Shown: positions 1 to 64,000 of the stretch, piece after piece
How positions within the stretch are numbered: position 1 is the first letter of the stretch
Layout: every line of letters begins with the position of its first letter
NCBI RefSeq assembly: GCF_900890425.1
Contig: NZ_CAAHFG010000001.1
Location: forward strand, 3,844,001 to 3,908,000
Length of the DNA: 64,000 nt
Origin: Pontiella desulfatans
Lineage (GTDB): Bacteria > Verrucomicrobiota > Kiritimatiellia > Kiritimatiellales > Pontiellaceae
Direction: 5' to 3'
Notes under the pieces: generated by a model
Told to the model about the DNA's origin: nothing
Database searches by the model: none
Seen by the model: only the letters and a program-made list of their open reading frames with translations
Program-made: the position numbers and the translations under genes

Positions 1-93
1 TCTGCGTTAGTCACCCAGTCACATTATCTTCAAGGTGAAATTCTTCTTTCGGTATGATGGACATAGTATCCGGTCACTTTGAAAAAAGAAGAT

Positions 94-130
94 TTGCTTT
101 GCGCAATAAACTGCCGGGATTTGCGCAGAA
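94..130. promoter_or_regulatory. Putative XylR/AraC-type operator (TTTGCGCA direct repeat)
   Basis: Two perfect TTTGCGCA half-sites start at 98 and 120, so they are 22 bp (two helical turns) apart. They lie just downstream of the stop codon of the minus-strand gene at 137-4585, so they would serve a gene to the left of the window. The same arrangement recurs at 4692, 5609, 28733, 34270 and 37724. Binding by the regulator at 33043-34248 is inferred. The core also forms a weak hairpin, so a terminator role is an alternative. Confidence 0.5.
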
Positions 131-136
131 TAAAAA

Positions 137-3100
137 TCAATCCATTTTGATTTTTAAACGCACGAATCCATTGGTGTTTCCAGCCATTGAAATACGGTTG
201 GTTACGGTTTCAAACTCGGCGTCAACAAGGGCTGATTCCTCGGTAATGACCGCAGGAACCCATGATCCTTCAACGAGATCAGCAGAGGTTTCCAAGGTGT
301 AGGTCAGCCCCAACGATGCGGCATTACGGCGGCGATGGTGGATATACTCAAAGTCGGGTCCATCGTTTCCAACCATTGGAACTTCCGAGAGGCTGTTGCT
401 TCCAGGGGTTGGAATTCCGCCGACGGCATATTCAAACAAGCCATCACGCAAATCCCCGTCCAAGTCGGCTCGATATCCTGCATCCTGGCCGTAAAGTCCC
501 TGCCCGTTGATCCACGACAGATAGTGGTCGAGCGGGCGGTTGTCCTGCGGGCCGTAGAATTTCAGTTCTGCGATGTTACCTTCGAAATTGGAAAGCAGCA
601 AACGAACCGCCTGAACCGGCCGTTCCGGGAAATAGAGGGTCGTCACGCCGCCCGACGACGGAAGGATCTCCTGCCGCAGCGTACCGCCGATCCGCCACAC
701 GCCGGATTCCCAGGTCTTGTCATCGTTCACCACGCTGTTAAGGCAAGCCGGATAGTCCAGCGGAGTCTGGAGCTCCAGCCGCACACCACTCGAAGGAGCG
801 CTTCCGCTCCAGTGGATATCCAGGCGGTGGATCCGTACGGTAGATCCGAAGTCGGCCTGCACCAGGGTATCGAGCCAGTGGTAAACCGTGCTGGATGTAC
901 CCAAGTTGTTGTCGAAGAATTTCGCACCTGCTGCAACGCGGCCGGCATTGCCAAGGAACGCAGCTTGGTTTGTTGTTCCGAAACTGCTGTACATCCCTTG
1001 CCGTTCGGCCTCGAAGGCGACTTCAATCGTGTTCCACGGAGCGTTTGCCGGCTTGGAGGCAACGACTGCACTGCCGGTATTATAAGAAGCCTCGCCCCCG
1101 CCGATGGATAAGAAATCACTATACTGGGCAACCTTGTCATTTCCGTTGGCATAGGTGGCTGAAGAAACGCTCTGTTGCTGGATCATCGAACTACCGCAAT
1201 GCACAGCGATGGGATCGCTGAAACTGACCTCTCCACGAACGTTGGTTAGTTTCGCCCTGATCGTCCAAACGCCGTCATAAGGCGGCACGAAGGCACCCGA
1301 CAGGGATGCAGCATCCGCCTTAGGCAATGTTTCAAATCCATCCCAGCGGCTGGCGCCGGACACCTCGAAATCAAGCGCCGCAATTTCAGCCGGATCAAGC
1401 GCAGTGTCGGCCACGAGCGCAACCGGGCTGAGATCCGCAAACGCCGCATAGTTTGCCGGCGACATCATTGCGATGTCGGCGTTGCGGCTCGAGACCTCAA
1501 ACGCAGCACTGCTGTCGGCGAACCATTGCGGCAGACCGCCCAGGCGCAGGGCAAGCTGTGCTTCGAACAATGATTCGGGTTCCAGCTTCGTTCCGTTGGA
1601 CTCCAACGCAAGGATATCCGTTTCCACATCGGAAAACGTTGCGGGTTCACCGTGCAAGCCGGCAATCGTCGGAAAAAGGAAATAGCCGTAGTTCGAGCCG
1701 AGCGGCCAGAAGTCGTACGAGCCGGCTTCGGTATTGCTCCAGTTCCAGAAGGTCAGCCCTTTGTCGTGCATCGGCGACTTTACCGCACCGCCACCGCGGA
1801 ACTGGGTGAAAATGCCCTCGTTCAAGTCATACAACGTATTCCGGAACCAGTTGCAGTGCGCTTCCATGTTTCCGTACTGGTTGCTCCGCAGGAATACCGT
1901 CCCCGCGGCACTGCTCTGCCCGCCCAGCCCATGGTGAGCATCCGTGTTTTCCCGGACATAGGCAAACAGGTTCCCGGTTGAGCGTTGCACGGAAATAGAG
2001 AAATGCCCCGGATTGCCCTCAAGCAGGATGTCTGAAAACGTATTTGCGCCCGTCATCGTGGCACTCAGGGCATAGCTGAAATCAACGATCCGCAAGCGGC
2101 GCGCCCAACTGTTGAATACGCGGTTGAACCCGAGCATGCGATACTCTTCCCCCTGGCGGCATCCGTTGTGGTGGCTGAATTGCCCATGCCATTTTCCGCG
2201 CAGCGTCAGGTCTTCGATCCCGCACTCCTCAATCGTGTTGTCTATACGGTACATGCCCCGCTCGATGAAGTATTCGCTTTCGATATGGATCGGCTCATTA
2301 AACGTCACCACATCTCCGACCACCGAAGCGATGGTGTGGACCTCAAATACATCGTTCGGTGTTCCGTCGTGCCGATCAAGCACGCCCTGCGGCACGGCGT
2401 GCGGTGCAAAGTAGGCATCCCCCACCGGCGTTGTTGCGGGGAACTTCCAACTGAAATTAATCTTCTGCCCTGCGGCCAGCCCGGACGGATTATCCACGCG
2501 CACGGAAAAGTCGCCGAGCTGCTCCGTTACCTTACCCGCCAGCACCTGGTCGCCGCGCCAATAGTCGGAGACCTCGCCGCTGGAAGAACGGAAGGAAACC
2601 AGCGCGTCACCGAACCGCGAAAATTCGCTAAACAGCAGCTCCGTTTCCCCCATGCCCGCGCCCTTGATCACGATGTCGCTGCGCGTCACTTCAATGGGAG
2701 CCTTTCCAAGGTCGGAAGACTCCTTCAGCAGGAAGCGACCTTCCGGGAAATACACCACGGCTGCACCGGTGTACGCATGGGCATCAGCCAAGGCCAAAAG
2801 AACGGCGTCACGATCCGAGTTTCCGTCGTTTGCAATGGCGCCATAGCTTGTCACATCAAACCATATATGCGAATTGGTGGTGATTTCCGGGATCGGGATT
2901 TCACTGTAGTGGTAACCCGCATATGAAAAATTCTTGAGCGTCGAGTTGGTGCCGTTGTTGTAGGCTGTCACATAGTCGTTCCAGAGGATGGACGTGTTCG
3001 GTAGCTCAACGACTACATTGTCTATGTTTAATCCATGATTTTTCGAACCCACAGAAAGTGCCAAACGATCAAACATACGATTAGCAATGGCAGCATTGTT

Positions 3101-4585
3101 GTTTGTCAGAACAGCCAACGTCTGCCCGGCCAACGTGCCGCTCAACTCCACGCCGCTATCAAGACGGGTCAGCAACAGTTCTAGATGATTCAACCCGGAA
3201 TCCTCCGATACATCGAATCCTGCCAGCGCATTCCCAATCGATGCCTGTGAAGAAGCGGCACTCTTCATTTCCTGATAGGTGTGCGATGTCGAGGTGCCAG
3301 TTGCAACGTAGATGCCGTAGCCGGCATTAGTCGACGCAGTACTATCGGTTAACGAAATACGCAAACCGGAAGAATCGTTTGCGACCGCACCGCTTCCTGA
3401 AAACACCTCAAAATCCATCGACAAACGAATCCAGTCGCCAGGATTAGTCAAACCGATTGCACCGTTCATTGACGAATAAACCACATCGAAAAAGCTTTCA
3501 ACACTGTCCTGCTCCTGAATCACCAGCATGCCAGAAGCGGATACATTATATTCCTTGTCCTCGCCACCCTGCCCAGTCCACCCATTGATGGAACCAAGCG
3601 TTCCTGAACCTGATTCAAAATCATCGTTATAGGCAACGCGCGCGCCCCCATTAACCACATTAATTTCCAACGTGGCTACAGCAGTCCCGCCGTCACCATT
3701 TTCTGCGAGAACCGTGAATGTATTTAGCCCGACATGGGATCCATCAGGCGCACCGGCCAGCGTGCCATTCGGAAACACCCGTAGCCAATTGGCACCACTA
3801 ATTTTAGAATACGTCAGAGGCCCACCGCCAGAGTCGGAGGCCGACCCAGCAAGGGTGCCGATGTAAGGGATATAATTGGTTGCAGTATTTCCAATAACTG
3901 GATCCATCGCAAACGTCGGAACATTGGTGCTTAGTTCAGGCAGCACCGCATAGCTGATCGCATCAACAAGAACATTACGAGTACCTTCCGCTCCGGCCGT
4001 CGAACCCTCATAATGCGCAAAACGTAGAGTAGCTATTTTGCCGACATCAGCCGCTTGGACTTCATATTCCAGAGCTCCTGTTGTGCTACGTTGCGGATTC
4101 TGAGTTCCCAGCGAAATGGTTGATAATTGCAAGGCCGCGTTCCCACCTGACGCATTTCCAGAGCCAAAGGTATTGATCACCATTTTCCCCTGTCCACCCA
4201 CACCGGAGCCATCCACGTGAATTTCCCAGATGCTTTCCAGATTCGAATCCGGCACAGCAAACGCCGCATCTATGGTGATTGTACGCCCGACATCACTTAA
4301 GGTGATGGTCCCCAAATCTCTTGTCAGTCCAATCGTATCGGTTGTAGTTTTGGTTCGGTGCAGGCGGGCATAACCATCGCTTGCACCATCAAGGTGGCTA
4401 CCATCTGTCGAAGAAGAACCTAAAAGCAAAGTCTGGATGGAACTATTGTTACCATCGATTGGATTATAGCTGGCTAACTCGGCAGAATTCGTGAACGTAT
4501 CCATTACAGATCCTATTAATGCCGAATAACAGGTCGCTATGGATCCAATCGTGCAAATTCCAAGTAGTGTATATAATTTTCTCAT
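137..4585 (-). CDS. Large secreted beta-helix (pectate-lyase-like/DUF4955-like) multidomain protein
   Basis: This 1482-aa protein has an N-terminal signal peptide (about residues 1-21). It is followed by a beta-sandwich region, a putative Ig-like domain at about 220-315 (the stretch from LTYSKISGANWL to FTVLAENGDGG), and a concanavalin/LamG-like region at about 315-545. A right-handed beta-helix block follows at about 575-1070; it begins with a Pectate_lyase_3-type segment (FDVTSYGAIANDG, VVYFPEGRFLL) and ends with a DUF4955-like segment. Next come an Ig-like segment, a discoidin-like domain at about 1220-1385, and a C-terminal module common in secreted PVC proteins (LTYTLETSADL). The C-terminal ~880 residues are paralogous to the lipoprotein at 12751-15393. 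The likely role is extracellular glycan binding or cleavage; no catalytic residue is assigned. AGAGGA precedes the ATG, and an operator-like repeat lies about 110 bp upstream. Confidence 0.82.
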   Translation of the reverse strand: MRKLYTLLGICTIGSIATCYSALIGSVMDTFTNSAELASYNPIDGNNSSIQTLLLGSSSTDGSHLDGASDGYARLHRTKTTTDTIGLTRDLGTITLSDVGRTITIDAAFAVPDSNLESIWEIHVDGSGVGGQGKMVINTFGSGNASGGNAALQLSTISLGTQNPQRSTTGALEYEVQAADVGKIATLRFAHYEGSTAGAEGTRNVLVDAISYAVLPELSTNVPTFAMDPVIGNTATNYIPYIGTLAGSASDSGGGPLTYSKISGANWLRVFPNGTLAGAPDGSHVGLNTFTVLAENGDGGTAVATLEINVVNGGARVAYNDDFESGSGTLGSINGWTGQGGEDKEYNVSASGMLVIQEQDSVESFFDVVYSSMNGAIGLTNPGDWIRLSMDFEVFSGSGAVANDSSGLRISLTDSTASTNAGYGIYVATGTSTSHTYQEMKSAASSQASIGNALAGFDVSEDSGLNHLELLLTRLDSGVELSGTLAGQTLAVLTNNNAAIANRMFDRLALSVGSKNHGLNIDNVVVELPNTSILWNDYVTAYNNGTNSTLKNFSYAGYHYSEIPIPEITTNSHIWFDVTSYGAIANDGNSDRDAVLLALADAHAYTGAAVVYFPEGRFLLKESSDLGKAPIEVTRSDIVIKGAGMGETELLFSEFSRFGDALVSFRSSSGEVSDYWRGDQVLAGKVTEQLGDFSVRVDNPSGLAAGQKINFSWKFPATTPVGDAYFAPHAVPQGVLDRHDGTPNDVFEVHTIASVVGDVVTFNEPIHIESEYFIERGMYRIDNTIEECGIEDLTLRGKWHGQFSHHNGCRQGEEYRMLGFNRVFNSWARRLRIVDFSYALSATMTGANTFSDILLEGNPGHFSISVQRSTGNLFAYVRENTDAHHGLGGQSSAAGTVFLRSNQYGNMEAHCNWFRNTLYDLNEGIFTQFRGGGAVKSPMHDKGLTFWNWSNTEAGSYDFWPLGSNYGYFLFPTIAGLHGEPATFSDVETDILALESNGTKLEPESLFEAQLALRLGGLPQWFADSSAAFEVSSRNADIAMMSPANYAAFADLSPVALVADTALDPAEIAALDFEVSGASRWDGFETLPKADAASLSGAFVPPYDGVWTIRAKLTNVRGEVSFSDPIAVHCGSSMIQQQSVSSATYANGNDKVAQYSDFLSIGGGEASYNTGSAVVASKPANAPWNTIEVAFEAERQGMYSSFGTTNQAAFLGNAGRVAAGAKFFDNNLGTSSTVYHWLDTLVQADFGSTVRIHRLDIHWSGSAPSSGVRLELQTPLDYPACLNSVVNDDKTWESGVWRIGGTLRQEILPSSGGVTTLYFPERPVQAVRLLLSNFEGNIAELKFYGPQDNRPLDHYLSWINGQGLYGQDAGYRADLDGDLRDGLFEYAVGGIPTPGSNSLSEVPMVGNDGPDFEYIHHRRRNAASLGLTYTLETSADLVEGSWVPAVITEESALVDAEFETVTNRISMAGNTNGFVRLKIKMD

Positions 4586-4691
4586 GGTTCCTCTTTAAGA
4601 CCTGATTAGAACTAAATGATTCATTAATGGTCTATGCCTATCACCCAGCTATAGGAACTATGGCAGAATATAGCCAGTCGACCAGAACTTG

Positions 4692-4721
4692 ATTACGCAT
4701 AATATTAATGTCATTTGCGCA
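4692..4721 (-). promoter_or_regulatory. Putative operator upstream of the large beta-helix gene
   Basis: ATTACGCA at 4692 and TTTGCGCA at 4714 are 22 bp apart, about 110-135 bp upstream of the start codon at 4585. The right half-site abuts the T-tract of the terminator of the preceding gene. The spacing matches the other copies of this motif; function is inferred. Confidence 0.5.
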
Positions 4722-4751
4722 AAAAAAAAGGCGGAAACCTTTGTTTCCGCC
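4721..4751 (-). terminator. Rho-independent terminator of the PEP-CTERM gene
   Basis: Read on the minus strand, a 9-bp perfect stem (GGCGGAAAC paired with GTTTCCGCC, four-base loop) is followed directly by nine T residues. It begins about 25 bp after the stop codon of the 4777-5541 gene. Confidence 0.9.
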
Positions 4752-4776
4752 CAAGCCTTATTTAGCTTTTTGAACC

Positions 4777-5541
4777 CTAAATCATAAAACGGCGACGAAT
4801 AAAAAGAATCCCCCCGCCAAACGCCGCAATCAAACCGAGCGTAGCCGGTTCCGGAATAGCCTGAATCCCCGAGTCGTTGAAAAACGTAACGGTGTTTCTA
4901 AACGTATTATCAACCAATGCAATTCGGATTCCACCTCCGTTTGCAATAGCAGTGTTAACAATAGACGTGATATCAACGTCCAATATACCGCTGGTAGCCG
5001 TTGGCCCGAGATTCAGCAAGGAAATATACTCTGCTGTATTTCCTGAGACCAGTGCCCCCGCACCTGGAGTTGCCGAAGTTATATCAGTGGTATCCAACGA
5101 GAGGGAACCCCCATTATTATAACTGACGTAGAACCTTAACTCTTGATCAACAGGCTTGCCACCTTCTGCAGTAAAATCAACATGGAAATTAAAACTAGGG
5201 CTTGATTGACCAGTAAAGTCATAGTCCCAAGTCATCAGAGAACCACCATTCGAATTGTTGCCGAAGCGATTCAGATCGCGAAGTACCGTGCTGGCAGAGA
5301 AGGCTCTGACATCACTCTCAAGTAGCCCCGTAGTGCCTGCAAGAAAATTTAATGTACCAGCCACGGTTCCCCGGGTATTCACATTGCCGTTACCGGTTCG
5401 CGTTAGCTCCGGACCCATAACATCCACATTATTAATATCGACACCTGCAGACATATGCAACGAGCCAATCAATTCGGCATTACTACTTACAGCCAACATT
5501 CCAGTTAGCATAATTATTGTTGCTTTTAACGCATTCCTCAT
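4777..5541 (-). CDS. PEP-CTERM sorting-domain secreted protein
   Basis: This 254-aa exported protein has a signal peptide (residues 1 to about 22, ending SNA). Its C-terminus has the classic tripartite PEP-CTERM signal: IPEPATLGL, a hydrophobic helix, then the basic tail RRRFMI. Exosortase would recognise this signal and process it at the cell envelope. The central 200 residues are beta-rich, with no domain I recognise. AGGAGA lies 7 bp before the ATG. A strong terminator follows, so the gene is probably monocistronic. A degenerate copy of the operator motif lies about 70-100 bp upstream. No exosortase gene occurs in the window. Confidence 0.88.
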   Translation of the reverse strand: MRNALKATIIMLTGMLAVSSNAELIGSLHMSAGVDINNVDVMGPELTRTGNGNVNTRGTVAGTLNFLAGTTGLLESDVRAFSASTVLRDLNRFGNNSNGGSLMTWDYDFTGQSSPSFNFHVDFTAEGGKPVDQELRFYVSYNNGGSLSLDTTDITSATPGAGALVSGNTAEYISLLNLGPTATSGILDVDITSIVNTAIANGGGIRIALVDNTFRNTVTFFNDSGIQAIPEPATLGLIAAFGGGILFIRRRFMI

Positions 5542-5608
5542 TGCCGTCTCCTATTTAATTTAGATGAATTCAGATATTAAAAAAAAACAGTTGGATTAGG
5601 AGACATTT

Positions 5609-5638
5609 TTTACGCATTCGAAGCTTCACATTTCCGCA
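5609..5638 (-). promoter_or_regulatory. Degenerate operator-like repeat upstream of the PEP-CTERM gene
   Basis: TTTACGCA at 5609 and TTTCCGCA at 5631 match the TTTGCGCA half-site at seven of eight positions each. They keep the exact 22-bp period seen elsewhere. They lie about 70-100 bp upstream of the start codon at 5541. Confidence 0.4.
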
Positions 5639-5671
5639 GTAATTAGAACCTCGGACATTAAAGATGAATGA

Positions 5672-8263
5672 TTAATAGTGCTCAAATTCCGATTGCTGGG
5701 CTCCGATATCTTCAAGTTCAGCCTTGCTCGCACCGTCTTTGCTTTGGTGCCCTAGTCCAACCTGATAGAAAGACGAAGATGAATCTTCTTCACTAAACAA
5801 TGCGGAAACCGTCGGCGACACACTTTCAAATGTTATTTCACCAGCCAGAGGTGTATTCAAACCTTCATGAAAAACCATCGCTCTAACGGTTATTTTTCCG
5901 GGTCTGCCTGTTGATCGAATCAAACAAGGAGCAGTGCCCCACTCCAGTTCACGGGGATTCGCGCCAATTAAATGATTACCGAGCAACACACCCTCTCCCT
6001 CAACCTCGAATCCAATGCGCTCCTTGCCCAACCGCTTGACATTGCCCTGCTCGTCAACCAACGAAGCAATGACCGTTACAATATCGGAACCGTCTGCCAC
6101 CAATGGAATACCGTCAAAGTCGATGGAAAATTTGAGACGGGCCGGCCGCTTTGCCGGATAGCGGGCATGGGATGCCACCACCTTTCCGTCAATCAGTCCC
6201 TCCGCCACAATGCACGCCTCGTCAAACTTTTTAGCACGGTGCAGAGCGCGCAGTTGCATAAAGTTGTAGGCATCTTCAAATTCTATCGGAGGTGACGGCA
6301 TTTTCTGACCGGAGTCTTTTGGCCGTTTGGTTTCAAGCACCTTGCCGAATACGGTCAACCGCACCTCTTCGCAATTGGAAAATACCCGCACGTCCTGCGA
6401 AGAAAACGGGGTCATTTCGTTCGCGATATAGACCATGGATCCATTTTCGATATTCGGCACATTCAGGTTTGCATCGCGCTGGCTCTGGAAAAGGTAATAG
6501 GAATATTTCGGCTGGCGGAATGGATCCATGATACCGCCGTAAAAGTTATCCGGGTGGTATCCGCGGTAATGATCGAACGAATGCCAAAGACATCCGCCCA
6601 CCAGTTGCCTCGGGGAATCATAGAACTTTTCCCAGCAACCGTAATAATAGAGAGGACGAGGGTCTGCATATGATTTTGCCTGCACCAGCATGGGCGTTTC
6701 GCCCCAAGAACGATGCACCCGGCTCGGCGAATTGTGCGATGACCAGTCATCCACATTATCGCCCCACTCTCGGGTAAACACCGCCTTATCGCCCTCCACC
6801 TTCGATCCGGAATAAATTACATCGTAAAAGCCGCTACCCTTCGCCGATCCGTCGGCCGCCGTGTAGCAACCAGAAAACGGATATTCCTCGTGTGTAATAT
6901 CATGCGCGATTTTGGCAAATGAATCCGGATAATGCGTTTCATTCAAAATCGGTTCCCACAGAATGACAGATGGATGATTCCGGTCCCTTCGCACCATGTT
7001 CCGGATATCGGAATACACGCGCTCCGCAAACACGGGATCGTTATTCCAGAACTGCCAGCCCGGCGTGGCCACAATTACGAACAGCCCCAGCTCGTTACAC
7101 GCATCCATGAACGCTGGATCCTGCGGATAATGAGCCGAACGGACAATCCGCAAACCCGCATTCCGCAGTTTTTTGGCATCGCGCCAATGCAGCGAATTCG
7201 GCAGCGCATTTCCGATATAGGCAAAATCCTGGTGCCGGTTGGCACCCATCAGTTTATCTTCAAATGGTTTCCCATTCAGAAAGAACCCTTCCGTACCACG
7301 AAATTCAATGGTACGGATGCCGATTTTAGTTTTAAACCCATCAACCACCTTCCCGTCTTTTAAAACCCTGGAAACCAGTCGGTACAAATAAGGATCGTCC
7401 GGATGCCAAAGGTTTGGTTCCGCGACGGTGACAAATGAAGTCACCGTTGCACTTTGCCCGGCCTCAATTTCAAGCGGTTCTTCTCTTTTGCCGACTGGGG
7501 TTCCTTCTGCATCAATGATGGTTGAAGATACCGTTAGACGCTGCTTTTCAGATGTCGTATTGGCGACATGCGTTGAAACCGATACATCAGCTGTATCATC
7601 AGACAGTTTATCAACATGGGCAAAAACTCCGCCGCCTGCCACCACATCGACCTGATTGGGATCGGTAATATAAACCGGGGCAGTTGAGTAAAACCATACG
7701 TCTCGGTAGATTCCGCCAAAGTAAGTAAAGTCCATCACTTCCTGCGGTTTGCCCGGAGGATAAGCCGGGTCATCGGAATTATCGGCGAGCACAGTAACGA
7801 CATTTTTCGCTCCGTGTTTCACAACGTCCGTTACATCAATAACTATAGGAAGAAATCCTCCGAGCTGCTCTTTAACCAGCGCGCCATTGATCCAGATTTT
7901 ACTTTTGCCCATGATCGCTTCGAAATGAAGCACGATGCGCCGACCCTTCATGTAAACCGGTACTTCGAAATGCTTTCGATACCACGCTTCACCCTGATAG
8001 TTGATTGAACCGCTCGCGTCATCCGGAAGCAGTTCCAATCCATGCGGACAGTTCACAACCGCCCATGCGGCATCATCAAAGGCGGCTTTTTCTGCACCTT
8101 CGACCGAGCCCTTATAAAACCGCCAGCCGACATTAAAATTGTAGACATCGCGCCCGCCACCTTCCAGTCTATGGAATCCGGCCGTTGAAAACTCACGCAT
8201 GCTGTCTTCTCCAAAAGTCAGAGCCGTTACAGCTGTAAAAATCATTATCGCTGTTTTTTTCAT
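5672..8263 (-). CDS. Secreted glycoside hydrolase family 2 protein (beta-galactosidase-like)
   Basis: This 863-aa protein has a signal peptide (MKKTAIMIFTAVTALTFG). It then has the GH2 order: jelly-roll sugar-binding domain (about 40-195; GEAWYRKHFEVP, KIWINGALV), Ig-like domain (about 205-315), TIM barrel from about 320, and further beta-sandwich domains. The expected acid/base glutamate is E442 (PILNETHYP) and the nucleophile is E499 (VFTREWGDN). The family cleaves non-reducing-end beta-galactose, mannose or glucuronate; the specificity here is not assignable. The ATG has AAGGA just upstream and follows the GH2 gene at 8267-11086 after 3 bp, so the two are co-transcribed. Confidence 0.88.
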   Translation of the reverse strand: MKKTAIMIFTAVTALTFGEDSMREFSTAGFHRLEGGGRDVYNFNVGWRFYKGSVEGAEKAAFDDAAWAVVNCPHGLELLPDDASGSINYQGEAWYRKHFEVPVYMKGRRIVLHFEAIMGKSKIWINGALVKEQLGGFLPIVIDVTDVVKHGAKNVVTVLADNSDDPAYPPGKPQEVMDFTYFGGIYRDVWFYSTAPVYITDPNQVDVVAGGGVFAHVDKLSDDTADVSVSTHVANTTSEKQRLTVSSTIIDAEGTPVGKREEPLEIEAGQSATVTSFVTVAEPNLWHPDDPYLYRLVSRVLKDGKVVDGFKTKIGIRTIEFRGTEGFFLNGKPFEDKLMGANRHQDFAYIGNALPNSLHWRDAKKLRNAGLRIVRSAHYPQDPAFMDACNELGLFVIVATPGWQFWNNDPVFAERVYSDIRNMVRRDRNHPSVILWEPILNETHYPDSFAKIAHDITHEEYPFSGCYTAADGSAKGSGFYDVIYSGSKVEGDKAVFTREWGDNVDDWSSHNSPSRVHRSWGETPMLVQAKSYADPRPLYYYGCWEKFYDSPRQLVGGCLWHSFDHYRGYHPDNFYGGIMDPFRQPKYSYYLFQSQRDANLNVPNIENGSMVYIANEMTPFSSQDVRVFSNCEEVRLTVFGKVLETKRPKDSGQKMPSPPIEFEDAYNFMQLRALHRAKKFDEACIVAEGLIDGKVVASHARYPAKRPARLKFSIDFDGIPLVADGSDIVTVIASLVDEQGNVKRLGKERIGFEVEGEGVLLGNHLIGANPRELEWGTAPCLIRSTGRPGKITVRAMVFHEGLNTPLAGEITFESVSPTVSALFSEEDSSSSFYQVGLGHQSKDGASKAELEDIGAQQSEFEHY

Positions 8264-8266
8264 CCA

Positions 8267-11086
8267 TCATCCTTCGTTTTTAAATAATGATTGTAGCTGC
8301 GAGACGGTAAGCTCTTTTTCTGGAGAAAAATCGGAGCCGGACATATATTCCAATAAACTGATCCGCATTTGCCGTGCAACCGGACGCTTCTCCAGATCGC
8401 TCTGTAAATCCATGCCGCATATCAGCAACTTGCCTTCGCCGACCTTTACCTCAAGAAGGTTCGCCAGCTTGTGGTTCCGGCTGAAATTATCGACGACCTG
8501 AATAATCGGTCTGATATCGTTCGGCAAATCATCGAGGATAAATGAACTTGAAGTATCCAGCAGGTCGCACCATTGCCAGTTGGTATGTTCATCGGTCGGG
8601 AACTGCGATAACGCCGGATGCTCCGGATCGCAGAGTATGCTCATCGAAACATTACCCCGGCCTTCGCGCGTCCACCAATGCACCGGACTCCAGAACGGGG
8701 CAAGAAAACGACCCCGCAACGCTTTATCCAGATCCGAATAAGTTGGTAACAGCAATACTTTCCGGCCTTGCGAAAGTGCGGTCAGAACAGCCTCGTCCAG
8801 TTCGGTGCTTACCAATACGTCGTCCGGGGCAGGAAGCTGTTGCGTCCGCGGATAAGCCCAGATGTTCCACTGGTTCAAATAATCCGTTCCCTCAATGCCA
8901 ACTTGCACCGTAAGCTTTTCGGCTTTTTCAACGTTATTCAGATTACTGCTGAATTCGCCCAGATCCGCCAGCACTCCCTGCCTTATGGTTTGCGGCTCAA
9001 ACCGGCCTTCTGCCACCACTGAGCCGGATGACGTTGTAATCTTCCAGAACCCGACCGCATCAACCAGATGCCGATTTCCAAAATTTAACAACTGTGCTTT
9101 GGCATGAAATACTTCATCACTGAACCAATCAAATTTACTGAACCGCAACAACGGGACGGTATCACAGGCAAAGCGCCGGAATTCTTCAGACGACATTGCC
9201 TCTTTTGAATCCCAGAAGGCATCGTATAGACCGACATGCGCGGTGCCCTGACCGGAATAGTCGTTGAGCTGCAGCAACTGAAACCCGGCCGACCGGCGGC
9301 TGCGCATCATGACTTCAATTTCTTCCTTATACAACACTGCGGCATGCTTGGCGGTCACCCGTGTAAAATCGTCGGACTGTTCCAGCATGCCTTTCTTTTC
9401 CAGATCGTCCCGGACCAGCTTAAGGTTGTCCGGTTGCATTACACCCGTGTACTTTTCAATTTCGGACATGGATGGAAAAACGCACCATTGTCCGATTTCG
9501 TGGGCGATCACCGGAACATCGCGGTTGCTCTTGATCAGGCCGTCGTTCCGGTCAAAATCCGTCATGGGCGTCTTAAGGGTTTTGTAATAGCCGTCTGCGT
9601 TGCCTTTCGAAAGCCTCCCGGGTGTCAGGTTACCGCCCCGCCCGCCGGCTCCGACCACAAAGTCCTCATTCTGCAACGGAATCTCCAGCATTTCCATTCC
9701 GCCACCGCCCGAACCGAACGCGAACAGATGCCGGTTGTCCGTCGGCTTCATTTTTTCCAGGAATGCTTCCGCCGTGGCATACAGACTTTCCTGCAACTCG
9801 TTTCCGCCCGAAAACAGGGCAAAGGACGGGTGGTTTCCATAGCTTTCCTGAATGCGCAGCATTTCCTTTTCAACCCATTCTTCCCGGGCTTCATTATATC
9901 CTGAGTTGGCGCGCGTGGCTTCAGTCAATAGATAAAGGCCAAGTTGGTCGGCCGCCTCGAATGCCGCTTCCGGCGGAGTCCACGAATGAAAACGGATATG
10001 GTTCAATCCGTTCGCCTTGACTTCGCCCATCAACCGAAGCCAGTAATCCAGCTCCATCGAAGGATAGGCCGTCAGCGGAAAATTGGCGCACTCCAGCGTT
10101 CCCCGCAGAAAGACCTTTTTACCGTTCACAAGCACATTCACATTATCATGCCCGATCTTGCGCATGCCGAATAGAGCCGTTGCGGAATCGTTGAATTCCC
10201 CGGCATTCAGCCGCGCTTCCATGGAGTAGCGGTGCGTACTGAATTCATCCCACAGGATTACATCTTCCCCCATGGGCACCAAGACTTCAACCTGACCCCC
10301 ATCCGCACCGACCTTGATTTTTTCGGAAACGGTTTCAATAACCTTCCCGTCCGGCGACACGGCACGGAATGATACTTTTCCCTTCAAAACTTTTTGCGTG
10401 GCATTCCCGACAGCCGCCTTTACCACCGCCATTCCATTTTCAGGATCGGGATAGACCTGCAGATCGTCAAAATACACCGGATCGGTTTTAATGAGCTCCA
10501 TCCGACCGATGATTCCGTTCCACATCCCCTGCGTGTGCAACGACGTACCCGAATTGATCCCCCCAAGATCATAAAGGACGCGGTTGTCCATACAGACTAC
10601 AATCCGGTTGGCGCCGGGGTTAACGGCATCCGAAATATCAATTTCATGCGGCGTACTCAGACTGTCATCGCCTCCGCAGTATGTTCCATTGACCCACACC
10701 TTCGACACCCAGCGCGCGCGTTCCAGAAACAACACAATCCGTTTATCTTTCCACTCATCGGGAACCGTTACCTCCCGCCGGTACCAGGCGCATCCCTGAA
10801 AATCCAGATTCGGCACCGGCCCTCCATAGCGCGGATCAAGATCCCGCACCGCTTTCCTTAGAAAATCGATACTCGGCGGATTGCCGTAGCCGTTTTCGGC
10901 GGTTGATCCGGGCAATCGTGCCGAATCCGTAAAGGGCTCGTTAAACCACTGCCCGGCTTCACCGACCGCATCCGGGTCAAGCCGGATTTTCCACGCCCCG
11001 GAAATATCCATCCGTTCCACGGCATCCACATTGATTAAACAAAACATCATGATGAAATTAAGAACAAACAACGGCACTGCTTTCAT
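8267..11086 (-). CDS. Secreted glycoside hydrolase family 2 protein
   Basis: This 939-aa protein has an N-terminal signal peptide (to about residue 22). The sugar-binding jelly-roll spans about 25-200 (GCAWYRREVTVPDEW, KVWVNGTYCGG). An Ig-like domain and a TIM barrel follow, with candidate acid/base E430 (FSGGNELQES) and nucleophile E530 (VPVIAHEIGQW). The C-terminal ~250 residues resemble accessory domains of large GH2 enzymes. It is the first gene of a two-gene transcription unit with 5672-8263 and is divergent from the sulfatase at 11362. GGAGAAG precedes the ATG. The exact substrate is unknown. Confidence 0.87.
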   Translation of the reverse strand: MKAVPLFVLNFIMMFCLINVDAVERMDISGAWKIRLDPDAVGEAGQWFNEPFTDSARLPGSTAENGYGNPPSIDFLRKAVRDLDPRYGGPVPNLDFQGCAWYRREVTVPDEWKDKRIVLFLERARWVSKVWVNGTYCGGDDSLSTPHEIDISDAVNPGANRIVVCMDNRVLYDLGGINSGTSLHTQGMWNGIIGRMELIKTDPVYFDDLQVYPDPENGMAVVKAAVGNATQKVLKGKVSFRAVSPDGKVIETVSEKIKVGADGGQVEVLVPMGEDVILWDEFSTHRYSMEARLNAGEFNDSATALFGMRKIGHDNVNVLVNGKKVFLRGTLECANFPLTAYPSMELDYWLRLMGEVKANGLNHIRFHSWTPPEAAFEAADQLGLYLLTEATRANSGYNEAREEWVEKEMLRIQESYGNHPSFALFSGGNELQESLYATAEAFLEKMKPTDNRHLFAFGSGGGGMEMLEIPLQNEDFVVGAGGRGGNLTPGRLSKGNADGYYKTLKTPMTDFDRNDGLIKSNRDVPVIAHEIGQWCVFPSMSEIEKYTGVMQPDNLKLVRDDLEKKGMLEQSDDFTRVTAKHAAVLYKEEIEVMMRSRRSAGFQLLQLNDYSGQGTAHVGLYDAFWDSKEAMSSEEFRRFACDTVPLLRFSKFDWFSDEVFHAKAQLLNFGNRHLVDAVGFWKITTSSGSVVAEGRFEPQTIRQGVLADLGEFSSNLNNVEKAEKLTVQVGIEGTDYLNQWNIWAYPRTQQLPAPDDVLVSTELDEAVLTALSQGRKVLLLPTYSDLDKALRGRFLAPFWSPVHWWTREGRGNVSMSILCDPEHPALSQFPTDEHTNWQWCDLLDTSSSFILDDLPNDIRPIIQVVDNFSRNHKLANLLEVKVGEGKLLICGMDLQSDLEKRPVARQMRISLLEYMSGSDFSPEKELTVSQLQSLFKNEG

Positions 11087-11361
11087 TTTTAAACTTCTCC
11101 AAGGCTACTGACCAAATACATAATCTAACCACCGTTCTTTAAGGCAGCCACTTCTCTTTCTCCATACACCGCAAATGTGAATGAGTGTATAGAATATCTC
11201 CACCTCAGTTTAGCGCATAAATACATGGTGATTTCCGTAAAATGTTCGACCCCTAAAGTTGATTAACCCATATTAGCTTATATGTTGCTGCGGATTATTC
11301 ATGCGCATATTGCGCAAACTAAAGCTTGGGATTTAGGACGCTTTTGGTAGGTGTTTAAACT
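11087..11361. promoter_or_regulatory. Divergent promoter region with TGCGCA elements
   Basis: This 275-bp AT-rich region separates the GH2 unit (leftward) from the sulfatase unit (rightward). It holds CATGCGCA at 11300 and ATTGCGCA at 11309. A poor half-site (GCTGCGGA, 11287) lies 22 bp before the latter. An isolated AGCGCATAA lies at 11214. The arrangement is less regular than the other operator copies, but it fits shared control of the two divergent units. Confidence 0.4.
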
Positions 11362-12747
11362 ATGAAAAAAATTATACGTATATCTGTCCTGTTGTGTGTA
11401 TTCCCTGCTCTTTCCATTCTCGCCGAACGCCCGAATATTGTAATTCTTCTGGCCGATGATCTTGGATGGGCGGATGTTGGATTTCACGGCAGTGAAATTA
11501 AAACGCCGAACCTCGATTCACTGGCTCAAGCGGGAGTGCAGTTAAAACAGTTTTATGTACAACCCACCTGCTCGCCGACCCGCATTGCACTGATGACCGG
11601 CCGCTACCCCTTCCGCTGCGGTGGTCACATCTCCGTGCTGCGCCCCTGGCACCAACACGGCGTTCCGCTCGACGAAACGCTGATAGCCCAGGTCATGAAA
11701 GATGCCGGCTACAAAACCGCCATCACCGGCAAGTGGCACCTCGGCCTCGCCCGGCGCGCCTACTGGCCGACTTCACGAGGCTTTGATCTGGCACACGGCT
11801 GCCTCGGCGGGGCCATCGATTATTTCACACACGAAGGGTACGACTCGCTGGACTGGTATGATCAGGACACCATTCCTCTGCATGAAGAAGGATACTCCAC
11901 CGACCTGATCGGCACCCGTGCTTCAAAAATAATTATCGACCACAATTTCGACCAACAGCCCCTCTTCCTTTACGTGCCGTTCAATGCCCCGCACTCGCCC
12001 TACCAGGCCAAGGAAGCCGACATCGAAAAATACAGTCACATCAAAGATGAAAACCGCCGGATTTACTGCGCCATGGTCGATTCCATGGATCAGCAGATTG
12101 GAAACATTATCCAGAGTCTGAAATCCAAAGAAGTGCTGGAAAACACCCTGATCTTCTTCGCCTCCGACAACGGTGGCGCGGGTAACAGCATCAACCTGCC
12201 CTACCGCGGCAACAAAGGCACCCCCTACGAAGGCGGCGTCCGTGTGCCTTCGTTCATCCATTGGCCGAAGGGGCTGGAAGGTGGCCGCGACTTCGACCGC
12301 CCGCTGCACATCGTCGATCTATTCCCCACCTTCACCGAACTGGCGCAGGGCGACATTGCCAAATGCAAACCGCTCGACGGCATCAATTTCTGGCCGGCGC
12401 TGGCCGAAGGCAAAGCGATGCCGAAGCGCGACATCATCCACAACGCCAAGGATGCCCGCGGCCGCGGCTCCATCCGTTCCGGGGATTGGAAACTGATCCT
12501 CAGCAAACCCGAGCGCGCACCCGACGGCATGCCCGTTGCCGACGGCAAACTCATGGCCGAGCTGTTCAACATCAAGGATGATCCCTACGAGCAAAACAAC
12601 GTCGTCCACCAACACCCCGAAATGCTTGAAACACTATGGGGACGTCTCAAAAAACGTGCGCCCGAAATCGTCAGCGCCGCCCCCTACATCGCCCGCGCCC
12701 CCGAAGGATGGGAAGCCCCCGCCGACTGGTCGAACGCCCCGGAGTAA
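11362..12747 (+). CDS. Secreted S1-family sulfatase (arylsulfatase-like)
   Basis: This 461-aa protein has a signal peptide (to about residue 21) followed directly by the sulfatase fold. Metal-binding aspartates D32-D33 lie in LLADDLGWADVGFHG. The formylglycine signature is C70-S-P-T-R74, so the catalytic Cys must be oxidised by a maturase that is not in the window. Other landmarks are GKWHLG and FFASDNGG. The C-terminal RSGDWKLI region is typical of S1 enzymes. The length is normal. It is followed after 3 bp by the beta-helix lipoprotein gene, whose RBS (GGAG) lies inside this gene's 3' end, so the pair is translationally close. It is expected to remove sulfate esters from a polysaccharide. 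Confidence 0.93.
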   Translation: MKKIIRISVLLCVFPALSILAERPNIVILLADDLGWADVGFHGSEIKTPNLDSLAQAGVQLKQFYVQPTCSPTRIALMTGRYPFRCGGHISVLRPWHQHGVPLDETLIAQVMKDAGYKTAITGKWHLGLARRAYWPTSRGFDLAHGCLGGAIDYFTHEGYDSLDWYDQDTIPLHEEGYSTDLIGTRASKIIIDHNFDQQPLFLYVPFNAPHSPYQAKEADIEKYSHIKDENRRIYCAMVDSMDQQIGNIIQSLKSKEVLENTLIFFASDNGGAGNSINLPYRGNKGTPYEGGVRVPSFIHWPKGLEGGRDFDRPLHIVDLFPTFTELAQGDIAKCKPLDGINFWPALAEGKAMPKRDIIHNAKDARGRGSIRSGDWKLILSKPERAPDGMPVADGKLMAELFNIKDDPYEQNNVVHQHPEMLETLWGRLKKRAPEIVSAAPYIARAPEGWEAPADWSNAPE

Positions 12748-12750
12748 CCC

Positions 12751-15393
12751 ATGACCCTGAAGACACTACCTCTTTCTCTTATTGCCCTTTTTTTCCTCGC
12801 ATCGTGCGGCAGGCAGACCCAACAAGATACAACAAAGGCGAAACCCACGCCCAAGCCGCCGACACATCCAACGGAGGTGCCCTGTACCGAATGCAAGCCG
12901 GCCATCGCCAAGCCGACGGCCGTCGAGGCGCCGGAACAGTCGTATGATGAAAACACCCTCTTCGGTGAATACCTAGCCGCGCAGGCCAAGGGCGAGCGCG
13001 CCAAATTGCCGGACTTCAGCCATGCGGGCTACCACCGTTGCGCAACGCCTCTGCCCGTGGTTTCGGAAACGACGCACACCTATTTCGACGTCACAAAATT
13101 CGGTGGGGTTCCTGACGACGGGAAGTCGGACCGCGATGCGGCGGTGGCCGCCTTCGCTGCCGCCCATAGCCACAACGGCCCCGCCGCCATCTATTTCCCG
13201 GAGGGCAACTTCCGCCTCTTCGAAAAATCCGATTTCGGCAAACCACCGCTGGAAATCAAGCGCAGCAACGTGGTGCTCAAAGGCAGTGGCGTTGGAACCA
13301 CGCAGCTGGAGTTCGCGGAATCGCACCTGCCCGCCCGGCCCTTGATCCTCATGCGTTCCTCAACCGGCAAGGACGACTATTGGCGCGGCGACCAAAAGCT
13401 CAAGGCCATGGTTAAGAAACAGATCGGCCCCTTCACGGTTGAGGTTTCGGACGCGTCCGAACTCAAGCCCGGTATGCGGATCAACCTGAATGCGCAGATG
13501 GATGCCCATGCGGAATCGACGAAGGAATTCTTCTGCCCGCACGAAGTTCCGTCGGGCTGGTTCGAGCGCGCCAAGCGCAAAGGCGGCATGCTGACCGATA
13601 TCTTCGAGCTGCACGAAATCGAATCGATCGACGACAACACCGTCCGCTTCGGCGAGCCGATCCACCTCGACATCCCGTACTACACCAACATGGCCATCTA
13701 CCGCATCGACGGGATCATCGAAGAGTGCGGTATCGAAGACCTCTCCTTGCGCGGCGGCTGGCGCGGCCAGTTCAACCACCATAACAGCACGCGCCATGGC
13801 GAAGACTACCGCATGGTCGAAATGGACCGCGTGTTCAACAGCTGGGTCCGCCGCGTCCGCTTCACCGAATGCAGCTCCGCCGTCAGCACCTGGCTCTGCG
13901 GGTTCAACACGGTGTCCGACCTGCTGATCGAAGGCAACACCGGCCACATGGCGGTGGTTGCCAAAAGTTCATACGGCAACCTCTTCGCCTTCATGCGCGA
14001 GGAATCGGACGTGCACCACGGCTTCGGCGTTTCGCGCTCCGGCGTCAATTCCGTCTTCTACCGCTGCGTGCAGTACAAGAGCATGGAAGCGCATTGCGGC
14101 TATCCCCGCTCCACCCTCTTCGACCTCAACGAAGGCGGTTTCCAGCCGCGCGGTGGCGGCGCCACCTTTTTCCCGATGCACGACAAGGGGCTCACCTTCT
14201 GGAACTGGAACGTCACCCTGCCCGACGGCTCGTTCGACTTTTGGCCGGAGGGCCAGCGCTACGGCTATTTCCTCCTCCCCGTCGTGGCCGGGCTCCACGG
14301 CGAACCGTTCGAGATCCCCGACATCGAAACCGACCTGCTGGCCTACGAATCGCCCGGCCAGAAAACCGTTCCCGAATCCTTGTTCGATGCCCAGCTGGAA
14401 CATCGCCTGGGCCAGGTGCCCGCCTGGCTTGCCGAAGCCGCCGCCGAATTCGAGACCGTTAGCCGCCATTCGCGAATCCGCATCACCAGCCCCGCAAACC
14501 ACAGCGAGCACCGCTCGGTTATCGTTAAGATGGCGCTGCACGAAAAGATGGATCCGAAACAGGTCGGGCGGATCGAGCTCTACGCCTCCGACACCGGACT
14601 CTTCGATGGCTTCCTGCGCGTTGGCGAAGTGGATCCGCAAACCATGGAAAAGGAATTCAAGACCAAGCGCCCCGGGGTCTGGGTGCTGAAGGCCAAGCTG
14701 ACCAACCGCCGCGGCGAAATCGCGTTCAGCAAACCCATCACCCTCTACACCGGCGATCCGGATAAACCCAAGGCGCTCGGCGTGTCCAGATCCGCCATGA
14801 TGCCCGGCAAGGAAAAGAACACGCTCTACGGGGAATTCGTTCAGCAAGGTGGCGGCGAAGCCCAGGCCCTGAAAGACAGCAAGGTGCTCGCATCGCGCAA
14901 GGAAGGCCAACCCGCCCACGAACTGGAAGCCGCCTACCGCAAGGAGCTTCACGCCTTCTACGCCGCGTATGGAACCAGCACCTTCAAGGATGCGCTCGAC
15001 GAGCAGTTCGCGGAGGTGTTTTTCGACGGCAAAACCGATGTTGCGGGCAGCAAGCTCTACAGCTACCAGGACTCGCTCGTGCAAGCCGCCTTTTCGTCCA
15101 CGAAAAAAATCAACCGGCTCGACATCCATTGGCGCAACGGTGTCCCGGATAAGGAAGTCCGCCTCGAACTCCAGACGTCGGAGGATCCCGGGGCATGGCT
15201 TAGCTTCGTGAACGACGACCTGCTTTGGAACCCCTCCGCCCTGCGCATCGGCGGAACGCTGACCGGCGGCCCGTTTCCCGGCTCCGGAAAGGTGAGCACC
15301 CTCTATTTCCCCGCGCGCGAAGCCAAATTTGTGCGGCTCCTGCTCTCGTCCTTCCCCGACGACGTCACCGAATTCCGCTTCTTCGGCGATTAG
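12751..15393 (+). CDS. Beta-helix (pectate-lyase-like/DUF4955-like) lipoprotein
   Basis: This 880-aa protein has a lipoprotein signal peptide with lipobox LASC (Cys about 19). A Pro/Thr-rich linker follows. The right-handed beta-helix block starts at about residue 105 (FDVTKFGGVPDDGKSD, AIYFPEGNFRLFE) and continues with CGIEDLSLRGGW and HHGFGVSRSG motifs. A DUF4955-like segment contains VPESLFDAQLEHRLGQ. An Ig-like region and a C-terminal discoidin-like domain (INRLDIHW, VRLELQT) complete it. It is a full-length paralogue of the C-terminal two-thirds of the 137-4585 product. Context suggests a surface glycan-degrading or binding protein; lyase activity is not shown. Confidence 0.85.
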   Translation: MTLKTLPLSLIALFFLASCGRQTQQDTTKAKPTPKPPTHPTEVPCTECKPAIAKPTAVEAPEQSYDENTLFGEYLAAQAKGERAKLPDFSHAGYHRCATPLPVVSETTHTYFDVTKFGGVPDDGKSDRDAAVAAFAAAHSHNGPAAIYFPEGNFRLFEKSDFGKPPLEIKRSNVVLKGSGVGTTQLEFAESHLPARPLILMRSSTGKDDYWRGDQKLKAMVKKQIGPFTVEVSDASELKPGMRINLNAQMDAHAESTKEFFCPHEVPSGWFERAKRKGGMLTDIFELHEIESIDDNTVRFGEPIHLDIPYYTNMAIYRIDGIIEECGIEDLSLRGGWRGQFNHHNSTRHGEDYRMVEMDRVFNSWVRRVRFTECSSAVSTWLCGFNTVSDLLIEGNTGHMAVVAKSSYGNLFAFMREESDVHHGFGVSRSGVNSVFYRCVQYKSMEAHCGYPRSTLFDLNEGGFQPRGGGATFFPMHDKGLTFWNWNVTLPDGSFDFWPEGQRYGYFLLPVVAGLHGEPFEIPDIETDLLAYESPGQKTVPESLFDAQLEHRLGQVPAWLAEAAAEFETVSRHSRIRITSPANHSEHRSVIVKMALHEKMDPKQVGRIELYASDTGLFDGFLRVGEVDPQTMEKEFKTKRPGVWVLKAKLTNRRGEIAFSKPITLYTGDPDKPKALGVSRSAMMPGKEKNTLYGEFVQQGGGEAQALKDSKVLASRKEGQPAHELEAAYRKELHAFYAAYGTSTFKDALDEQFAEVFFDGKTDVAGSKLYSYQDSLVQAAFSSTKKINRLDIHWRNGVPDKEVRLELQTSEDPGAWLSFVNDDLLWNPSALRIGGTLTGGPFPGSGKVSTLYFPAREAKFVRLLLSSFPDDVTEFRFFGD

Positions 15394-15982
15394 TTTCTTC
15401 CATTCTAACGTCTATCCCTTTTGAGTTCCTAAACAAACCATCCTCAACCTGCATTGCGACAGAAGGATAGGCAGAAATATAAACGGGAGGGCTGTTGAAG
15501 TGATTTTTCTGCCAAACAATATTTCTGCCTAAAACGAACCACCCTTAACCTTTTCTCGTGCAATTTGTTTAACAGAATAATTAGGACAAAATAATTCATG
15601 GCTACGGCATAAAGGAAACCGTTCTGTCCTAATTATTTAGTTACATTCTCTGCTGCGAAGCCGCTTTGAGTTTGGGGCAACGCGACGGGATCGGCGGGAT
15701 GGAGGGGCGCACGCCGTGCGCCCGGGCGGATAGCGTCCGCCCCTCCACGAAACAACCTTGCGGCATCCCAACCCTCTGTGCCTCTGTCTCCTCTAGCGCA
15801 GCGGGTGGTGAAAACTTGCCAGGAAAACAAGAAATTGACGGATAGTAGTACAGATACCAAAACAGGATATGCTTAACCGATATCCAACCCACAGGGAGGT
15901 TGGGGGAAATTTCGTATCTTCTTGAATATCAGCGTCCATCCGTGTTCATCCGTGGTTCCATTCCCGAATTAGGGTTAATGCC
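15394..15982. repeat. Intergenic cluster of unrelated interspersed inverted repeats
   Basis: This 589-bp gap has no credible gene. It contains four kinds of element. A 12-bp perfect inverted repeat pairs AGGCAGAAATAT at 15469-15480 with its complement at 15529-15540. A 13-bp perfect inverted repeat pairs AATAATTAGGACA at 15576-15588 with 15625-15637. A G/C-rich hairpin has TGGAGGGGCG at 15700-15709 and its complement at 15738-15747. A CTCTGTGCCTCTGT-type repeat at 15772-15815 shares its tail with 25121-25165. Near 15938 there is also an ATCCGTGTTCATCCGTGG segment. The gap separates convergent genes. Confidence 0.7.
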
Positions 15983-16984
15983 CTAGCTCCTGGTGAAACT
16001 GTCGAAATAGAACTCCGGATCGGTTTTTTGCCTTTTGAGGGTGGCGTTGATTTCCTTCCAGGCGGCGGCGAGGTTTTTGCATGGGACGGGCATGTCGTGT
16101 TTCAGCATTTCGTGGAGCTTCGGCAGGTTGTGGAACGGGATGGCGGCATACATGTGGTGCTCGATGTGGTAGTTCATGTTCCAGTAGCACCAGCGGGTGA
16201 AACCATCCTGCTTGACGGTGCGGCAAGAGCGGCGGAAATCGGGCACGTTGTCCTGCAGGCCGGCGTGCTGGGGAATGCCCACAACCAGGCTCAGCCAGCA
16301 TCCATAGAACGGTAGCAGCAGGATCGGAATCAGGATCCATTGGCCGAGGGCGATGAACAGCGCCGCCAGCGCAAGGTGGCCAAAGAGGATGATGCGCGCC
16401 CACACGACGAGCTCCTGCTTCTTTTTCGGCCGGTCGTCGAACAGGCGGCGGTCCCACTCCGATGTCATGATGCCCAGTGAATGCTTGATGTACCATGGAA
16501 GGATGTTGTGCACCCACAGGCCGCGCGGTGCGCCGGGGACATTGAAGGTGAAGGCCTTTATCCATTCCATGGCCCCGAACCTGGCCGGCAGAACCACTTC
16601 CTGGTCCACGGCATCGTGCAACGTGTTCTGGTGATGCTCGGTGTGACTGATGCGGAACCAAACCGGATTGTTCCAGGTGAGGAAGCTGAACAGGTGGTAG
16701 AAAAATTCGTTGAGTGCCTTGGTCTTGAACGGGGTGCCGTGCGAAAGCTCGTGGCAGGCCGCCGCCGGGCTCAGGAACGCAAAAAGGGTGCCATGGAGGA
16801 AGAAGGCAACGACAATCCACGGCCATGCGAGATGGTGGAATGCCCAGAAGCAGAGCCCCCCCGTCGCAACCACGGCCAGCAGCTGCGATCCCGCCTGCAA
16901 CAGCCCCTTCGCATCGCTGCGCTCCTGAAGCGTTTTCATCGCCTGCTTGTCCGCCTCAATGCGGTACCACTTGATTCGTTCCAT
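15983..16984 (-). CDS. Membrane fatty acid desaturase
   Basis: This 333-aa integral membrane protein carries the three histidine boxes of the di-iron desaturase superfamily: HELSH, HTEHHQ and HIEHH. Hydrophobic segments lie between them, as expected. It would insert a double bond (or hydroxylate) a lipid acyl chain at the membrane, using oxygen. I chose the ATG at 16984 because GGGAGG sits about 5 bp upstream; ATGs at 16987 and 16999 are alternatives. It lies downstream of the symporter on the same strand but after a 159-bp gap, so it may have its own promoter. Confidence 0.87.
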   Translation of the reverse strand: MERIKWYRIEADKQAMKTLQERSDAKGLLQAGSQLLAVVATGGLCFWAFHHLAWPWIVVAFFLHGTLFAFLSPAAACHELSHGTPFKTKALNEFFYHLFSFLTWNNPVWFRISHTEHHQNTLHDAVDQEVVLPARFGAMEWIKAFTFNVPGAPRGLWVHNILPWYIKHSLGIMTSEWDRRLFDDRPKKKQELVVWARIILFGHLALAALFIALGQWILIPILLLPFYGCWLSLVVGIPQHAGLQDNVPDFRRSCRTVKQDGFTRWCYWNMNYHIEHHMYAAIPFHNLPKLHEMLKHDMPVPCKNLAAAWKEINATLKRQKTDPEFYFDSFTRS

Positions 16985-17143
16985 CATAACCTCCCACATC
17001 GACGACGCGTTGGATCGTCGCCACCATCAAGATGTTGAAGGTTTATCGATCATCACCCCGGACGATTCAATGGGAAATATCATCACCTTTCACGGTTTTT
17101 TAAACGATTCACGGGTATTGGTTCGTCGCAGGCGCCCGCCCCG

Positions 17144-18910
17144 CTAGCCCTGCTCCGCCGCCACCTTCTTTTTGTAGATGGTGAGCAGGATGCCGCCGAT
17201 TCCGGCGACCACGCCGCCGCAATAGATGAAGACCATGCGCCCCCCCAGGCTGTTGGGGATCAGGAATCCGCACATTAGCAGGCTGCCGAGAATGAGGTTG
17301 AGCGAACCGACAATGTGGTATTGCGCCGCATCGCGGTTTTCGCTCTTTTCCGCCACGTGGTCGATGGGCGTGCGCATGTCCTTGAACAGCGCCTCGATCG
17401 ATTCCCTGTGCCCGGGGGTTACCCGCTTGTAGAAGAGCGACGAGAAGAAGAACCAACTGATGCTGCACATCAGCGTGAAGGCGGTGATGACGATGAAGGT
17501 CACGTCGCCATGCTCCATTTTGTTCATTTCGTCGAGTCCCCAGATATACTTTCCGGCGGCGTCGATGGAAATATAGAACTTGGCGAAGAAGGCGGCGCAG
17601 AAACCGACCACCACCGTGCTCCAGCCACTCCAGACCGGGGTCTTTTTATAGACGAAGCCAAACACGGCCGGCACCACCATCGGCGGGATCACCAGCGAGA
17701 AGACCAGGTTGGAGAATTCGAACAGGCCAATCTCGCGGTTGTTCGCCAACGTGGTGGCCAGAATGATGAGCGCAACCGCGAGAATGACCGTGAAGATGCG
17801 CCCCATCAACAGTTGCTCCTTTTCGGAGGCGTTGGGCTTGATGAACTCGATGTAGAAGTTGCGCACGCAGAAACCGGCGTTGCGATTGAGCGCGGTGTCC
17901 ATGCTGGAGATCGACGCGGCGAACATGGCGCAAACAATCAGGCCCACCATGCCGGTCGGAAGCACGTGCGCGGCGATGGCCATGTAGGAGCCCTCGGTCG
18001 GGTTCGGCATGTCGGGGAAAACCTGCGCAAGGTCGGGATAGATCACGGAACAGGCCATGACCGGAAGAAAGGCCACGATCGGAATGAAGATCGATCCGGT
18101 GGCAATCACCAGCGTCGACTTCTTCGCCTGTCCGCCATCCTTGACCGACAGGAATTTTGCGCCCTCCTGCGAAAGGTCGGAGGCCTGCATGATGCGCATG
18201 ACCATGCTCAACCCCAGGAAGGCAATCCAAACGCTCGGCGCCTCCACCATGTTGAAGTTGGTGAACTCCGCCGGAATCTTTTCCATCAGGCCCGGCAGGC
18301 CGCCGATCTCCGGAAGCATCAGCGTGCGGATCAGCACCGTGATGGTGCCCACGATGATGATCGTCATCTGGACAAAGTCGGAGGCGATGACCGACCACGC
18401 CCCCGCGCCGAGCGAAACGCAGGTGACCACGATGCCGAGAATCAGGATGCAGAGGTTGAGCGGCACACCGACCGCCGCGCTCATGAAGATGGAGACCGTC
18501 ATCAGCCACATGGCGCCGATCATCATGTTGGCGGGAATCTGCACCCAGATCCAGAACTGCTCGGTGAAGCGCCCGTAGCGCCGCCGGATGCCTTCCGCCA
18601 CGGTGATGACGCGCATCTGGCGGTAGCGACGGGCCAGGAAGAAAAAGATGATCAGATAGGCCGGCAGCCATAGCCAGTAGAGGATGAGCATCAGGAAGCC
18701 CATTTCATACACGCGGCAGGCGGCGGCCGTGAACGTCCAGGCCGACAAGCCGGAGGCAATGCCCGACATGCCGGTCATCCACCAGAGCATGTTGCCGCCC
18801 CCGCGGAAAAAGTCGCTCGCGTTATGCGCAATCTTGCGGCACACGAAGCCGATCGACATCGTGAACAGCAGATATAAACCAATGACCAGGTAATCCCAAA
18901 TTCCCAACAT
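17144..18910 (-). CDS. Sodium:solute symporter (SSS family)
   Basis: This 588-aa polytopic membrane protein starts MLGIWDYLVIGLYLLFTMSIGF and has the SSS pattern of about 13-14 helices. SSS-like motifs include FRGGGNMLWWMTGMSGIASGLSAWTF near the N-terminus and SSMDTALNRNAGF in the middle. It likely couples Na+ influx to uptake of a mono- or oligosaccharide or sugar acid. It is the last gene of a co-oriented run (sulfatase, beta-glucuronidase, esterase, beta-helix protein, DUF1961-sulfatase), which suggests that it imports their products. AAGGAAGGA precedes the start. The substrate is inferred from context only. Confidence 0.9.
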   Translation of the reverse strand: MLGIWDYLVIGLYLLFTMSIGFVCRKIAHNASDFFRGGGNMLWWMTGMSGIASGLSAWTFTAAACRVYEMGFLMLILYWLWLPAYLIIFFFLARRYRQMRVITVAEGIRRRYGRFTEQFWIWVQIPANMMIGAMWLMTVSIFMSAAVGVPLNLCILILGIVVTCVSLGAGAWSVIASDFVQMTIIIVGTITVLIRTLMLPEIGGLPGLMEKIPAEFTNFNMVEAPSVWIAFLGLSMVMRIMQASDLSQEGAKFLSVKDGGQAKKSTLVIATGSIFIPIVAFLPVMACSVIYPDLAQVFPDMPNPTEGSYMAIAAHVLPTGMVGLIVCAMFAASISSMDTALNRNAGFCVRNFYIEFIKPNASEKEQLLMGRIFTVILAVALIILATTLANNREIGLFEFSNLVFSLVIPPMVVPAVFGFVYKKTPVWSGWSTVVVGFCAAFFAKFYISIDAAGKYIWGLDEMNKMEHGDVTFIVITAFTLMCSISWFFFSSLFYKRVTPGHRESIEALFKDMRTPIDHVAEKSENRDAAQYHIVGSLNLILGSLLMCGFLIPNSLGGRMVFIYCGGVVAGIGGILLTIYKKKVAAEQG

Positions 18911-18966
18911 AATGTATCCTTCCTTTCATGCACCCTAAAGGTGTTCAAACTCGCTCTGCCGTCTAC

Positions 18967-20988
18967 TCATTTCCCCTCACGCTCCAGCAGTTTTTGGTTT
19001 ACGTGCGGCGTGGCATCTTTCCGGAATTCGCGTTTCAGCAACGCCAACAGCTCCTCCGTTTTTTCGGGATGTGATTGCGCGAGGTTGTTGCTCTCGGAAA
19101 CATCCTTTTCCATATCGAACAGCTCGATCTTCAGATCGGGTTCGAACGGCGAAGCGTTGTAGACCACCAGCTTCCAGTCGCCATGCCGCAGCGCGAGGTT
19201 TTTCGGCGTGCGCCAATAGAAGGTTTCCGGGTCGGCGGCATGCAGGAAATCCCGCCCTTCCGACGCCCCTTCAAGACCTGCCAGCGAAAGGATCGTTGGA
19301 TAGAGGTCCTGCACAATGACCGGCTGGTCCCACGCGTCGGCTTGCAACCGCCCCTTCCAATAGAGGAACGCCGGGGTGCGCACGCCGCCATCGTAGGGGA
19401 ACGCCTTCCATCCGCGCAGCGGGCCGACATCGCCATACACCCCATCGTTGCCGTAAAAATTAGTCTCGTGGAAATCGTCCGGGATATACCATTTTTTGCC
19501 CGGCGAAGACGGGCCGTTGTCGGAGAAGAGCACCACCAGCGTATTTTCCAGCAGGCCGCGCTTTTCGAGGGTTTCCATGACGCGCCCGATGGAGTCGTCG
19601 AGCTGCGCCATCATGCCGGCATAGCCCACGCGGGTTTGGGTTTCGTATTTACCCTCGTAGGGCGCCGCCCATTTCGGATCGACCTGGATCGGCACATGCG
19701 GAGCGGTGTAGCTGAGGCAGAGGAAAAACGGATCGTTCCCGGCACCTTTCAGATAGCGGATCGCATCGGCCGTCAGCAGGTCGGTCGTATGGCCTTCCTC
19801 CTTCGGAGCCACGCCATCATTGCGCCACCAGTCGTAGCCGGTTTCGGGATTCTCGCGGGTATACTGGTCGAACCAACCGCCGCGCAGGCCGTAGTGGTAG
19901 TCGAAACCATGCGCGCGCGGCGCCAGCTCCGGCTGGACGCCGAGGTGCCATTTCCCGATCAGGGCGGTCTTGTAGCCGTTGCGACGGAACACCTCCGGCA
20001 ACGTATCGGCAGCGGCCGGGATGCCGTAGTGGTCGTCGTGCTGGATCGGATAGACAATCCCGGAACGGCTCGGTGCCTGGCCGGTGAAAAACGCGGCGCG
20101 CGTCGGGGTGCACGTTGAATACGTATAGAACCGGTTCAACCGGATGCCTTGCTTGGCATAGCGGTCGATGGCGGGCGTTGCAATGTCGCCGCCCATGTAG
20201 CCGAGATCCTTCCACCCCGCGTCATCGAGAATGATGGTCAGCACGTTGGGCTTCCGGGCTTTTTCGTAGACCTTGAAGTTTTGATAGCGGCTGCAGCGCG
20301 TCCACATGTGGCGCAGGCCGATGCGCCCTTCGTTGACCGGAGGAAACTGGCAGAGCTCCCACTTGAACTCGTGCCGCTCCCCGTTGCGTTCGGCCACGAA
20401 ACGCAACCATCCGTTTTCCTTGATGGCGGTGATGTGCCACGTCTCGCCGGGTTTGAAGAGATCGATGTCCGAATATTTCGGATCGAACATCGTCTCCTTC
20501 TGGAACTTTTTCAGTTCCGCGGCCGGGTAGCGCCGGGCGGCGACATAGCGGCCATCGGTGGCGTAGGAAACATGCAGCGCGTTCATGTGGAGGAAATAGG
20601 ATTTCATCCAGGGTTCCCAACGCTTTTCCGTGGATTGGAAAATATCCGTCGGCCATTCATCGGTGCCGAGCCCGGTTGCCTGGATGTAGAGGATATTGAC
20701 GCCGGCATCCAGATTGGCATCGAGCCGGGTGTAGTCGTATTCAATCTTCACATCGCCGGAAAAGACGCGCTTCGTCCAAAGCACGGCGTGGCTGGCGTTT
20801 TCCTTGAGAACCGGACCGGCCGAATAGGTCATGCCGTCCGCACCATTGGTCACCCAGGCCTTGTTTCCTTCCAGGAACCAGTTTTGCTCCCAGTCCCCGG
20901 TGCCGTCATCGGCGAACACCGGTGTCCACTCAGAGGCATTCGCGGCGACAGCCATCAGCCCTAGCGCGAGTAGCAGACCGCGATTCAT
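18967..20988 (-). CDS. Secreted DUF1961 (YesU-like)-sulfatase fusion protein
   Basis: This 673-aa protein has a signal peptide (to about residue 18). Residues ~20-245 resemble DUF1961 (YesU type, a LamG-like beta-sandwich), with VKIEYDYTRLD, NILYIQATG and MNALHVSYA. An S1 sulfatase domain starts at about 246: NVLTIILDDAGWKDLGY holds the metal aspartates, and C293-T-P-T-R297 is the formylglycine signature. GKWHLG and LFSDNGPSS are also present. The start codon overlaps the stop of the upstream gene (ATGA), indicating translational coupling. The N-terminal module probably supplies glycan binding. The closest DUF1961 precedent is YesU from the B. subtilis rhamnogalacturonan cluster. Confidence 0.88.
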   Translation of the reverse strand: MNRGLLLALGLMAVAANASEWTPVFADDGTGDWEQNWFLEGNKAWVTNGADGMTYSAGPVLKENASHAVLWTKRVFSGDVKIEYDYTRLDANLDAGVNILYIQATGLGTDEWPTDIFQSTEKRWEPWMKSYFLHMNALHVSYATDGRYVAARRYPAAELKKFQKETMFDPKYSDIDLFKPGETWHITAIKENGWLRFVAERNGERHEFKWELCQFPPVNEGRIGLRHMWTRCSRYQNFKVYEKARKPNVLTIILDDAGWKDLGYMGGDIATPAIDRYAKQGIRLNRFYTYSTCTPTRAAFFTGQAPSRSGIVYPIQHDDHYGIPAAADTLPEVFRRNGYKTALIGKWHLGVQPELAPRAHGFDYHYGLRGGWFDQYTRENPETGYDWWRNDGVAPKEEGHTTDLLTADAIRYLKGAGNDPFFLCLSYTAPHVPIQVDPKWAAPYEGKYETQTRVGYAGMMAQLDDSIGRVMETLEKRGLLENTLVVLFSDNGPSSPGKKWYIPDDFHETNFYGNDGVYGDVGPLRGWKAFPYDGGVRTPAFLYWKGRLQADAWDQPVIVQDLYPTILSLAGLEGASEGRDFLHAADPETFYWRTPKNLALRHGDWKLVVYNASPFEPDLKIELFDMEKDVSESNNLAQSHPEKTEELLALLKREFRKDATPHVNQKLLEREGK

Positions 20989-23900
20989 TTGGAACCCTTC
21001 TTCATCCGCAACTCAAACTGCGCCTCGTAGAGCGAGTCCGGCCACACGCGGGCGCCGTTCGACTCCAGCACCTCCACCTGCGATTCGTCGAACGCCTGCG
21101 GGTTGCCGTGGAAACCAATGACGTAGGGCATGATGATGCGGCCATGGACGCTCTCGGGACGGATGAAGCCGTATTCGCCGGGTTCACCTTCGCCGGTGTT
21201 GTTGTAGTTCCATAAAACGAGGCCGCGCAAATGGTTCGGCAGGCTTCCCAGCGCCCCGCCCCAACGGCCATATTTCCAGCCGCCGGAAATGTTGTCGAAC
21301 AGCGTCCAGCGCGGTTGGGAGGCGTGCGATTCGAAGCAGGTGTCCGCGCGGTATTCGCAATTCAGGAACACATTGCCGGAGCATTTCCCGGCCACGCCGC
21401 TGGCGTGCCAGTGGCCCGACGTGTCTTCGACATCGCGCACCAGCACATGCGAAGAATTATGCACCGAAATCGCATTGTGCCCGGCGTTGCCATCGAGCAC
21501 CAGGTCTTGAACCGTCGTGGCGGCGCAGGCCTTGATGGATACGGCGCGGCTCCAGTCGGTGAAGCGGCAGTTCCGGATCCAGCCGTTGACGGTTTTCGAA
21601 AAGGCCACGCCGCTCCAGCCGCTATCGTCCTGGAACGAGCGATGGTGGACAAAGTCGCCATGCCAGTTGCCGCGAAAGGCGATCCCCTCCACACCGACTT
21701 CTTCGAGCGGTTCATAGTTGATGACCATCCACCCCTGCGCCGCTATCACCTCCGTATGGATCGGCTCCTTGAACACCAGCGTGTTGCCGTCGATGTTTTG
21801 GATCAAGTGGAACTCGTCGATCACCACGCCCTGCCCATTGATTTTTTTCCACGCCGGGTCGGGCGTGTACGGCGCAACCGCCTCGGCGACCAGCTGCGGC
21901 GAATTATTCTCCAGGTTCAGCAGCACCCAGTCGCCCGCCTTGAACGCAGCGGCATCCTTGACCTGCACCGAGAAGGTTTCCCGCCGCGCATCCGCCACGA
22001 CCGCCGTCTTGGTCTTGCTTTCGCCTTTGCCCTTGAACTCGATCATGAAGGGGCAGGAATAGAGCTTTTTCGGGTCGGTCGGATCGAGGTGCAGGTTCAT
22101 GAACAACTCGGTTCCGCCTTCCCCGCTGCCGCTGCCGCGTAAAACGATCCCGCTTCCGCCGATGCGGATCGGCTGGTTGACCGGATCGGTCGGTTCGTTG
22201 ATCAGGAAGCGGCCGGGCGGGAAAAAGACGATGCCCGAGCCCTGTTTTTCGGCGGCCTCAATGGCAAGCAGAATGGCTTTCTTGTCGGACTTGCCATCGT
22301 TGGGAACCGCACCGGAGCGGGTGACATCGAACACCTTGGCCTCCACGGTAGGAAGCGGTTCCTCGCCATGGCGGTAGCCGGCGAATGAAAAGTCGGCCAG
22401 TTCCGGTTCGCCCCCGGTCTGCTTGGCCTCGCGGAATTGGGTCCACAGCCGGGAGGGGGTTGCGGCAGCCCGATGCGTTGCCTTGACCCGTTCCCATTCG
22501 GCCTTGGCTTCGGCCACCCAGGCGGGCGCCCCGCCCAACCGCTTGGCCAGCTGCGCCTCGAACAGGGACGCTGGTTCCACCGGCGCGCCGTAGGATTCGA
22601 ACAGGCCGAGGTGCTCGCGGTTGAAGGTGCTCATCACGCCGTGGAAGCCGATGTAGTTGGGATACGCCACCTTGGTCTTGCCGAAATATTTATTCTTCGC
22701 GTCCTCCTCCGTCTTCGGCATGTTCCAATAGTCGTGGTGGATCTTTTCGCCAATCTGCTCAAAGTTCCAGAAGGTGAGGTCGCGCAGGTGGTTCGGCTGG
22801 AGCACATAGCTTCCGCCATTGTCGCGCAGGTTGGCCACGCTGATGTCCCACAGCGAGCAATACGGGAACTGCGCGTGGAAATCGGGCCCGCCGCAGCGCG
22901 GCGTCTGCTTGGTGGCGCCGACCGATTCGTAGCGCCAGATCACGCCGCCGACATTCTCGTGCGAGATGCCGCAGCCGTGGAACGACCCCTTGTCGGTGAG
23001 ATCCTGGCATAAGCCGATCAGGTTGCCGCCGCCCCAGTTCATGCTGAAGTTGCCATGGCCTTGATGGCCCTCGATCGTGTTCATGATGAAGGATGACGCA
23101 ATGCAGCCGGAGGCTAGGAACGCCTGGGTCATATCGGTGAAACGGCAGCGGCGGATCCAGCAGTTGCGCCCCTGCTTCATGCCGATCCCCTGGAAGCCGC
23201 TGTCGTGGATGAAATCCTTGTGATGCACAAACGGCACCGGACAGTTGCCCGTAAAATGGAGATCCTCCACCCCCCACCCTTCAATCATCGGATAATCGTA
23301 AACCGTCCACTCGACAACCGGATCGATGTCGGCACGGATCGGCTCCACGAACGTGACCACATTCCCGGCCACCTTGGCCACGACATGCTTCTCGGCCACC
23401 GACACGCCGTTTTCGTTGATCTCCTTGAAAATGTCCCGAGGCTTCAGGCCTTTCAGATACCAGTCGTTCAGCTTGGTGCTTTGCGCGCAAAGCATCACGG
23501 TTTGGTTCGGTTTGATCTTCGATGCGTCGTCGAGGGTGATGCAGAAGGTTTCGGCCCCCGCGGGCTTCACGACCTTCGCGAGTTTGGTTTGTTGATCGCG
23601 ATATCGGGAAAGGTGCGCCTCATTGGTCGGATGCCGGAAAACAAAGACGGGGGGCACCGTCCATTTTTTCTCCGGATCCTCGGGCAGGAAATGGTGCTTC
23701 TGGTGAATCTCGGTTCCGTTCGCCCCGCTGCCGCTGCCGCGCAGCACAATGTTGGCGCCGTTGATTTCGATGGGATCGGCAATGCCTTCCCTTTCCGCCA
23801 CCAGGAATTTTCCCGGCGGGAAAAAGACGATGCCCGAACCGTTGGCCTCGGCGGCCTTGATGGCGCGCTGGATGGCCGCATAGTCGTCTTTGCCATCGTC

Positions 23901-24095
23901 CGGGAGGGCACCGAACCGCGCAACATCGAACACCTTCCACTCCACATCCGGAATGGCTTCGGCTCCATACATGTAGCCCGCCCACGAATAGTCGGGGATG
24001 ACGGGCTTGCCCGAATCCCAGTCGTTCCACACCTCGGAAGTCGCGGCATGCGCCACCCCCCCGAAAACCAGCAAAGCGAGAAAACCATAGTTCAT
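20985..24095 (-). CDS. Secreted tandem-duplicated beta-helix (DUF4955-like) protein
   Basis: This 1036-aa protein has a signal peptide MNYGFLALLVFGGVAHA. Two homologous halves follow (about 20-510 and 520-1036). Each begins with a Pectate_lyase_3-like block: FDVARFGALPDDGKDD in the first, FDVTRSGAVPNDGKSD in the second. Each then has GIVFFPPG, NIVLRGSGSG or GIVLRGSGSG, a beta-helix, and a C-terminal IGFHG plus SLFEAQLAKRLG-type segment (the second ends SLYEAQFELRM). The open frame extends upstream to 24485, but I chose 24095 because of the signal peptide and the TGATG overlap with the CE7 gene. A glycan-active role is inferred from context. Confidence 0.86.
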   Translation of the reverse strand: MNYGFLALLVFGGVAHAATSEVWNDWDSGKPVIPDYSWAGYMYGAEAIPDVEWKVFDVARFGALPDDGKDDYAAIQRAIKAAEANGSGIVFFPPGKFLVAEREGIADPIEINGANIVLRGSGSGANGTEIHQKHHFLPEDPEKKWTVPPVFVFRHPTNEAHLSRYRDQQTKLAKVVKPAGAETFCITLDDASKIKPNQTVMLCAQSTKLNDWYLKGLKPRDIFKEINENGVSVAEKHVVAKVAGNVVTFVEPIRADIDPVVEWTVYDYPMIEGWGVEDLHFTGNCPVPFVHHKDFIHDSGFQGIGMKQGRNCWIRRCRFTDMTQAFLASGCIASSFIMNTIEGHQGHGNFSMNWGGGNLIGLCQDLTDKGSFHGCGISHENVGGVIWRYESVGATKQTPRCGGPDFHAQFPYCSLWDISVANLRDNGGSYVLQPNHLRDLTFWNFEQIGEKIHHDYWNMPKTEEDAKNKYFGKTKVAYPNYIGFHGVMSTFNREHLGLFESYGAPVEPASLFEAQLAKRLGGAPAWVAEAKAEWERVKATHRAAATPSRLWTQFREAKQTGGEPELADFSFAGYRHGEEPLPTVEAKVFDVTRSGAVPNDGKSDKKAILLAIEAAEKQGSGIVFFPPGRFLINEPTDPVNQPIRIGGSGIVLRGSGSGEGGTELFMNLHLDPTDPKKLYSCPFMIEFKGKGESKTKTAVVADARRETFSVQVKDAAAFKAGDWVLLNLENNSPQLVAEAVAPYTPDPAWKKINGQGVVIDEFHLIQNIDGNTLVFKEPIHTEVIAAQGWMVINYEPLEEVGVEGIAFRGNWHGDFVHHRSFQDDSGWSGVAFSKTVNGWIRNCRFTDWSRAVSIKACAATTVQDLVLDGNAGHNAISVHNSSHVLVRDVEDTSGHWHASGVAGKCSGNVFLNCEYRADTCFESHASQPRWTLFDNISGGWKYGRWGGALGSLPNHLRGLVLWNYNNTGEGEPGEYGFIRPESVHGRIIMPYVIGFHGNPQAFDESQVEVLESNGARVWPDSLYEAQFELRMKKGSK

Positions 24096-25063
24096 CAGCA
24101 CATCTCCATCATGAATTGGTAGGTCCGCTCGGCAAAGCCCGGCGGCGGTTCGTGCGCAAAGTCGGGATAGACCTCGAGCGACTTGGTTGAAGCAATCTTG
24201 TTGTAGGCCGCAAACTGCGTGGAGGGCGGGCAGACGGTGTCGCGCAAGGTGGTGGCCAGCAGGACCTCGGCCTTGATGCGCGGCGCGAGGTGCTGCACAT
24301 CGATGTAGCCCAATTGCCTGAAGATCTCGTCCTCGCGCCGATGCTGCGGGTCGAACTTGCGGAAATATTCCTCCAACTCGGCATAGGCATCCTTTGCGAG
24401 GTCGAGGTCGTAAACCCGTTTGTAGTCGCACAGGAACGGATGCACCGGGGCGCAGCGCGCAACGCGCGGCTCCAGCGCCGCGCAAGCCAAGGCCAGCGCC
24501 CCGCCCTGGCTACCGCCCATCGCGCCGACCCGGTTTTCATCCACGTCGTCCATCGCCATCACGATCTTTGCCAGCTGGGCGGTGTCGAGGAAGATGGAGC
24601 GGTAGAGCATTTTTTCCGGCGCATCACCGAGCCCCCGGATGATATGGCCGCGGTGGGTATTGCCCCTCACGCCGCCAACATCCTCGGAGCATCCGCCTTG
24701 TCCCCGGCAGTCGAGCGCGGCAACCGTGAAACCGGCGGCGGCATAGCCCAGCTTCTCGAGCCATCCGCCGCAGTCGCCGGTGTAGCCGTGGAACATCAGC
24801 ACCGCCGGATGCGGCACTGCGACCGGCTTCGGTTGCAAGAGCTTGGCATGGATCCGGGCTCCGCCGGCACCGGTGAACCACAGATGCGAGCAGGTCGCGA
24901 ACGGCGTTTGGAATTCCTCGTCGGGAATGATTTCGATCCGCGGATCGACGGCGTTCATTTCCGCCACGGCGGCATCCCAATAGGCATCGAAATCGTCCGG
25001 CCTCGGGTTGGTTCCCCGATACCGGGACAACTCCTCCAGCGGCATATCAAACGTAGATGGCAT
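24095..25063 (-). CDS. Acetyl xylan esterase family (CE7) alpha/beta hydrolase
   Basis: This 322-aa alpha/beta hydrolase has the CE7 (Axe1/cephalosporin-C deacetylase) layout. The nucleophile elbow is GGSQGG with S185, the acid is D275 (TTLRDTVCPP), and the histidine is H304 (YPDFAHEPP). The RGQGG motif near 120 is also characteristic. The length is typical (about 320 aa). No signal peptide is present, so it probably removes O-acetyl groups from imported oligosaccharides in the cytoplasm. AAGGAG lies 8 bp before the start. Its stop codon overlaps the start of the tandem beta-helix gene, so the two are coupled. Confidence 0.92.
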   Translation of the reverse strand: MPSTFDMPLEELSRYRGTNPRPDDFDAYWDAAVAEMNAVDPRIEIIPDEEFQTPFATCSHLWFTGAGGARIHAKLLQPKPVAVPHPAVLMFHGYTGDCGGWLEKLGYAAAGFTVAALDCRGQGGCSEDVGGVRGNTHRGHIIRGLGDAPEKMLYRSIFLDTAQLAKIVMAMDDVDENRVGAMGGSQGGALALACAALEPRVARCAPVHPFLCDYKRVYDLDLAKDAYAELEEYFRKFDPQHRREDEIFRQLGYIDVQHLAPRIKAEVLLATTLRDTVCPPSTQFAAYNKIASTKSLEVYPDFAHEPPPGFAERTYQFMMEMC

Positions 25064-25084
25064 CCAATCACTCCTTATTGTTTT

Positions 25085-25165
25085 TTACCACAGAGGACAC
25101 GGAGGCATAGAGATCCTGACACTCCGTGCCTCTGTGCTCTCTAGCGAAGCGGGTGGTAAAGAAAT
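25085..25165. repeat. Interspersed CTCTGTG-type inverted repeat
   Basis: ACCACAGAGGACACGGAGG on the left faces an imperfect complement, CTCCGTGCCTCTGTGCTC, on the right. The tail CTCTAGCGAAGCGGGTGGT is repeated with one change at about 15793-15811. It lies in the gap between the esterase and the beta-glucuronidase. Confidence 0.6.
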
Positions 25166-25171
25166 CCATGA

Positions 25172-26988
<1,817 letters not shown>

Positions 26989-27007
26989 AAATTTTCTTGA
27001 TCGTGGT

Positions 27008-28648
27008 TTATCTCTGTCTTGGCAGATGTTTTCCGGGGTTGGGGACGAGCTCCGCCCAGGCTTCGTGGCGGAAGCGGTACGGCGCGGGAAGCGTGTCCGC
27101 CTCCTTCATGTAGGCGGCTTTCATGCGTTCGGCCACTTCGGGCTTGGCCTGCATCAAATCCTTCTGCTCCAGCGGGTCGTCCTTCATGTTGTGCAGGCTG
27201 AAAAACGCGGCGCGCCCTTCCGGGAAGGCCTGTTCAAGGCCGGGATCGAGCGTGCCGATGTAGCGCAGGATATAGTCGCCCTCAACGAGGGCCCAACCGC
27301 CGGGCCACCGATCGCGCTCCTGCTGCGCATGGACGATCGTCTTCTTGCCGGAGAAGCCCCATGCCGGCGCGTGGATGCCCGTCCAGAAGAGCCGGGCGTG
27401 CAGCGGTTGCTCCGGGTTGTCCACCACCTGCATCAAATCCTTGCCGTCGATATTGTCCGGCAGCCGCGCCCCGGCGGCGGCCAACGCGGTGGGCAGCACA
27501 TCCATCGACGAAACCGTCTGTCCGATCACGGCCGCTCGCTTGATCCGCTCCGGCCAAACCATCATCATCGGAATGCGGGTGCCGCCCAGAAAGAGCTGCC
27601 CCTTGTGGCCCTTGTGCGCCCCGTTGCCCGGCACGAGGCTCAGGTCGCCATCGCCCACCTTGCAGGTGGCGCCGTTGTCGGAGAGGAAAAAGAGCAGGGT
27701 GTTTTCCCATGCGCCGCGGCGCTTGAGCATGTCCACCATGCGCTCGATCGACCGGTCGACGGCATAGATGTGGGCATAGAATTGGTCGATGGATGTGTAG
27801 CCGGTGTCGAAGCGCTTCGCATATTCCGCCGGGGCATCGACATCGAGCGGGATATGCACCGCGTGCAGCGCAAGATCCATGAAGAACGGTTTTCCTTCAT
27901 CCAGCGACTGCTCCATGAAATCGATCGCCTTATCCGTGAACAAGTCGGTGTTGTATCCATGGCGGTTGCCCGTGAAGGTGCGGTTGTCCCAGATCAGTTC
28001 CGAGTTGTAGAACGGGCATTCGTAGAAGTTGTAGAAATAGGCATAGTCGAAACCGTTGTTGTGCGGATGATCCTTTTCAATGACCGATCCGCGGTAACCG
28101 GCCTGGTTGACCTCCGCTTCCGTTCCGCCCTCCGCCAGGATTTTTTTCCTGAGTTCACTGTCCTTGGAACCCACATGCCACTTGCCGACAAAGCCGGTTT
28201 TGTATCCTTGATCCTGCAAGCCGGACGCGAGGCACCGCCCCTCCGGCAGGCCGCAGACGTTGATGTCGATGTTGCGGTATGCCCCCCATCGCGTTGGACT
28301 CGTCCCGGTCAGCACGCCCTGCCGCGCCGGCGCGCACAGGCTGCTGGCGGAAAACGCACGGGTAAACACCACGCCCTGTTCCGCGAGCGTTTCCATGAAC
28401 GGCATGGCGCGGCGCGAGGCCTCCAGCGCCACCTGCGGATCGTAGCTTTCCTCCAGCGATGCCGTATAGTCCAGAAACGCCGGATCAACCTCCGTCAGCT
28501 TCAGCTGCCGGGCCACCGGCGCAAAATGCCCCGTCCCGAAATCGTCCAGCATAACCACCAGCACATTCGGCTTCGGCACCGCCTGAAGCGATACCGCCGA
28601 AATGCAGGCAACCCACAGCATCCAATTCCTTACCATACCTAGCGCCAT
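27008..28648 (-). CDS. Secreted S1-family sulfatase
   Basis: This protein is about 546 aa from the ATG at 28648, which gives a signal peptide ending SLQA at about residue 23; the ATG at 28636 is an alternative. The open frame continues to 28741, but that extension has no signal-peptide character. Sulfatase landmarks are metal aspartates in VVMLDDFGTGH, formylglycine motif C105-A-P-A-R109, GKWHVG, and LFFLSDNGA. It is probably the first gene of the leftward run that includes uidA, the CE7 esterase and the symporter, with an operator-like repeat about 85-115 bp upstream. Confidence 0.9.
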   Translation of the reverse strand: MALGMVRNWMLWVACISAVSLQAVPKPNVLVVMLDDFGTGHFAPVARQLKLTEVDPAFLDYTASLEESYDPQVALEASRRAMPFMETLAEQGVVFTRAFSASSLCAPARQGVLTGTSPTRWGAYRNIDINVCGLPEGRCLASGLQDQGYKTGFVGKWHVGSKDSELRKKILAEGGTEAEVNQAGYRGSVIEKDHPHNNGFDYAYFYNFYECPFYNSELIWDNRTFTGNRHGYNTDLFTDKAIDFMEQSLDEGKPFFMDLALHAVHIPLDVDAPAEYAKRFDTGYTSIDQFYAHIYAVDRSIERMVDMLKRRGAWENTLLFFLSDNGATCKVGDGDLSLVPGNGAHKGHKGQLFLGGTRIPMMMVWPERIKRAAVIGQTVSSMDVLPTALAAAGARLPDNIDGKDLMQVVDNPEQPLHARLFWTGIHAPAWGFSGKKTIVHAQQERDRWPGGWALVEGDYILRYIGTLDPGLEQAFPEGRAAFFSLHNMKDDPLEQKDLMQAKPEVAERMKAAYMKEADTLPAPYRFRHEAWAELVPNPGKHLPRQR

Positions 28649-28732
28649 GCCCAACCTATCCCTTTGCCATAATTCCCGGATTTCAAACGTGGTCAAAACG
28701 TAATCCATTGGTGGACCAGGGGCAATTTCGAT

Positions 28733-28762
28733 AATGCGCAATGTCTCACCAACATTTGCGCA
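28733..28762. promoter_or_regulatory. Putative shared operator between sulfatase and sugar isomerase genes
   Basis: AATGCGCA at 28733 and TTTGCGCA at 28755 are 22 bp apart in the divergent intergenic region (28649-28947). This position could control both the leftward sulfatase/glucuronidase unit and the rightward isomerase gene. Confidence 0.5.
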
Positions 28763-28947
28763 ACAATCGATCTTGATTTCGACCGCACTCCCCTCCGAAC
28801 CAATCCACCATGCGCTTACGGAATTCCTCCCGGGAAAGAAAACGGCGCATATCGATATTGAATCCGATTAACAAAACCATTAGGAGGTTTAGCGGAGAAA
28901 CGCACCAGCCAGCCGAAATGGCACAACCTACGACCGGAGATCAGCAC

Positions 28948-29760
28948 ATGGACCTTAAAATTTTCGCACCTTTATGGGGATCCGAACAGATGGATTTCGC
29001 CACCTTCGCCGACCGGGTTGCCGAGGCGGGCTACGATGGGGTTGAACTGTCGTTCCCGCTGCACGACGAAGCGGTGCGCGAAAAGGCCGTGCGCATCCTG
29101 AAGGAACGGAACCTCGCTCTCATTGCGCAGCATTGGCAAACCATCAATCCGAATATCGCTGAACATATCGAAGAATTCCTTGCGCATCTCAACTGGCTGG
29201 CGGACACCGAACCGTTGTTCATCAATTCGCAAACGGGACGCGATTGGTTTTCGGTGGCAGACAACCTGCGCATCATCGAAGCCGCCGCTCGGTTTTCGGA
29301 GGAAACCGGGATAAGGGTCCTGCACGAAACGCATCGAGGCAAGTCCCTCTTCTGCGCCACCCGGACCATGGAAATCCTTGAAGCGGAGGCCTCCATGCGC
29401 ATCACGGCCGACTTTTCCCATTGGTGCACGGTCTCCGAATCGTGGCTCGAAGACCAGCAGGCGACCGTGGCACAGGCCATTGCGCGCGCCGACCACATCC
29501 ACGCCCGCGTCGGACATCCGGAAGGTCCGCAGGTGACCGACCCCCGCGCCCCGGAATGGCAGGATGCCCTCCATGCCCACCTCGCGTGGTGGGATGCCAT
29601 TGCGGAAACCAAGAAGGCTTCCGGCGAGCGGCTGACGATCACCTCCGAGTTCGGCCCGTTCCCCTACATGCCCACCCTGCCCTACACCCGGCAGCCCATC
29701 GCCGACCAGTGGGAAATCAACGTCCACATGATGAATCTGTTGCGCCAGCGGTATCAATAA
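28948..29760 (+). CDS. Sugar phosphate isomerase/epimerase (xylose isomerase-like TIM barrel)
   Basis: This 270-aa protein (MDLKIFAPLWG) belongs to the AP-endonuclease-2/xylose isomerase-like TIM-barrel group. Motifs include GYDGVELSFPL, the metal-ligand region VLHETHRG, TADFSHW, and ADHIHARVGHPEGPQ. I chose the ATG at 28948 because GGAGA lies about 7 bp upstream; the open frame reaches back to 28810 with no better start. It likely isomerises or epimerises a sugar released by the neighbouring enzymes, in the cytoplasm. The exact substrate is unknown. Confidence 0.85.
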   Translation: MDLKIFAPLWGSEQMDFATFADRVAEAGYDGVELSFPLHDEAVREKAVRILKERNLALIAQHWQTINPNIAEHIEEFLAHLNWLADTEPLFINSQTGRDWFSVADNLRIIEAAARFSEETGIRVLHETHRGKSLFCATRTMEILEAEASMRITADFSHWCTVSESWLEDQQATVAQAIARADHIHARVGHPEGPQVTDPRAPEWQDALHAHLAWWDAIAETKKASGERLTITSEFGPFPYMPTLPYTRQPIADQWEINVHMMNLLRQRYQ

Positions 29761-29769
29761 GGCGTTTCG

Positions 29770-30576
29770 CTATAGGGCGGTGGAATGCCGCATCTCCTTG
29801 CGGAAGACGAGCGGCGCCCGGCCGAGGCACTTTTTGAAGATGCGCGAGAAATAGAATCCATTTTCATAGCCGCACTCTTCCGCAATCTCCCCGATCGGCA
29901 GTTCCGTGGTTGAGAGGAGCTGGCGCGCCAGCTCCATGCGCTTGGACTCCATGTAGCGATACGGGGTCGTATTGAAAACCTGCCGGAACATCCGGTGGAA
30001 ATAGTTGGGGGCCAGGTGAACCAGCGCCGCCATTTCCTCCAACGGCGGATTATCAAGATAATGCAGGTTCAGATAATCCAGCACCGGGGCGATGCGCAGA
30101 TAGGCCGGGTCGTTCCGGAAGCGGGATTCCGCATCGCTTCGCTCAAGCACACTGCCGATCATTTCCAGCAGCAGCCCGTGGATGCCGAGCAGTGAGGAAA
30201 CCCCCGATGCAGGATGGCTTGAAGAAGCAATCGCCTCGGGAGAAATCCGCGGAAAGGCGGCGTGTTCCAACACCTGGAAATCGGCGCTATGATCCAGCAG
30301 GCGCCGGAGCGGCAACGACTCGGGAACAAAGTGCAACCAGGCAACCTTCATCCGCTTTTCACATACGCTTTGTTTTATCCGGTAGCCGTTGATTAAAAAC
30401 AACGATCCAGGGGCGAGGCGCAGGGATTGCCCCCCTTCCATCACACAACATGCTTCCCCCTCCAGGGGCAGGTAAAGCTTGAAGCATTCATCGAACGGAT
30501 TATGGGCGCGTGTCCATTTCGATCCGACTTCCTGCAGACCGCTGGCCAGGAAACGCAAGGTGAAGTTCGCAATCAT
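29770..30576 (-). CDS. AraC-family transcriptional regulator
   Basis: This 268-aa protein has an N-terminal cupin-like sensing domain (about 1-150; LYLPLEGEACCVMEGG). The C-terminal AraC double helix-turn-helix lies at about 165-262 (NPPLEEMAALVHLAPNYFHRMFRQVFNTTPYRYMESKRM, then IGEIAEECGYENGFYFSRIFKK). It converges with the isomerase gene and diverges from the PhyH/UroD-like pair, where a direct repeat of GATCGTGCA lies between the two starts. It probably regulates that pair and itself. Confidence 0.93.
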   Translation of the reverse strand: MIANFTLRFLASGLQEVGSKWTRAHNPFDECFKLYLPLEGEACCVMEGGQSLRLAPGSLFLINGYRIKQSVCEKRMKVAWLHFVPESLPLRRLLDHSADFQVLEHAAFPRISPEAIASSSHPASGVSSLLGIHGLLLEMIGSVLERSDAESRFRNDPAYLRIAPVLDYLNLHYLDNPPLEEMAALVHLAPNYFHRMFRQVFNTTPYRYMESKRMELARQLLSTTELPIGEIAEECGYENGFYFSRIFKKCLGRAPLVFRKEMRHSTAL

Positions 30577-30595
30577 AGATTTGGCCCCTGGTTAA

Positions 30596-30625
30596 GATCG
30601 TGCAAATACATAGCAGGATCGTGCA
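30596..30625. promoter_or_regulatory. Putative AraC-regulator operator (GATCGTGCA direct repeat)
   Basis: GATCGTGCA occurs at 30596-30604 and 30617-30625, a 21-bp period, in the 119-bp region between divergent araC-like and phyH-like genes. Two-turn direct repeats are the usual binding geometry of AraC-family dimers. The sequence differs from the TTTGCGCA sites, so this would be a separate regulator's operator. Confidence 0.45.
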
Positions 30626-30695
30626 TGGCCGGCAAAGCCTGTTTTCGGTTATATCCATCTCCATGAATCCAACCCTTCCAAAAAAAGGCATGAAG

Positions 30696-31529
30696 ATGAA
30701 TACAACGAACCAGCGAGACCTCTCCTTCCGGGAGGTTCGCAATCCAGCCCCCAAAACCCTGACGCCGGAGCAGATTGCCTTTTACAACCGGGAGGGTTAT
30801 CTCAAGCCCTTCAAGGCCTTCACCACCGATGAAGCGGACGAAAACCGCCGAACATTCGACGGCCTGCTGGCTCGGATCAAAGAGGCTCGCGGCGACGCCG
30901 ACAGCTATGCCATCAACGGGTTCCAGACCCATTGCGAGAGCATCTACACGCTGGCCACGAACCCGGTTATCCTCGACCATGTGGAAGATTTGCTGGGGCC
31001 GGACATCATCTGCTGGGCAACGCACTATTTCTGCAAGGAGCCCCACGATCCGAAGGCGGTTCCGTGGCATCAGGATGCTTCCTACTGGCCGCTCACCCCC
31101 TCCCGAACCGTAACCGTCTGGCTGGCGATCGACGATGCCGACCGGGAAAACGCCGCCATGAAATTTTTGCCGCGCACGCACAATGCCGGCCACCTTGAGT
31201 GGAGGAAAACGGACAAGGAGGCGGTGCTTGACCAGGAGATTGTAGGCATCGGGAACATGGGGCAACCGGTTTACAACGAGCTCAAGGCCGGTCAGTTTTC
31301 CCTGCACGCCGACATGCTGGCACACGGCTCCGACCCAAACCCATCGCCGCGGCGGCGCTGTGGCTTGACCCTTCGCTATTGCCCCCCCGAAGTAAGGCCG
31401 CTCGAATCCAACTGGGCGTCCGGAGCCATCCGTTGCCGAGGCAACGCCCCGGCGCCCCACTGGAATTTAAATTCACCACCAAAGGGCGATACGATTAAGG
31501 ACTGGATAACGCCCGTGGGCGGAAACTGA
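30696..31529 (+). CDS. Phytanoyl-CoA dioxygenase (PhyH) family protein
   Basis: This 277-aa protein is an Fe(II)/2-oxoglutarate-dependent dioxygenase of the PhyH family. The HxD pair is in VPWHQDASYWPL, and the distal His is in LHADMLAHGSDPNPSP, with the following RRRCGLTLRY arginine segment typical of 2-oxoglutarate binding. I chose the ATG at 30696 because AAGG sits 7 bp upstream; ATGs at 30663 and 30690 are possible. It is followed after 26 bp by the UroD-like gene, so the two form an operon divergent from an AraC regulator. The substrate is unknown. Confidence 0.88.
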   Translation: MNTTNQRDLSFREVRNPAPKTLTPEQIAFYNREGYLKPFKAFTTDEADENRRTFDGLLARIKEARGDADSYAINGFQTHCESIYTLATNPVILDHVEDLLGPDIICWATHYFCKEPHDPKAVPWHQDASYWPLTPSRTVTVWLAIDDADRENAAMKFLPRTHNAGHLEWRKTDKEAVLDQEIVGIGNMGQPVYNELKAGQFSLHADMLAHGSDPNPSPRRRCGLTLRYCPPEVRPLESNWASGAIRCRGNAPAPHWNLNSPPKGDTIKDWITPVGGN

Positions 31530-31555
31530 CCCCCAACCCAACCGGAGATACAACC

Positions 31556-32851
31556 ATGCTGCACGATCCCAGCCACTACACCCCGCTGGCCACCGATGAA
31601 TTAATCGAGGTCTCCGGAAAAGACCGCGATATCCTGCGCGGACTCGCCGAACAAAAAGCCGTTGCCGGCAACGATTCCCGACGCACGGAAACGATCCGGC
31701 AATGGACGGCCATGAACGACCTGAAATCCGAGCGCCCCATGGTCTGGATCAACGAGATCTGCTGGAACGAAATGGAGGTGAACGATGAGCTGAAACTTCA
31801 ATGCGAAGGCAGCTGGGCACGCGAGCAGGAAGTGCTGCTGCGCAAGGAGCTCTACCAGTGGAACCACCTCCCCGCCGACATGGTTGTCAATCCATGGATC
31901 GCATGCCCCAAAGCCATACACAGCACCGACTTCGGCATTGTCGAGGACACCGACATCTCCGAAACCGATTCCTCCAACCAGGTGGTCTCACGCCACTTCA
32001 ACATCCAGATCGAGGAGCTGGCCGACCTCGAAAAAATCCAAATGCCGGTCGTCACCCACAACGAGCGGCAAACCGCGTTGCGCGAGCAGGTGTTCAACGA
32101 GGTCTTCGGCGGCATCTTGCCGGTGAAGGTTGTCGGCCAAAGCCACCTCTGGTTCACGCCCTGGGATTTCCTGATCCGCTGGACGGGGATCGAGAACGCG
32201 ATGATCGGGCTCTACGACGACCCAGACCTCTACCATGCGCTCGTCGATCGGCTGGTGGATGCGTGGATGGTCGAACTCGACCAGTTCGAAGCGCTCAACG
32301 TGCTTGAACTCGACAACAGGAACGTGCGCGTCGGCTCCGGGGGCTACGGCTACATCTCCGAACTGCCCTCCTTCGAAAACGCGCCGGAACACGTGCATCC
32401 CAAGGATATGTGGGGATGCTCCAACGCGCAGATTTTTTCCGAGGTGTCGCCGGACATGCACTGGGAATTCGCCATCGAGCACGACATGCGCTGGATGCAG
32501 CGCTGGGGCATGAACTACTACGGCTGCTGCGAACCGCTGCACAACAAGGCCGCGTTGATGAAAAGGATTCCCAACCTGCGCAAGGTTTCCACCAGCGCCT
32601 GGTGCAACGTGGAAAAATTCATGAACGAGCTCGGGCCGGACATGGTGTACAGCATCAAGCCCAGCCCGGCCATCCTCGCCGAGGACGCCTGGCACCCCGA
32701 ACGCGCGCGCGCCGAGATCCGCCGCGTGCTCGACATCGGCCAAGGCGGCCACATGGAATTCATCATGAAAGACATCTCCACCGTGCGCTACAAACCCGAA
32801 CGCCTCTGGGAATGGGCGGAGATCGCCATGGAGGAAGTGAGCAGAAACTGA
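31556..32851 (+). CDS. Uroporphyrinogen decarboxylase (URO-D)-like fold protein
   Basis: This 431-aa soluble protein has GGAGA 7 bp before the ATG. Segments such as VVGQSHLWFTPWDFLIRW, YGCCEPLHNKAALMKRIPNL and MVYSIKPSPAILAEDAW resemble the UroD/corrinoid methyltransferase TIM-barrel superfamily that is common in sugar-catabolic loci of PVC bacteria. It is probably not a haem-biosynthetic UroD, because it is longer, it lacks the usual N-terminal pattern, and it sits in an operon with a PhyH-like gene. A methyl-transfer or O-demethylation role is a guess. Confidence 0.6.
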   Translation: MLHDPSHYTPLATDELIEVSGKDRDILRGLAEQKAVAGNDSRRTETIRQWTAMNDLKSERPMVWINEICWNEMEVNDELKLQCEGSWAREQEVLLRKELYQWNHLPADMVVNPWIACPKAIHSTDFGIVEDTDISETDSSNQVVSRHFNIQIEELADLEKIQMPVVTHNERQTALREQVFNEVFGGILPVKVVGQSHLWFTPWDFLIRWTGIENAMIGLYDDPDLYHALVDRLVDAWMVELDQFEALNVLELDNRNVRVGSGGYGYISELPSFENAPEHVHPKDMWGCSNAQIFSEVSPDMHWEFAIEHDMRWMQRWGMNYYGCCEPLHNKAALMKRIPNLRKVSTSAWCNVEKFMNELGPDMVYSIKPSPAILAEDAWHPERARAEIRRVLDIGQGGHMEFIMKDISTVRYKPERLWEWAEIAMEEVSRN

Positions 32852-33042
32852 ATCAGACCAACTGCGAAAGCAAGGTGCGCGCAGGAGCCACGAGGGTGGC
32901 AGATATATTGGTTGCTCTGTGCCTCCGTGCGCTCTGTGGTGAGACTCTTCAAGTTAATTGCCTATAAGAACATTCCGCAGTTGCATGCGGAATTGGATCG
33001 ATCGTTTAAGGGGGGATACGTCAAAGGCAGCGCTGCCCGAAC
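32852..33042. repeat. Convergent intergenic region with repeats and hairpins
   Basis: It holds a CTCTGTGCCTCCGTGCGCTCTGTGG-like repeat at 32915-32940, related to 15772 and 25121. An 8-bp perfect stem, ATTCCGCA at 32972-32979 with TGCGGAAT at 32986-32993, is a possible bidirectional terminator. A GGCAGCGCTGCC palindrome lies at about 33029-33040, directly after the stop of the regulator gene. No gene is seen. Confidence 0.5.
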
Positions 33043-34248
33043 CTAGCCTTGCGCCTGCTGCCTGCGGAATTCGGTGGCGCTCATTTCGAGGAGTTTCTGG
33101 AACGCGAACTCGAAGCGCTCGGTGTTGTTGAAGCCGCTCTCCTTGGCGACGCGCGAGACGGGCCAATCGGTCGTCAGCAAAAGCTCCCGGGCCCGCTCGA
33201 CATGGACACGGCGGATTTCCTGGTAGATGCCGTGCCCCACCTCGTCCTTGAACTTCATCTCCAGCCAGCGGCGCGAAACCGGCACCACGTCGAGCACATT
33301 CGTCACATCGATGAACTCGTTGGCATGGTTGCGGATGAAGCGCAGGGCGCGCGCAACCTCGGGATATTCGGAGCGCGTCATGTCGGTCGAGTTGCGGAAA
33401 ATGATTCGTTTCGGAGGAATCAGGATACGCGACCTGGCCAGCTCCTCCCCGTTCATCAGCTTATCAAGCATGGCGGCGGCCTTGAAGCCGACCGCCCGCG
33501 CATTCGGCGCAATGGAGGTCATCGAGGAATAGGCCAGGTTGCAATACATCTCGTCGTTATCGACGCCAATCAGGGCGACATCCTCCGGCGAGCGAAGCCC
33601 CAGGCGGCGGCAGGCTTCGAGCACGGCGAATCCAACGCGGTCGCTCGAAGTCATGATTCCAACGGGTAGCTCAAGGTCGCGCAAGGCATCCATCAATCGC
33701 TCGGGGGAGACGAGCTCTTCGGAGACATGCTCGCCGCGGACCACCTCCGGCTGATACTGCACCAACGTGCAATTGCCTCCGTTTTTTTCCAGGATTTGGC
33801 TGAACCCCTCATAGCGTTCGCGCACATGGCAAAGCCCGGTCAGCCCAACGAACGCGAACCGGTCCAGCTTGCACTCCACCAGATGCTCGGCCGCCATTTG
33901 GCCGATGGCATGGTTGTCCACCCCGACGGTCGGGAATTCCCGGGCGGCATCGTTGCTCGATGTGTTGACCAGGGGTATCTTGAGCGAGCCTAGGTTTGCC
34001 GCATCGGTTCCGGTATAGATTTCGCCAATCACCCCGTCGCCGTCCCATCCAACCAGACTTTCCGGCATGACGTAGGGCTGGGCAAGCTCGTTACGGTGGA
34101 TTTCCCAGGCGGAATGCTTGCGGTAGTAATCGATGATGCCCTTGATCTTTTCACGCCCATGGGCATATTCATGCGCAACGATGGCCAGCGCCACCCGCTT
34201 ATACTGCATTGAACTGCTTCTGCGTTTTCTGCCCATGTCATCTTTCAT
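33043..34248 (-). CDS. XylR-type transcriptional regulator (LacI-like sensor + AraC HTH)
   Basis: This 401-aa protein has a periplasmic-binding-protein-like sensor at about 15-285 (KRVALAIVAHEYAHGREKIKGI; GVIGEIYT; FPTVGVDNHAIGQMAAEHL; EDVALIGVDNDEMYC). A C-terminal AraC-type HTH follows at about 295-400 (PVSRVAKESGFNNTERFEFAFQKL). This is the E. coli XylR arrangement. I chose the ATG at 34248; 34236 and 34209 are also plausible. It follows the fucosidase gene on the same strand, and an operator-like repeat lies about 25-50 bp upstream of its start, suggesting autoregulation. It is the best candidate for binding the TTTGCGCA repeats in this window. Confidence 0.88.
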   Translation of the reverse strand: MKDDMGRKRRSSSMQYKRVALAIVAHEYAHGREKIKGIIDYYRKHSAWEIHRNELAQPYVMPESLVGWDGDGVIGEIYTGTDAANLGSLKIPLVNTSSNDAAREFPTVGVDNHAIGQMAAEHLVECKLDRFAFVGLTGLCHVRERYEGFSQILEKNGGNCTLVQYQPEVVRGEHVSEELVSPERLMDALRDLELPVGIMTSSDRVGFAVLEACRRLGLRSPEDVALIGVDNDEMYCNLAYSSMTSIAPNARAVGFKAAAMLDKLMNGEELARSRILIPPKRIIFRNSTDMTRSEYPEVARALRFIRNHANEFIDVTNVLDVVPVSRRWLEMKFKDEVGHGIYQEIRRVHVERARELLLTTDWPVSRVAKESGFNNTERFEFAFQKLLEMSATEFRRQQAQG

Positions 34249-34269
34249 AGGGCATAGACTGCCCTTTAC

Positions 34270-34298
34270 CATGCGCAATCATCAAGTTTTTTTGCGCA
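34270..34298 (-). promoter_or_regulatory. Putative autoregulatory operator of the XylR-like gene
   Basis: CATGCGCA at 34270 and TTTGCGCA at 34291 are 21 bp apart, overlapping the stop codon of the fucosidase gene, just upstream of the XylR-like start. An AGGGCA/TGCCCT inverted repeat (34249-34265) lies between the operator and the start codon. Confidence 0.5.
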
Positions 34299-35577
34299 TA
34301 CGAACGACGGTCACCACCGGCTCCACGCCCGCCGGCCGCACGAGCCTCATACAGCCGTCGTCCTGAACCAGCTCGACCTGCAAACCATCCACAACCTTTT
34401 CAGCCGATGCGAACTCCAACCCCACGTCCGGCAGAACCAGCCCCGCCTCCGGCCATTCCAGAACGTGGAGGAACACCTCATCGCCTTTGCAGGAGGCCCC
34501 GCCCCACTCGCCCGGTTCGAAGGGGCCGCCCTGCGTCCCGTAGACCGCCTCGCCATTGGCGCGGATCCATTCGCCGGTTTCGTGGAAGATTTTCGTATGT
34601 TCGGGATCGAGCGAGCCATCGCCCTTGGGGCCGATGTTGACCATCATGTTGCCGCCGCGGCACACCACGCGCGACACCGTGCGGATCCAGTGGTCGGTTC
34701 CCCGCCCCTCCTGGATGCCCGGCACATGGCTCCACCATTCGTTGAGTGCGTCGCAGCCCTCCCACGGCCGGTCGTTCTGGATTTTGTTTTCATCCAGGAA
34801 CCGGTAGAGCTGGCCGGCCTCGTAGGTATCGAAATCGCCCTGCCAGCCGGAGCGCGGGTTGATCATGGCATCCGGCTGCAGCCCGCGCACCATCGCGTTC
34901 AGCTTTTCGGGTTCCCACAGCCACTGCCCCTGGTCGCCGGGCGTGCCGGGTTCGCGGCCGTGCCAGCCGGTCTTCATCGAAAAGTGCAACCCGCCGTGCG
35001 CCAACCAGCCGCCGTCGTACCACAGCACCGGGATCTCGCCATAGTTGCCCATCAGCTCGCGCACCTGCGCATAGCCCTGCTCCTTCATGGCCAGCGCGCT
35101 TCGGTGGTACATGTGCGGGAAAAAATAACCGGGGAAGCGCCAGTCCATCGGTGAATAATAGAGCGCCGGGCGCAGCCCCTTCGCGCGGAACGCGTCGAGA
35201 TATTCGCGGACAAAGTCGCGCTTCGCCGCCGTCTTCACGGAGGTGAAATCCGAGGCGGCGCTGTCGTACAGGCAAAAGCCGTCGTGGTGGCGCGTCGTGA
35301 AATAGCTGTAGCGCGCGCCCAGCGAAATCGCCAGCTCGGCCAGCTCGTTCGCATCGAAGTTTTCGCCGGTGAATTCGGCCGCGCGCGCGGCATATACCTC
35401 CACGTCGATGCCGTTGAGGAACATGGTCCACTCGCCATCCTGCGTCAGGGAATAGAGCCCCCAGTGAATGTAGAGCCCAATCTTTGCCTCGCGATACCAC
35501 TGCCGTTTTTCCGGCGGCAGTAACAGCGGGTCGTCCTGCACGGCCTCCGCCGTGATCTGCAAATCCATATCCGCCAT
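34282..35577 (-). CDS. Alpha-L-fucosidase (GH29)
   Basis: This 431-aa protein has no signal peptide. GH29 motifs are WYREAKIGLYIHWGLYSL at about 28-44, YFTTRHHDGFCLYDSAASDFT at about 92-112, and the nucleophile D188 in PVLWYDGGW. A late Asp/Glu acid-base is expected but cannot be assigned with certainty. It would hydrolyse terminal alpha-L-fucose in the cytoplasm. It starts 10 bp after the stop of the DUF2264 gene, so they are in one operon, which ends with the XylR-like regulator. Confidence 0.92.
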   Translation of the reverse strand: MADMDLQITAEAVQDDPLLLPPEKRQWYREAKIGLYIHWGLYSLTQDGEWTMFLNGIDVEVYAARAAEFTGENFDANELAELAISLGARYSYFTTRHHDGFCLYDSAASDFTSVKTAAKRDFVREYLDAFRAKGLRPALYYSPMDWRFPGYFFPHMYHRSALAMKEQGYAQVRELMGNYGEIPVLWYDGGWLAHGGLHFSMKTGWHGREPGTPGDQGQWLWEPEKLNAMVRGLQPDAMINPRSGWQGDFDTYEAGQLYRFLDENKIQNDRPWEGCDALNEWWSHVPGIQEGRGTDHWIRTVSRVVCRGGNMMVNIGPKGDGSLDPEHTKIFHETGEWIRANGEAVYGTQGGPFEPGEWGGASCKGDEVFLHVLEWPEAGLVLPDVGLEFASAEKVVDGLQVELVQDDGCMRLVRPAGVEPVVTVVRMRKKT

Positions 35578-35586
35578 GGGGATGCC

Positions 35587-37650
35587 CTAGATGATTCTCC
35601 GACCGTCGGCATCGCCGTAGTCGATGAGATATTCGCGGCCGTCCTTGAGGGCCAGCTTAACGCCGCATGCATTGCCGGAAGGCGCCCACGGAAGAAGTTC
35701 GAGCGAGGCGATCGGATGGAGTTCATCGTCCGTCCAGTCGCCGCCATCGAGGCGGTGCAGCAGGACGGTCACGAAAACCTCCATGCCGGAATAATCCTTT
35801 TCGCGGATGCGCTCGGCATAGAGCACCGTGCTTTCGTCGGCCTCGGGGTTGAGTCCTTGGTGTTGCGCAACATCAATCCTGTCCCAGCCATGCACGGGCA
35901 TCATCGCCAGCTTGCGCCCGTCCTCAATCGAAGCAACCAGGCCGCCCCCCACCTTTTCGACCAGGGCGGCTCCCGGCAATGCAAAGTGGCCGAGCTGCAG
36001 CTCGTTGCGGTACGGCACGCGCACGCGGTCGACGCGGATGACGCCGCCGGGCAACGGGATGTCGCACAGGTCGATCCGCTCGGGGCCGCGGTTGACGCCG
36101 CCCTTGTTGGGGTCGCCCAGTCCGAGCGGCTGCGTGTTTTGCAGGCGGTAGAGCAGGCCGTCCTCGATCTTGTTGAAGGCGAAGTTGAGCGGAATGCGGA
36201 AGTCGTGCCCCATGTCCTTTTCGCGGATGGAATAGCTGGCGGCGTTGGTGCCGAGCGGGGTTTCGGTCTCGAGCGGGAAGTCGGGATTGAACTGGAGCTG
36301 GTTGTAGTAGGTATCGTGCAGCAGCACCTTGCCGGTGCGCAGCTCGGTGGTGCCGGTGGAGCCGTGGTTGACCACCTGCATGCCGGGGCCGGAAAGCTCG
36401 ATGGTTTCGGAACGGTTGCCCAACTCCGGCCAGAATCCTTCGTTTTCGGGGGCGGTCCAGAACGGCGAATCTTCGGGCAGCGTGAGCGCCACGAAGGTCT
36501 TGGCGCACCAGAACGGGCTGGCGGCGCAGCTGTAGAATTGGATGAGCGGCTCGAACGGGCCATAGTAGCCGAGGCACGGCAGCCCGTTCACATAGAGATC
36601 TTCACGGCCCATGAACTGCATCATGTTGGCCGAGGCAATCCGCCGGGCGAAGCCGGGATCGAGCACCGGATCGTTCATCAGGAAGTGGGCGCCGAACGCG
36701 GTGGAGGCGGCGAAGCGGTAGATGATGCTCCGCCCCCACATCAGCTGCTTGCCGTCGCGCGAAAAGAAGCGCGGCCAGTTCAGGATGAATTCGCGGTTGC
36801 GCCTCTCAATGATCGCCGCGATCTCCGGCTCGTGCTCGTAGCCATACCACTTGCACCAGAGCGGGCCGTAGAAATGGAACCCCCACGGGTTGTAGAAATC
36901 ATAGTTGGTGTCATCGATGTACCAGCCGTCGCCGACATGGTTGCTGAGCAGGTGCTGCAGGTGGTCGGTCAGCGCCGCCTCGTCGATGGCGAACCCGTTC
37001 ACCTTCAGGAAGGTGAGCATCAGCACGTTGAAGAAGCGCCAGTTGTGGCCGATGGTCAGGCTGTGGGCATAGTCCGAAACGAGATCGGCAACCTGCTGCT
37101 TTTCCTTGCCGGAATAGTGGTCCCAAATCTGCGACTTGGTGTTCATCAGGTTAATCACCAGCGCGGCGCCTTCGACCGTCTGCTGGTATTGCATGCGCCC
37201 GGTCTCCTTCGTGAAGTCGGTGATGCGCCCCCAGTAGCGCGGCGACTTCGGGTCGGTGGCGAGCAGGATCTGGTTGCCGTAGTAGTCGCGGATGTTGAGG
37301 CCGTTGCAGACCGTCTCCGGGTTGTCCACCAGCACCGGCGAAGCCGCCATCATAGTGCGCACCAACCCCTCGAATTCCGCCGCCTGGAAGCGGTGCTTCG
37401 GATCATGGGGCTGCGGGTAGCTGATTTCGTTCTGCTTCGGCAATGTGATCGGATCGTCGATCCCGTTCACATGCTGGAAAACACCATCGGTCAGGAAATG
37501 CGCCGCATCCAGCCAGTGCTGGCGCGTCATGCCGGTGAACGGACTCAGGGCCGTGTTGGGGTTTTCAACCGAAAACGCATACGGGGTTCCCTCCATCCAG
37601 GTGGATTCGGTTCCATCGATAATTTCGCGGCTCTTTAAATTGTAGGCCAT
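35587..37650 (-). CDS. DUF2264 family protein (putative glycoside hydrolase)
   Basis: This 687-aa protein has no signal peptide. It matches the DUF2264 pattern: NTALSPFTGMTRQHWLDAAHFL at the N-terminus, HNWRFFNVLMLTFL and VGDGWYIDDTNYDFYNPWGFHFYGPLW in the middle, and LMWGRSIIYRFAASTAFGA. The N-terminal ~400 residues are helical (alpha/alpha-toroid-like), and the C-terminal part is a beta-sandwich. From memory, DUF2264 overlaps CAZy GH154 (beta-glucuronidase); I hold that with limited certainty. Context with a fucosidase and a sugar regulator supports glycan degradation. AAGGAG precedes the start, and a perfect operator-like repeat lies about 75-105 bp upstream. Confidence 0.75.
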   Translation of the reverse strand: MAYNLKSREIIDGTESTWMEGTPYAFSVENPNTALSPFTGMTRQHWLDAAHFLTDGVFQHVNGIDDPITLPKQNEISYPQPHDPKHRFQAAEFEGLVRTMMAASPVLVDNPETVCNGLNIRDYYGNQILLATDPKSPRYWGRITDFTKETGRMQYQQTVEGAALVINLMNTKSQIWDHYSGKEKQQVADLVSDYAHSLTIGHNWRFFNVLMLTFLKVNGFAIDEAALTDHLQHLLSNHVGDGWYIDDTNYDFYNPWGFHFYGPLWCKWYGYEHEPEIAAIIERRNREFILNWPRFFSRDGKQLMWGRSIIYRFAASTAFGAHFLMNDPVLDPGFARRIASANMMQFMGREDLYVNGLPCLGYYGPFEPLIQFYSCAASPFWCAKTFVALTLPEDSPFWTAPENEGFWPELGNRSETIELSGPGMQVVNHGSTGTTELRTGKVLLHDTYYNQLQFNPDFPLETETPLGTNAASYSIREKDMGHDFRIPLNFAFNKIEDGLLYRLQNTQPLGLGDPNKGGVNRGPERIDLCDIPLPGGVIRVDRVRVPYRNELQLGHFALPGAALVEKVGGGLVASIEDGRKLAMMPVHGWDRIDVAQHQGLNPEADESTVLYAERIREKDYSGMEVFVTVLLHRLDGGDWTDDELHPIASLELLPWAPSGNACGVKLALKDGREYLIDYGDADGRRII

Positions 37651-37723
37651 GCCATCTCTCCTTACACATCTGATCGTTCAGAGGTGAAGTGAACCGCATG
37701 GCTGCCCCGGATACAATGGACAT

Positions 37724-37753
37724 TTTGCGCAATGCAATCATTGCATTTGCGCA
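37724..37753 (-). promoter_or_regulatory. Putative operator of the DUF2264-fucosidase-regulator operon
   Basis: Two perfect TTTGCGCA half-sites at 37724 and 37746 (22-bp period) flank the palindrome AATGCAATCATTGCATT. They lie in the 125-bp gap between era and the DUF2264 gene. This is the best-formed copy of the motif in the window. Confidence 0.6.
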
Positions 37754-37775
37754 TGGAGAAAATGCAGTTGCCCGA

Positions 37776-38699
37776 TCAGGCGTAGCCGAGCTTTTTGAGG
37801 ATCCAGAAATTCTTGCGCCAGTTTTTTTCCACCTTCACCCAAAGATTGAGTTTGAAGCGGACGCCGTACATTTCGTACAGCTCTTTCTCGGCCTGCTCCC
37901 GCACCCATTTGATCAGGCGGCCTTTTTCGCCGATGACAATCCCCTTCTGGGAATGGCGCTCGACCATGACGGAGACATCCACCGTCCACTTTTTTTCCTG
38001 CTCGTCGATATCCTCCACCCAGATGGCCAGGGCGTGCGGCAGCTCCTTTTCCAACCGGTGGAAAAACTTTTCGCGGACGACGTCGGCAATGTTGAGCTTC
38101 CGCGGATAGTCGGTGAGGATGTCGTCGGGGAACAGCGGCGGCCCCTCGGGGATATGGCCGAAGAGCGTATCGAGCAGCCCGGCCATGCCGGTGCCCTGCA
38201 ACGCGGAAACGGATGCCCAGACGGGCTGCACGGCCGACTCCTTCTCGGCCTTGATCTCTTCCCACAACGCCTGGTAGGCATTCACAAAGTTGGTGCCGCG
38301 GTCGCTCTTGTTGAGCGCAATGATGCACGGCACCTCCTCGCGGCAGATGCGGCGGAACCAGCCATCGTCCTCCAGCTCCGGCTTGGAGGAACCATCAAGC
38401 ACCAGCAGGATGGCATCGACGCCCTGCACGGCGGAGCGCGCGGCCTTGTTCAGGTTCTTGCCCAGCTCCCCCTGCGCCTTGTGCACGCCGGGGGTGTCGA
38501 GGAAAACCATCTGCCCGCGCTCCTCGGTGAGGATGGCGCGGATCAGGTTGCGGGTCGTCTGCACCGTATCGCTCACAATGCTGACCTTTTCGCCGAGCAG
38601 GTGGTTGACGAGCGTGGACTTGCCAACGTTGGTGCGCCCGACGATGGCAACGATGCCCGCCCGGCCGGAACCAGTGAATTCTGTGTGTTCTTCAGTCAT
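37776..38699 (-). CDS. era: GTPase Era
   Basis: This 307-aa GTPase has the G1 motif GRTNVGKST at about 17-25, G3 DTPG, and G4 NKSD. A C-terminal KH RNA-binding domain ends EMYGVRFKLNLWVKVEKNWRKN. Era binds the 3' end of 16S rRNA and acts in 30S subunit assembly. The length is normal. The ATG at 38699 (MTEEHTEF) is preferred over the GTG at 38717, although neither has a clear Shine-Dalgarno. It is divergent from the PPIase gene. Confidence 0.96.
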   Translation of the reverse strand: MTEEHTEFTGSGRAGIVAIVGRTNVGKSTLVNHLLGEKVSIVSDTVQTTRNLIRAILTEERGQMVFLDTPGVHKAQGELGKNLNKAARSAVQGVDAILLVLDGSSKPELEDDGWFRRICREEVPCIIALNKSDRGTNFVNAYQALWEEIKAEKESAVQPVWASVSALQGTGMAGLLDTLFGHIPEGPPLFPDDILTDYPRKLNIADVVREKFFHRLEKELPHALAIWVEDIDEQEKKWTVDVSVMVERHSQKGIVIGEKGRLIKWVREQAEKELYEMYGVRFKLNLWVKVEKNWRKNFWILKKLGYA

Positions 38700-38803
38700 G
38701 GGCGCGGGTTGTACCACATTCCCCCCCTAAAGCGTAAAGAATTCTCTCGGATTCGCTTTTCGGCGTTGCGCCGCTTCGACCCATTATCTATGGTATTTGC
38801 CTT

Positions 38804-39790
38804 ATGAAATTTGCACTTTCCATTTTGATGATACTGACCGCGCCCATTTTCGCTTTTGGGCAAATGACGAACGCGCTCCGGAAACCGGTTTCGATCGAGA
38901 TCGACGGCTATGCCGCCAAGGTGAACAACCGGGTGATCACGATCGGCGAAGTGAACGATGCGCTGACACCGCTGCTGCCGGAACTCTACCGCCAGTTCAA
39001 GGGCGACCAGCTGAAGGAAGAGCTCGACAAGGCGTTCGACAAGGCGCGCGACCAGCTGATCGAACGGGCGCTGATCATGGAGGCCTTCACGGCCAAGGGC
39101 GGCCAGATTCCCGACCAGTATGTGAACGAGAATATCAAAAGCGAAATCAACCAGCGCTACAAAGGCGACGAAGCCCTGTTCGAGCAAATGCTCGCCCAGC
39201 AGAAAAAGACGCGGGCCGAATATATGGAAAACGTGCGCGAGCAGATGGCCGTGGGCATGTTGACCAACGAAGAGGTCGGCCGCCGCGCCCGCGTTACGCC
39301 CGAACAAGTCCGCGAGGCCTATGAGCAAAACAGGGAAATGTATTATATTCCCGAGAAGGTGAAATACAGCATCATCGTCCTCAACAAGGGCACCACCCCC
39401 GACGACCAGGCCGTGAAGCGCGAGGAAGCCGACACGATACGCCGACGCCTGCTCGACGGCGCCGATTTTGGCGAAACCGCCACGGAAGTTTCCGAAGGCA
39501 GCCGGGCGGCCGATGGGGGCGCGTTCCCGTGGATGCAACCGAAGGATGTGCGCCCCGAGCTGCAGGATACCCTGAGAACCCTCCCCGCCGGCGAGATTAG
39601 CGAAATCATCGAAACCGAGCAGCAGCTCTACATCGTCAAGGTCGAGGCCCGCCGGCAGCCGGGCTATAAAACGTTCGACGAAGTCCGCCTCGACCTCAAG
39701 AACGCCCTGACCGCCAAGGAACGCCAGCGCCTCCACGAGCGCTGGATCGACCGCCTGAAGGAAAACAGCTACATCCAGATCTACGACTAG
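38804..39790 (+). CDS. Parvulin-type (SurA/PpiC-like) peptidyl-prolyl isomerase
   Basis: This 328-aa exported protein has a signal peptide (to about residue 19, AFG) and a helical SurA_N-like chaperone region (about 40-170). A PpiC/rotamase domain follows at about 180-290 (KVKYSIIVLNKGTTPDD; GGAFPWMQPKDVRPELQDTLRTLPAGEISEII). It probably assists folding of periplasmic or outer-membrane proteins. It has a single PpiC domain, whereas E. coli SurA has two. Confidence 0.9.
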   Translation: MKFALSILMILTAPIFAFGQMTNALRKPVSIEIDGYAAKVNNRVITIGEVNDALTPLLPELYRQFKGDQLKEELDKAFDKARDQLIERALIMEAFTAKGGQIPDQYVNENIKSEINQRYKGDEALFEQMLAQQKKTRAEYMENVREQMAVGMLTNEEVGRRARVTPEQVREAYEQNREMYYIPEKVKYSIIVLNKGTTPDDQAVKREEADTIRRRLLDGADFGETATEVSEGSRAADGGAFPWMQPKDVRPELQDTLRTLPAGEISEIIETEQQLYIVKVEARRQPGYKTFDEVRLDLKNALTAKERQRLHERWIDRLKENSYIQIYD

Positions 39791-39807
39791 CCGGCTTCAG
39801 TCAGCCC

Positions 39808-40212
39808 CTACTCATCCGGGCCAACGCGGCCCCGCATACGCTTCTTCTGGCCCTGCTTCGATTTGTCGTCGAGCATCCGCGCCTTGGCGCGGCGGGAGCG
39901 GCGGCGCTTTTGACGGCGAATCTTTTCGAACGCCTGCTGCTTCTTGCTCTGCTCGCCGAGCAGCTCCTCCTCGATCTTCTCGCACAAATCGCGCCGGGCC
40001 CAATAGCGGTTGTCGGCCTGCGAACGCGTTTTATGGCAGCGGATCTCGGTGCCCGTCGGCGCGTGGTGGAGCTGGACGCACGAAGAGGTCTTGTTGATCT
40101 TCTGCCCGCCCTTGCCCGATCCGCGGATGAAATGCTCTTCCAGATCGCTTTCGGCGATTCCGAGCTTTTCCATCCAGGCCAGCAGCTTTTCCCATTTTTC
40201 AGCCGTAATCAT
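39808..40212 (-). CDS. GGQ peptide chain release factor-like protein (ArfB-like)
   Basis: This 134-aa protein has an RF-1 domain with the catalytic GGQ in RGSGKGGQKINKTSSCVQLHH, and HKTRSQADNRYWAR. A long Lys/Arg-rich C-terminal tail (RRQKRRRSRRAKARM) is typical of ribosome-rescue factors that enter the empty mRNA channel. It lacks the codon-recognition domain of RF1/RF2, so a rescue role like ArfB or the mitochondrial C12orf65 homologue is likely. I chose the ATG at 40212 (MITAEKW); the frame is open to 40476, but upstream residues look non-coding. Confidence 0.88.
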   Translation of the reverse strand: MITAEKWEKLLAWMEKLGIAESDLEEHFIRGSGKGGQKINKTSSCVQLHHAPTGTEIRCHKTRSQADNRYWARRDLCEKIEEELLGEQSKKQQAFEKIRRQKRRRSRRAKARMLDDKSKQGQKKRMRGRVGPDE

Positions 40213-40273
40213 AGGAACACCATAGGGACCGTGAAGCGCTTTCGCAATTGATTTAACCACCGGTCCGAATAAG

Positions 40274-41254
40274 ATGGGTCGAATGGAAGAACTGCTAGCC
40301 AACACCGAAAGCGGAATCCGGGAACTCTTCAGATCCATCGAATATGTACTGCTCGTTTGCGGACTGTTCACCTTGTTGCTGTTTGCCCTGCACCGTCGGC
40401 GGAATCCGCCGGACACCCCCACCCTGAACCGGCAACTGGCCAACCGCGCCCTCGGAGCCGTTGAAATCTTCAGCATTGTCCAGCTCTACCTCGTGCTCCT
40501 GTTCCTCGCCATGTTCAGCGGCCGCCTCTTCTATGAAGAACAGATCCCGACGGCCAAGCTGGGCATCGCGCTGCTGATCTACACCCTGGTCTCCCTCGCG
40601 ATCTTCACCAACAACCGGCGCCGGAAAAAAACCATGGCCTCCGGATTCGGAATGGGCCTTGCGCAGCTTCGCTACGCGGGGCTGGCGCCGTTCTTCTACC
40701 TCGCCATCGTACCCCTGCTGCTCGTCTCGGGCGCCCTCCTGAAATGGCTCGGCTACGAACTCCCCCTGCAGGAGAATGCCCAGCAGTTTGTCGAATCCAA
40801 CCCCGCCCAACGCATTCTGTTTGCCGTCATGGCCATCGTCGCCGCACCGTTCTTCGAGGAGCTGCTGTTTCGCGGCATTCTCCTCCCGGCCCTGCTCAAG
40901 CGCATGGGACTGGCCTGCTCCACCCTGCTGGTCTCGTGCCTGTTCGCACTGATGCACTTCAACTTCCTGCTCCTGCTGATCGCCTTCACGCCGGCGGCCA
41001 TCGTCTGCATTCTGTTGTGGCCCTCGCAAAAACCGTGGCTGCGGGGCTTGGCCCGGGTCGCCTTCGGCCTGGTGCTGCTCTCGTCGGCCGGCATCACCTT
41101 CGCCAACGGGAGCTTCCATTCGTTTGTATCGCTGATGATCCTGTCGTCCGGGGTCAGCCTGGCCTACTGGCGCACCGGCTCACTCTGGACCAGCATCGGC
41201 ATGCACGCCATCTTCAACGGCGTCACGCTCTATACGCTCAACATGGTTGGATAG
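40274..41254 (+). CDS. CPBP-family intramembrane metalloprotease
   Basis: This 326-aa polytopic protein has about 8 hydrophobic segments. The CPBP (CAAX protease/Abi-like) signature is present: E195-E196 in FFEELLFRG, a His in FALMHFNF, and a third motif in IGMHAIFNG. Members cleave prenylated or other membrane substrates; the substrate here is unknown. The start is either ATG 40274 or 40283. It is divergent from the release-factor-like gene. Confidence 0.88.
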   Translation: MGRMEELLANTESGIRELFRSIEYVLLVCGLFTLLLFALHRRRNPPDTPTLNRQLANRALGAVEIFSIVQLYLVLLFLAMFSGRLFYEEQIPTAKLGIALLIYTLVSLAIFTNNRRRKKTMASGFGMGLAQLRYAGLAPFFYLAIVPLLLVSGALLKWLGYELPLQENAQQFVESNPAQRILFAVMAIVAAPFFEELLFRGILLPALLKRMGLACSTLLVSCLFALMHFNFLLLLIAFTPAAIVCILLWPSQKPWLRGLARVAFGLVLLSSAGITFANGSFHSFVSLMILSSGVSLAYWRTGSLWTSIGMHAIFNGVTLYTLNMVG

Positions 41255-41269
41255 AAACCGCGAGAAGCG

Positions 41270-41312
41270 AACGCTGAACTTCGAAGTTCTACGTTCAACG
41301 TTCGAAGTTCAT
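41270..41312. repeat. GAACTTCGAAGTTC palindromic interspersed repeat
   Basis: A perfect 14-bp palindrome (41276-41289) is followed by the related GTTCAACGTTCGAAGTTC at about 41293-41310. The element fills the gap between convergent genes and reaches the stop codon of the hexokinase gene. It may act as a bidirectional hairpin terminator. Confidence 0.6.
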
Positions 41313-42601
41313 CAAAAGGTCGTGAGGCCCGCAATCGCCGCGCCGACCACCGGGGCATCCTCCACCTGGATGCAGCGGATATGCAGGCCTCGCGCAGCCA
41401 GCATGCGCTGAAGATGCGCCTGCACCTTCTCCGGCATCTGGAAGGTCTTGTAGTAGGTGGAGCCATCGATGTTGACGCACACCGGGCGGGCGGCATCCTG
41501 CCCCGCGCCACCCTTCACCACCGCCGCAAGAATATTCACCGCCGTCAGCAACGCCGCTCGGTCCACCACCGCCCCGAAAACCGTCTTCATGATCGCGCGG
41601 TCGCCATCGGTAAACGCTTCCGTTCCCAGCACGCCCGTATCGCGGCCGTTGTCGGCCACCAGATTGTCGATATCGATGGTCGAAAGTTCCTTCATGATCG
41701 AGAGCGAGGCCGCCCCTTCATCCGAAAAGACCCCTTCATCGGCCAGCGACTGCAGCAGCTCCAACGTAAGCGCGCCCATGTAGACGCCCGAAATGGTTTT
41801 CTCGAAAACATGCCCGCCCGGATTCTCGCTTTGTCCATCCAGCTTCAAATCCAGCGCGCCCCGCTTGAAGGCGCCGAAACCGCCGGACTCCACATTGATC
41901 ACCTGCGAGCCCGCCCCGAGATAGCCTTCGAGCTTGCCGATCCGATCGTTGTTTTCCACATAGGCGGTATTCGTTCCCGTCCCCAGAATGAACCCGATAT
42001 AGGACGAGGCATCGAACGCCTGCCCCTGCGCAAGCCCCGCCAGCAGACAAGCCACCGTATCGTTGAGAATCACAATGCGCTTCCCCAAAACACCCCGCGC
42101 CTCCAAGGCCGCAATCAGCCCGGCGCCGATATGCTTGCCAACCAGCTCCGGAATCTTGATCTCCTTGGTCCAATGCAGCAGGCGCCCATCGAAATCCGGC
42201 AGGATGGTCGCCGGATAGGAGAAACAAAAGCCAATGCTTTCAAACTCGCCCTCGATGGGCTCCAGCGCATCAACCAAAACCCGGTAGAACTCCGCCGCCG
42301 AAATCTCCTCGTCGCGCCCCGGCATCGGTTGCTTGCTGAAATTCGAAAGCTGGATCGCGCCCGCATCATCGAACCGAGCCAGGCAGATGCGCAGGTTCGT
42401 GCCCCCGGCGTCGATCACCGCAACCGGTTTGTTGGAAGGAACCAGCCCCTCCGTCCCGACATAGGCCGGAATCATCGCCAACGAGCTCGACTCGCCATTC
42501 AGCCCCTTCTCCATCTCATCCAGAAAATGCGCCAGCAATTCATCCGCATCATACGCATCCGCCGCAACCATCTGGGTTTTCAACCAAGCTTTAATATCCA
42601 T
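41312..42601 (-). CDS. Hexokinase family protein (eukaryotic-type fold)
   Basis: This 429-aa cytoplasmic kinase has the phosphate-1 motif VAVIDAGGTNLRICLARF at about 60-77, FCFSYPATILPDFDG, the catalytic Asp region VILNDTVACLLAGL, and FILGTGTNTAYVE. The two-domain organisation matches the Hexokinase_1/Hexokinase_2 families rather than the short bacterial glucokinases. It phosphorylates a hexose with ATP. It stands alone between the CPBP gene and a divergent stress-response membrane protein. Confidence 0.9.
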   Translation of the reverse strand: MDIKAWLKTQMVAADAYDADELLAHFLDEMEKGLNGESSSLAMIPAYVGTEGLVPSNKPVAVIDAGGTNLRICLARFDDAGAIQLSNFSKQPMPGRDEEISAAEFYRVLVDALEPIEGEFESIGFCFSYPATILPDFDGRLLHWTKEIKIPELVGKHIGAGLIAALEARGVLGKRIVILNDTVACLLAGLAQGQAFDASSYIGFILGTGTNTAYVENNDRIGKLEGYLGAGSQVINVESGGFGAFKRGALDLKLDGQSENPGGHVFEKTISGVYMGALTLELLQSLADEGVFSDEGAASLSIMKELSTIDIDNLVADNGRDTGVLGTEAFTDGDRAIMKTVFGAVVDRAALLTAVNILAAVVKGGAGQDAARPVCVNIDGSTYYKTFQMPEKVQAHLQRMLAARGLHIRCIQVEDAPVVGAAIAGLTTF

Positions 42602-42772
42602 ATCGTTTCCCCTTCAAAAGCGACAATTAATACACCCCCGGGAACGGCGCATCAAGCGCACATCAAGCTTTTGCCTCCCCACCGGAACGCCGGATTCGCG
42701 TAAGCAAAGATTGCCTAAGCCCACGCACCGTCATATTTTCATGGCCTCGTGGAACAGCAAAAGGAGCACCCC

Positions 42773-43039
42773 ATGGAAATCCAGGAACTCGTCATCCTCA
42801 TTGCAACCGGAGCAATCGCCGGTTGGCTCGCAAGCCTGATTGTCAGAAAAGGCGGCTTCAACATTTTCGGCAACATCATCATCGGCGTCATCGGCGCCTA
42901 CATCGGGACCGCCCTCTTCCAAACCCTCGGCATCCGCTTCGCCAACCCCCACCTCGGCCTCCTCGCCATGTCCACCATCGGCGCCATCATCCTCCTCATC
43001 CTCATGGGCTTCCTCATGAAATTCATGACAAAAAAATAG
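42773..43039 (+). CDS. GlsB/YeaQ/YmgE family small membrane protein
   Basis: This 88-aa protein has three hydrophobic segments and the transglycosylase-associated motif (ATGAIAGWLASLIVRKGGF, NIIIGVIGAYIGTALF). AAGGAG sits 6 bp before the ATG at 42773. It is a small inner-membrane protein family often linked to stress response; its molecular function is unknown. Confidence 0.9.
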   Translation: MEIQELVILIATGAIAGWLASLIVRKGGFNIFGNIIIGVIGAYIGTALFQTLGIRFANPHLGLLAMSTIGAIILLILMGFLMKFMTKK

Positions 43040-43091
43040 CCGCCCCCCGCCCCCCTCTGGAGGGACATCGGCCTCGCTGACCTACCTGCCG

Positions 43092-46000
43092 GCTTCAATC
43101 CGCGCGCCCCGTGTGGGGCGCGACACCCGCCAAGTTTGAGATTACGGGCTGGTTCAGGTTTCAATCCGCGCGCCCCGTGTGGGGCGCGACCCTCGTCTTT
43201 TTCGACACAGGGCTTGAATATCCGGTTTCAATCCGCGCGCCCCGTGTGGGGCGCGACAAAACGACCGTTATCCGGTGCCGGGAGAATAGATGTTTCAATC
43301 CGCGCGCCCCGTGTGGGGCGCGACCGCCGCGTTCGTGGCAAGAATTGCAGTGGGAAGTTTCAATCCGCGCGCCCCGTGTGGGGCGCGACCTCAAAGCCGG
43401 CTGTCTCGAAATTGTTGAAACGTTTCAATCCGCGCGCCCCGTGTGGGGCGCGACTCAGCTCGCCATCCCGGCGGAGGGGAATTTCCTTGTTTCAATCCGC
43501 GCGCCCCGTGTGGGGCGCGACGGGCGACGGGTCATGAGCATTATTTGGCGGATGTGTTTCAATCCGCGCGCCCCGTGTGGGGCGCGACGTCGGCGTACGG
43601 CCAGAGGACGGCAACGCACGCGTTTCAATCCGCGCGCCCCGTGTGGGGCGCGACCTTGGGGTTCGCGCCGGGGGAGACGGAGAGCTCGTTTCAATCCGCG
43701 CGCCCCGTGTGGGGCGCGACGTTGTTCGCCTGCGGAAATTGGCCGGCCTCGGTGTTTCAATCCGCGCGCCCCGTGTGGGGCGCGACCTTCCATGGCGGCG
43801 CCTTTGTTGGGCACCCAGGTTTCAATCCGCGCGCCCCGTGTGGGGCGCGACATGGGCAATCAAGGATGACGTGCATGTGGATGTGTTTCAATCCGCGCGC
43901 CCCGTGTGGGGCGCGACCTGCAATGTCGAGTAAAAAATCCGCTCACGCGGGTTTCAATCCGCGCGCCCCGTGTGGGGCGCGACATTGATGGTGGCCGCAA
44001 TTCTGGCAGGCCAAAAGTTTCAATCCGCGCGCCCCGTGTGGGGCGCGACGTAACGATGACCGCACCCTGCAAAGTTTATGATGTTTCAATCCGCGCGCCC
44101 CGTGTGGGGCGCGACACGACGGTATCCGCGTCGATAACTCTTACTAGCGTTTCAATCCGCGCGCCCCGTGTGGGGCGCGACTGGATTGTCACTATTGCCC
44201 ATTCTGGCAGCACGTTTCAATCCGCGCGCCCCGTGTGGGGCGCGACGATTTGATGACACTCTGCGAGTGGACCCAGGAGGTTTCAATCCGCGCGCCCCGT
44301 GTGGGGCGCGACGATTTGGGGGCGAATGGTTCGCCCCCGGAAAGGTTTCAATCCGCGCGCCCCGTGTGGGGCGCGACGTTGCGATATGTGTTCGAGTAAT
44401 CCTTTTACTCGTTTCAATCCGCGCGCCCCGTGTGGGGCGCGACTTACGTGCCGCGCGTGATTGCGGAGAGCTTTGAGTTTCAATCCGCGCGCCCCGTGTG
44501 GGGCGCGACGAGTCGCTCTATAATCCGGATCCCTCGCAGCTTGTTTCAATCCGCGCGCCCCGTGTGGGGCGCGACGCCGACTTTGAAGACCAGGCGCCAT
44601 CTATTCCTGTTTCAATCCGCGCGCCCCGTGTGGGGCGCGACGCAGATTGCCGCCATCAATGCGGATCAGGAAATGTTTCAATCCGCGCGCCCCGTGTGGG
44701 GCGCGACGGAAAAAATGGCCGAACTGGCCGACGACTATCCAGTTTCAATCCGCGCGCCCCGTGTGGGGCGCGACCTGACCGCCGTGGTCGAGGTATCTGC
44801 CGCAGCGGTTTCAATCCGCGCGCCCCGTGTGGGGCGCGACGTGTAGTGATGGGTTGGACAAAGGGCGAGGGTTGTTTCAATCCGCGCGCCCCGTGTGGGG
44901 CGCGACTCCGGCGGGCAGCAATTGCACATGGCAGGGGATGTTTCAATCCGCGCGCCCCGTGTGGGGCGCGACCCGGCGAGAGGTCGGCGGAAAATGCCGC
45001 CATGGGTTTCAATCCGCGCGCCCCGTGTGGGGCGCGACTTTTTTATCGAATACGACCTCGCCATCCATCGGTTTCAATCCGCGCGCCCCGTGTGGGGCGC
45101 GACGCCGAAATCCAATAGGCCGCCGAGGCAATCAGCGTTTCAATCCGCGCGCCCCGTGTGGGGCGCGACGGAGCAGGTCGCACTCGGCAACGTTGTGCCG
45201 ATGTTTCAATCCGCGCGCCCCGTGTGGGGCGCGACAACGCGCACCCGAAGACGCGCCGGCGGTGGCAGTTTCAATCCGCGCGCCCCGTGTGGGGCGCGAC
45301 GGGACGGGGTTGCCGCGGTGCATCGATCGGCTGTTTCAATCCGCGCGCCCCGTGTGGGGCGCGACCCCATGCCACATAGCGGCAGGCCTTGAGCGCAAGT
45401 TTCAATCCGCGCGCCCCGTGTGGGGCGCGACGAAGCTCATGCGTAACGTTCACCCCCATTGCCGGTTTCAATCCGCGCGCCCCGTGTGGGGCGCGACAAC
45501 ATGGCTTTCTGGGTGTTCAGCGCCACGCTGGTTTCAATCCGCGCGCCCCGTGTGGGGCGCGACCACATCGACGTTGCTTTCGAGGTTGCCAGAAACGTTT
45601 CAATCCGCGCGCCCCGTGTGGGGCGCGACGAGCCGGCCACATATTCAACCGCCAGCTGCCAGTTTCAATCCGCGCGCCCCGTGTGGGGCGCGACCCGGCG
45701 CAACGAACGGGACATCGTCGATCTCCAGGTTTCAATCCGCGCGCCCCGTGTGGGGCGCGACCTACTTCGACTGGGGCATCCTCAAGCAGCCCAAGTTTCA
45801 ATCCGCGCGCCCCGTGTGGGGCGCGACTTATATCATCCTGCGCTGGCCTGATGAAGTATGAGTTTCAATCCGCGCGCCCCGTGTGGGGCGCGACCGGCGG
45901 CGGCGCTGGCCAAGGAGGGCCGGCGGATGTTTCAATCCGCGCGCCCCGTGTGGGGCGCGACATAACAACCTCACGGCCACCAACGCGGTCGACATGTTTC

Positions 46001-46160
46001 AATCCGCGCGCCCCGTGTGGGGCGCGACCTTCTTCACCGTCGAAGTCGGAGCCTGATCCCTGTTTCAATCCGCGCGCCCCGTGTGGGGCGCGACACGGTG
46101 GTATACAAGGGCATGTTGCCGCAAAATGTTTCAATCCGCGCGCCCCGTGTGGGGCGCGAC
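43092..46160 (-). CRISPR. Subtype I-C CRISPR array, 47 repeats and 46 spacers
   Basis: The 33-bp repeat has an internal stem GCGCCCC/GGGGCGC. On the minus strand it ends with ATTGAAAC, the usual I-C 3' end, so transcription runs leftward from the leader next to cas2. By counting I find 47 copies, 33-bp spacers on average. All copies look identical except the leftmost one (43092), which has GC in place of GT at its plus-strand start. This is expected for the trailer end, so orientation and age order agree. I saw no duplicated spacers by eye. Apparent reading frames inside the array are artefacts of the repeat. Confidence 0.99.
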
Positions 46161-46386
46161 GGTGGTTTTGTAAACCGTTGCGCGGAGGGAGTCGATGCTT
46201 TCTTTTGCGCGAACCTCTCGGGTGTTTGCGTGCTATTCAGTTTTCAAAGAACGTCGGCCCTTGCAAGCCGCGTGCTGGGCGGTGTTTGCGTCGGGCGCGA
46301 ACCTGCCGGGAGCTGGACGGGGGCTGGAGGTTCGCGGAGCAGGTTGAATCCCTGCGATACGTTGCCGCGCCCGCGCTGCGGCGTCG
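46161..46386 (-). promoter_or_regulatory. CRISPR leader
   Basis: This is the region between the first repeat and cas2. It contains two direct repeats 60 bp apart (GGTGTTTGCGT at 46221 and 46281), GCGCGAACCT at 46207 and 46295, and its complement AGGTTCGCG at 46328. Read on the minus strand it also has TTCTTTGAAAACTGAATAG near 46232-46251. From memory, I-C leaders share such GCGAACC/GGTTCGC hairpins and the TTCTTTGA segment. The array promoter and the spacer-integration signals should lie here. Confidence 0.8.
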
Positions 46387-46680
46387 CTACACAATCAGTG
46401 TCCCGGTTTCGAGATTGGGGGTGTCTTTTGTGCCGTGGTGCTCGACCTTGGATTCCCAGTTGGCACCGAGGAAGTAGAAACGAAGGGAATCTTCTTCGGG
46501 CTTGTAGAGGCGGAGGAGCTCGGCGCGGAGGGTCGTCCATTGGGCGGGGTCGACGAGGCATTCGAAGACGGAGTTCTGGACGCGCTGTCCGTAGTTCAGG
46601 CAGGTCTTTGCGATGCGGACCAGGCGTCGCTGCCCGGGTTTGTTGATGGTGGATACGTCGTAGGTTATCAGAACAAGCAT
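46387..46680 (-). CDS. cas2: CRISPR-associated endonuclease Cas2
   Basis: This 97-aa protein starts MLVLITYDVSTINKPGQRRL, the ferredoxin-like beta1 strand with the conserved Asp. It continues YGQRVQNSVFECLVD, diagnostic for the I-C Cas2 group. It forms the spacer-integration complex with Cas1. It is the last gene of the operon, next to the leader. Confidence 0.97.
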   Translation of the reverse strand: MLVLITYDVSTINKPGQRRLVRIAKTCLNYGQRVQNSVFECLVDPAQWTTLRAELLRLYKPEEDSLRFYFLGANWESKVEHHGTKDTPNLETGTLIV

Positions 46681-46701
46681 GGTGCCCTCCGGACTATTTC
46701 T

Positions 46702-46729
46702 ATTTTGAGATCCATTATTTCAAATCCAT
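46702..46729. repeat. Interspersed palindromic element, copy A
   Basis: A degenerate copy of the TTTCAAAT/ATTTGAGAT element abuts the stop codon of cas1. It is the most diverged of five copies (see 47768, 48156, 48658, 48990). Confidence 0.5.
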
Positions 46730-47752
46730 TTATCGCCAGATAAATGGGGGATAGGCTTCGAGGTCGCCGCGGAGATGGCGGGCGAGGAGTTGGGCCTGGA
46801 GATGCGGAAGAAGGCCGACCTTGCATTTTTCTTCGAGGTAGGGATGGGTGATCTCCTCCTGTTTGCGCTTTTGCCAGGTGGCGAGGAGGGTCTTGCGGGC
46901 GGAGTCGGTCATGGCGACGGCCCCGCCGGCGGAGTCGTTGAAGTCCTTGGGCTGGATCTGCCGACGATTGATGAGCGAGAGGACGAGCCGGTCGGCGAGG
47001 AGGGCGCGGAACTCTTCCATGAGGTCGAGGGCGAGGGACGGGCGGCCGGGGCGCAACGCATGCAAATAACCGACCTGTGGATCGAGGCCGACGCCTTCGA
47101 GGGCGGATCGGCAGTCGTGCACGAGCAGGGTGTAGGCGAAGGAGAGCATGGCGTTGACGGGATCGGTGGGCGGGCGCCGGTTGCGGCCGGTGAAGGCGAA
47201 GGCCTCTTCATTCACGGTTACAAGCTGGGGGAAGGCGGCGAAGTAGGAGGCGGCGGCTTCGCCTTCGTTGCCGCGCAGCTCATCGATGGGCATGGGGGTT
47301 TCCAAGCGGCGGAGATATTGGGTGAGCCGCGATTCGGCCTTTTTCAGTGGATCGTTTTCGCCGTGGTCGCGCAGGGCGCGGCGCAGGACGGCGCGGGCGT
47401 TGGCGAGTTTGCCGACGAGCATGTTGCGGGCGATGGCCGCAGTGGCGTCGGGGTCGTCCGCGATTCGGTATTGTCCGCGCCGCAGCAGCACGTTGCCGGA
47501 GACGGGCCCCTGGATGCGGGCGAGGAACTTGCCGTATTGGGAGAGGAAGGAGACGGCAACATTACTTTCGGCGCAGTGGTGCATCAGGAACGGACTCATG
47601 GAGACGGCGCCGAAACAGACGATGCCGTCGAGCGTGTGGACGGGTACGCGCAGGCGGGTCTCCTTTTCGACGTTGACGACGACAGACTGCCCTTCTTTGT
47701 GAAGGTAGGCGTTCTGGGTGGTGACATAGAGGGTGTTAAGGTGTTTCTTCAT
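46730..47752 (-). CDS. cas1: CRISPR-associated endonuclease Cas1 (I-C type)
   Basis: This 340-aa integrase has an N-terminal beta domain (LYVTTQNAYLHKEGQSVVV) and a helical catalytic domain. Conserved metal-ligand motifs include NAMLSFAYTLLVHDC (Glu/Asn region), GYLHALRPGRPSLALDLMEEFR (His and Asp/Glu residues). It is the usual length. It overlaps cas4 by 4 bp (ATGA) and is followed by a palindromic repeat and cas2. Confidence 0.97.
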   Translation of the reverse strand: MKKHLNTLYVTTQNAYLHKEGQSVVVNVEKETRLRVPVHTLDGIVCFGAVSMSPFLMHHCAESNVAVSFLSQYGKFLARIQGPVSGNVLLRRGQYRIADDPDATAAIARNMLVGKLANARAVLRRALRDHGENDPLKKAESRLTQYLRRLETPMPIDELRGNEGEAAASYFAAFPQLVTVNEEAFAFTGRNRRPPTDPVNAMLSFAYTLLVHDCRSALEGVGLDPQVGYLHALRPGRPSLALDLMEEFRALLADRLVLSLINRRQIQPKDFNDSAGGAVAMTDSARKTLLATWQKRKQEEITHPYLEEKCKVGLLPHLQAQLLARHLRGDLEAYPPFIWR

Positions 47753-48459
47753 AGCTCGCTCCGCTCGATTTCAAATTTGAGATCTGAAATTTCAGATAGC
47801 GCATCGGCCATGTAGCTAGCTACCGGCCGGTGCTTTTGGGGCATGCAGGTTTCGAGCAACGAGCAGGCGGCGCATTTCTTTTGGTCGAACTCGGCGGGCG
47901 GGGTTTTTCCGGATGCCATCAGCGCGTGCAGTGCGTTGGCTGTCGCCACGGTTTCAGCGCGGAGCTCCGGCGAGAATTCCACCGGTTGCCGGCGGCGCGG
48001 CTGGCCATAGAAGATGGCCCCCTCTTCAATTTCAATCCCGAGCATCTCCTCCAGACAAAGCGCCTGGGCGCAGAGCTGCACCCAGTCGCAGTGCGTCGGC
48101 TTGGGCCGGCCGCGCTTGTGCTCCACGGGAAAAACGCGGAACGTATTTCCCGTGGATTTCAAATCTGAAATTCGAGATCTGAAATGTTGCGGAATTCCAT
48201 CCCCATGGAATTCCACCACGTCGGCCTTGCCGATCAGGCCGAGTTTCAGCGACCGAAGCAACACGGCATATTCATAGCGAATGCCGTCGCGCGTTTCGTG
48301 CTCCGGCCGGTCGACGCGGTCGTGCTGCGCCCGGCCCTCGGCGGTGAAGCGGTTTTCCGTCCATTGCTGTTCCAGATGGATCAGCGCGCACTGGCGCGGG
48401 CAGTAGATAAAATGCTGCAACGCCGAGAGCGGCAGCAGGTCGGAGTCGGGAAACATCAC
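47749..48459 (-). CDS. cas4: Cas4 RecB-like nuclease with in-frame repeat insertions
   Basis: This 236-aa protein has N-terminal YCPRQC and C-terminal CAACSLLETC for the 4Fe-4S cluster. The nuclease core has GKADVVEF, FPVEHKRG and DWVQLCAQAL. Cas4 trims and orients prespacers by PAM with Cas1-Cas2. About 25 residues (GIPQHFRSRISDLKSTG region) separate VVEF from FPVEHK where family members are nearly contiguous; these are encoded by a palindromic repeat (48156-48185). A second copy (47768-47797) encodes the extreme C-terminal SEISDLKFEIE. Both lie outside the active-site motifs, so activity may be retained. It overlaps the genes on both sides by 4 bp. Confidence 0.93.
   Translation of the reverse strand: MMFPDSDLLPLSALQHFIYCPRQCALIHLEQQWTENRFTAEGRAQHDRVDRPEHETRDGIRYEYAVLLRSLKLGLIGKADVVEFHGDGIPQHFRSRISDLKSTGNTFRVFPVEHKRGRPKPTHCDWVQLCAQALCLEEMLGIEIEEGAIFYGQPRRRQPVEFSPELRAETVATANALHALMASGKTPPAEFDQKKCAACSLLETCMPQKHRPVASYMADALSEISDLKFEIERSEL
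47768..47797. repeat. Interspersed palindromic element, copy B (inside cas4 C-terminus)
   Basis: A 30-bp element built from ATTTCAAATTTGAGATC plus its relative TGAAATTTCAGAT. It is translated in frame as ISDLKFEIE at the end of Cas4. Confidence 0.75.
48156..48185. repeat. Interspersed palindromic element, copy C (inside cas4)
   Basis: A 30-bp copy of the same element, translated in frame as SRISDLKST between two conserved Cas4 nuclease motifs. It is a clear insertion relative to the family pattern. Confidence 0.75.
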
Positions 48460-48965
48460 TGCTGTCCCCGTTCCCGCTTCATCTGCTTCAATCGTTCTTC
48501 GTGCTGCTTCTTCAGCTCTTCCATAAACGCCTCGGCTTTCCCCTTTTGCTGATAGGATGCCTTCGACGTTGAAGTCAGGTGCCGTGTTCCCTTGATGTCC
48601 GATTCCTGCAACGAAAACGCCCAGCCTCCGAGCTGGCGCGAAATGCTGCGCGCCAGCGATCTGAGATTTGAAATTTGAGATTTGAGATGGCCAAAGGCCT
48701 TAATCCGTTCAATCACATGACAAATGGATCGCACCTCCCCGGCAGAGCCTTTCGCATAATACAGGAATTGAAGCAGCTCCGGCGTGGTTCCCCGCTCGAA
48801 GCCCTCCGCAATATTGTTCGGCACCGACAACGCCGCGCGTTGAATCTGGTTTGCGATATCCCCCCGCCCCCGGAACGCCGGATCCTCCGTCGCCTCGAAA
48901 ACCGCAACCGTCAAATCGACGCCATCGTTCCAAACCGGAACATCCTCGAAGTTCTCGTATTTCAT
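48456..48965 (-). CDS. Four-helix-bundle (S23/IVP-like) protein inside the cas operon
   Basis: This 169-aa protein matches the four-helix-bundle family first seen as 23S rRNA intervening-sequence proteins: FEDVPVWNDGVDLTVAVFEAT, GDIANQIQRAALSVPNNIAEGFERGT and FLYYAKGSAGEVRSICHVIERI. It has a charged C-terminal extension (FMEELKKQHEERLKQMKRERG). It lies between cas7 and cas4 and its stop overlaps the cas4 start by 4 bp, so it is translated as part of the cas operon. Family function is unclear. A palindromic repeat (48658-48688) encodes SQISNLRS in its middle. A role in CRISPR is possible but unproven; it may be a passenger. Confidence 0.85.
   Translation of the reverse strand: MKYENFEDVPVWNDGVDLTVAVFEATEDPAFRGRGDIANQIQRAALSVPNNIAEGFERGTTPELLQFLYYAKGSAGEVRSICHVIERIKAFGHLKSQISNLRSLARSISRQLGGWAFSLQESDIKGTRHLTSTSKASYQQKGKAEAFMEELKKQHEERLKQMKRERGQQ
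48658..48688. repeat. Interspersed palindromic element, copy D (inside four-helix gene)
   Basis: A GAGATTTGAAATTTGAGATT-type copy translated in frame as KSQISNLRSL in the four-helix-bundle protein. Confidence 0.75.
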
Positions 48966-48989
48966 GGTTCGCTCCTTCCGCTTTGCGGG

Positions 48990-49017
48990 ATTTCAAATCT
49001 CAGATCTCAAATTTCAA
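48990..49017. repeat. Interspersed palindromic element, copy E
   Basis: A 28-bp copy in the 134-bp gap between cas7 and the four-helix-bundle gene, close to the point where base composition changes. Confidence 0.75.
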
Positions 49018-49099
49018 CTCACATTGCTGGAGCAGAGGATTCCGCTCCATCAACGTGCCTACAGCATCTCAATCAGCTCCACCCCGTCCGGCGCTGTGC

Positions 49100-49987
49100 C
49101 TAGAATCCATCGATTGGTTCAGGAGTCAAGCCATCGAGTTCATCGAAGTCAAAAGAACCATCAGGCTCAACCTTCAAGCTACCATGAACCTTTGCCGACG
49201 AGTATTGACCGCATTTGCTTCCATGTTCCCACCAAAGAACGGTGCGTACCCGCATGCTTCCTTCTGGTCGGGCGGAAGATGCGTCGTTTTCGAAAAGGCG
49301 GGGTAGAATTTTTTTAATGATTTCAACATCGTCATCACTGAATTGGGTTTTCTCCGCCAACTGTGGATTCATGCTTCCATATGTCACATAGATGCCTTTA
49401 TCGACACGATGTTTCATGCCCATTCTGTCTGAAGACATACTGTTTTCATCGCCGCTTTTTTTCGGCGGCTCACTGTTTGTGCTTTTTGTAATTTGTGTGC
49501 TGGTAATTCCAACAGGTTCCAAGCTGAACGCCGACTGGATCGTAACCGGCCCGCGAACAGGAATCGAAACACCGTCTGCTCCTTCGCTTTTCCCAAAGGC
49601 AAACAACTGACCAAAAGCTCGTACATCAATCCATTTTTTGCAAGCGGCTTCAATTGCCTTGTCTTTATCTGCCCCTTTTTTGAATGTATCTTTCCCTAAG
49701 CCATCTTTCGAATCTTCAGCACGAGCTTTCAGGCTTTTGTGCGAGTCCGTCTTGCGATCATCCGATTGGACAAAAACAGCCTGCCCGTCTTTTTCCTCGT
49801 CGGACAGATGCATGTATCGTTCGACCAATCGATCCCGGATTTTTCGCTTTAGGCAAACGTCTGTAATTTCCCCCAGTCCTTCGTAATCGGTACGAGGACG
49901 GTTCCCGTTGAGGGGATCGCCGTTCGGATTGGCATTCTTCACTTCCATGATAATGGCAAAATCAATTTTCTTTGTTAGTGCTGACAT
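49100..49987 (-). CDS. cas7: Type I-C Cas7 (Csd2) backbone protein
   Basis: This 295-aa protein starts KKIDFAIIMEVKNANPNGDPLNGNRPRTDYEGLGEITDVCLKRKIRDRL, the signature of I-C/I-B-like Cas7. It continues with WIDVRAFGQLFAFG and SIPVRGPVTIQSAFSLEPV. Multiple copies coat the crRNA in Cascade. GGAGG lies 8 bp before the ATG. Base composition is visibly lower in G+C than cas1 and cas4. Confidence 0.97.
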   Translation of the reverse strand: MSALTKKIDFAIIMEVKNANPNGDPLNGNRPRTDYEGLGEITDVCLKRKIRDRLVERYMHLSDEEKDGQAVFVQSDDRKTDSHKSLKARAEDSKDGLGKDTFKKGADKDKAIEAACKKWIDVRAFGQLFAFGKSEGADGVSIPVRGPVTIQSAFSLEPVGITSTQITKSTNSEPPKKSGDENSMSSDRMGMKHRVDKGIYVTYGSMNPQLAEKTQFSDDDVEIIKKILPRLFENDASSARPEGSMRVRTVLWWEHGSKCGQYSSAKVHGSLKVEPDGSFDFDELDGLTPEPIDGF

Positions 49988-50004
49988 ATTTCTATCCTCC
50001 GCTG

Positions 50005-50445
50005 TTAGTTTGCTAATTCAGTTTCCACATCGTTTACTTCCGGTTCATCCGGATTTTTTTCCACCCATTTCCCATGATCGCGCTTGTGCGTTTTAAACCA
50101 GGCCCGCTGACAGTGGTAACCCAGCAGGTATTCGCCGGTAAGCCGGGTGTCCTCGGTGTATCCGTTTCCGTTCAGCTTCACATGAATTTCATCCAGCAAC
50201 TCGTCGTAGCCTTTTCGCAAACCGGGCATTCGGGTCTGAATACGCGACATATAGGGAACCAGCGCTGTTTCAATAGTTCGCCAAGTAGAAAACGGGCGAT
50301 CCGCAAACCGCTGCATCAACCGGGCCGCGGTGGTGTCGCGGCTTTCCTTGGCCATCCACAGGGCTGTTGATTCGATTCTTTCCGCGACCGCCAATAAACG
50401 GCCATACAGGTAATCTTTTGTATTTCTGTCATCTTCCAGTTCCAT
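50005..50445 (-). CDS. cas11: Cas11c small subunit, internal start within cas8c
   Basis: The last 146 codons of cas8c begin with an in-frame ATG (MELEDDRNTKDYLYGRLLAVAER) preceded by a strong AGGAG 7 bp upstream (50453-50457). In I-C systems the small subunit Cas11c is known to be produced from such an internal start at this same place (before the YLxGRLLAV segment). Internal translation is strongly supported by the RBS but not proven. Confidence 0.8.
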   Translation of the reverse strand: MELEDDRNTKDYLYGRLLAVAERIESTALWMAKESRDTTAARLMQRFADRPFSTWRTIETALVPYMSRIQTRMPGLRKGYDELLDEIHVKLNGNGYTEDTRLTGEYLLGYHCQRAWFKTHKRDHGKWVEKNPDEPEVNDVETELAN

Positions 50446-51900
50446 CTTATAGCTCCTATCCTTGTGAATTCCCTTAAACAGCGAACACGCGATCCCCAGA
50501 CATTTTTCCCACTCCCAATGCTCCAACCCCGGGCGATTCGAAACCCGCCGCACGGATGACACCATCAAATCACGCGGCAACGGAGCGCCGTCAATAATGC
50601 ACGGGAACAACCGTTCCACGGTTGAACCCAGCAGCTTGACTCCATTTTTCCCTTCGACTTTTCTACCGAAGGCCGCCCATGCAATTTCCTTCGGTGCCGG
50701 AGCACCGATAAAATGGCGGTCTTTGCCGAAATTCTGCGTCCAGGCAAATGAGTGGTGCCACTGCTCAACCCGTCTTAGAAATTCGGAGCCGGTCAGCTCG
50801 CGGTAATAGATAATGGCCAAGCGCCCTTTTGAGGCCGAGTCCAGCCCCATGACCACAATGTCTTCGGAGTCGCGGATTCCTGCGGCATAGCCAGCCATCT
50901 TTCGCCGCAGTCGCAACGCAAAATTTTGGCCGACATCTGTCGCCAATGGTTTCTCTGAAATATCGGCTTCATCTGGAACACCGAGAAAATCCAGCGAATT
51001 GGCCGTAGGATCAGGAATCTCTTTTCCGGAAACTGCCCAAGCAAGAAATGTAAGCCCAAGTTCACTTAGACTTATCCGGTAGCCTTGGCGAGAAATCAGC
51101 CACCTTAGAGCATTGTGCGCTTTCTGACTTTCCACATAACCGACTGTGCAACACTGCTTCCCCGCATCATCCTTTGAGTCTGTAAACCGCCCAAGGTATG
51201 TGTACCCATCGTTATCATTAGAAGAGATTAATTTTGCACCGTCATCCGGTGCTCGCAAAAATCTGGAGTGTTTCGTGGCTACTCGAACCATTTCACCAGA
51301 CAACATGCAAAATGACTGTTGAGCATTTGTACTCGCGTCATATCTCTGCCAGGAATTTATCAAGGTCTCATCCTCCCAGGTTCCGCTACACAAATCGTCA
51401 CTGGACTCGACCCGCCAACGGACAAAAACTTTTTTAGAATCAATTTTTGTCGCGCTCCCCTTCTCTTTTTTTGTTTTCAGTGGAATCAGCCCATGTTTTT
51501 CAATATCTGAATAGATTGTTCCGCCTTCCAGATAATTGAATACCGCCGCAACCTTTGGATGAGGAAATGAAGCCAGCCAACCCTCCATCAAGGATTTCAT
51601 TAGTCCATATCGTTCAGGGTCTCGGTCAGGTAAATCTTTGGCGCAATATCCCAGCTCCTCACAGAGCGGGTGTGGGTCAACATTTCTCGTTCTATTAGCA
51701 GACTCCTCTGTGACAGGAATAATGGTTACGGACTCAGACGATGATAATTGGCGAATATTCCGCAACTTTCCTTCATGATTTAAGATGATTTCAACATGGG
51801 CAACTTTTGCCATATGTGCAATGGGCCAAGGTTGCTTTTCATCAGGATTCATTTTCTCGATTTCATTGGCGGTCTCGTAAAGTTTCTGCATCCAGCTCAT
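50005..51900 (-). CDS. cas8c: Type I-C Cas8c (Csd1) large subunit
   Basis: This 631-aa protein starts MSWMQKLYETANEIEKM and has the Csd1 pattern (NALRWLISRQGYRISLSELGLTFLAWAVSGKEIPDP; FALRLRRKMAGYAAGIRDSEDIVVMGLDSASKGRLAIIYYREL; YLYGRLLAVAERIE). It recognises the PAM and binds target DNA in I-C Cascade. It overlaps cas5c by 4 bp and encodes Cas11c internally. Confidence 0.97.
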   Translation of the reverse strand: MSWMQKLYETANEIEKMNPDEKQPWPIAHMAKVAHVEIILNHEGKLRNIRQLSSSESVTIIPVTEESANRTRNVDPHPLCEELGYCAKDLPDRDPERYGLMKSLMEGWLASFPHPKVAAVFNYLEGGTIYSDIEKHGLIPLKTKKEKGSATKIDSKKVFVRWRVESSDDLCSGTWEDETLINSWQRYDASTNAQQSFCMLSGEMVRVATKHSRFLRAPDDGAKLISSNDNDGYTYLGRFTDSKDDAGKQCCTVGYVESQKAHNALRWLISRQGYRISLSELGLTFLAWAVSGKEIPDPTANSLDFLGVPDEADISEKPLATDVGQNFALRLRRKMAGYAAGIRDSEDIVVMGLDSASKGRLAIIYYRELTGSEFLRRVEQWHHSFAWTQNFGKDRHFIGAPAPKEIAWAAFGRKVEGKNGVKLLGSTVERLFPCIIDGAPLPRDLMVSSVRRVSNRPGLEHWEWEKCLGIACSLFKGIHKDRSYKMELEDDRNTKDYLYGRLLAVAERIESTALWMAKESRDTTAARLMQRFADRPFSTWRTIETALVPYMSRIQTRMPGLRKGYDELLDEIHVKLNGNGYTEDTRLTGEYLLGYHCQRAWFKTHKRDHGKWVEKNPDEPEVNDVETELAN

Positions 51901-52634
51901 TCGATCACCCCCATTTCTTCCGCTTCCTTCTGGTTCGGTTTTACATTTTGGTTGATGCCGAAGGTTTTCGGAGTCATTGGCCGAACAAACTTGCGCTGGT
52001 CCTGCGAGATGGATTCCGGACGCTCAAAGCGAACGATGCCGTTGCGCAATACCGGCCGCCAAAATCGCGCCCACAGCTCATGCTTTCCGGTTTCATCGGG
52101 ATAATCGAACCCGTGAAACATTAGCCCGTATGCCATTTCATCGAGGCCATCATAGGCTCCGATTCCTTCACCAAATGCGCACGGCTCGACGTAGCCTTGA
52201 CAATCGCGCGTTCCGAGAAATATGTCCTGCCGTCCACCAGTTTTGAGCACTCGGTTGCAGATAGCGAAATGCTTTCCGTCCACCCAATCCTCTTTCAGAT
52301 TAGGTTGGTGCTGATTGAATTCAAAATGCGCCCTCACCTGATATTCAACATCGTGAAGGAAGGTGAAGTAGGAAAGCTCCGGAGTTTCATTTTGATACCG
52401 ATGCAGCTTCGTTCCTTTGCTCTGAGTTCGGACCTGTTTCATCACCCGAACCTCATCCACAATCCAGATCAGCGTCGGCTTCCAGTAAATGGATTTGCAC
52501 ACACCTTTCAACGCTTCATAGGTTGGGACATGATAGGAGCATTTTTCTCCACCCATTTTGGTTAAGGGATCGCTGAAAAGTGCATATTTCCCCCATAATC
52601 GGAATTCGATTGTGTTTTTTGCTGTATCATACAT
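51897..52634 (-). CDS. cas5c: Type I-C Cas5c (crRNA-processing endonuclease)
   Basis: This 245-aa protein starts MYDTAKNTIEFRLWGKYALFSDPLTKMGGEKCSYHVPTYEALKGVCKSIYWKPTL, typical Cas5d/c. In I-C it replaces Cas6 and cleaves the repeat hairpin. I chose the ATG at 52634 because AGGAGG lies upstream; the frame opens to 52772, but that part overlaps cas3 and is not Cas5-like. It overlaps the end of cas3 by 8 bp. Confidence 0.97.
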   Translation of the reverse strand: MYDTAKNTIEFRLWGKYALFSDPLTKMGGEKCSYHVPTYEALKGVCKSIYWKPTLIWIVDEVRVMKQVRTQSKGTKLHRYQNETPELSYFTFLHDVEYQVRAHFEFNQHQPNLKEDWVDGKHFAICNRVLKTGGRQDIFLGTRDCQGYVEPCAFGEGIGAYDGLDEMAYGLMFHGFDYPDETGKHELWARFWRPVLRNGIVRFERPESISQDQRKFVRPMTPKTFGINQNVKPNQKEAEEMGVIE

Positions 52635-55077
52635 ATAGGAGTTCCTCCTCGTTAATGGGTTCAAGTGAAACACCGAACCGATTGCTGTAATATTTCTGAT
52701 CCAAATAAAAAATCTCCGTCTCCTCTTGAATCCGGAAGATGGCCTGCTCTTCCTGTAGCTTCCGGAATTCATGCGGAAATAGGTTTACTGAAAACTGCTG
52801 GGCTTTGCGTAAGAGCGGAAACTGTTTTTCGACATCAAAGGCCCCGCATAACTCGCCAATCAAATCCTTTCCTTCTTTTCCAAACGGCACGATGACGCTT
52901 TGGGTGGGTGCATCGATGGATTTGAAAAGCCGTCCGGCTTCCTTGAAGGATTGTCGAAGGTAAATGGAGGGAGACTCCCTGTGCACACGCTGATATTCAG
53001 AAACCGCTAGCGGATTAGTGGATAGCAGATTCAAAAGATTGTCTTTTTGCCCCGAGTTCCCCAACGAAACCGGATAAACCATATCGGCGGATCGATCATA
53101 AAAATAGTTTTGGTAATACCACTCCAACAAAGGCGGACCGATCCGATCATTGCCATACTTCGCAGGATCTTCGGCATAATCATCCAGCACAGTGTTTGCC
53201 TTGTCCCTGCCCACCGCAATATCCTTCAGACAATCAATATTTTCCTCAGCAGGATTCACCACAAAAACGCGCCCCTCCGCTCGAGCTCCATGCCGATTGC
53301 AGCGCCCAGCAGCTTGGGCGATTGAATCCAGCCCCGCCAGATAGCGAATGACCGATGCGAAATCAATATCCACTCCAGCCTCAATCAATTGGGTGCTGAC
53401 ACACGCGACCGGCGCTTTATCCAATCGACTTTTGACTTTATCTAAAACTTCTCTGCGATGAGCCGGGCACATTCCGGTACTCAAATGGAAGCAGGATTCC
53501 CCCAGCGACTCCGACAGCTTACCATACAATTCACGGGCGGATTTTTTTGTATTCACCACCACCAGACAGCTCCCTGACTCCGTCACTTCATTGACAGTCA
53601 GTTCAGCAATTTCATCCACGGCCCAGCCTTTTGGTTTTCGCTCATCCCGCACCTCTACCCGTTTTAACTGATCAAACAACTGCTGCACATCCGGCATCAT
53701 TTCATTCTCAGATGACAACGCTAATGCTCCTTTCAGACGATCGATGTGCTGATCTCCCAACAGAGGCTGTGTGGCCGTGCAAAGAACCACGCTACTGCCG
53801 CAGGACTGAACGAGAAAATTCACTGAATTACAGAACATGTGCACGCACCGAATCGGAAGCGTCTGGATTTCATCAAAAACAATGACGGAACGTGCCAACT
53901 GATGCATGCGCCGGGCCCCACGCGTTCCCCCTCCGAACAATGCTTCCAGAAACTGAACCATGGTGGTGTAAACAATCGGAGCGTCCCAATTGTCACAAAG
54001 CAGCTTTTCCTTCCAGCTCTGCCGCTCGGCCCCGACATTTGAATGATGCTCCAAAACTATACGCCCGGAATCTCCTTCATCTACTTCAAGGATCTTACGC
54101 ACTTCACACGCATTTTGATCGATGATTGATGTGAATGGGATCACATAGATAATCCGATCCATTTCATGCTCTTGTGCGTGATGCAGAGCAAAGCGCAAAC
54201 TGGCCAGCGTTTTTCCTCCTCCGGTCGGAACGGTTAACGAGAACAATCCGGTATCCCTTCCGGCTGATTCCAGACAATGCCGAGAGACATTGGAACGAAT
54301 CCAGTTCACACTTCCAACATCCGGTATACCGAATCGTTTCAGATGTTGCTCCAAACGCTCAATCAAAACATTCCAACCAACATAACTGCCATTTTGTCGA
54401 AATTGAGCGGCATGAACTTTCTCTGAATCAGCCGTATCCTGACGGTCAGCATCAATTAAACAGCTAAAAAGGAAACGAACCAGAAGTCCGAGTTGGAAAT
54501 GAAAGACAGTGGAATCCTGACGTTTTTCCGGAATGTGGGCATATATTTTTTTTACGGTCTGCTGAAACGACTGCAGCAATCCTTCCTTTTCCAAAAACTT
54601 AGAAACCTCCGCTCTAACCTCAGAACGATCCATTACTTCTGTGCGATGGGTTTTGTTGTCGGGTTTATTTATTCGACCTGTAAAGGAATCCTTAATTCCA
54701 TCGTCTCCACTGGAAAGACAATCAATGAGTCCAGAATGATGTGAAACAAGGCAGAGCGCCAATATTTGAGCAAAAAGTTGATGGGAATTATCCAGAGCAC
54801 ACCGATTCCATAGTATTTGAGCCCCTGCCGTGGAATGGTCAATTGTACCCCTCAACTGACCCGCATCGACATATTCCTCATCAACGTCCTGATTGAGCAA
54901 TCCAATAGCAGACCGAATATAAACTTGAAAATCAGAACTGTATTTTCCGGTATCATGAAGCAAACCAAGCAACGTCCCCAAGTCAGTCAGTCCAATTTTT
55001 TCAGCATTTCGTCCCGACAATTCTGCAACTTGCCGGAGATGATCCTGCAAGCTTTGATTTTGATGCGCTAAATACAT
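52627..55077 (-). CDS. cas3: CRISPR-associated helicase/nuclease Cas3
   Basis: This 816-aa protein has an N-terminal HD nuclease (H13, HD at 41-42 in LLHDTGKYS) and a superfamily 2 helicase: Walker A PTGGGKT at 284-290, DEIQ at 402-405, LCTATQP, and motif VI region IAQAAGRCNRHG. It degrades the target recruited by Cascade. I chose the ATG at 55077 (MYLAHQNQS) with AGAGG 6 bp upstream; the frame extends to 55122 without Cas3 similarity. It is the first complete gene of the operon. Confidence 0.96.
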   Translation of the reverse strand: MYLAHQNQSLQDHLRQVAELSGRNAEKIGLTDLGTLLGLLHDTGKYSSDFQVYIRSAIGLLNQDVDEEYVDAGQLRGTIDHSTAGAQILWNRCALDNSHQLFAQILALCLVSHHSGLIDCLSSGDDGIKDSFTGRINKPDNKTHRTEVMDRSEVRAEVSKFLEKEGLLQSFQQTVKKIYAHIPEKRQDSTVFHFQLGLLVRFLFSCLIDADRQDTADSEKVHAAQFRQNGSYVGWNVLIERLEQHLKRFGIPDVGSVNWIRSNVSRHCLESAGRDTGLFSLTVPTGGGKTLASLRFALHHAQEHEMDRIIYVIPFTSIIDQNACEVRKILEVDEGDSGRIVLEHHSNVGAERQSWKEKLLCDNWDAPIVYTTMVQFLEALFGGGTRGARRMHQLARSVIVFDEIQTLPIRCVHMFCNSVNFLVQSCGSSVVLCTATQPLLGDQHIDRLKGALALSSENEMMPDVQQLFDQLKRVEVRDERKPKGWAVDEIAELTVNEVTESGSCLVVVNTKKSARELYGKLSESLGESCFHLSTGMCPAHRREVLDKVKSRLDKAPVACVSTQLIEAGVDIDFASVIRYLAGLDSIAQAAGRCNRHGARAEGRVFVVNPAEENIDCLKDIAVGRDKANTVLDDYAEDPAKYGNDRIGPPLLEWYYQNYFYDRSADMVYPVSLGNSGQKDNLLNLLSTNPLAVSEYQRVHRESPSIYLRQSFKEAGRLFKSIDAPTQSVIVPFGKEGKDLIGELCGAFDVEKQFPLLRKAQQFSVNLFPHEFRKLQEEQAIFRIQEETEIFYLDQKYYSNRFGVSLEPINEEELLYV

Positions 55078-55289
55078 GGCATGCCTCTGCAAATTGAATC
55101 CCTTAAAAATATGCCCCCCCAATCTGTTGGTTTAGTGAACATCCGCTGGAAATCCGGTTCTTCTCGGAAGTGCGTCTCAAAGATCCCAGCGAATCGGGCG
55201 GCGCGGGTGGCGACGTTTCCCAAATGCTGCCCGAGCGGCTGCCAGTCTTTGGGCTCCGCTCCCTCTTTGCTGTGGGCATAGTATTCCAT
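55068..55289 (-). pseudogene. Truncated cas3-like HD-domain 5' remnant
   Basis: This 73-codon frame starts MEYYAHSKEGAEPKDWQPLGQHLGNVATRAARFAGIF, which is the canonical N-terminus of an I-C Cas3 HD domain (YYAHS, HL..VA). It loses similarity before the HD motif and runs out of frame into the start of the intact cas3, overlapping it by 10 bp. It is G+C-rich, unlike the intact cas3. I read it as the 5' end of a displaced cas3; translation as a leader peptide coupled to cas3 cannot be excluded. Confidence 0.75.
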
Positions 55290-55371
55290 GGCACCCCAAA
55301 ATCATCGTCGATTGCAAAACATGGCCACTGACCTCAATGGCCCGACTAGCACGCGCAAAAACACGTAATGG

Positions 55372-55399
55372 ATTATAGGTGTTTAGATGGGGACAGCAA
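55372..55399 (-). promoter_or_regulatory. Sigma70-like promoter of the cas operon
   Basis: On the minus strand TTGCTG (55394-55399) and a perfect TATAAT (55372-55377) are separated by 16 bp. They lie about 80 bp upstream of the cas3-like remnant and about 300 bp upstream of cas3, in an AT-rich stretch. This is the only good promoter match in the 190-bp region 55290-55479. Confidence 0.65.
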
Positions 55400-55479
55400 G
55401 GGATTCGTTTCTTTTTTTATCTGAAAATAAAGATATATGGATGTGAAGGTTCGTGGAACCAGGGGGATACTTTACCCCC

Positions 55480-56970
55480 CTATTCCTCCGGCGGCGCCAC
55501 GGGGCGGCCGGTTCCGGGGAGGGCCATGAGGAAATCGTTGCGGTACCAGGCGCCGAGCTGCGCCCCGTTGCGGTGGAGGGTGCATTTGACGTATAGCGCG
55601 CGGAAGCGGGGATCGTCGTGCAGGCCGTTGAGGACGAGGGCATCGAATTCGGCGGAATCGCCGCAGAGCAGGATGTCGGGCTGCCAGCGGTAGAACACGC
55701 CCCGGTTGAAGCCGGTATGGTTTTTATATGCGGCACGTTCGCCGGGCGCGTGCGCCATGAGGGTGGAGTTGAGGCCCATCAGATCATGCACATGGCCGGG
55801 ATAGGTTAGCTTGTTGCCTCCGGCGGTGATGGTGGCGACGGTTGGCCAGGCATCCAGGTCGCCGAACATTCGCACGAGGGCCGTGCCGTTGGCGCGTCCT
55901 TCGCGGGCAATCAGGAACTCGTGCTTGAGGTTGGCGGTTAGCGGGAACAGGACCCATCCCGAAACGAGGACCAGAATGAGGAAAATTTTCACGAGCCCGG
56001 GCCGCACGGCTTGGATCGGCGCGGGCCATTCGAGCGCGGCGACCAGGCACAGCAGCGGCCAGAGCGGCTGATAGAAGCGGAACGCACCAAAGTGGTCGCC
56101 GCCAACCAGCACCGGGATCGCGATGCCGGGGAGGAGGTATAGGACGAGCCAGAAGGAGAGTCCGCGCCCGGCCGGCCTTCGGCGGAATAGCGCATAGGCG
56201 GCGGTCGCCGCGAGCAGGGCCACGGCCGGGCTGCCCACCAGATAGTTCCGGAGATAGACCAGCCCGTTCCACAGGTTGGAAAACAGCCCCGGCGATACCT
56301 TGGCGTAGTAGGTGTTGGGAACGGGATAGCCGAAATACCAGAGGCGGAAGCCCACCAACCCCGCCAAAGCCAAACCAAAGGCCGCTGCCGGAAAGAGAAC
56401 CATCCTCAACCGCTCCCCCTTCCCGGCCCGGGCGAAGAGCAAGAGCAGGGCCCAGGCCCCCCAGAGCATCGACTCGGGCCGGGTGACCACCAGCAGGGGC
56501 AGCAACACCAGGGCGGCCATCCGCCGCCCTTCGGCAACGGCCAAACCCAGCAGCGTGATCAATAGGCACCACAACCCGGTCTCCATCAAGGTCAGCTGGC
56601 ACCAGGCAAACCAGGCCGGGGCCGCGGCCAGCAGCACGAGGAACAGGCCGGGGCGTTCAACCCGGCGCAGGCAGGCGCCAACGGCGAAGCCCCCCAGCAA
56701 CACGTTCACAACGAGCAACAACGGTTCCGATGCCCGGAGCCCGGAACAGACCAGCGTCCATAGCAACGAGGTGAAGCCTTCGACCGCCTCGCCGCCCACG
56801 TTGTAGACAAACCCATGCCCGGCGGCAACGTTGCGGGCATAAACAAAAAAGATGTCGGCGTCGTCGATCCCCGGGGCCGGAAACCCAAGCCATATCCAAG
56901 CGAGCGCGCAGCCGAGGGCAACGGCCCCTAGGCCAGCGAGGTTGGTTCGGTTCGATTCGGGTATGTTCAT
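55480..56970 (-). CDS. GT-C-like polytopic membrane protein
   Basis: This 496-aa protein has about 10-12 hydrophobic segments. An N-terminal loop, DDADIFFVYARNVAAGHGFVYNVGGEAVEGFTSLLWT, is typical of GT-C glycosyltransferases that use lipid-linked sugars (DD or DE motif in the first external loop, then YARN.A.G.GFVYN.GE.VEG). A C-terminal periplasmic region of about 130 residues follows. It probably transfers a sugar from a polyprenyl donor to a cell-envelope acceptor. The start at 56970 (MNIPESNRT) is preferred over the open extension to 57063. Confidence 0.7.
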   Translation of the reverse strand: MNIPESNRTNLAGLGAVALGCALAWIWLGFPAPGIDDADIFFVYARNVAAGHGFVYNVGGEAVEGFTSLLWTLVCSGLRASEPLLLVVNVLLGGFAVGACLRRVERPGLFLVLLAAAPAWFAWCQLTLMETGLWCLLITLLGLAVAEGRRMAALVLLPLLVVTRPESMLWGAWALLLLFARAGKGERLRMVLFPAAAFGLALAGLVGFRLWYFGYPVPNTYYAKVSPGLFSNLWNGLVYLRNYLVGSPAVALLAATAAYALFRRRPAGRGLSFWLVLYLLPGIAIPVLVGGDHFGAFRFYQPLWPLLCLVAALEWPAPIQAVRPGLVKIFLILVLVSGWVLFPLTANLKHEFLIAREGRANGTALVRMFGDLDAWPTVATITAGGNKLTYPGHVHDLMGLNSTLMAHAPGERAAYKNHTGFNRGVFYRWQPDILLCGDSAEFDALVLNGLHDDPRFRALYVKCTLHRNGAQLGAWYRNDFLMALPGTGRPVAPPEE

Positions 56971-56999
56971 CGGGAAAATGTAGCGCGTTGCATGGCGCA

Positions 57000-57014
57000 T
57001 TCCAAGGTTTGGAA
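57000..57014. repeat. TTCCAA-N3-TTGGAA palindrome
   Basis: A perfect 6+3+6 inverted repeat 30 bp upstream of the GT-C-like start. The same half-sites recur at 61711-61725, also about 34 bp upstream of a minus-strand start, and once inside the 137-4585 gene at 367-381. Confidence 0.5.
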
Positions 57015-57044
57015 CCCGCGAGCGAAAGGTTTCCGACTGACAGT

Positions 57045-57089
57045 CCAGCGTCGCTGGCCCCATTTCACACCTTTAAAGGTGTGAAATGG
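57045..57089. repeat. Adjacent perfect palindromes, including a 30-bp one
   Basis: CCAGCG-T-CGCTGG (57045-57057) is followed by a 30-bp perfect palindrome (57060-57089) with arms CCATTTCACACCTTT and its complement, no spacer. They lie between the divergent GT-C-like and ankyrin lipoprotein genes. They could be an operator or a cruciform/hairpin element. Confidence 0.75.
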
Positions 57090-57209
57090 CAAGGAGTGGA
57101 ATGGGCGGGAGCAAGGCATCGTTGCCATGGCTTTGTTGCCCCGAAAGATTGGAACCGGCTTCCCCTTGTGATACAAACGTCGGCTTTCTAACGGGACTGG
57201 AATATTGTT

Positions 57210-59027
57210 TTGAAAAACCATTTAGTATTTTTACTCTCAATCGCATTGGTTGCCGCACTGGCCGGTTGCAGTGCGGAAAAACCTTCCGACACATCCGATC
57301 CCAAGGCCTCGGCCAAGTGGATCGCCTATTGCCAAAAGAAGGCCGGCAAAGCCAAAATCCCCCAGGAACGCTCGCATTGGCTGCAGGAAGCCTACGAGCA
57401 TGCCCAGGCCATGGGTGATCCCCTTCCGGGCGACGTGGCGAAGATCCCCGACCTGACCTGTTCGATTTCGGTGATGACCGAAGATCTCGGCACGTTCAAA
57501 TGGTCGGTTGCCCAGGGCGCCCAGCCCGGGACGCACTACAACGAGCTGGTGGAAATATGGGATAACGGGGCCGAGTGGCGGGACATCACCCTGGATAGGC
57601 ATGCCAAGGCCCTACCGGTTTTCATGGATCGGGCGATCGACAAATATGACACCCGCTTCTTCACCCAGCATGCCGAGGCCTTCACCGCGACCGGTTTCAA
57701 GGTGCATAGCCCGCTCGAAAAAAATGCGTTCAACGTCAAGTATTGCCGGTTTGTCGCCGACCAGATCGACGACGCCCTCCAGCAAAACGATGCCGGCAAG
57801 ATCGAATTCCTGCTCGATCAAATGCCGCGCCGCACAAGCGTGGCGGTGATCGACCGCCAAACCGAAGCCTACCTGCGCGACGCGGGCGACTTTGTCTACG
57901 GCCAACAGACCAACGAAACGCTCGCCTGCAAGCTGGTTGCCCTGGGCTACGACTGCAACAAGATCGATCTGGCCGCCCTCCCCTTCGGCCCGGCCTTCAC
58001 CGAGGCCTTGCGGGCAGACCCGGCGTATGCCGTGCGCGCCCTGCATCTTGACGAGTGGATGGGCCCGATGTCGAAAACCGAAGCGGAATTGCTGCTGACG
58101 TTGCCGACGGACGCCTGGGATGCATTGCACAAACTACACATCGAAGAGGCCATCGAGCGTTGCCTGGAAATCGGCGAATCCGAAGCGGCGTTGCAGTTTG
58201 TTGAACTCCGCTCGGCAAGGAACCCCCTGAACCAGGGCGCCTACACCGAGTTGCTGAACCTGGCGTTGCAATATGGCGACAAGCCCATGATCGACTTTGT
58301 CTTCAAGAACAGCGGAGAAGTCAACATCTACAACATCGACATCGGCAAGCTGGCCAACAACCAGGAACTCTTTGAGACCTTTGCTCCGAAAATCCTCGCC
58401 AACATCTACCAAACCATGGATGTCCACCCGCGCAAGGACGGAACCACCCTGGGGCGGATCAAGCAGGCCTTCGCCAGCAAGAACGAAAAGGCAGGGCTCT
58501 TCCTCGTGCAGAAATACAACCTGTCGAAAGCCTGGGTCGGGGTCACCGAAGGGCAAACACTGCTGATGGATGTTTGCGAGGCGGGCAACCTGGAGGCGGC
58601 CCGCTATCTGATTGAACAGCGAGGCGAAGAGATCCACGCCACCACCGGCTACAGTGAACTGCAGATCACCATCTTCGGCAGCTCCCGCCCCACCGAGGGC
58701 AAGCTTACCCCGATCTTCTTCGCCGCCAAAGGCGGCAACAGCCAGCTCATTAAATACCTTCGCTCGCGGGGGGCGGACATCAACGCCCGTTCCAACTTCG
58801 GAACCACGCCGCTCATGCATGCCGTGAGCGCCAACCACTTCGATGCCGCCAAGACCCTGATCGCGCTCAAGGCGCACGTGAACGCCCAGATGAATCCCAG
58901 CATCAACCAGATCGACCTGCGCGAAATCGGCAACTACGACGAGATCGCCACCGCCTACCGCCGCGCCAAGACCAACGGCAACCAAGCCATTCTCGATGTC
59001 CTCATCGAGGCCGGCGCCCGGCCTTAG
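57210..59027 (+). CDS. Ankyrin-repeat lipoprotein
   Basis: This 605-aa protein starts at a TTG codon because the lipoprotein signal peptide (KNHLVFLLSIALVAALAGC) begins immediately; no ATG in frame would keep it. The first ~430 residues have no domain I recognise. C-terminal residues ~445-600 form ankyrin repeats (TLLMDVCEAGNLEAARYLIEQ; TPIFFAAKGGNSQLIKYLRSRGADINARS; TPLMHAVSANHFDAAKTLIALKAHVNAQ). It is likely a cell-envelope protein with a protein-binding role. Confidence 0.85.
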   Translation: MKNHLVFLLSIALVAALAGCSAEKPSDTSDPKASAKWIAYCQKKAGKAKIPQERSHWLQEAYEHAQAMGDPLPGDVAKIPDLTCSISVMTEDLGTFKWSVAQGAQPGTHYNELVEIWDNGAEWRDITLDRHAKALPVFMDRAIDKYDTRFFTQHAEAFTATGFKVHSPLEKNAFNVKYCRFVADQIDDALQQNDAGKIEFLLDQMPRRTSVAVIDRQTEAYLRDAGDFVYGQQTNETLACKLVALGYDCNKIDLAALPFGPAFTEALRADPAYAVRALHLDEWMGPMSKTEAELLLTLPTDAWDALHKLHIEEAIERCLEIGESEAALQFVELRSARNPLNQGAYTELLNLALQYGDKPMIDFVFKNSGEVNIYNIDIGKLANNQELFETFAPKILANIYQTMDVHPRKDGTTLGRIKQAFASKNEKAGLFLVQKYNLSKAWVGVTEGQTLLMDVCEAGNLEAARYLIEQRGEEIHATTGYSELQITIFGSSRPTEGKLTPIFFAAKGGNSQLIKYLRSRGADINARSNFGTTPLMHAVSANHFDAAKTLIALKAHVNAQMNPSINQIDLREIGNYDEIATAYRRAKTNGNQAILDVLIEAGARP

Positions 59028-59030
59028 CTT

Positions 59031-59097
59031 GGAGGGACGGGTTCCACCCCGTCCGCCATCCGATCATGATCGGGCAAGGTGGAACTTGCCCCTCCAC
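59031..59097. repeat. Hairpin-forming repeat between convergent genes
   Basis: TGGAGGG at 59031 pairs with CCCTCCA at 59091. The interval holds two inner hairpins (GGACGGG/CCCCGTCC and CCGATCATGATCGG). It resembles the TGGAGGGGCG hairpin at 15700. It may serve as a bidirectional terminator. Confidence 0.55.
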
Positions 59098-59100
59098 CCA

Positions 59101-61677
59101 CTACGGGGCGGCGACGCCGAGGAAGTCGTAGGAGAGGCGGGTCTGGAAGGCGGGGATGCGGGCGAGGACATTCTGGAGGTTGTCGCGCTCGACATCGGTC
59201 AGCGTGGAAATATCGAGATCGTCGATGTTGGTGCTGAGGGCGGCGTGGGCGGCGATCTGGTTGAAGAAGCGCAGTTGCCAGAGATAGTCGAAGACAAAGA
59301 CCATCTCCCGATAGGTGTCTTCGGGAATGGCACCGGCCTCGAACAAGGCCTGCAGCCGCTCCAGCGTTCCCGGGGCCAGGACATTGTGCCGGAGGGCATA
59401 GATGCGGGCGAAGGTTTCGATGGGCTTGAGGCACTCCTTGACGTCGATGTTTTTTTCGGACCCCTTGCGTTCGGTGCGGATGCGGCCAAGCAGGCCGAGC
59501 GGCGCCTTGTAGCCCAGGCAGTTCTTGGCGAAGTGGATATAGAACTCCGGATTCCGCTGGGTGAGCTCCTGCACATGCCCGCGCAATTCGCGCATGAGCG
59601 GCTCATCGCCGTAGGCGCAGCGGACGTCGAAAAAGATATTGACCTCCAGGATGGTCTGCGGCGTGGCCTTGAGGATCCATTTGCCGAACTGCCGTTTCCA
59701 TTCGGACAGCGACAAGCACCACTTGGGGTTGGCGGCCATGATGCCGCCGGAGCAATAGGGATAGCCGGCCTGCCGCAGCTTGCCGCAGACATCGTCGGCC
59801 AATGCCAGGAAAGCGCGGCGGGTTTCGGGCAGGATGTCCGGATCAACATCGGCGAAAACGAGTCCGTTGTCCTGATCGGAAAACATGGTCATCTCATTGC
59901 GTGCGTTGCTGCCGAGGGAGAGGAAGGCGAAGGGCACGGGCGGAGAGCCGTTTTCCTGGAGCGACTGGACGATGAAGCGATGGATGGCGGCATCGTATGA
60001 AGAGCCGACGGTTTCGCGCAGGATGCCGGGCTTGACGCCTTGGTCGGACATGGCGCGCACGAGTTCGGGCACCTCCTTGAGTGCCTGGACGACCTGTCCG
60101 GCGGTCTTGGCCTCTTCGATTTTTTTCCGGATTTCGGGCAACGGCAGTTCGGGGGTGTCGTCGCTTCCATAGAATGCCTGCAGCGTATGCTGCTGCCCGC
60201 GCCGGATTTCGGTGAAGGAGATGACATGGCCGTTTTTCTCGGAGAAAAAGATGCGCGAGGTGGAGACGAGGACGTCGAGGGCGTCGCCGGCCTTGGTGAG
60301 GATGCGCGCCTCGAATTCGGCCGACGAGGTTGTATGGGCGTAGAGTTCCTGGAGGTGCTGCGCGGCAAAAGCGTTGATCTCGTTGCCGGGTTCGAGCAGT
60401 TCCCAGATTTTACGGCCGGCCAGCTCGGCATCGTTGTAGCCGGTCATGCGGCGCAGGGTGTGGTTGGAATAGACCGTCTCGCCGCCGACTTCGAGCACAT
60501 AGCCTTCGTTGGAGCCTTCGACCAGCGCGCGGTAGCGGTCCTTCGCCTCGCGCAAACCGGTTTCGGCGCGCTTGCGGTCGATCTCGATGCGGCGGCTCTG
60601 GTAGAGCACGTTGCTCATTAGCGCGAGCATGGCCACGGCAATGACGCCGTCGGCAATGAGCAGGTTCCGGGAGAGGCGTGCGATCTCATCCTCGACATCG
60701 TGGATATAGATGCCGGTTCCGATCACCCAACCCCATTCCGGGATACCGCGGACGAACGAGAGCTTGGGTTCGGCGCGCGAGGGATCGTCCATCCATTGCC
60801 AGAGGTATTCGAGATAGCCCTCGTTGTCGGCCTTGACGAGTTCGACGGATTCGGCGAAGAGCTTTTTGCCGCTCTTGTTTTCGCTGTCGGAATAGTCCGC
60901 CAAATCGTGGCCGACCAGCTCCGGGCGGTAGGGATGCATCACCATTCGCGGCTGCATGTCGGTGATCCAGAAATAGTCCTTGTTTCCGATGCCGTAGCGC
61001 ATTTCGGAAACCTCGGCGGCGGCCTGCGCTTGCGCCTCGCTGCGGGTGAGCTCGCCGGACTGCTCCTGGTGGAGGTAGAATTCGACGGCGTTGGCGGCGA
61101 TGGAGGTGAGCTCCTTGATCATGCCCTTCTTCTGCTTCATCATGCTATTGCGGAAGACCGGCACGATGATGGTGAAGGCGGAGGAGCCGAACAGGATGGC
61201 CGCAATCACGGTCGGCCAGACAATGCGCCAGTAGAACCCGGCGGAGAGCAACTTTTGCTTTTTCCCGTAGCCGGGATAGGCACTGCCTTTGAAATATTCC
61301 GAAAGCTCGGCCTCGCTCAGGATTTTTTCCAGCTCCCGCTCGTCGGACTCGTGGTATTTTTCGGTGAACATGCCGCTCTCGAAATCTTCCTGCAGCGGGA
61401 TGAATCCGTCGTAGTCGTCGCGCAGGTGGCTCTCGAAAACGGCCTTGATCTGCTCGCGGGTATATTTGCTTTCGAACTCGCGATAGGCATCCTCCAGCGC
61501 CTCGGCGCAATGGCGGTATTTGCGGTGGTTGTATGGATCGAACCCGCGCCGGCTTCCGGTGCGCAGGAAATGGTTGAAGCTTTCGGCATCGAAAAAACCA
61601 TCGATCCACTTGTGGATGTCCTCGGCACGGACGCCCACCAGTTGCTCGGATCGATCGGCATGGCTTGAAATCTTCAT
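59101..61677 (-). CDS. Cache-PAS-DUF294 nucleotidyltransferase-like membrane signalling protein
   Basis: This 858-aa protein has an N-terminal charged region (about 1-130) of unknown type and a transmembrane helix (about 155-180). A periplasmic Cache-type sensor follows at about 190-340 (YGIGNKDYFWITDMQPRMVMHPYRPELVGHDL; FVRGIPEWGWVIGTGIYIHDV), then a second helix and a PAS domain at about 375-480. A GlnD-like DUF294 nucleotidyltransferase motif (LGSNARNEMTMFSDQDNGLVF) and a DUF294_C substrate-binding region complete it. No histidine kinase or GGDEF domain is present. The start at 61677 is preferred over a TTG at 61716. It may couple an external ligand to nucleotidylation of a target; this is inferred. 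Confidence 0.8.
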   Translation of the reverse strand: MKISSHADRSEQLVGVRAEDIHKWIDGFFDAESFNHFLRTGSRRGFDPYNHRKYRHCAEALEDAYREFESKYTREQIKAVFESHLRDDYDGFIPLQEDFESGMFTEKYHESDERELEKILSEAELSEYFKGSAYPGYGKKQKLLSAGFYWRIVWPTVIAAILFGSSAFTIIVPVFRNSMMKQKKGMIKELTSIAANAVEFYLHQEQSGELTRSEAQAQAAAEVSEMRYGIGNKDYFWITDMQPRMVMHPYRPELVGHDLADYSDSENKSGKKLFAESVELVKADNEGYLEYLWQWMDDPSRAEPKLSFVRGIPEWGWVIGTGIYIHDVEDEIARLSRNLLIADGVIAVAMLALMSNVLYQSRRIEIDRKRAETGLREAKDRYRALVEGSNEGYVLEVGGETVYSNHTLRRMTGYNDAELAGRKIWELLEPGNEINAFAAQHLQELYAHTTSSAEFEARILTKAGDALDVLVSTSRIFFSEKNGHVISFTEIRRGQQHTLQAFYGSDDTPELPLPEIRKKIEEAKTAGQVVQALKEVPELVRAMSDQGVKPGILRETVGSSYDAAIHRFIVQSLQENGSPPVPFAFLSLGSNARNEMTMFSDQDNGLVFADVDPDILPETRRAFLALADDVCGKLRQAGYPYCSGGIMAANPKWCLSLSEWKRQFGKWILKATPQTILEVNIFFDVRCAYGDEPLMRELRGHVQELTQRNPEFYIHFAKNCLGYKAPLGLLGRIRTERKGSEKNIDVKECLKPIETFARIYALRHNVLAPGTLERLQALFEAGAIPEDTYREMVFVFDYLWQLRFFNQIAAHAALSTNIDDLDISTLTDVERDNLQNVLARIPAFQTRLSYDFLGVAAP

Positions 61678-61710
61678 TGGATAAAAAACCCTACCCGATC
61701 CCGTAGAATT

Positions 61711-61725
61711 TTCCAATCATTGGAA
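61711..61725. repeat. TTCCAA-N3-TTGGAA palindrome
   Basis: Same half-sites as 57000-57014, 34 bp upstream of the Cache-PAS-DUF294 start. Confidence 0.5.
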
Positions 61726-61782
61726 ATGCAATAAGATGCCAAGCAAAGCGTTATGTGGTGTCATTGAACCTGGAGAAAATGA

Positions 61783-62673
61783 ATGAAGAAACTCATCGGA
61801 CTGTTCGTATTCATTGCAACCGTCGCACTGGCCGACGACTACCGAACGTTCACCTCAACGGACGGCCGCACGCTGGAAGCGAAGATCATTCGCTTCGACA
61901 GCGCTACCGGCAAGGTCATGATCGAACGGAAAGACCGGAAGCGAATCACGGTGGCTGCCACGGCCTTTTCCGAACAAGACCAGACCTATATTGAAAATTG
62001 GAACGTGGCGGATGCGTTCATGTCGCCGTCCAAATTCAAACTCGAAATCCAGCGCGAGGAAGTCGGAAGCACCAAGAAGGAGCATGAAGTGGATGTTGGC
62101 GACGAGTTTTCCGGTGGCGGCGGACGGCGCGGCGGGGGTGGCGACACCGGGGTGATCATCGTCGCGACCGACAAGATTACGAAATACAAATATATCCTCT
62201 CGATGGAAAACAAGAGCGGCGTCCCGCTCAAGAACGTCATCATGGAATACCGCATCTACTACGAGCAGCAGAAAGCGATCAAGGACGAGAAGGCCAACAA
62301 GGGCCGCGCGGAGGATGATACCCGGCCTGAACGTTACATGGCCGTTGACCAGCAGAAGGCCAAGGAAGGCCAGAAGCGGCTGAAGCCCCTCGAGCCGAAG
62401 AAACCGGCAACCATTTCCACCGACACCATCACGTTGACCAAGCGTTCGGCCAACCGGACATGGGGCGACAAGATCGACCTGAAAGCCGAACTTTCCGGTG
62501 CCTGGATCCAACTCTCCATGCGGGGACCGAACGGCGAAAAGCTCGTCCGCGACATCGCCTCCCCCGAGAGTGTCATGAAAAAGTTCCCCTGGGATGTCCC
62601 CGAGCAACCCGAGGAAGAACCGGCCGAAGCAGCAAAGGAAGACGAGCCCAAGGAGAAGCCGGAGGAAGATTAA
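61783..62673 (+). CDS. Exported protein with SHD1-like N-terminal motif
   Basis: This 296-aa protein has a signal peptide (to about residue 17, ALA). An SHD1-like segment follows (YRTFTSTDGRTLEAKIIRFDSATGKVMIERKDRKRITVAATAFSEQDQTYIENW), as in many PVC exported proteins. The rest has a Gly-rich stretch (GGGGRRGGGGD), a beta-rich middle and an acidic Pro/Glu-rich tail (PEEEPAEAAKEDEPKEKPEED). GGAG lies 7 bp before the ATG. Function is unknown. It converges with the DUF481 gene, overlapping by 4 bp. Confidence 0.8.
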   Translation: MKKLIGLFVFIATVALADDYRTFTSTDGRTLEAKIIRFDSATGKVMIERKDRKRITVAATAFSEQDQTYIENWNVADAFMSPSKFKLEIQREEVGSTKKEHEVDVGDEFSGGGGRRGGGGDTGVIIVATDKITKYKYILSMENKSGVPLKNVIMEYRIYYEQQKAIKDEKANKGRAEDDTRPERYMAVDQQKAKEGQKRLKPLEPKKPATISTDTITLTKRSANRTWGDKIDLKAELSGAWIQLSMRGPNGEKLVRDIASPESVMKKFPWDVPEQPEEEPAEAAKEDEPKEKPEED

Positions 62674-63794
62674 AAGTCGTACGCAACACCAACAACGATC
62701 TGATAGTCGTCCTGCTCGGGAACGGAAACCGTCACGACACCGGAATCATCGGTCGACTCGATAGGGGTCGGGTTTCCGATCCGGTCCCAGATGAATGAGA
62801 CATCGAGATCCAGGTCGGCAATCAGTTCATAGGACAAGGTGGCGACCATATGGTGCGTGTATTCCCCGCTGGACGCATTAAGGAAACGTGCGCTGTAGTC
62901 GTAGAGAAAATCCAGATCGCCACTGATTTCATGGTCGAGCCGCGTACCGATGGTAGCGAATCCTGAATTGGATTGGTCATCATTTCCTACCTGCACCGAA
63001 TCGAATTTGGTTTCCTGGTAACCTCCACCCGCATTTGCCGTCCACTCGGTTTTGGACGTGCGGGCCAGGTCGTAACCCAACGAAGAGAAGATGGAATACT
63101 GGCTTTCGATGTTGACGAATGGATCGTGGTAATATTCCGCCCCAAGGATTTTCCAATAGAGCCGGCCGGTCAGGAACCAATCGAAATAGCCATTCAAGCG
63201 CTGGTTTTTTGCGGTTTGGGTATCCTTCGCTTTGCTATAGTTCGCGATATAATCGATGCTCATGCGGGTCATGGCCGTACGCCGCTTAATATTGGCCATG
63301 CTGGTCACGTCGGTTGTTTCGGTGTTTCCGCCGCGGGCCGTAAGGCCGACCGAAAAGCTACCCGACCATTGGTCGCGCTCACGTTGAGCACCCCCGGCAA
63401 TCGAAACCAGCCGATGGCGATTGATCTCCTGGACATCCTCGCCGTTGATCAGCTTGACCGTCTCGCCATCAACCACCAGCTTGCCCCGCAGGATTTCCAC
63501 ATCACGTCGTCTTTTTTCAACCATGATCCGCTGCACCCCGCTGGAGCGGATCTGTTTCACATCGTCCATATCCAGCTCCAGCAGATCGAGTTCGTCGCTA
63601 TCGAACTCCAAGGTATAGTTGTACATCACCTTGATCTTGCCCTTTAACCATTCGCCGGAATTCAACTGAATCCAGTCGAATTTCTTGTCCTCCGGCGGGG
63701 CAAAGTTGCTCCAGGCCTCCTTATCGGCCGATACGGAAACGGATATTGAAGTGGATACAACCAGAGCAAATAGGGTCTTGCTCAAACGACTCAT
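62670..63794 (-). CDS. DUF481 outer-membrane beta-barrel protein
   Basis: This 374-aa protein has a signal peptide (to about residue 23). A small beta domain with WLKGKIKVMYNYTLEFDSDELDLLELDMDDVKQI follows, then a DUF481 barrel (GSFSVGLTARGGNTETTDV...) ending in a terminal Phe (VGVAYDF) that suits the BAM machinery. AGGAG lies about 8 bp before the start and overlaps the rlmH stop, so the two genes are co-transcribed. Confidence 0.88.
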   Translation of the reverse strand: MSRLSKTLFALVVSTSISVSVSADKEAWSNFAPPEDKKFDWIQLNSGEWLKGKIKVMYNYTLEFDSDELDLLELDMDDVKQIRSSGVQRIMVEKRRRDVEILRGKLVVDGETVKLINGEDVQEINRHRLVSIAGGAQRERDQWSGSFSVGLTARGGNTETTDVTSMANIKRRTAMTRMSIDYIANYSKAKDTQTAKNQRLNGYFDWFLTGRLYWKILGAEYYHDPFVNIESQYSIFSSLGYDLARTSKTEWTANAGGGYQETKFDSVQVGNDDQSNSGFATIGTRLDHEISGDLDFLYDYSARFLNASSGEYTHHMVATLSYELIADLDLDVSFIWDRIGNPTPIESTDDSGVVTVSVPEQDDYQIVVGVAYDF

Positions 63795-63806
63795 TTCATA
63801 TCTCCT

Positions 63807-64000
63807 CTATTCATTGTGGTACGGATGGTTCTCAACGACTGTAAACGCCCGATACAAACCTTCAAGCAAAACCACGCGCGCAATACCCCCCGCCATGACC
63901 AACGAAGAGAGCGACCAAACCGCATCCGCTTTTTGCCGAACCGATTCCGCAAGCCCAAGCGCGCCGCCAACCACCACAACCATGCGGCGCTTGCCCGCCA
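63807..64000 (-). CDS. rlmH: 23S rRNA (pseudouridine1915-N3)-methyltransferase RlmH, C-terminal part
   Basis: Reading the minus strand from the window edge gives 63 residues in frame ending at TAG (63807-63809). They include VVVVGGALGLAESV (the SAM-binding GG knot), a Ser-Leu turn, and IARVVLLEGLYRAFTVVENHPYH, which is the characteristic RlmH C-terminus (typically RxxLxEQLYRA...HPYHR). The gene continues beyond 64000. It methylates pseudouridine 1915 in helix 69. A longer competing frame here (63791-63979) is a shadow. The stop lies 12 bp before the DUF481 start. Confidence 0.92.
   Translation of the reverse strand, partial: AGKRRMVVVVGGALGLAESVRQKADAVWSLSSLVMAGGIARVVLLEGLYRAFTVVENHPYHNE

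What the first reader, a model, noticed from the sequence alone, without database searches (positions are those of the whole stretch)
48966..55289. Effector module of the I-C system looks replaced in place
A G+C-rich cas3 N-terminal fragment (55068-55289) precedes an intact, lower-G+C cas3. cas3, cas5c, cas8c and cas7 all look AT-richer than cas4, cas1, cas2 and the array. The palindromic repeats in cas4 and its neighbours are absent from the effector genes. These three facts together suggest recombination with one breakpoint near 55.13 kb and the other near 49.0-49.1 kb.
Basis: partly seen in the sequence, partly recalled or inferred. Interest (0 to 1): 0.7.

Follow-up and report, generated by a model that had tools for sequence, protein, structure and literature searches.

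The report
Swapped CRISPR effector module with scars
In this bacterium the target-cutting genes of a type I-C CRISPR system were replaced by those of a distantly related I-C system; short remnants of the old first and last genes still flank the insert, and close relatives show the same kind of exchange with borders in nearly the same places.

Summary
Cas4/Cas1/Cas2 are 74-90% identical to same-genus and same-order loci, whose Cas3/5/7 are only 27-34% identical to the window's. The window's effectors belong to another I-C clade (Bacillus halodurans-like, not Desulfovibrio vulgaris-like). AU tests reject congruence both ways (p 3e-7 Cas1, 7e-20 Cas7). Independent swaps with such scars occur in G265, G069 and, judging by scars, other phyla. 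Like-for-like swaps inside the genus cross over in similar places: near cas3 codon 30-50 and in the cas7 3' end. So the effector genes behave as a cassette in a slot bounded inside cas3 and cas7. In 8 of 9 stub loci the stub stop lies within 20 nt of the new cas3 start (background 27%), suggesting translational coupling (inferred). In-situ effector replacement is already known (PMC5704561, PMC6452270); the paired scars and shared borders may be new. Composition and palindromic repeats alone are weak evidence.

The parts
55068..55289 (-). 5' scar: stub ORF; residues 1 to ~39 (55289-55173) are the resident-type Cas3 N-terminus, its stop overlaps the new cas3 start
   Evidence: HMM E 5e-12; GC3 0.74 like the host; stop/start overlap
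55083..55172 (-). 5' junction zone, origin not assigned
   Evidence: GC falls to 0.46; no DNA match above shuffles to resident loci or nearest I-type loci
52627..55077 (-). incoming cas3, intact motifs (HD-GK, GGGKT, DE-Q, AGR-NR)
   Evidence: 59-62% identical to L074, L085-L087
51897..52634 (-). incoming cas5c
   Evidence: TIGR01876; B. halodurans-like 4f3m E 1.9e-82
50005..51900 (-). incoming cas8c
   Evidence: TIGR01863 E 8.5e-98
49100..49987 (-). incoming cas7
   Evidence: TIGR02589 E 5.4e-95; tree position in I clade
49059..49100 (-). 3' scar: last 13 codons and stop of the resident cas7 (GTAPDGVELIEML-stop), sharing one G with the new cas7 stop
   Evidence: 34/42 nt to same-genus L065 and L067; BLASTN 31/35, E 2.5e-6
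48456..48965 (-). four-helix-bundle gene, resident side; 86% identical orthologue at the same place in L068
   Evidence: TIGR02436
47749..48459 (-). resident cas4
   Evidence: TIGR00372; 74-79% to relatives
46730..47752 (-). resident cas1
   Evidence: TIGR03640; 84-88% to relatives
46387..46680 (-). resident cas2
   Evidence: TIGR01573; 82-90% to relatives
43090..46190 (-). CRISPR array, I-C repeat GTCGCGCCCCACACGGGGCGCGCGGATTGAAAC; left end approximate

Best explanation
A resident D. vulgaris-like I-C effector module (cas3-cas5c-cas8c-cas7) was replaced in place by a divergent B. halodurans-like I-C module. cas4, cas1, cas2, the array and the outermost ends of the old module stayed: the first ~37 codons of the old cas3 and the last 13 codons of the old cas7. 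In this group the effector genes behave as an exchangeable cassette in a slot whose borders lie inside cas3 (about codon 30-50) and in the cas7 3' end. Exchange of like modules leaves mosaic cas3 and cas7 genes; exchange of unlike modules leaves a stub and a tail. Selection plausibly keeps the resident start region and the adaptation genes. The stub is probably still translated and hands ribosomes to the new cas3. Shown: the replacement, both scars, recurrence, similar border positions. Inferred: recombination as the physical process, the selection, and the translational coupling.
For: Adaptation proteins near those of same-genus loci while effectors differ; AU tests p 3e-7 and 7e-20; stub and cas7 tail; the same pair of scars in L074, matching its own genus mate L084 at 74-86% DNA; L076/L179 with 99% identical Cas1, the same repeat and unlike effectors, plus an 85% identical cas7 tail; like-for-like swaps with borders in the same regions; stub stops clustered at the new cas3 start, 8 of 9 against 27% background, p 2e-4.
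Against: The window's upstream flank is not shared with L065 or L069, so the 5' border has no synteny support. The stub is not closer to genus mates than to other R-type cas3. The cas7 tail is short, and weak in the broader protein HMM (E 1.3). Border statistics rest on few, non-independent pairs, six of eight from one group. The coupling test was set after seeing the data. L076 shows a tail but no stub.
Confidence: 0.9

Rival explanations
1. The stub is a conserved leader peptide of I-type cas3 operons, not a scar.
For: Stubs occur before I-type cas3 in about ten loci of several phyla and their stops cluster at the cas3 start.
Against: Absent from most I-type loci (about 60 of 70); cut anywhere between residue ~27 and beyond 70; resident-clade sequence; the L074 stub matches the cas3 of its own genus mate. 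It may still have been adopted as a leader after the swap.
Confidence: 0.04
2. The adaptation genes were replaced instead, and the I-type effectors are the original ones.
For: Incongruent trees alone cannot tell the direction.
Against: Both remnants are of R-type effector genes; adaptation genes match the host genus; no I-type cas7 tail behind any R-type module in 51 loci.
Confidence: 0.02
3. Replacement happened, but by unrelated illegitimate joins each time; the similar border positions reflect only selection for a complete new module and loss of old genes, not crossovers at preferred sites.
For: Junction spacers of the window and L074 do not match; stub lengths vary between loci.
Against: Like-for-like swaps, where whole homologous genes were available for crossover, have borders in the same parts of cas3 and cas7.
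Confidence: 0.35
4. The window acquired the module from a donor that already carried R-type stub and tail, by homologous recombination through these ends.
For: Composite modules exist (L074, L113), and the window lies near them in the Cas7 tree.
Against: The window's tail is closest to its own genus; the nearest I-type loci L085-L087 gave no stub or tail hit.
Confidence: 0.15

Closest known systems
In situ replacement of effector genes with a fixed adaptation module (PMC5704561, PMC6452270)
   Same: Adaptation genes and array stay, effector genes are replaced, also within one subtype; borders can be read at nucleotide level.
   Different: I-C was not among the subtypes named for the within-subtype scan, and the parts read do not mention cas3 stubs, cas7 tails, common borders or coupling. 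Their supplementary border figure could not be read.
Type I-C of Desulfovibrio vulgaris (PDB 7kha, 8dej)
   Same: Clade of the resident module: L067 Cas8c E 2.5e-97.
   Different: This is what was removed here, apart from the cas3 stub and the cas7 tail.
Type I-C of Bacillus halodurans (Cas5c BH0337, PDB 4f3m)
   Same: Clade of the incoming module: window Cas5c E 1.9e-82.
   Different: Here it is paired with a resident adaptation module and flanked by scars.

Membership tests
Type I-C CRISPR-Cas | Cas8c, Cas7 (Csd2) and Cas5c above curated cut-offs | tested here: met
   TIGR01863, TIGR02589, TIGR01876
Type I-C CRISPR-Cas | Gene order cas3-cas5-cas8-cas7-cas4-cas1-cas2 and an I-C repeat | tested here: met
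   Order, with a four-helix-bundle gene between cas7 and cas4; repeat
Type I-C CRISPR-Cas | Active interference | not testable with these tools
   Motifs of Cas3 are intact; activity needs an assay
In situ effector module replacement | Near relatives share the adaptation genes but not the effectors | tested here: met
In situ effector module replacement | Sharp borders with resident remnants | tested here: met
   stub and tail
In situ effector module replacement | Syntenic upstream flank in relatives | tested here: inconclusive
   Window upstream flank not shared with L065 or L069 (other listings were cut). In L074/L084 similarity reaches only about 50 nt upstream of the stub.

The most novel reading that the evidence does not exclude
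Type I-C loci have a fixed exchange slot: effector cassettes swap repeatedly, across phyla, by crossovers confined to the cas3 5' end (about codon 30-50) and the cas7 3' end, and the retained cas3 stub serves as a translated leader that couples the new cas3 to the resident translation start.
Probability: 0.4. Interest if true: 0.72.

Novelty: new variant of a known kind. Interest (0 to 1): 0.58.

Why it matters
Module shuffling of CRISPR systems is usually inferred from discordant trees. Here the junctions themselves can be read, recur in independent lineages, and lie at similar positions whether like or unlike modules are exchanged. That makes the frequency and mechanism of effector exchange (for example as escape from anti-CRISPRs, as PMC6452270 proposes) countable from genomes by scanning for cas3 stubs and cas7 tails. 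It also warns annotators that a short Cas3 N-terminal ORF before an intact cas3 need not be an assembly error or a separate Cas3''.

Tried and rejected
Composition as proof: rejected, since native effector genes are also mostly AT-richer. Palindromic repeats as proof: rejected, since the core motif occurs nowhere else in the window either. Conserved leader peptide: rejected. A second retained cas3 piece inside the stub (PDFQR) was suggestive at protein level but not above shuffles at DNA level. Donor search in plasmids: nothing above 37% for Cas3 among the listed hits; in viral contigs: no relative of Cas8c. Shared spacers between L076 and L179: none.

Full report
WHAT WAS CHECKED. The window is G000:C1:3844001-3908000 of an 8.66-Mb genome in 6 contigs. 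The I-C operon lies on the minus strand: cas3 55077-52627, cas5c 52634-51897, cas8c 51900-50005, cas7 49987-49100, a four-helix-bundle gene 48965-48456, cas4, cas1, cas2, array.

COMPOSITION, WITH A CONTROL. Effector genes have GC3 0.46-0.55, cas4/1/2 0.72-0.81, the stub 0.74. In same-genus and same-order loci the native effector genes are also mostly lower (GC3 0.50-0.63) than cas4/cas1 (0.59-0.77). The window's gap is larger, but composition alone would not carry the case. The palindromic repeats sit only at 46.7-49.0 kb, and the core motif is found nowhere else in the window, so their absence from the effectors says little.

THE DECISIVE COMPARISON. Five same-genus or same-order loci (L065-L069) carry Cas1 at 84-88% (86-89% in the whole-genome search), Cas4 at 74-79% and, where present, Cas2 at 82-90% identity, yet their Cas3/Cas5/Cas7 are 27-34% identical to the window's, and these genomes gave no hit in the search with the window's Cas8c. 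Their effectors ('resident', R) and the window's ('incoming', I) are both I-C by NCBIfam cut-offs. The R Cas8c is D. vulgaris-like (8dej, E 2.5e-97); the I Cas5c is B. halodurans-like (4f3m, E 1.9e-82). A scan of 84,980 species genomes gave 80 I-type loci, the closest from MAGs labelled Deltaproteobacteria and Acidobacteria at Cas7 67-72%. In the Cas1 tree the window sits with five R-type loci (96/95*), and grouping it with its effector kin is rejected (p-AU 3e-7). In the Cas7 tree it is deep in the I clade, and grouping it with the loci of its genus and order is rejected (p-AU 7e-20).

TWO SCARS. An HMM built from R-type Cas3 N-termini finds the stub at E 5e-12 over residues 1-39. Directly after the new cas7 stop lies GTAPDGVELIEML-stop (49100-49059). 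Same-genus Cas7 ends GDAPDGVELIEML-stop; 34 of 42 nucleotides are identical to L065 and L067, the best among the R-type loci compared. At protein level this short tail scores E 1.2e-4 with the first HMM and only 1.3 with the broader one; BLASTN gives 31/35, E 2.5e-6. The stub is compatible with the genus (up to 66% DNA) but not closer to it than to other R-type cas3, so its local origin is likely rather than proven.

RECURRENCE. L074 (G265) has I-type effectors (Cas3 62%, Cas5 69%, Cas7 66% to the window) and both scars, but its stub and tail match its own genus mate L084: DNA 86% identical up to L074:3688 and 75% from 9848 on, with the I module between. L076 (G069) and L179 (G197) of one genus have Cas1 99% identical and the same repeat sequence, but I against R effectors; L076 keeps a cas7 tail 85% identical to L179. 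Stubs precede I-type cas3 also in L088, L093 (weak), L098, L113, L114, L146, L162 and (long, decayed) L163; tails follow I-type cas7 in L102, L128, weakly L113, and five codons by eye in L077. Two R-type loci (L081, L082) also carry an extra stub. No I-type cas7 tail was found behind any of 51 R-type modules. Besides stubs and cas3 genes themselves, the HMM gave one off-target hit below E 0.05 among the loci read in six frames (L167, another system). At least five to six changes of type are forced by well-supported branches of the Cas1 trees.

SHARED BORDERS. Within the genus, R modules are also swapped. L065 and L067 (Cas1 92%) are 81% identical in DNA from 3.4 kb upstream to about cas3 codon 43, then lose similarity and regain it in cas7 (change-points at codon 32 and 108 codons before the stop). 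L065 and L068 show the converse: a module 88-92% identical in DNA inside flanks of about 75%, from about cas3 codon 11 to 28 codons before the cas7 stop, which reads as a recent cassette transfer. In eight swapped R-R pairs the first 42 Cas3 residues are 65% identical on average against 49% in 330 control pairs of similar overall Cas3 divergence (p 4.5e-5, pairs not independent), and the excess ends by about column 48. In vertically related pairs, by contrast, these 42 residues are usually less conserved than the rest. The window's stub (37-39 codons) and tail (13 codons), and L074's (about 38 and 38), end in the same regions.

MECHANISM. Shown: replacement in place; resident remnants at both ends; independent recurrence; similar border positions in like and unlike swaps. 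Inferred: exchange by recombination near the conserved gene ends, filtered by selection for a complete new effector set plus the resident start region and adaptation genes. Repeats of I and R loci share the general I-C form, which would let the incoming Cas5c and Cas8c serve the resident array (not tested). A further inference is translational coupling: in 8 of 9 stub loci the stub stop lies within 20 nt of the new cas3 start, against 27% for control frames (p 2e-4), three as ATGA overlaps and the window as ATGTATTTAG. The test window was set after seeing the data and start codons were assigned by rule, so this is a lead.

WHAT IS KNOWN. In-situ effector replacement with fixed adaptation genes, including within a subtype, is described in PMC5704561 and PMC6452270. 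The parts read there do not describe cas3/cas7 remnants or fixed borders, and I-C is not among the subtypes named for the within-subtype scan; their supplementary border figure was not available. The window is therefore a clear instance of a known kind, with features (paired scars, common borders, possible coupling) that I did not find described.

LIMITS. R-type loci were sampled only inside the phylum; swaps in other phyla rest on scars. The window's upstream flank is not shared with L065 or L069, so the 5' border lacks synteny support. Identities depend on which loci were drawn. No function was tested.

Noticed in passing
window 48456-48965: A four-helix-bundle (23S rRNA intervening-sequence type) gene sits between cas7 and cas4; relatives sit at the same place in L068 (86%) and L081 (78%) and near cas4/cas1 in about a dozen of the roughly 139 loci compared. 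Its role there is unknown.
   Followed up: partly
window 46695-49012: Palindromic repeats of about 24 nt lie between and inside the reading frames of cas4 and the four-helix-bundle gene, adding peptides such as KSQISNLRS; similar repeats lie beside the same gene in L068 and L081.
   Followed up: partly
L065 3704-10099 and L068: A same-genus effector module is 88-92% identical in DNA while its flanks are about 75%: a recent transfer of a resident-type cassette.
   Followed up: yes
L079, L080: I-type effector genes lie divergently beside cas4-cas1-cas2 rather than in the usual slot.
   Followed up: no
L081 2901-3107, L082 2896-3087: R-type cas3 genes are themselves preceded by a second, decayed cas3 stub, hinting at like-for-like swaps that also left scars.
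   Followed up: partly
L167, L182, L191: I-C-like Cas1 lies next to a different effector set (cas7 then cas3, 26-31% identity), possible swaps between subtypes.
   Followed up: no
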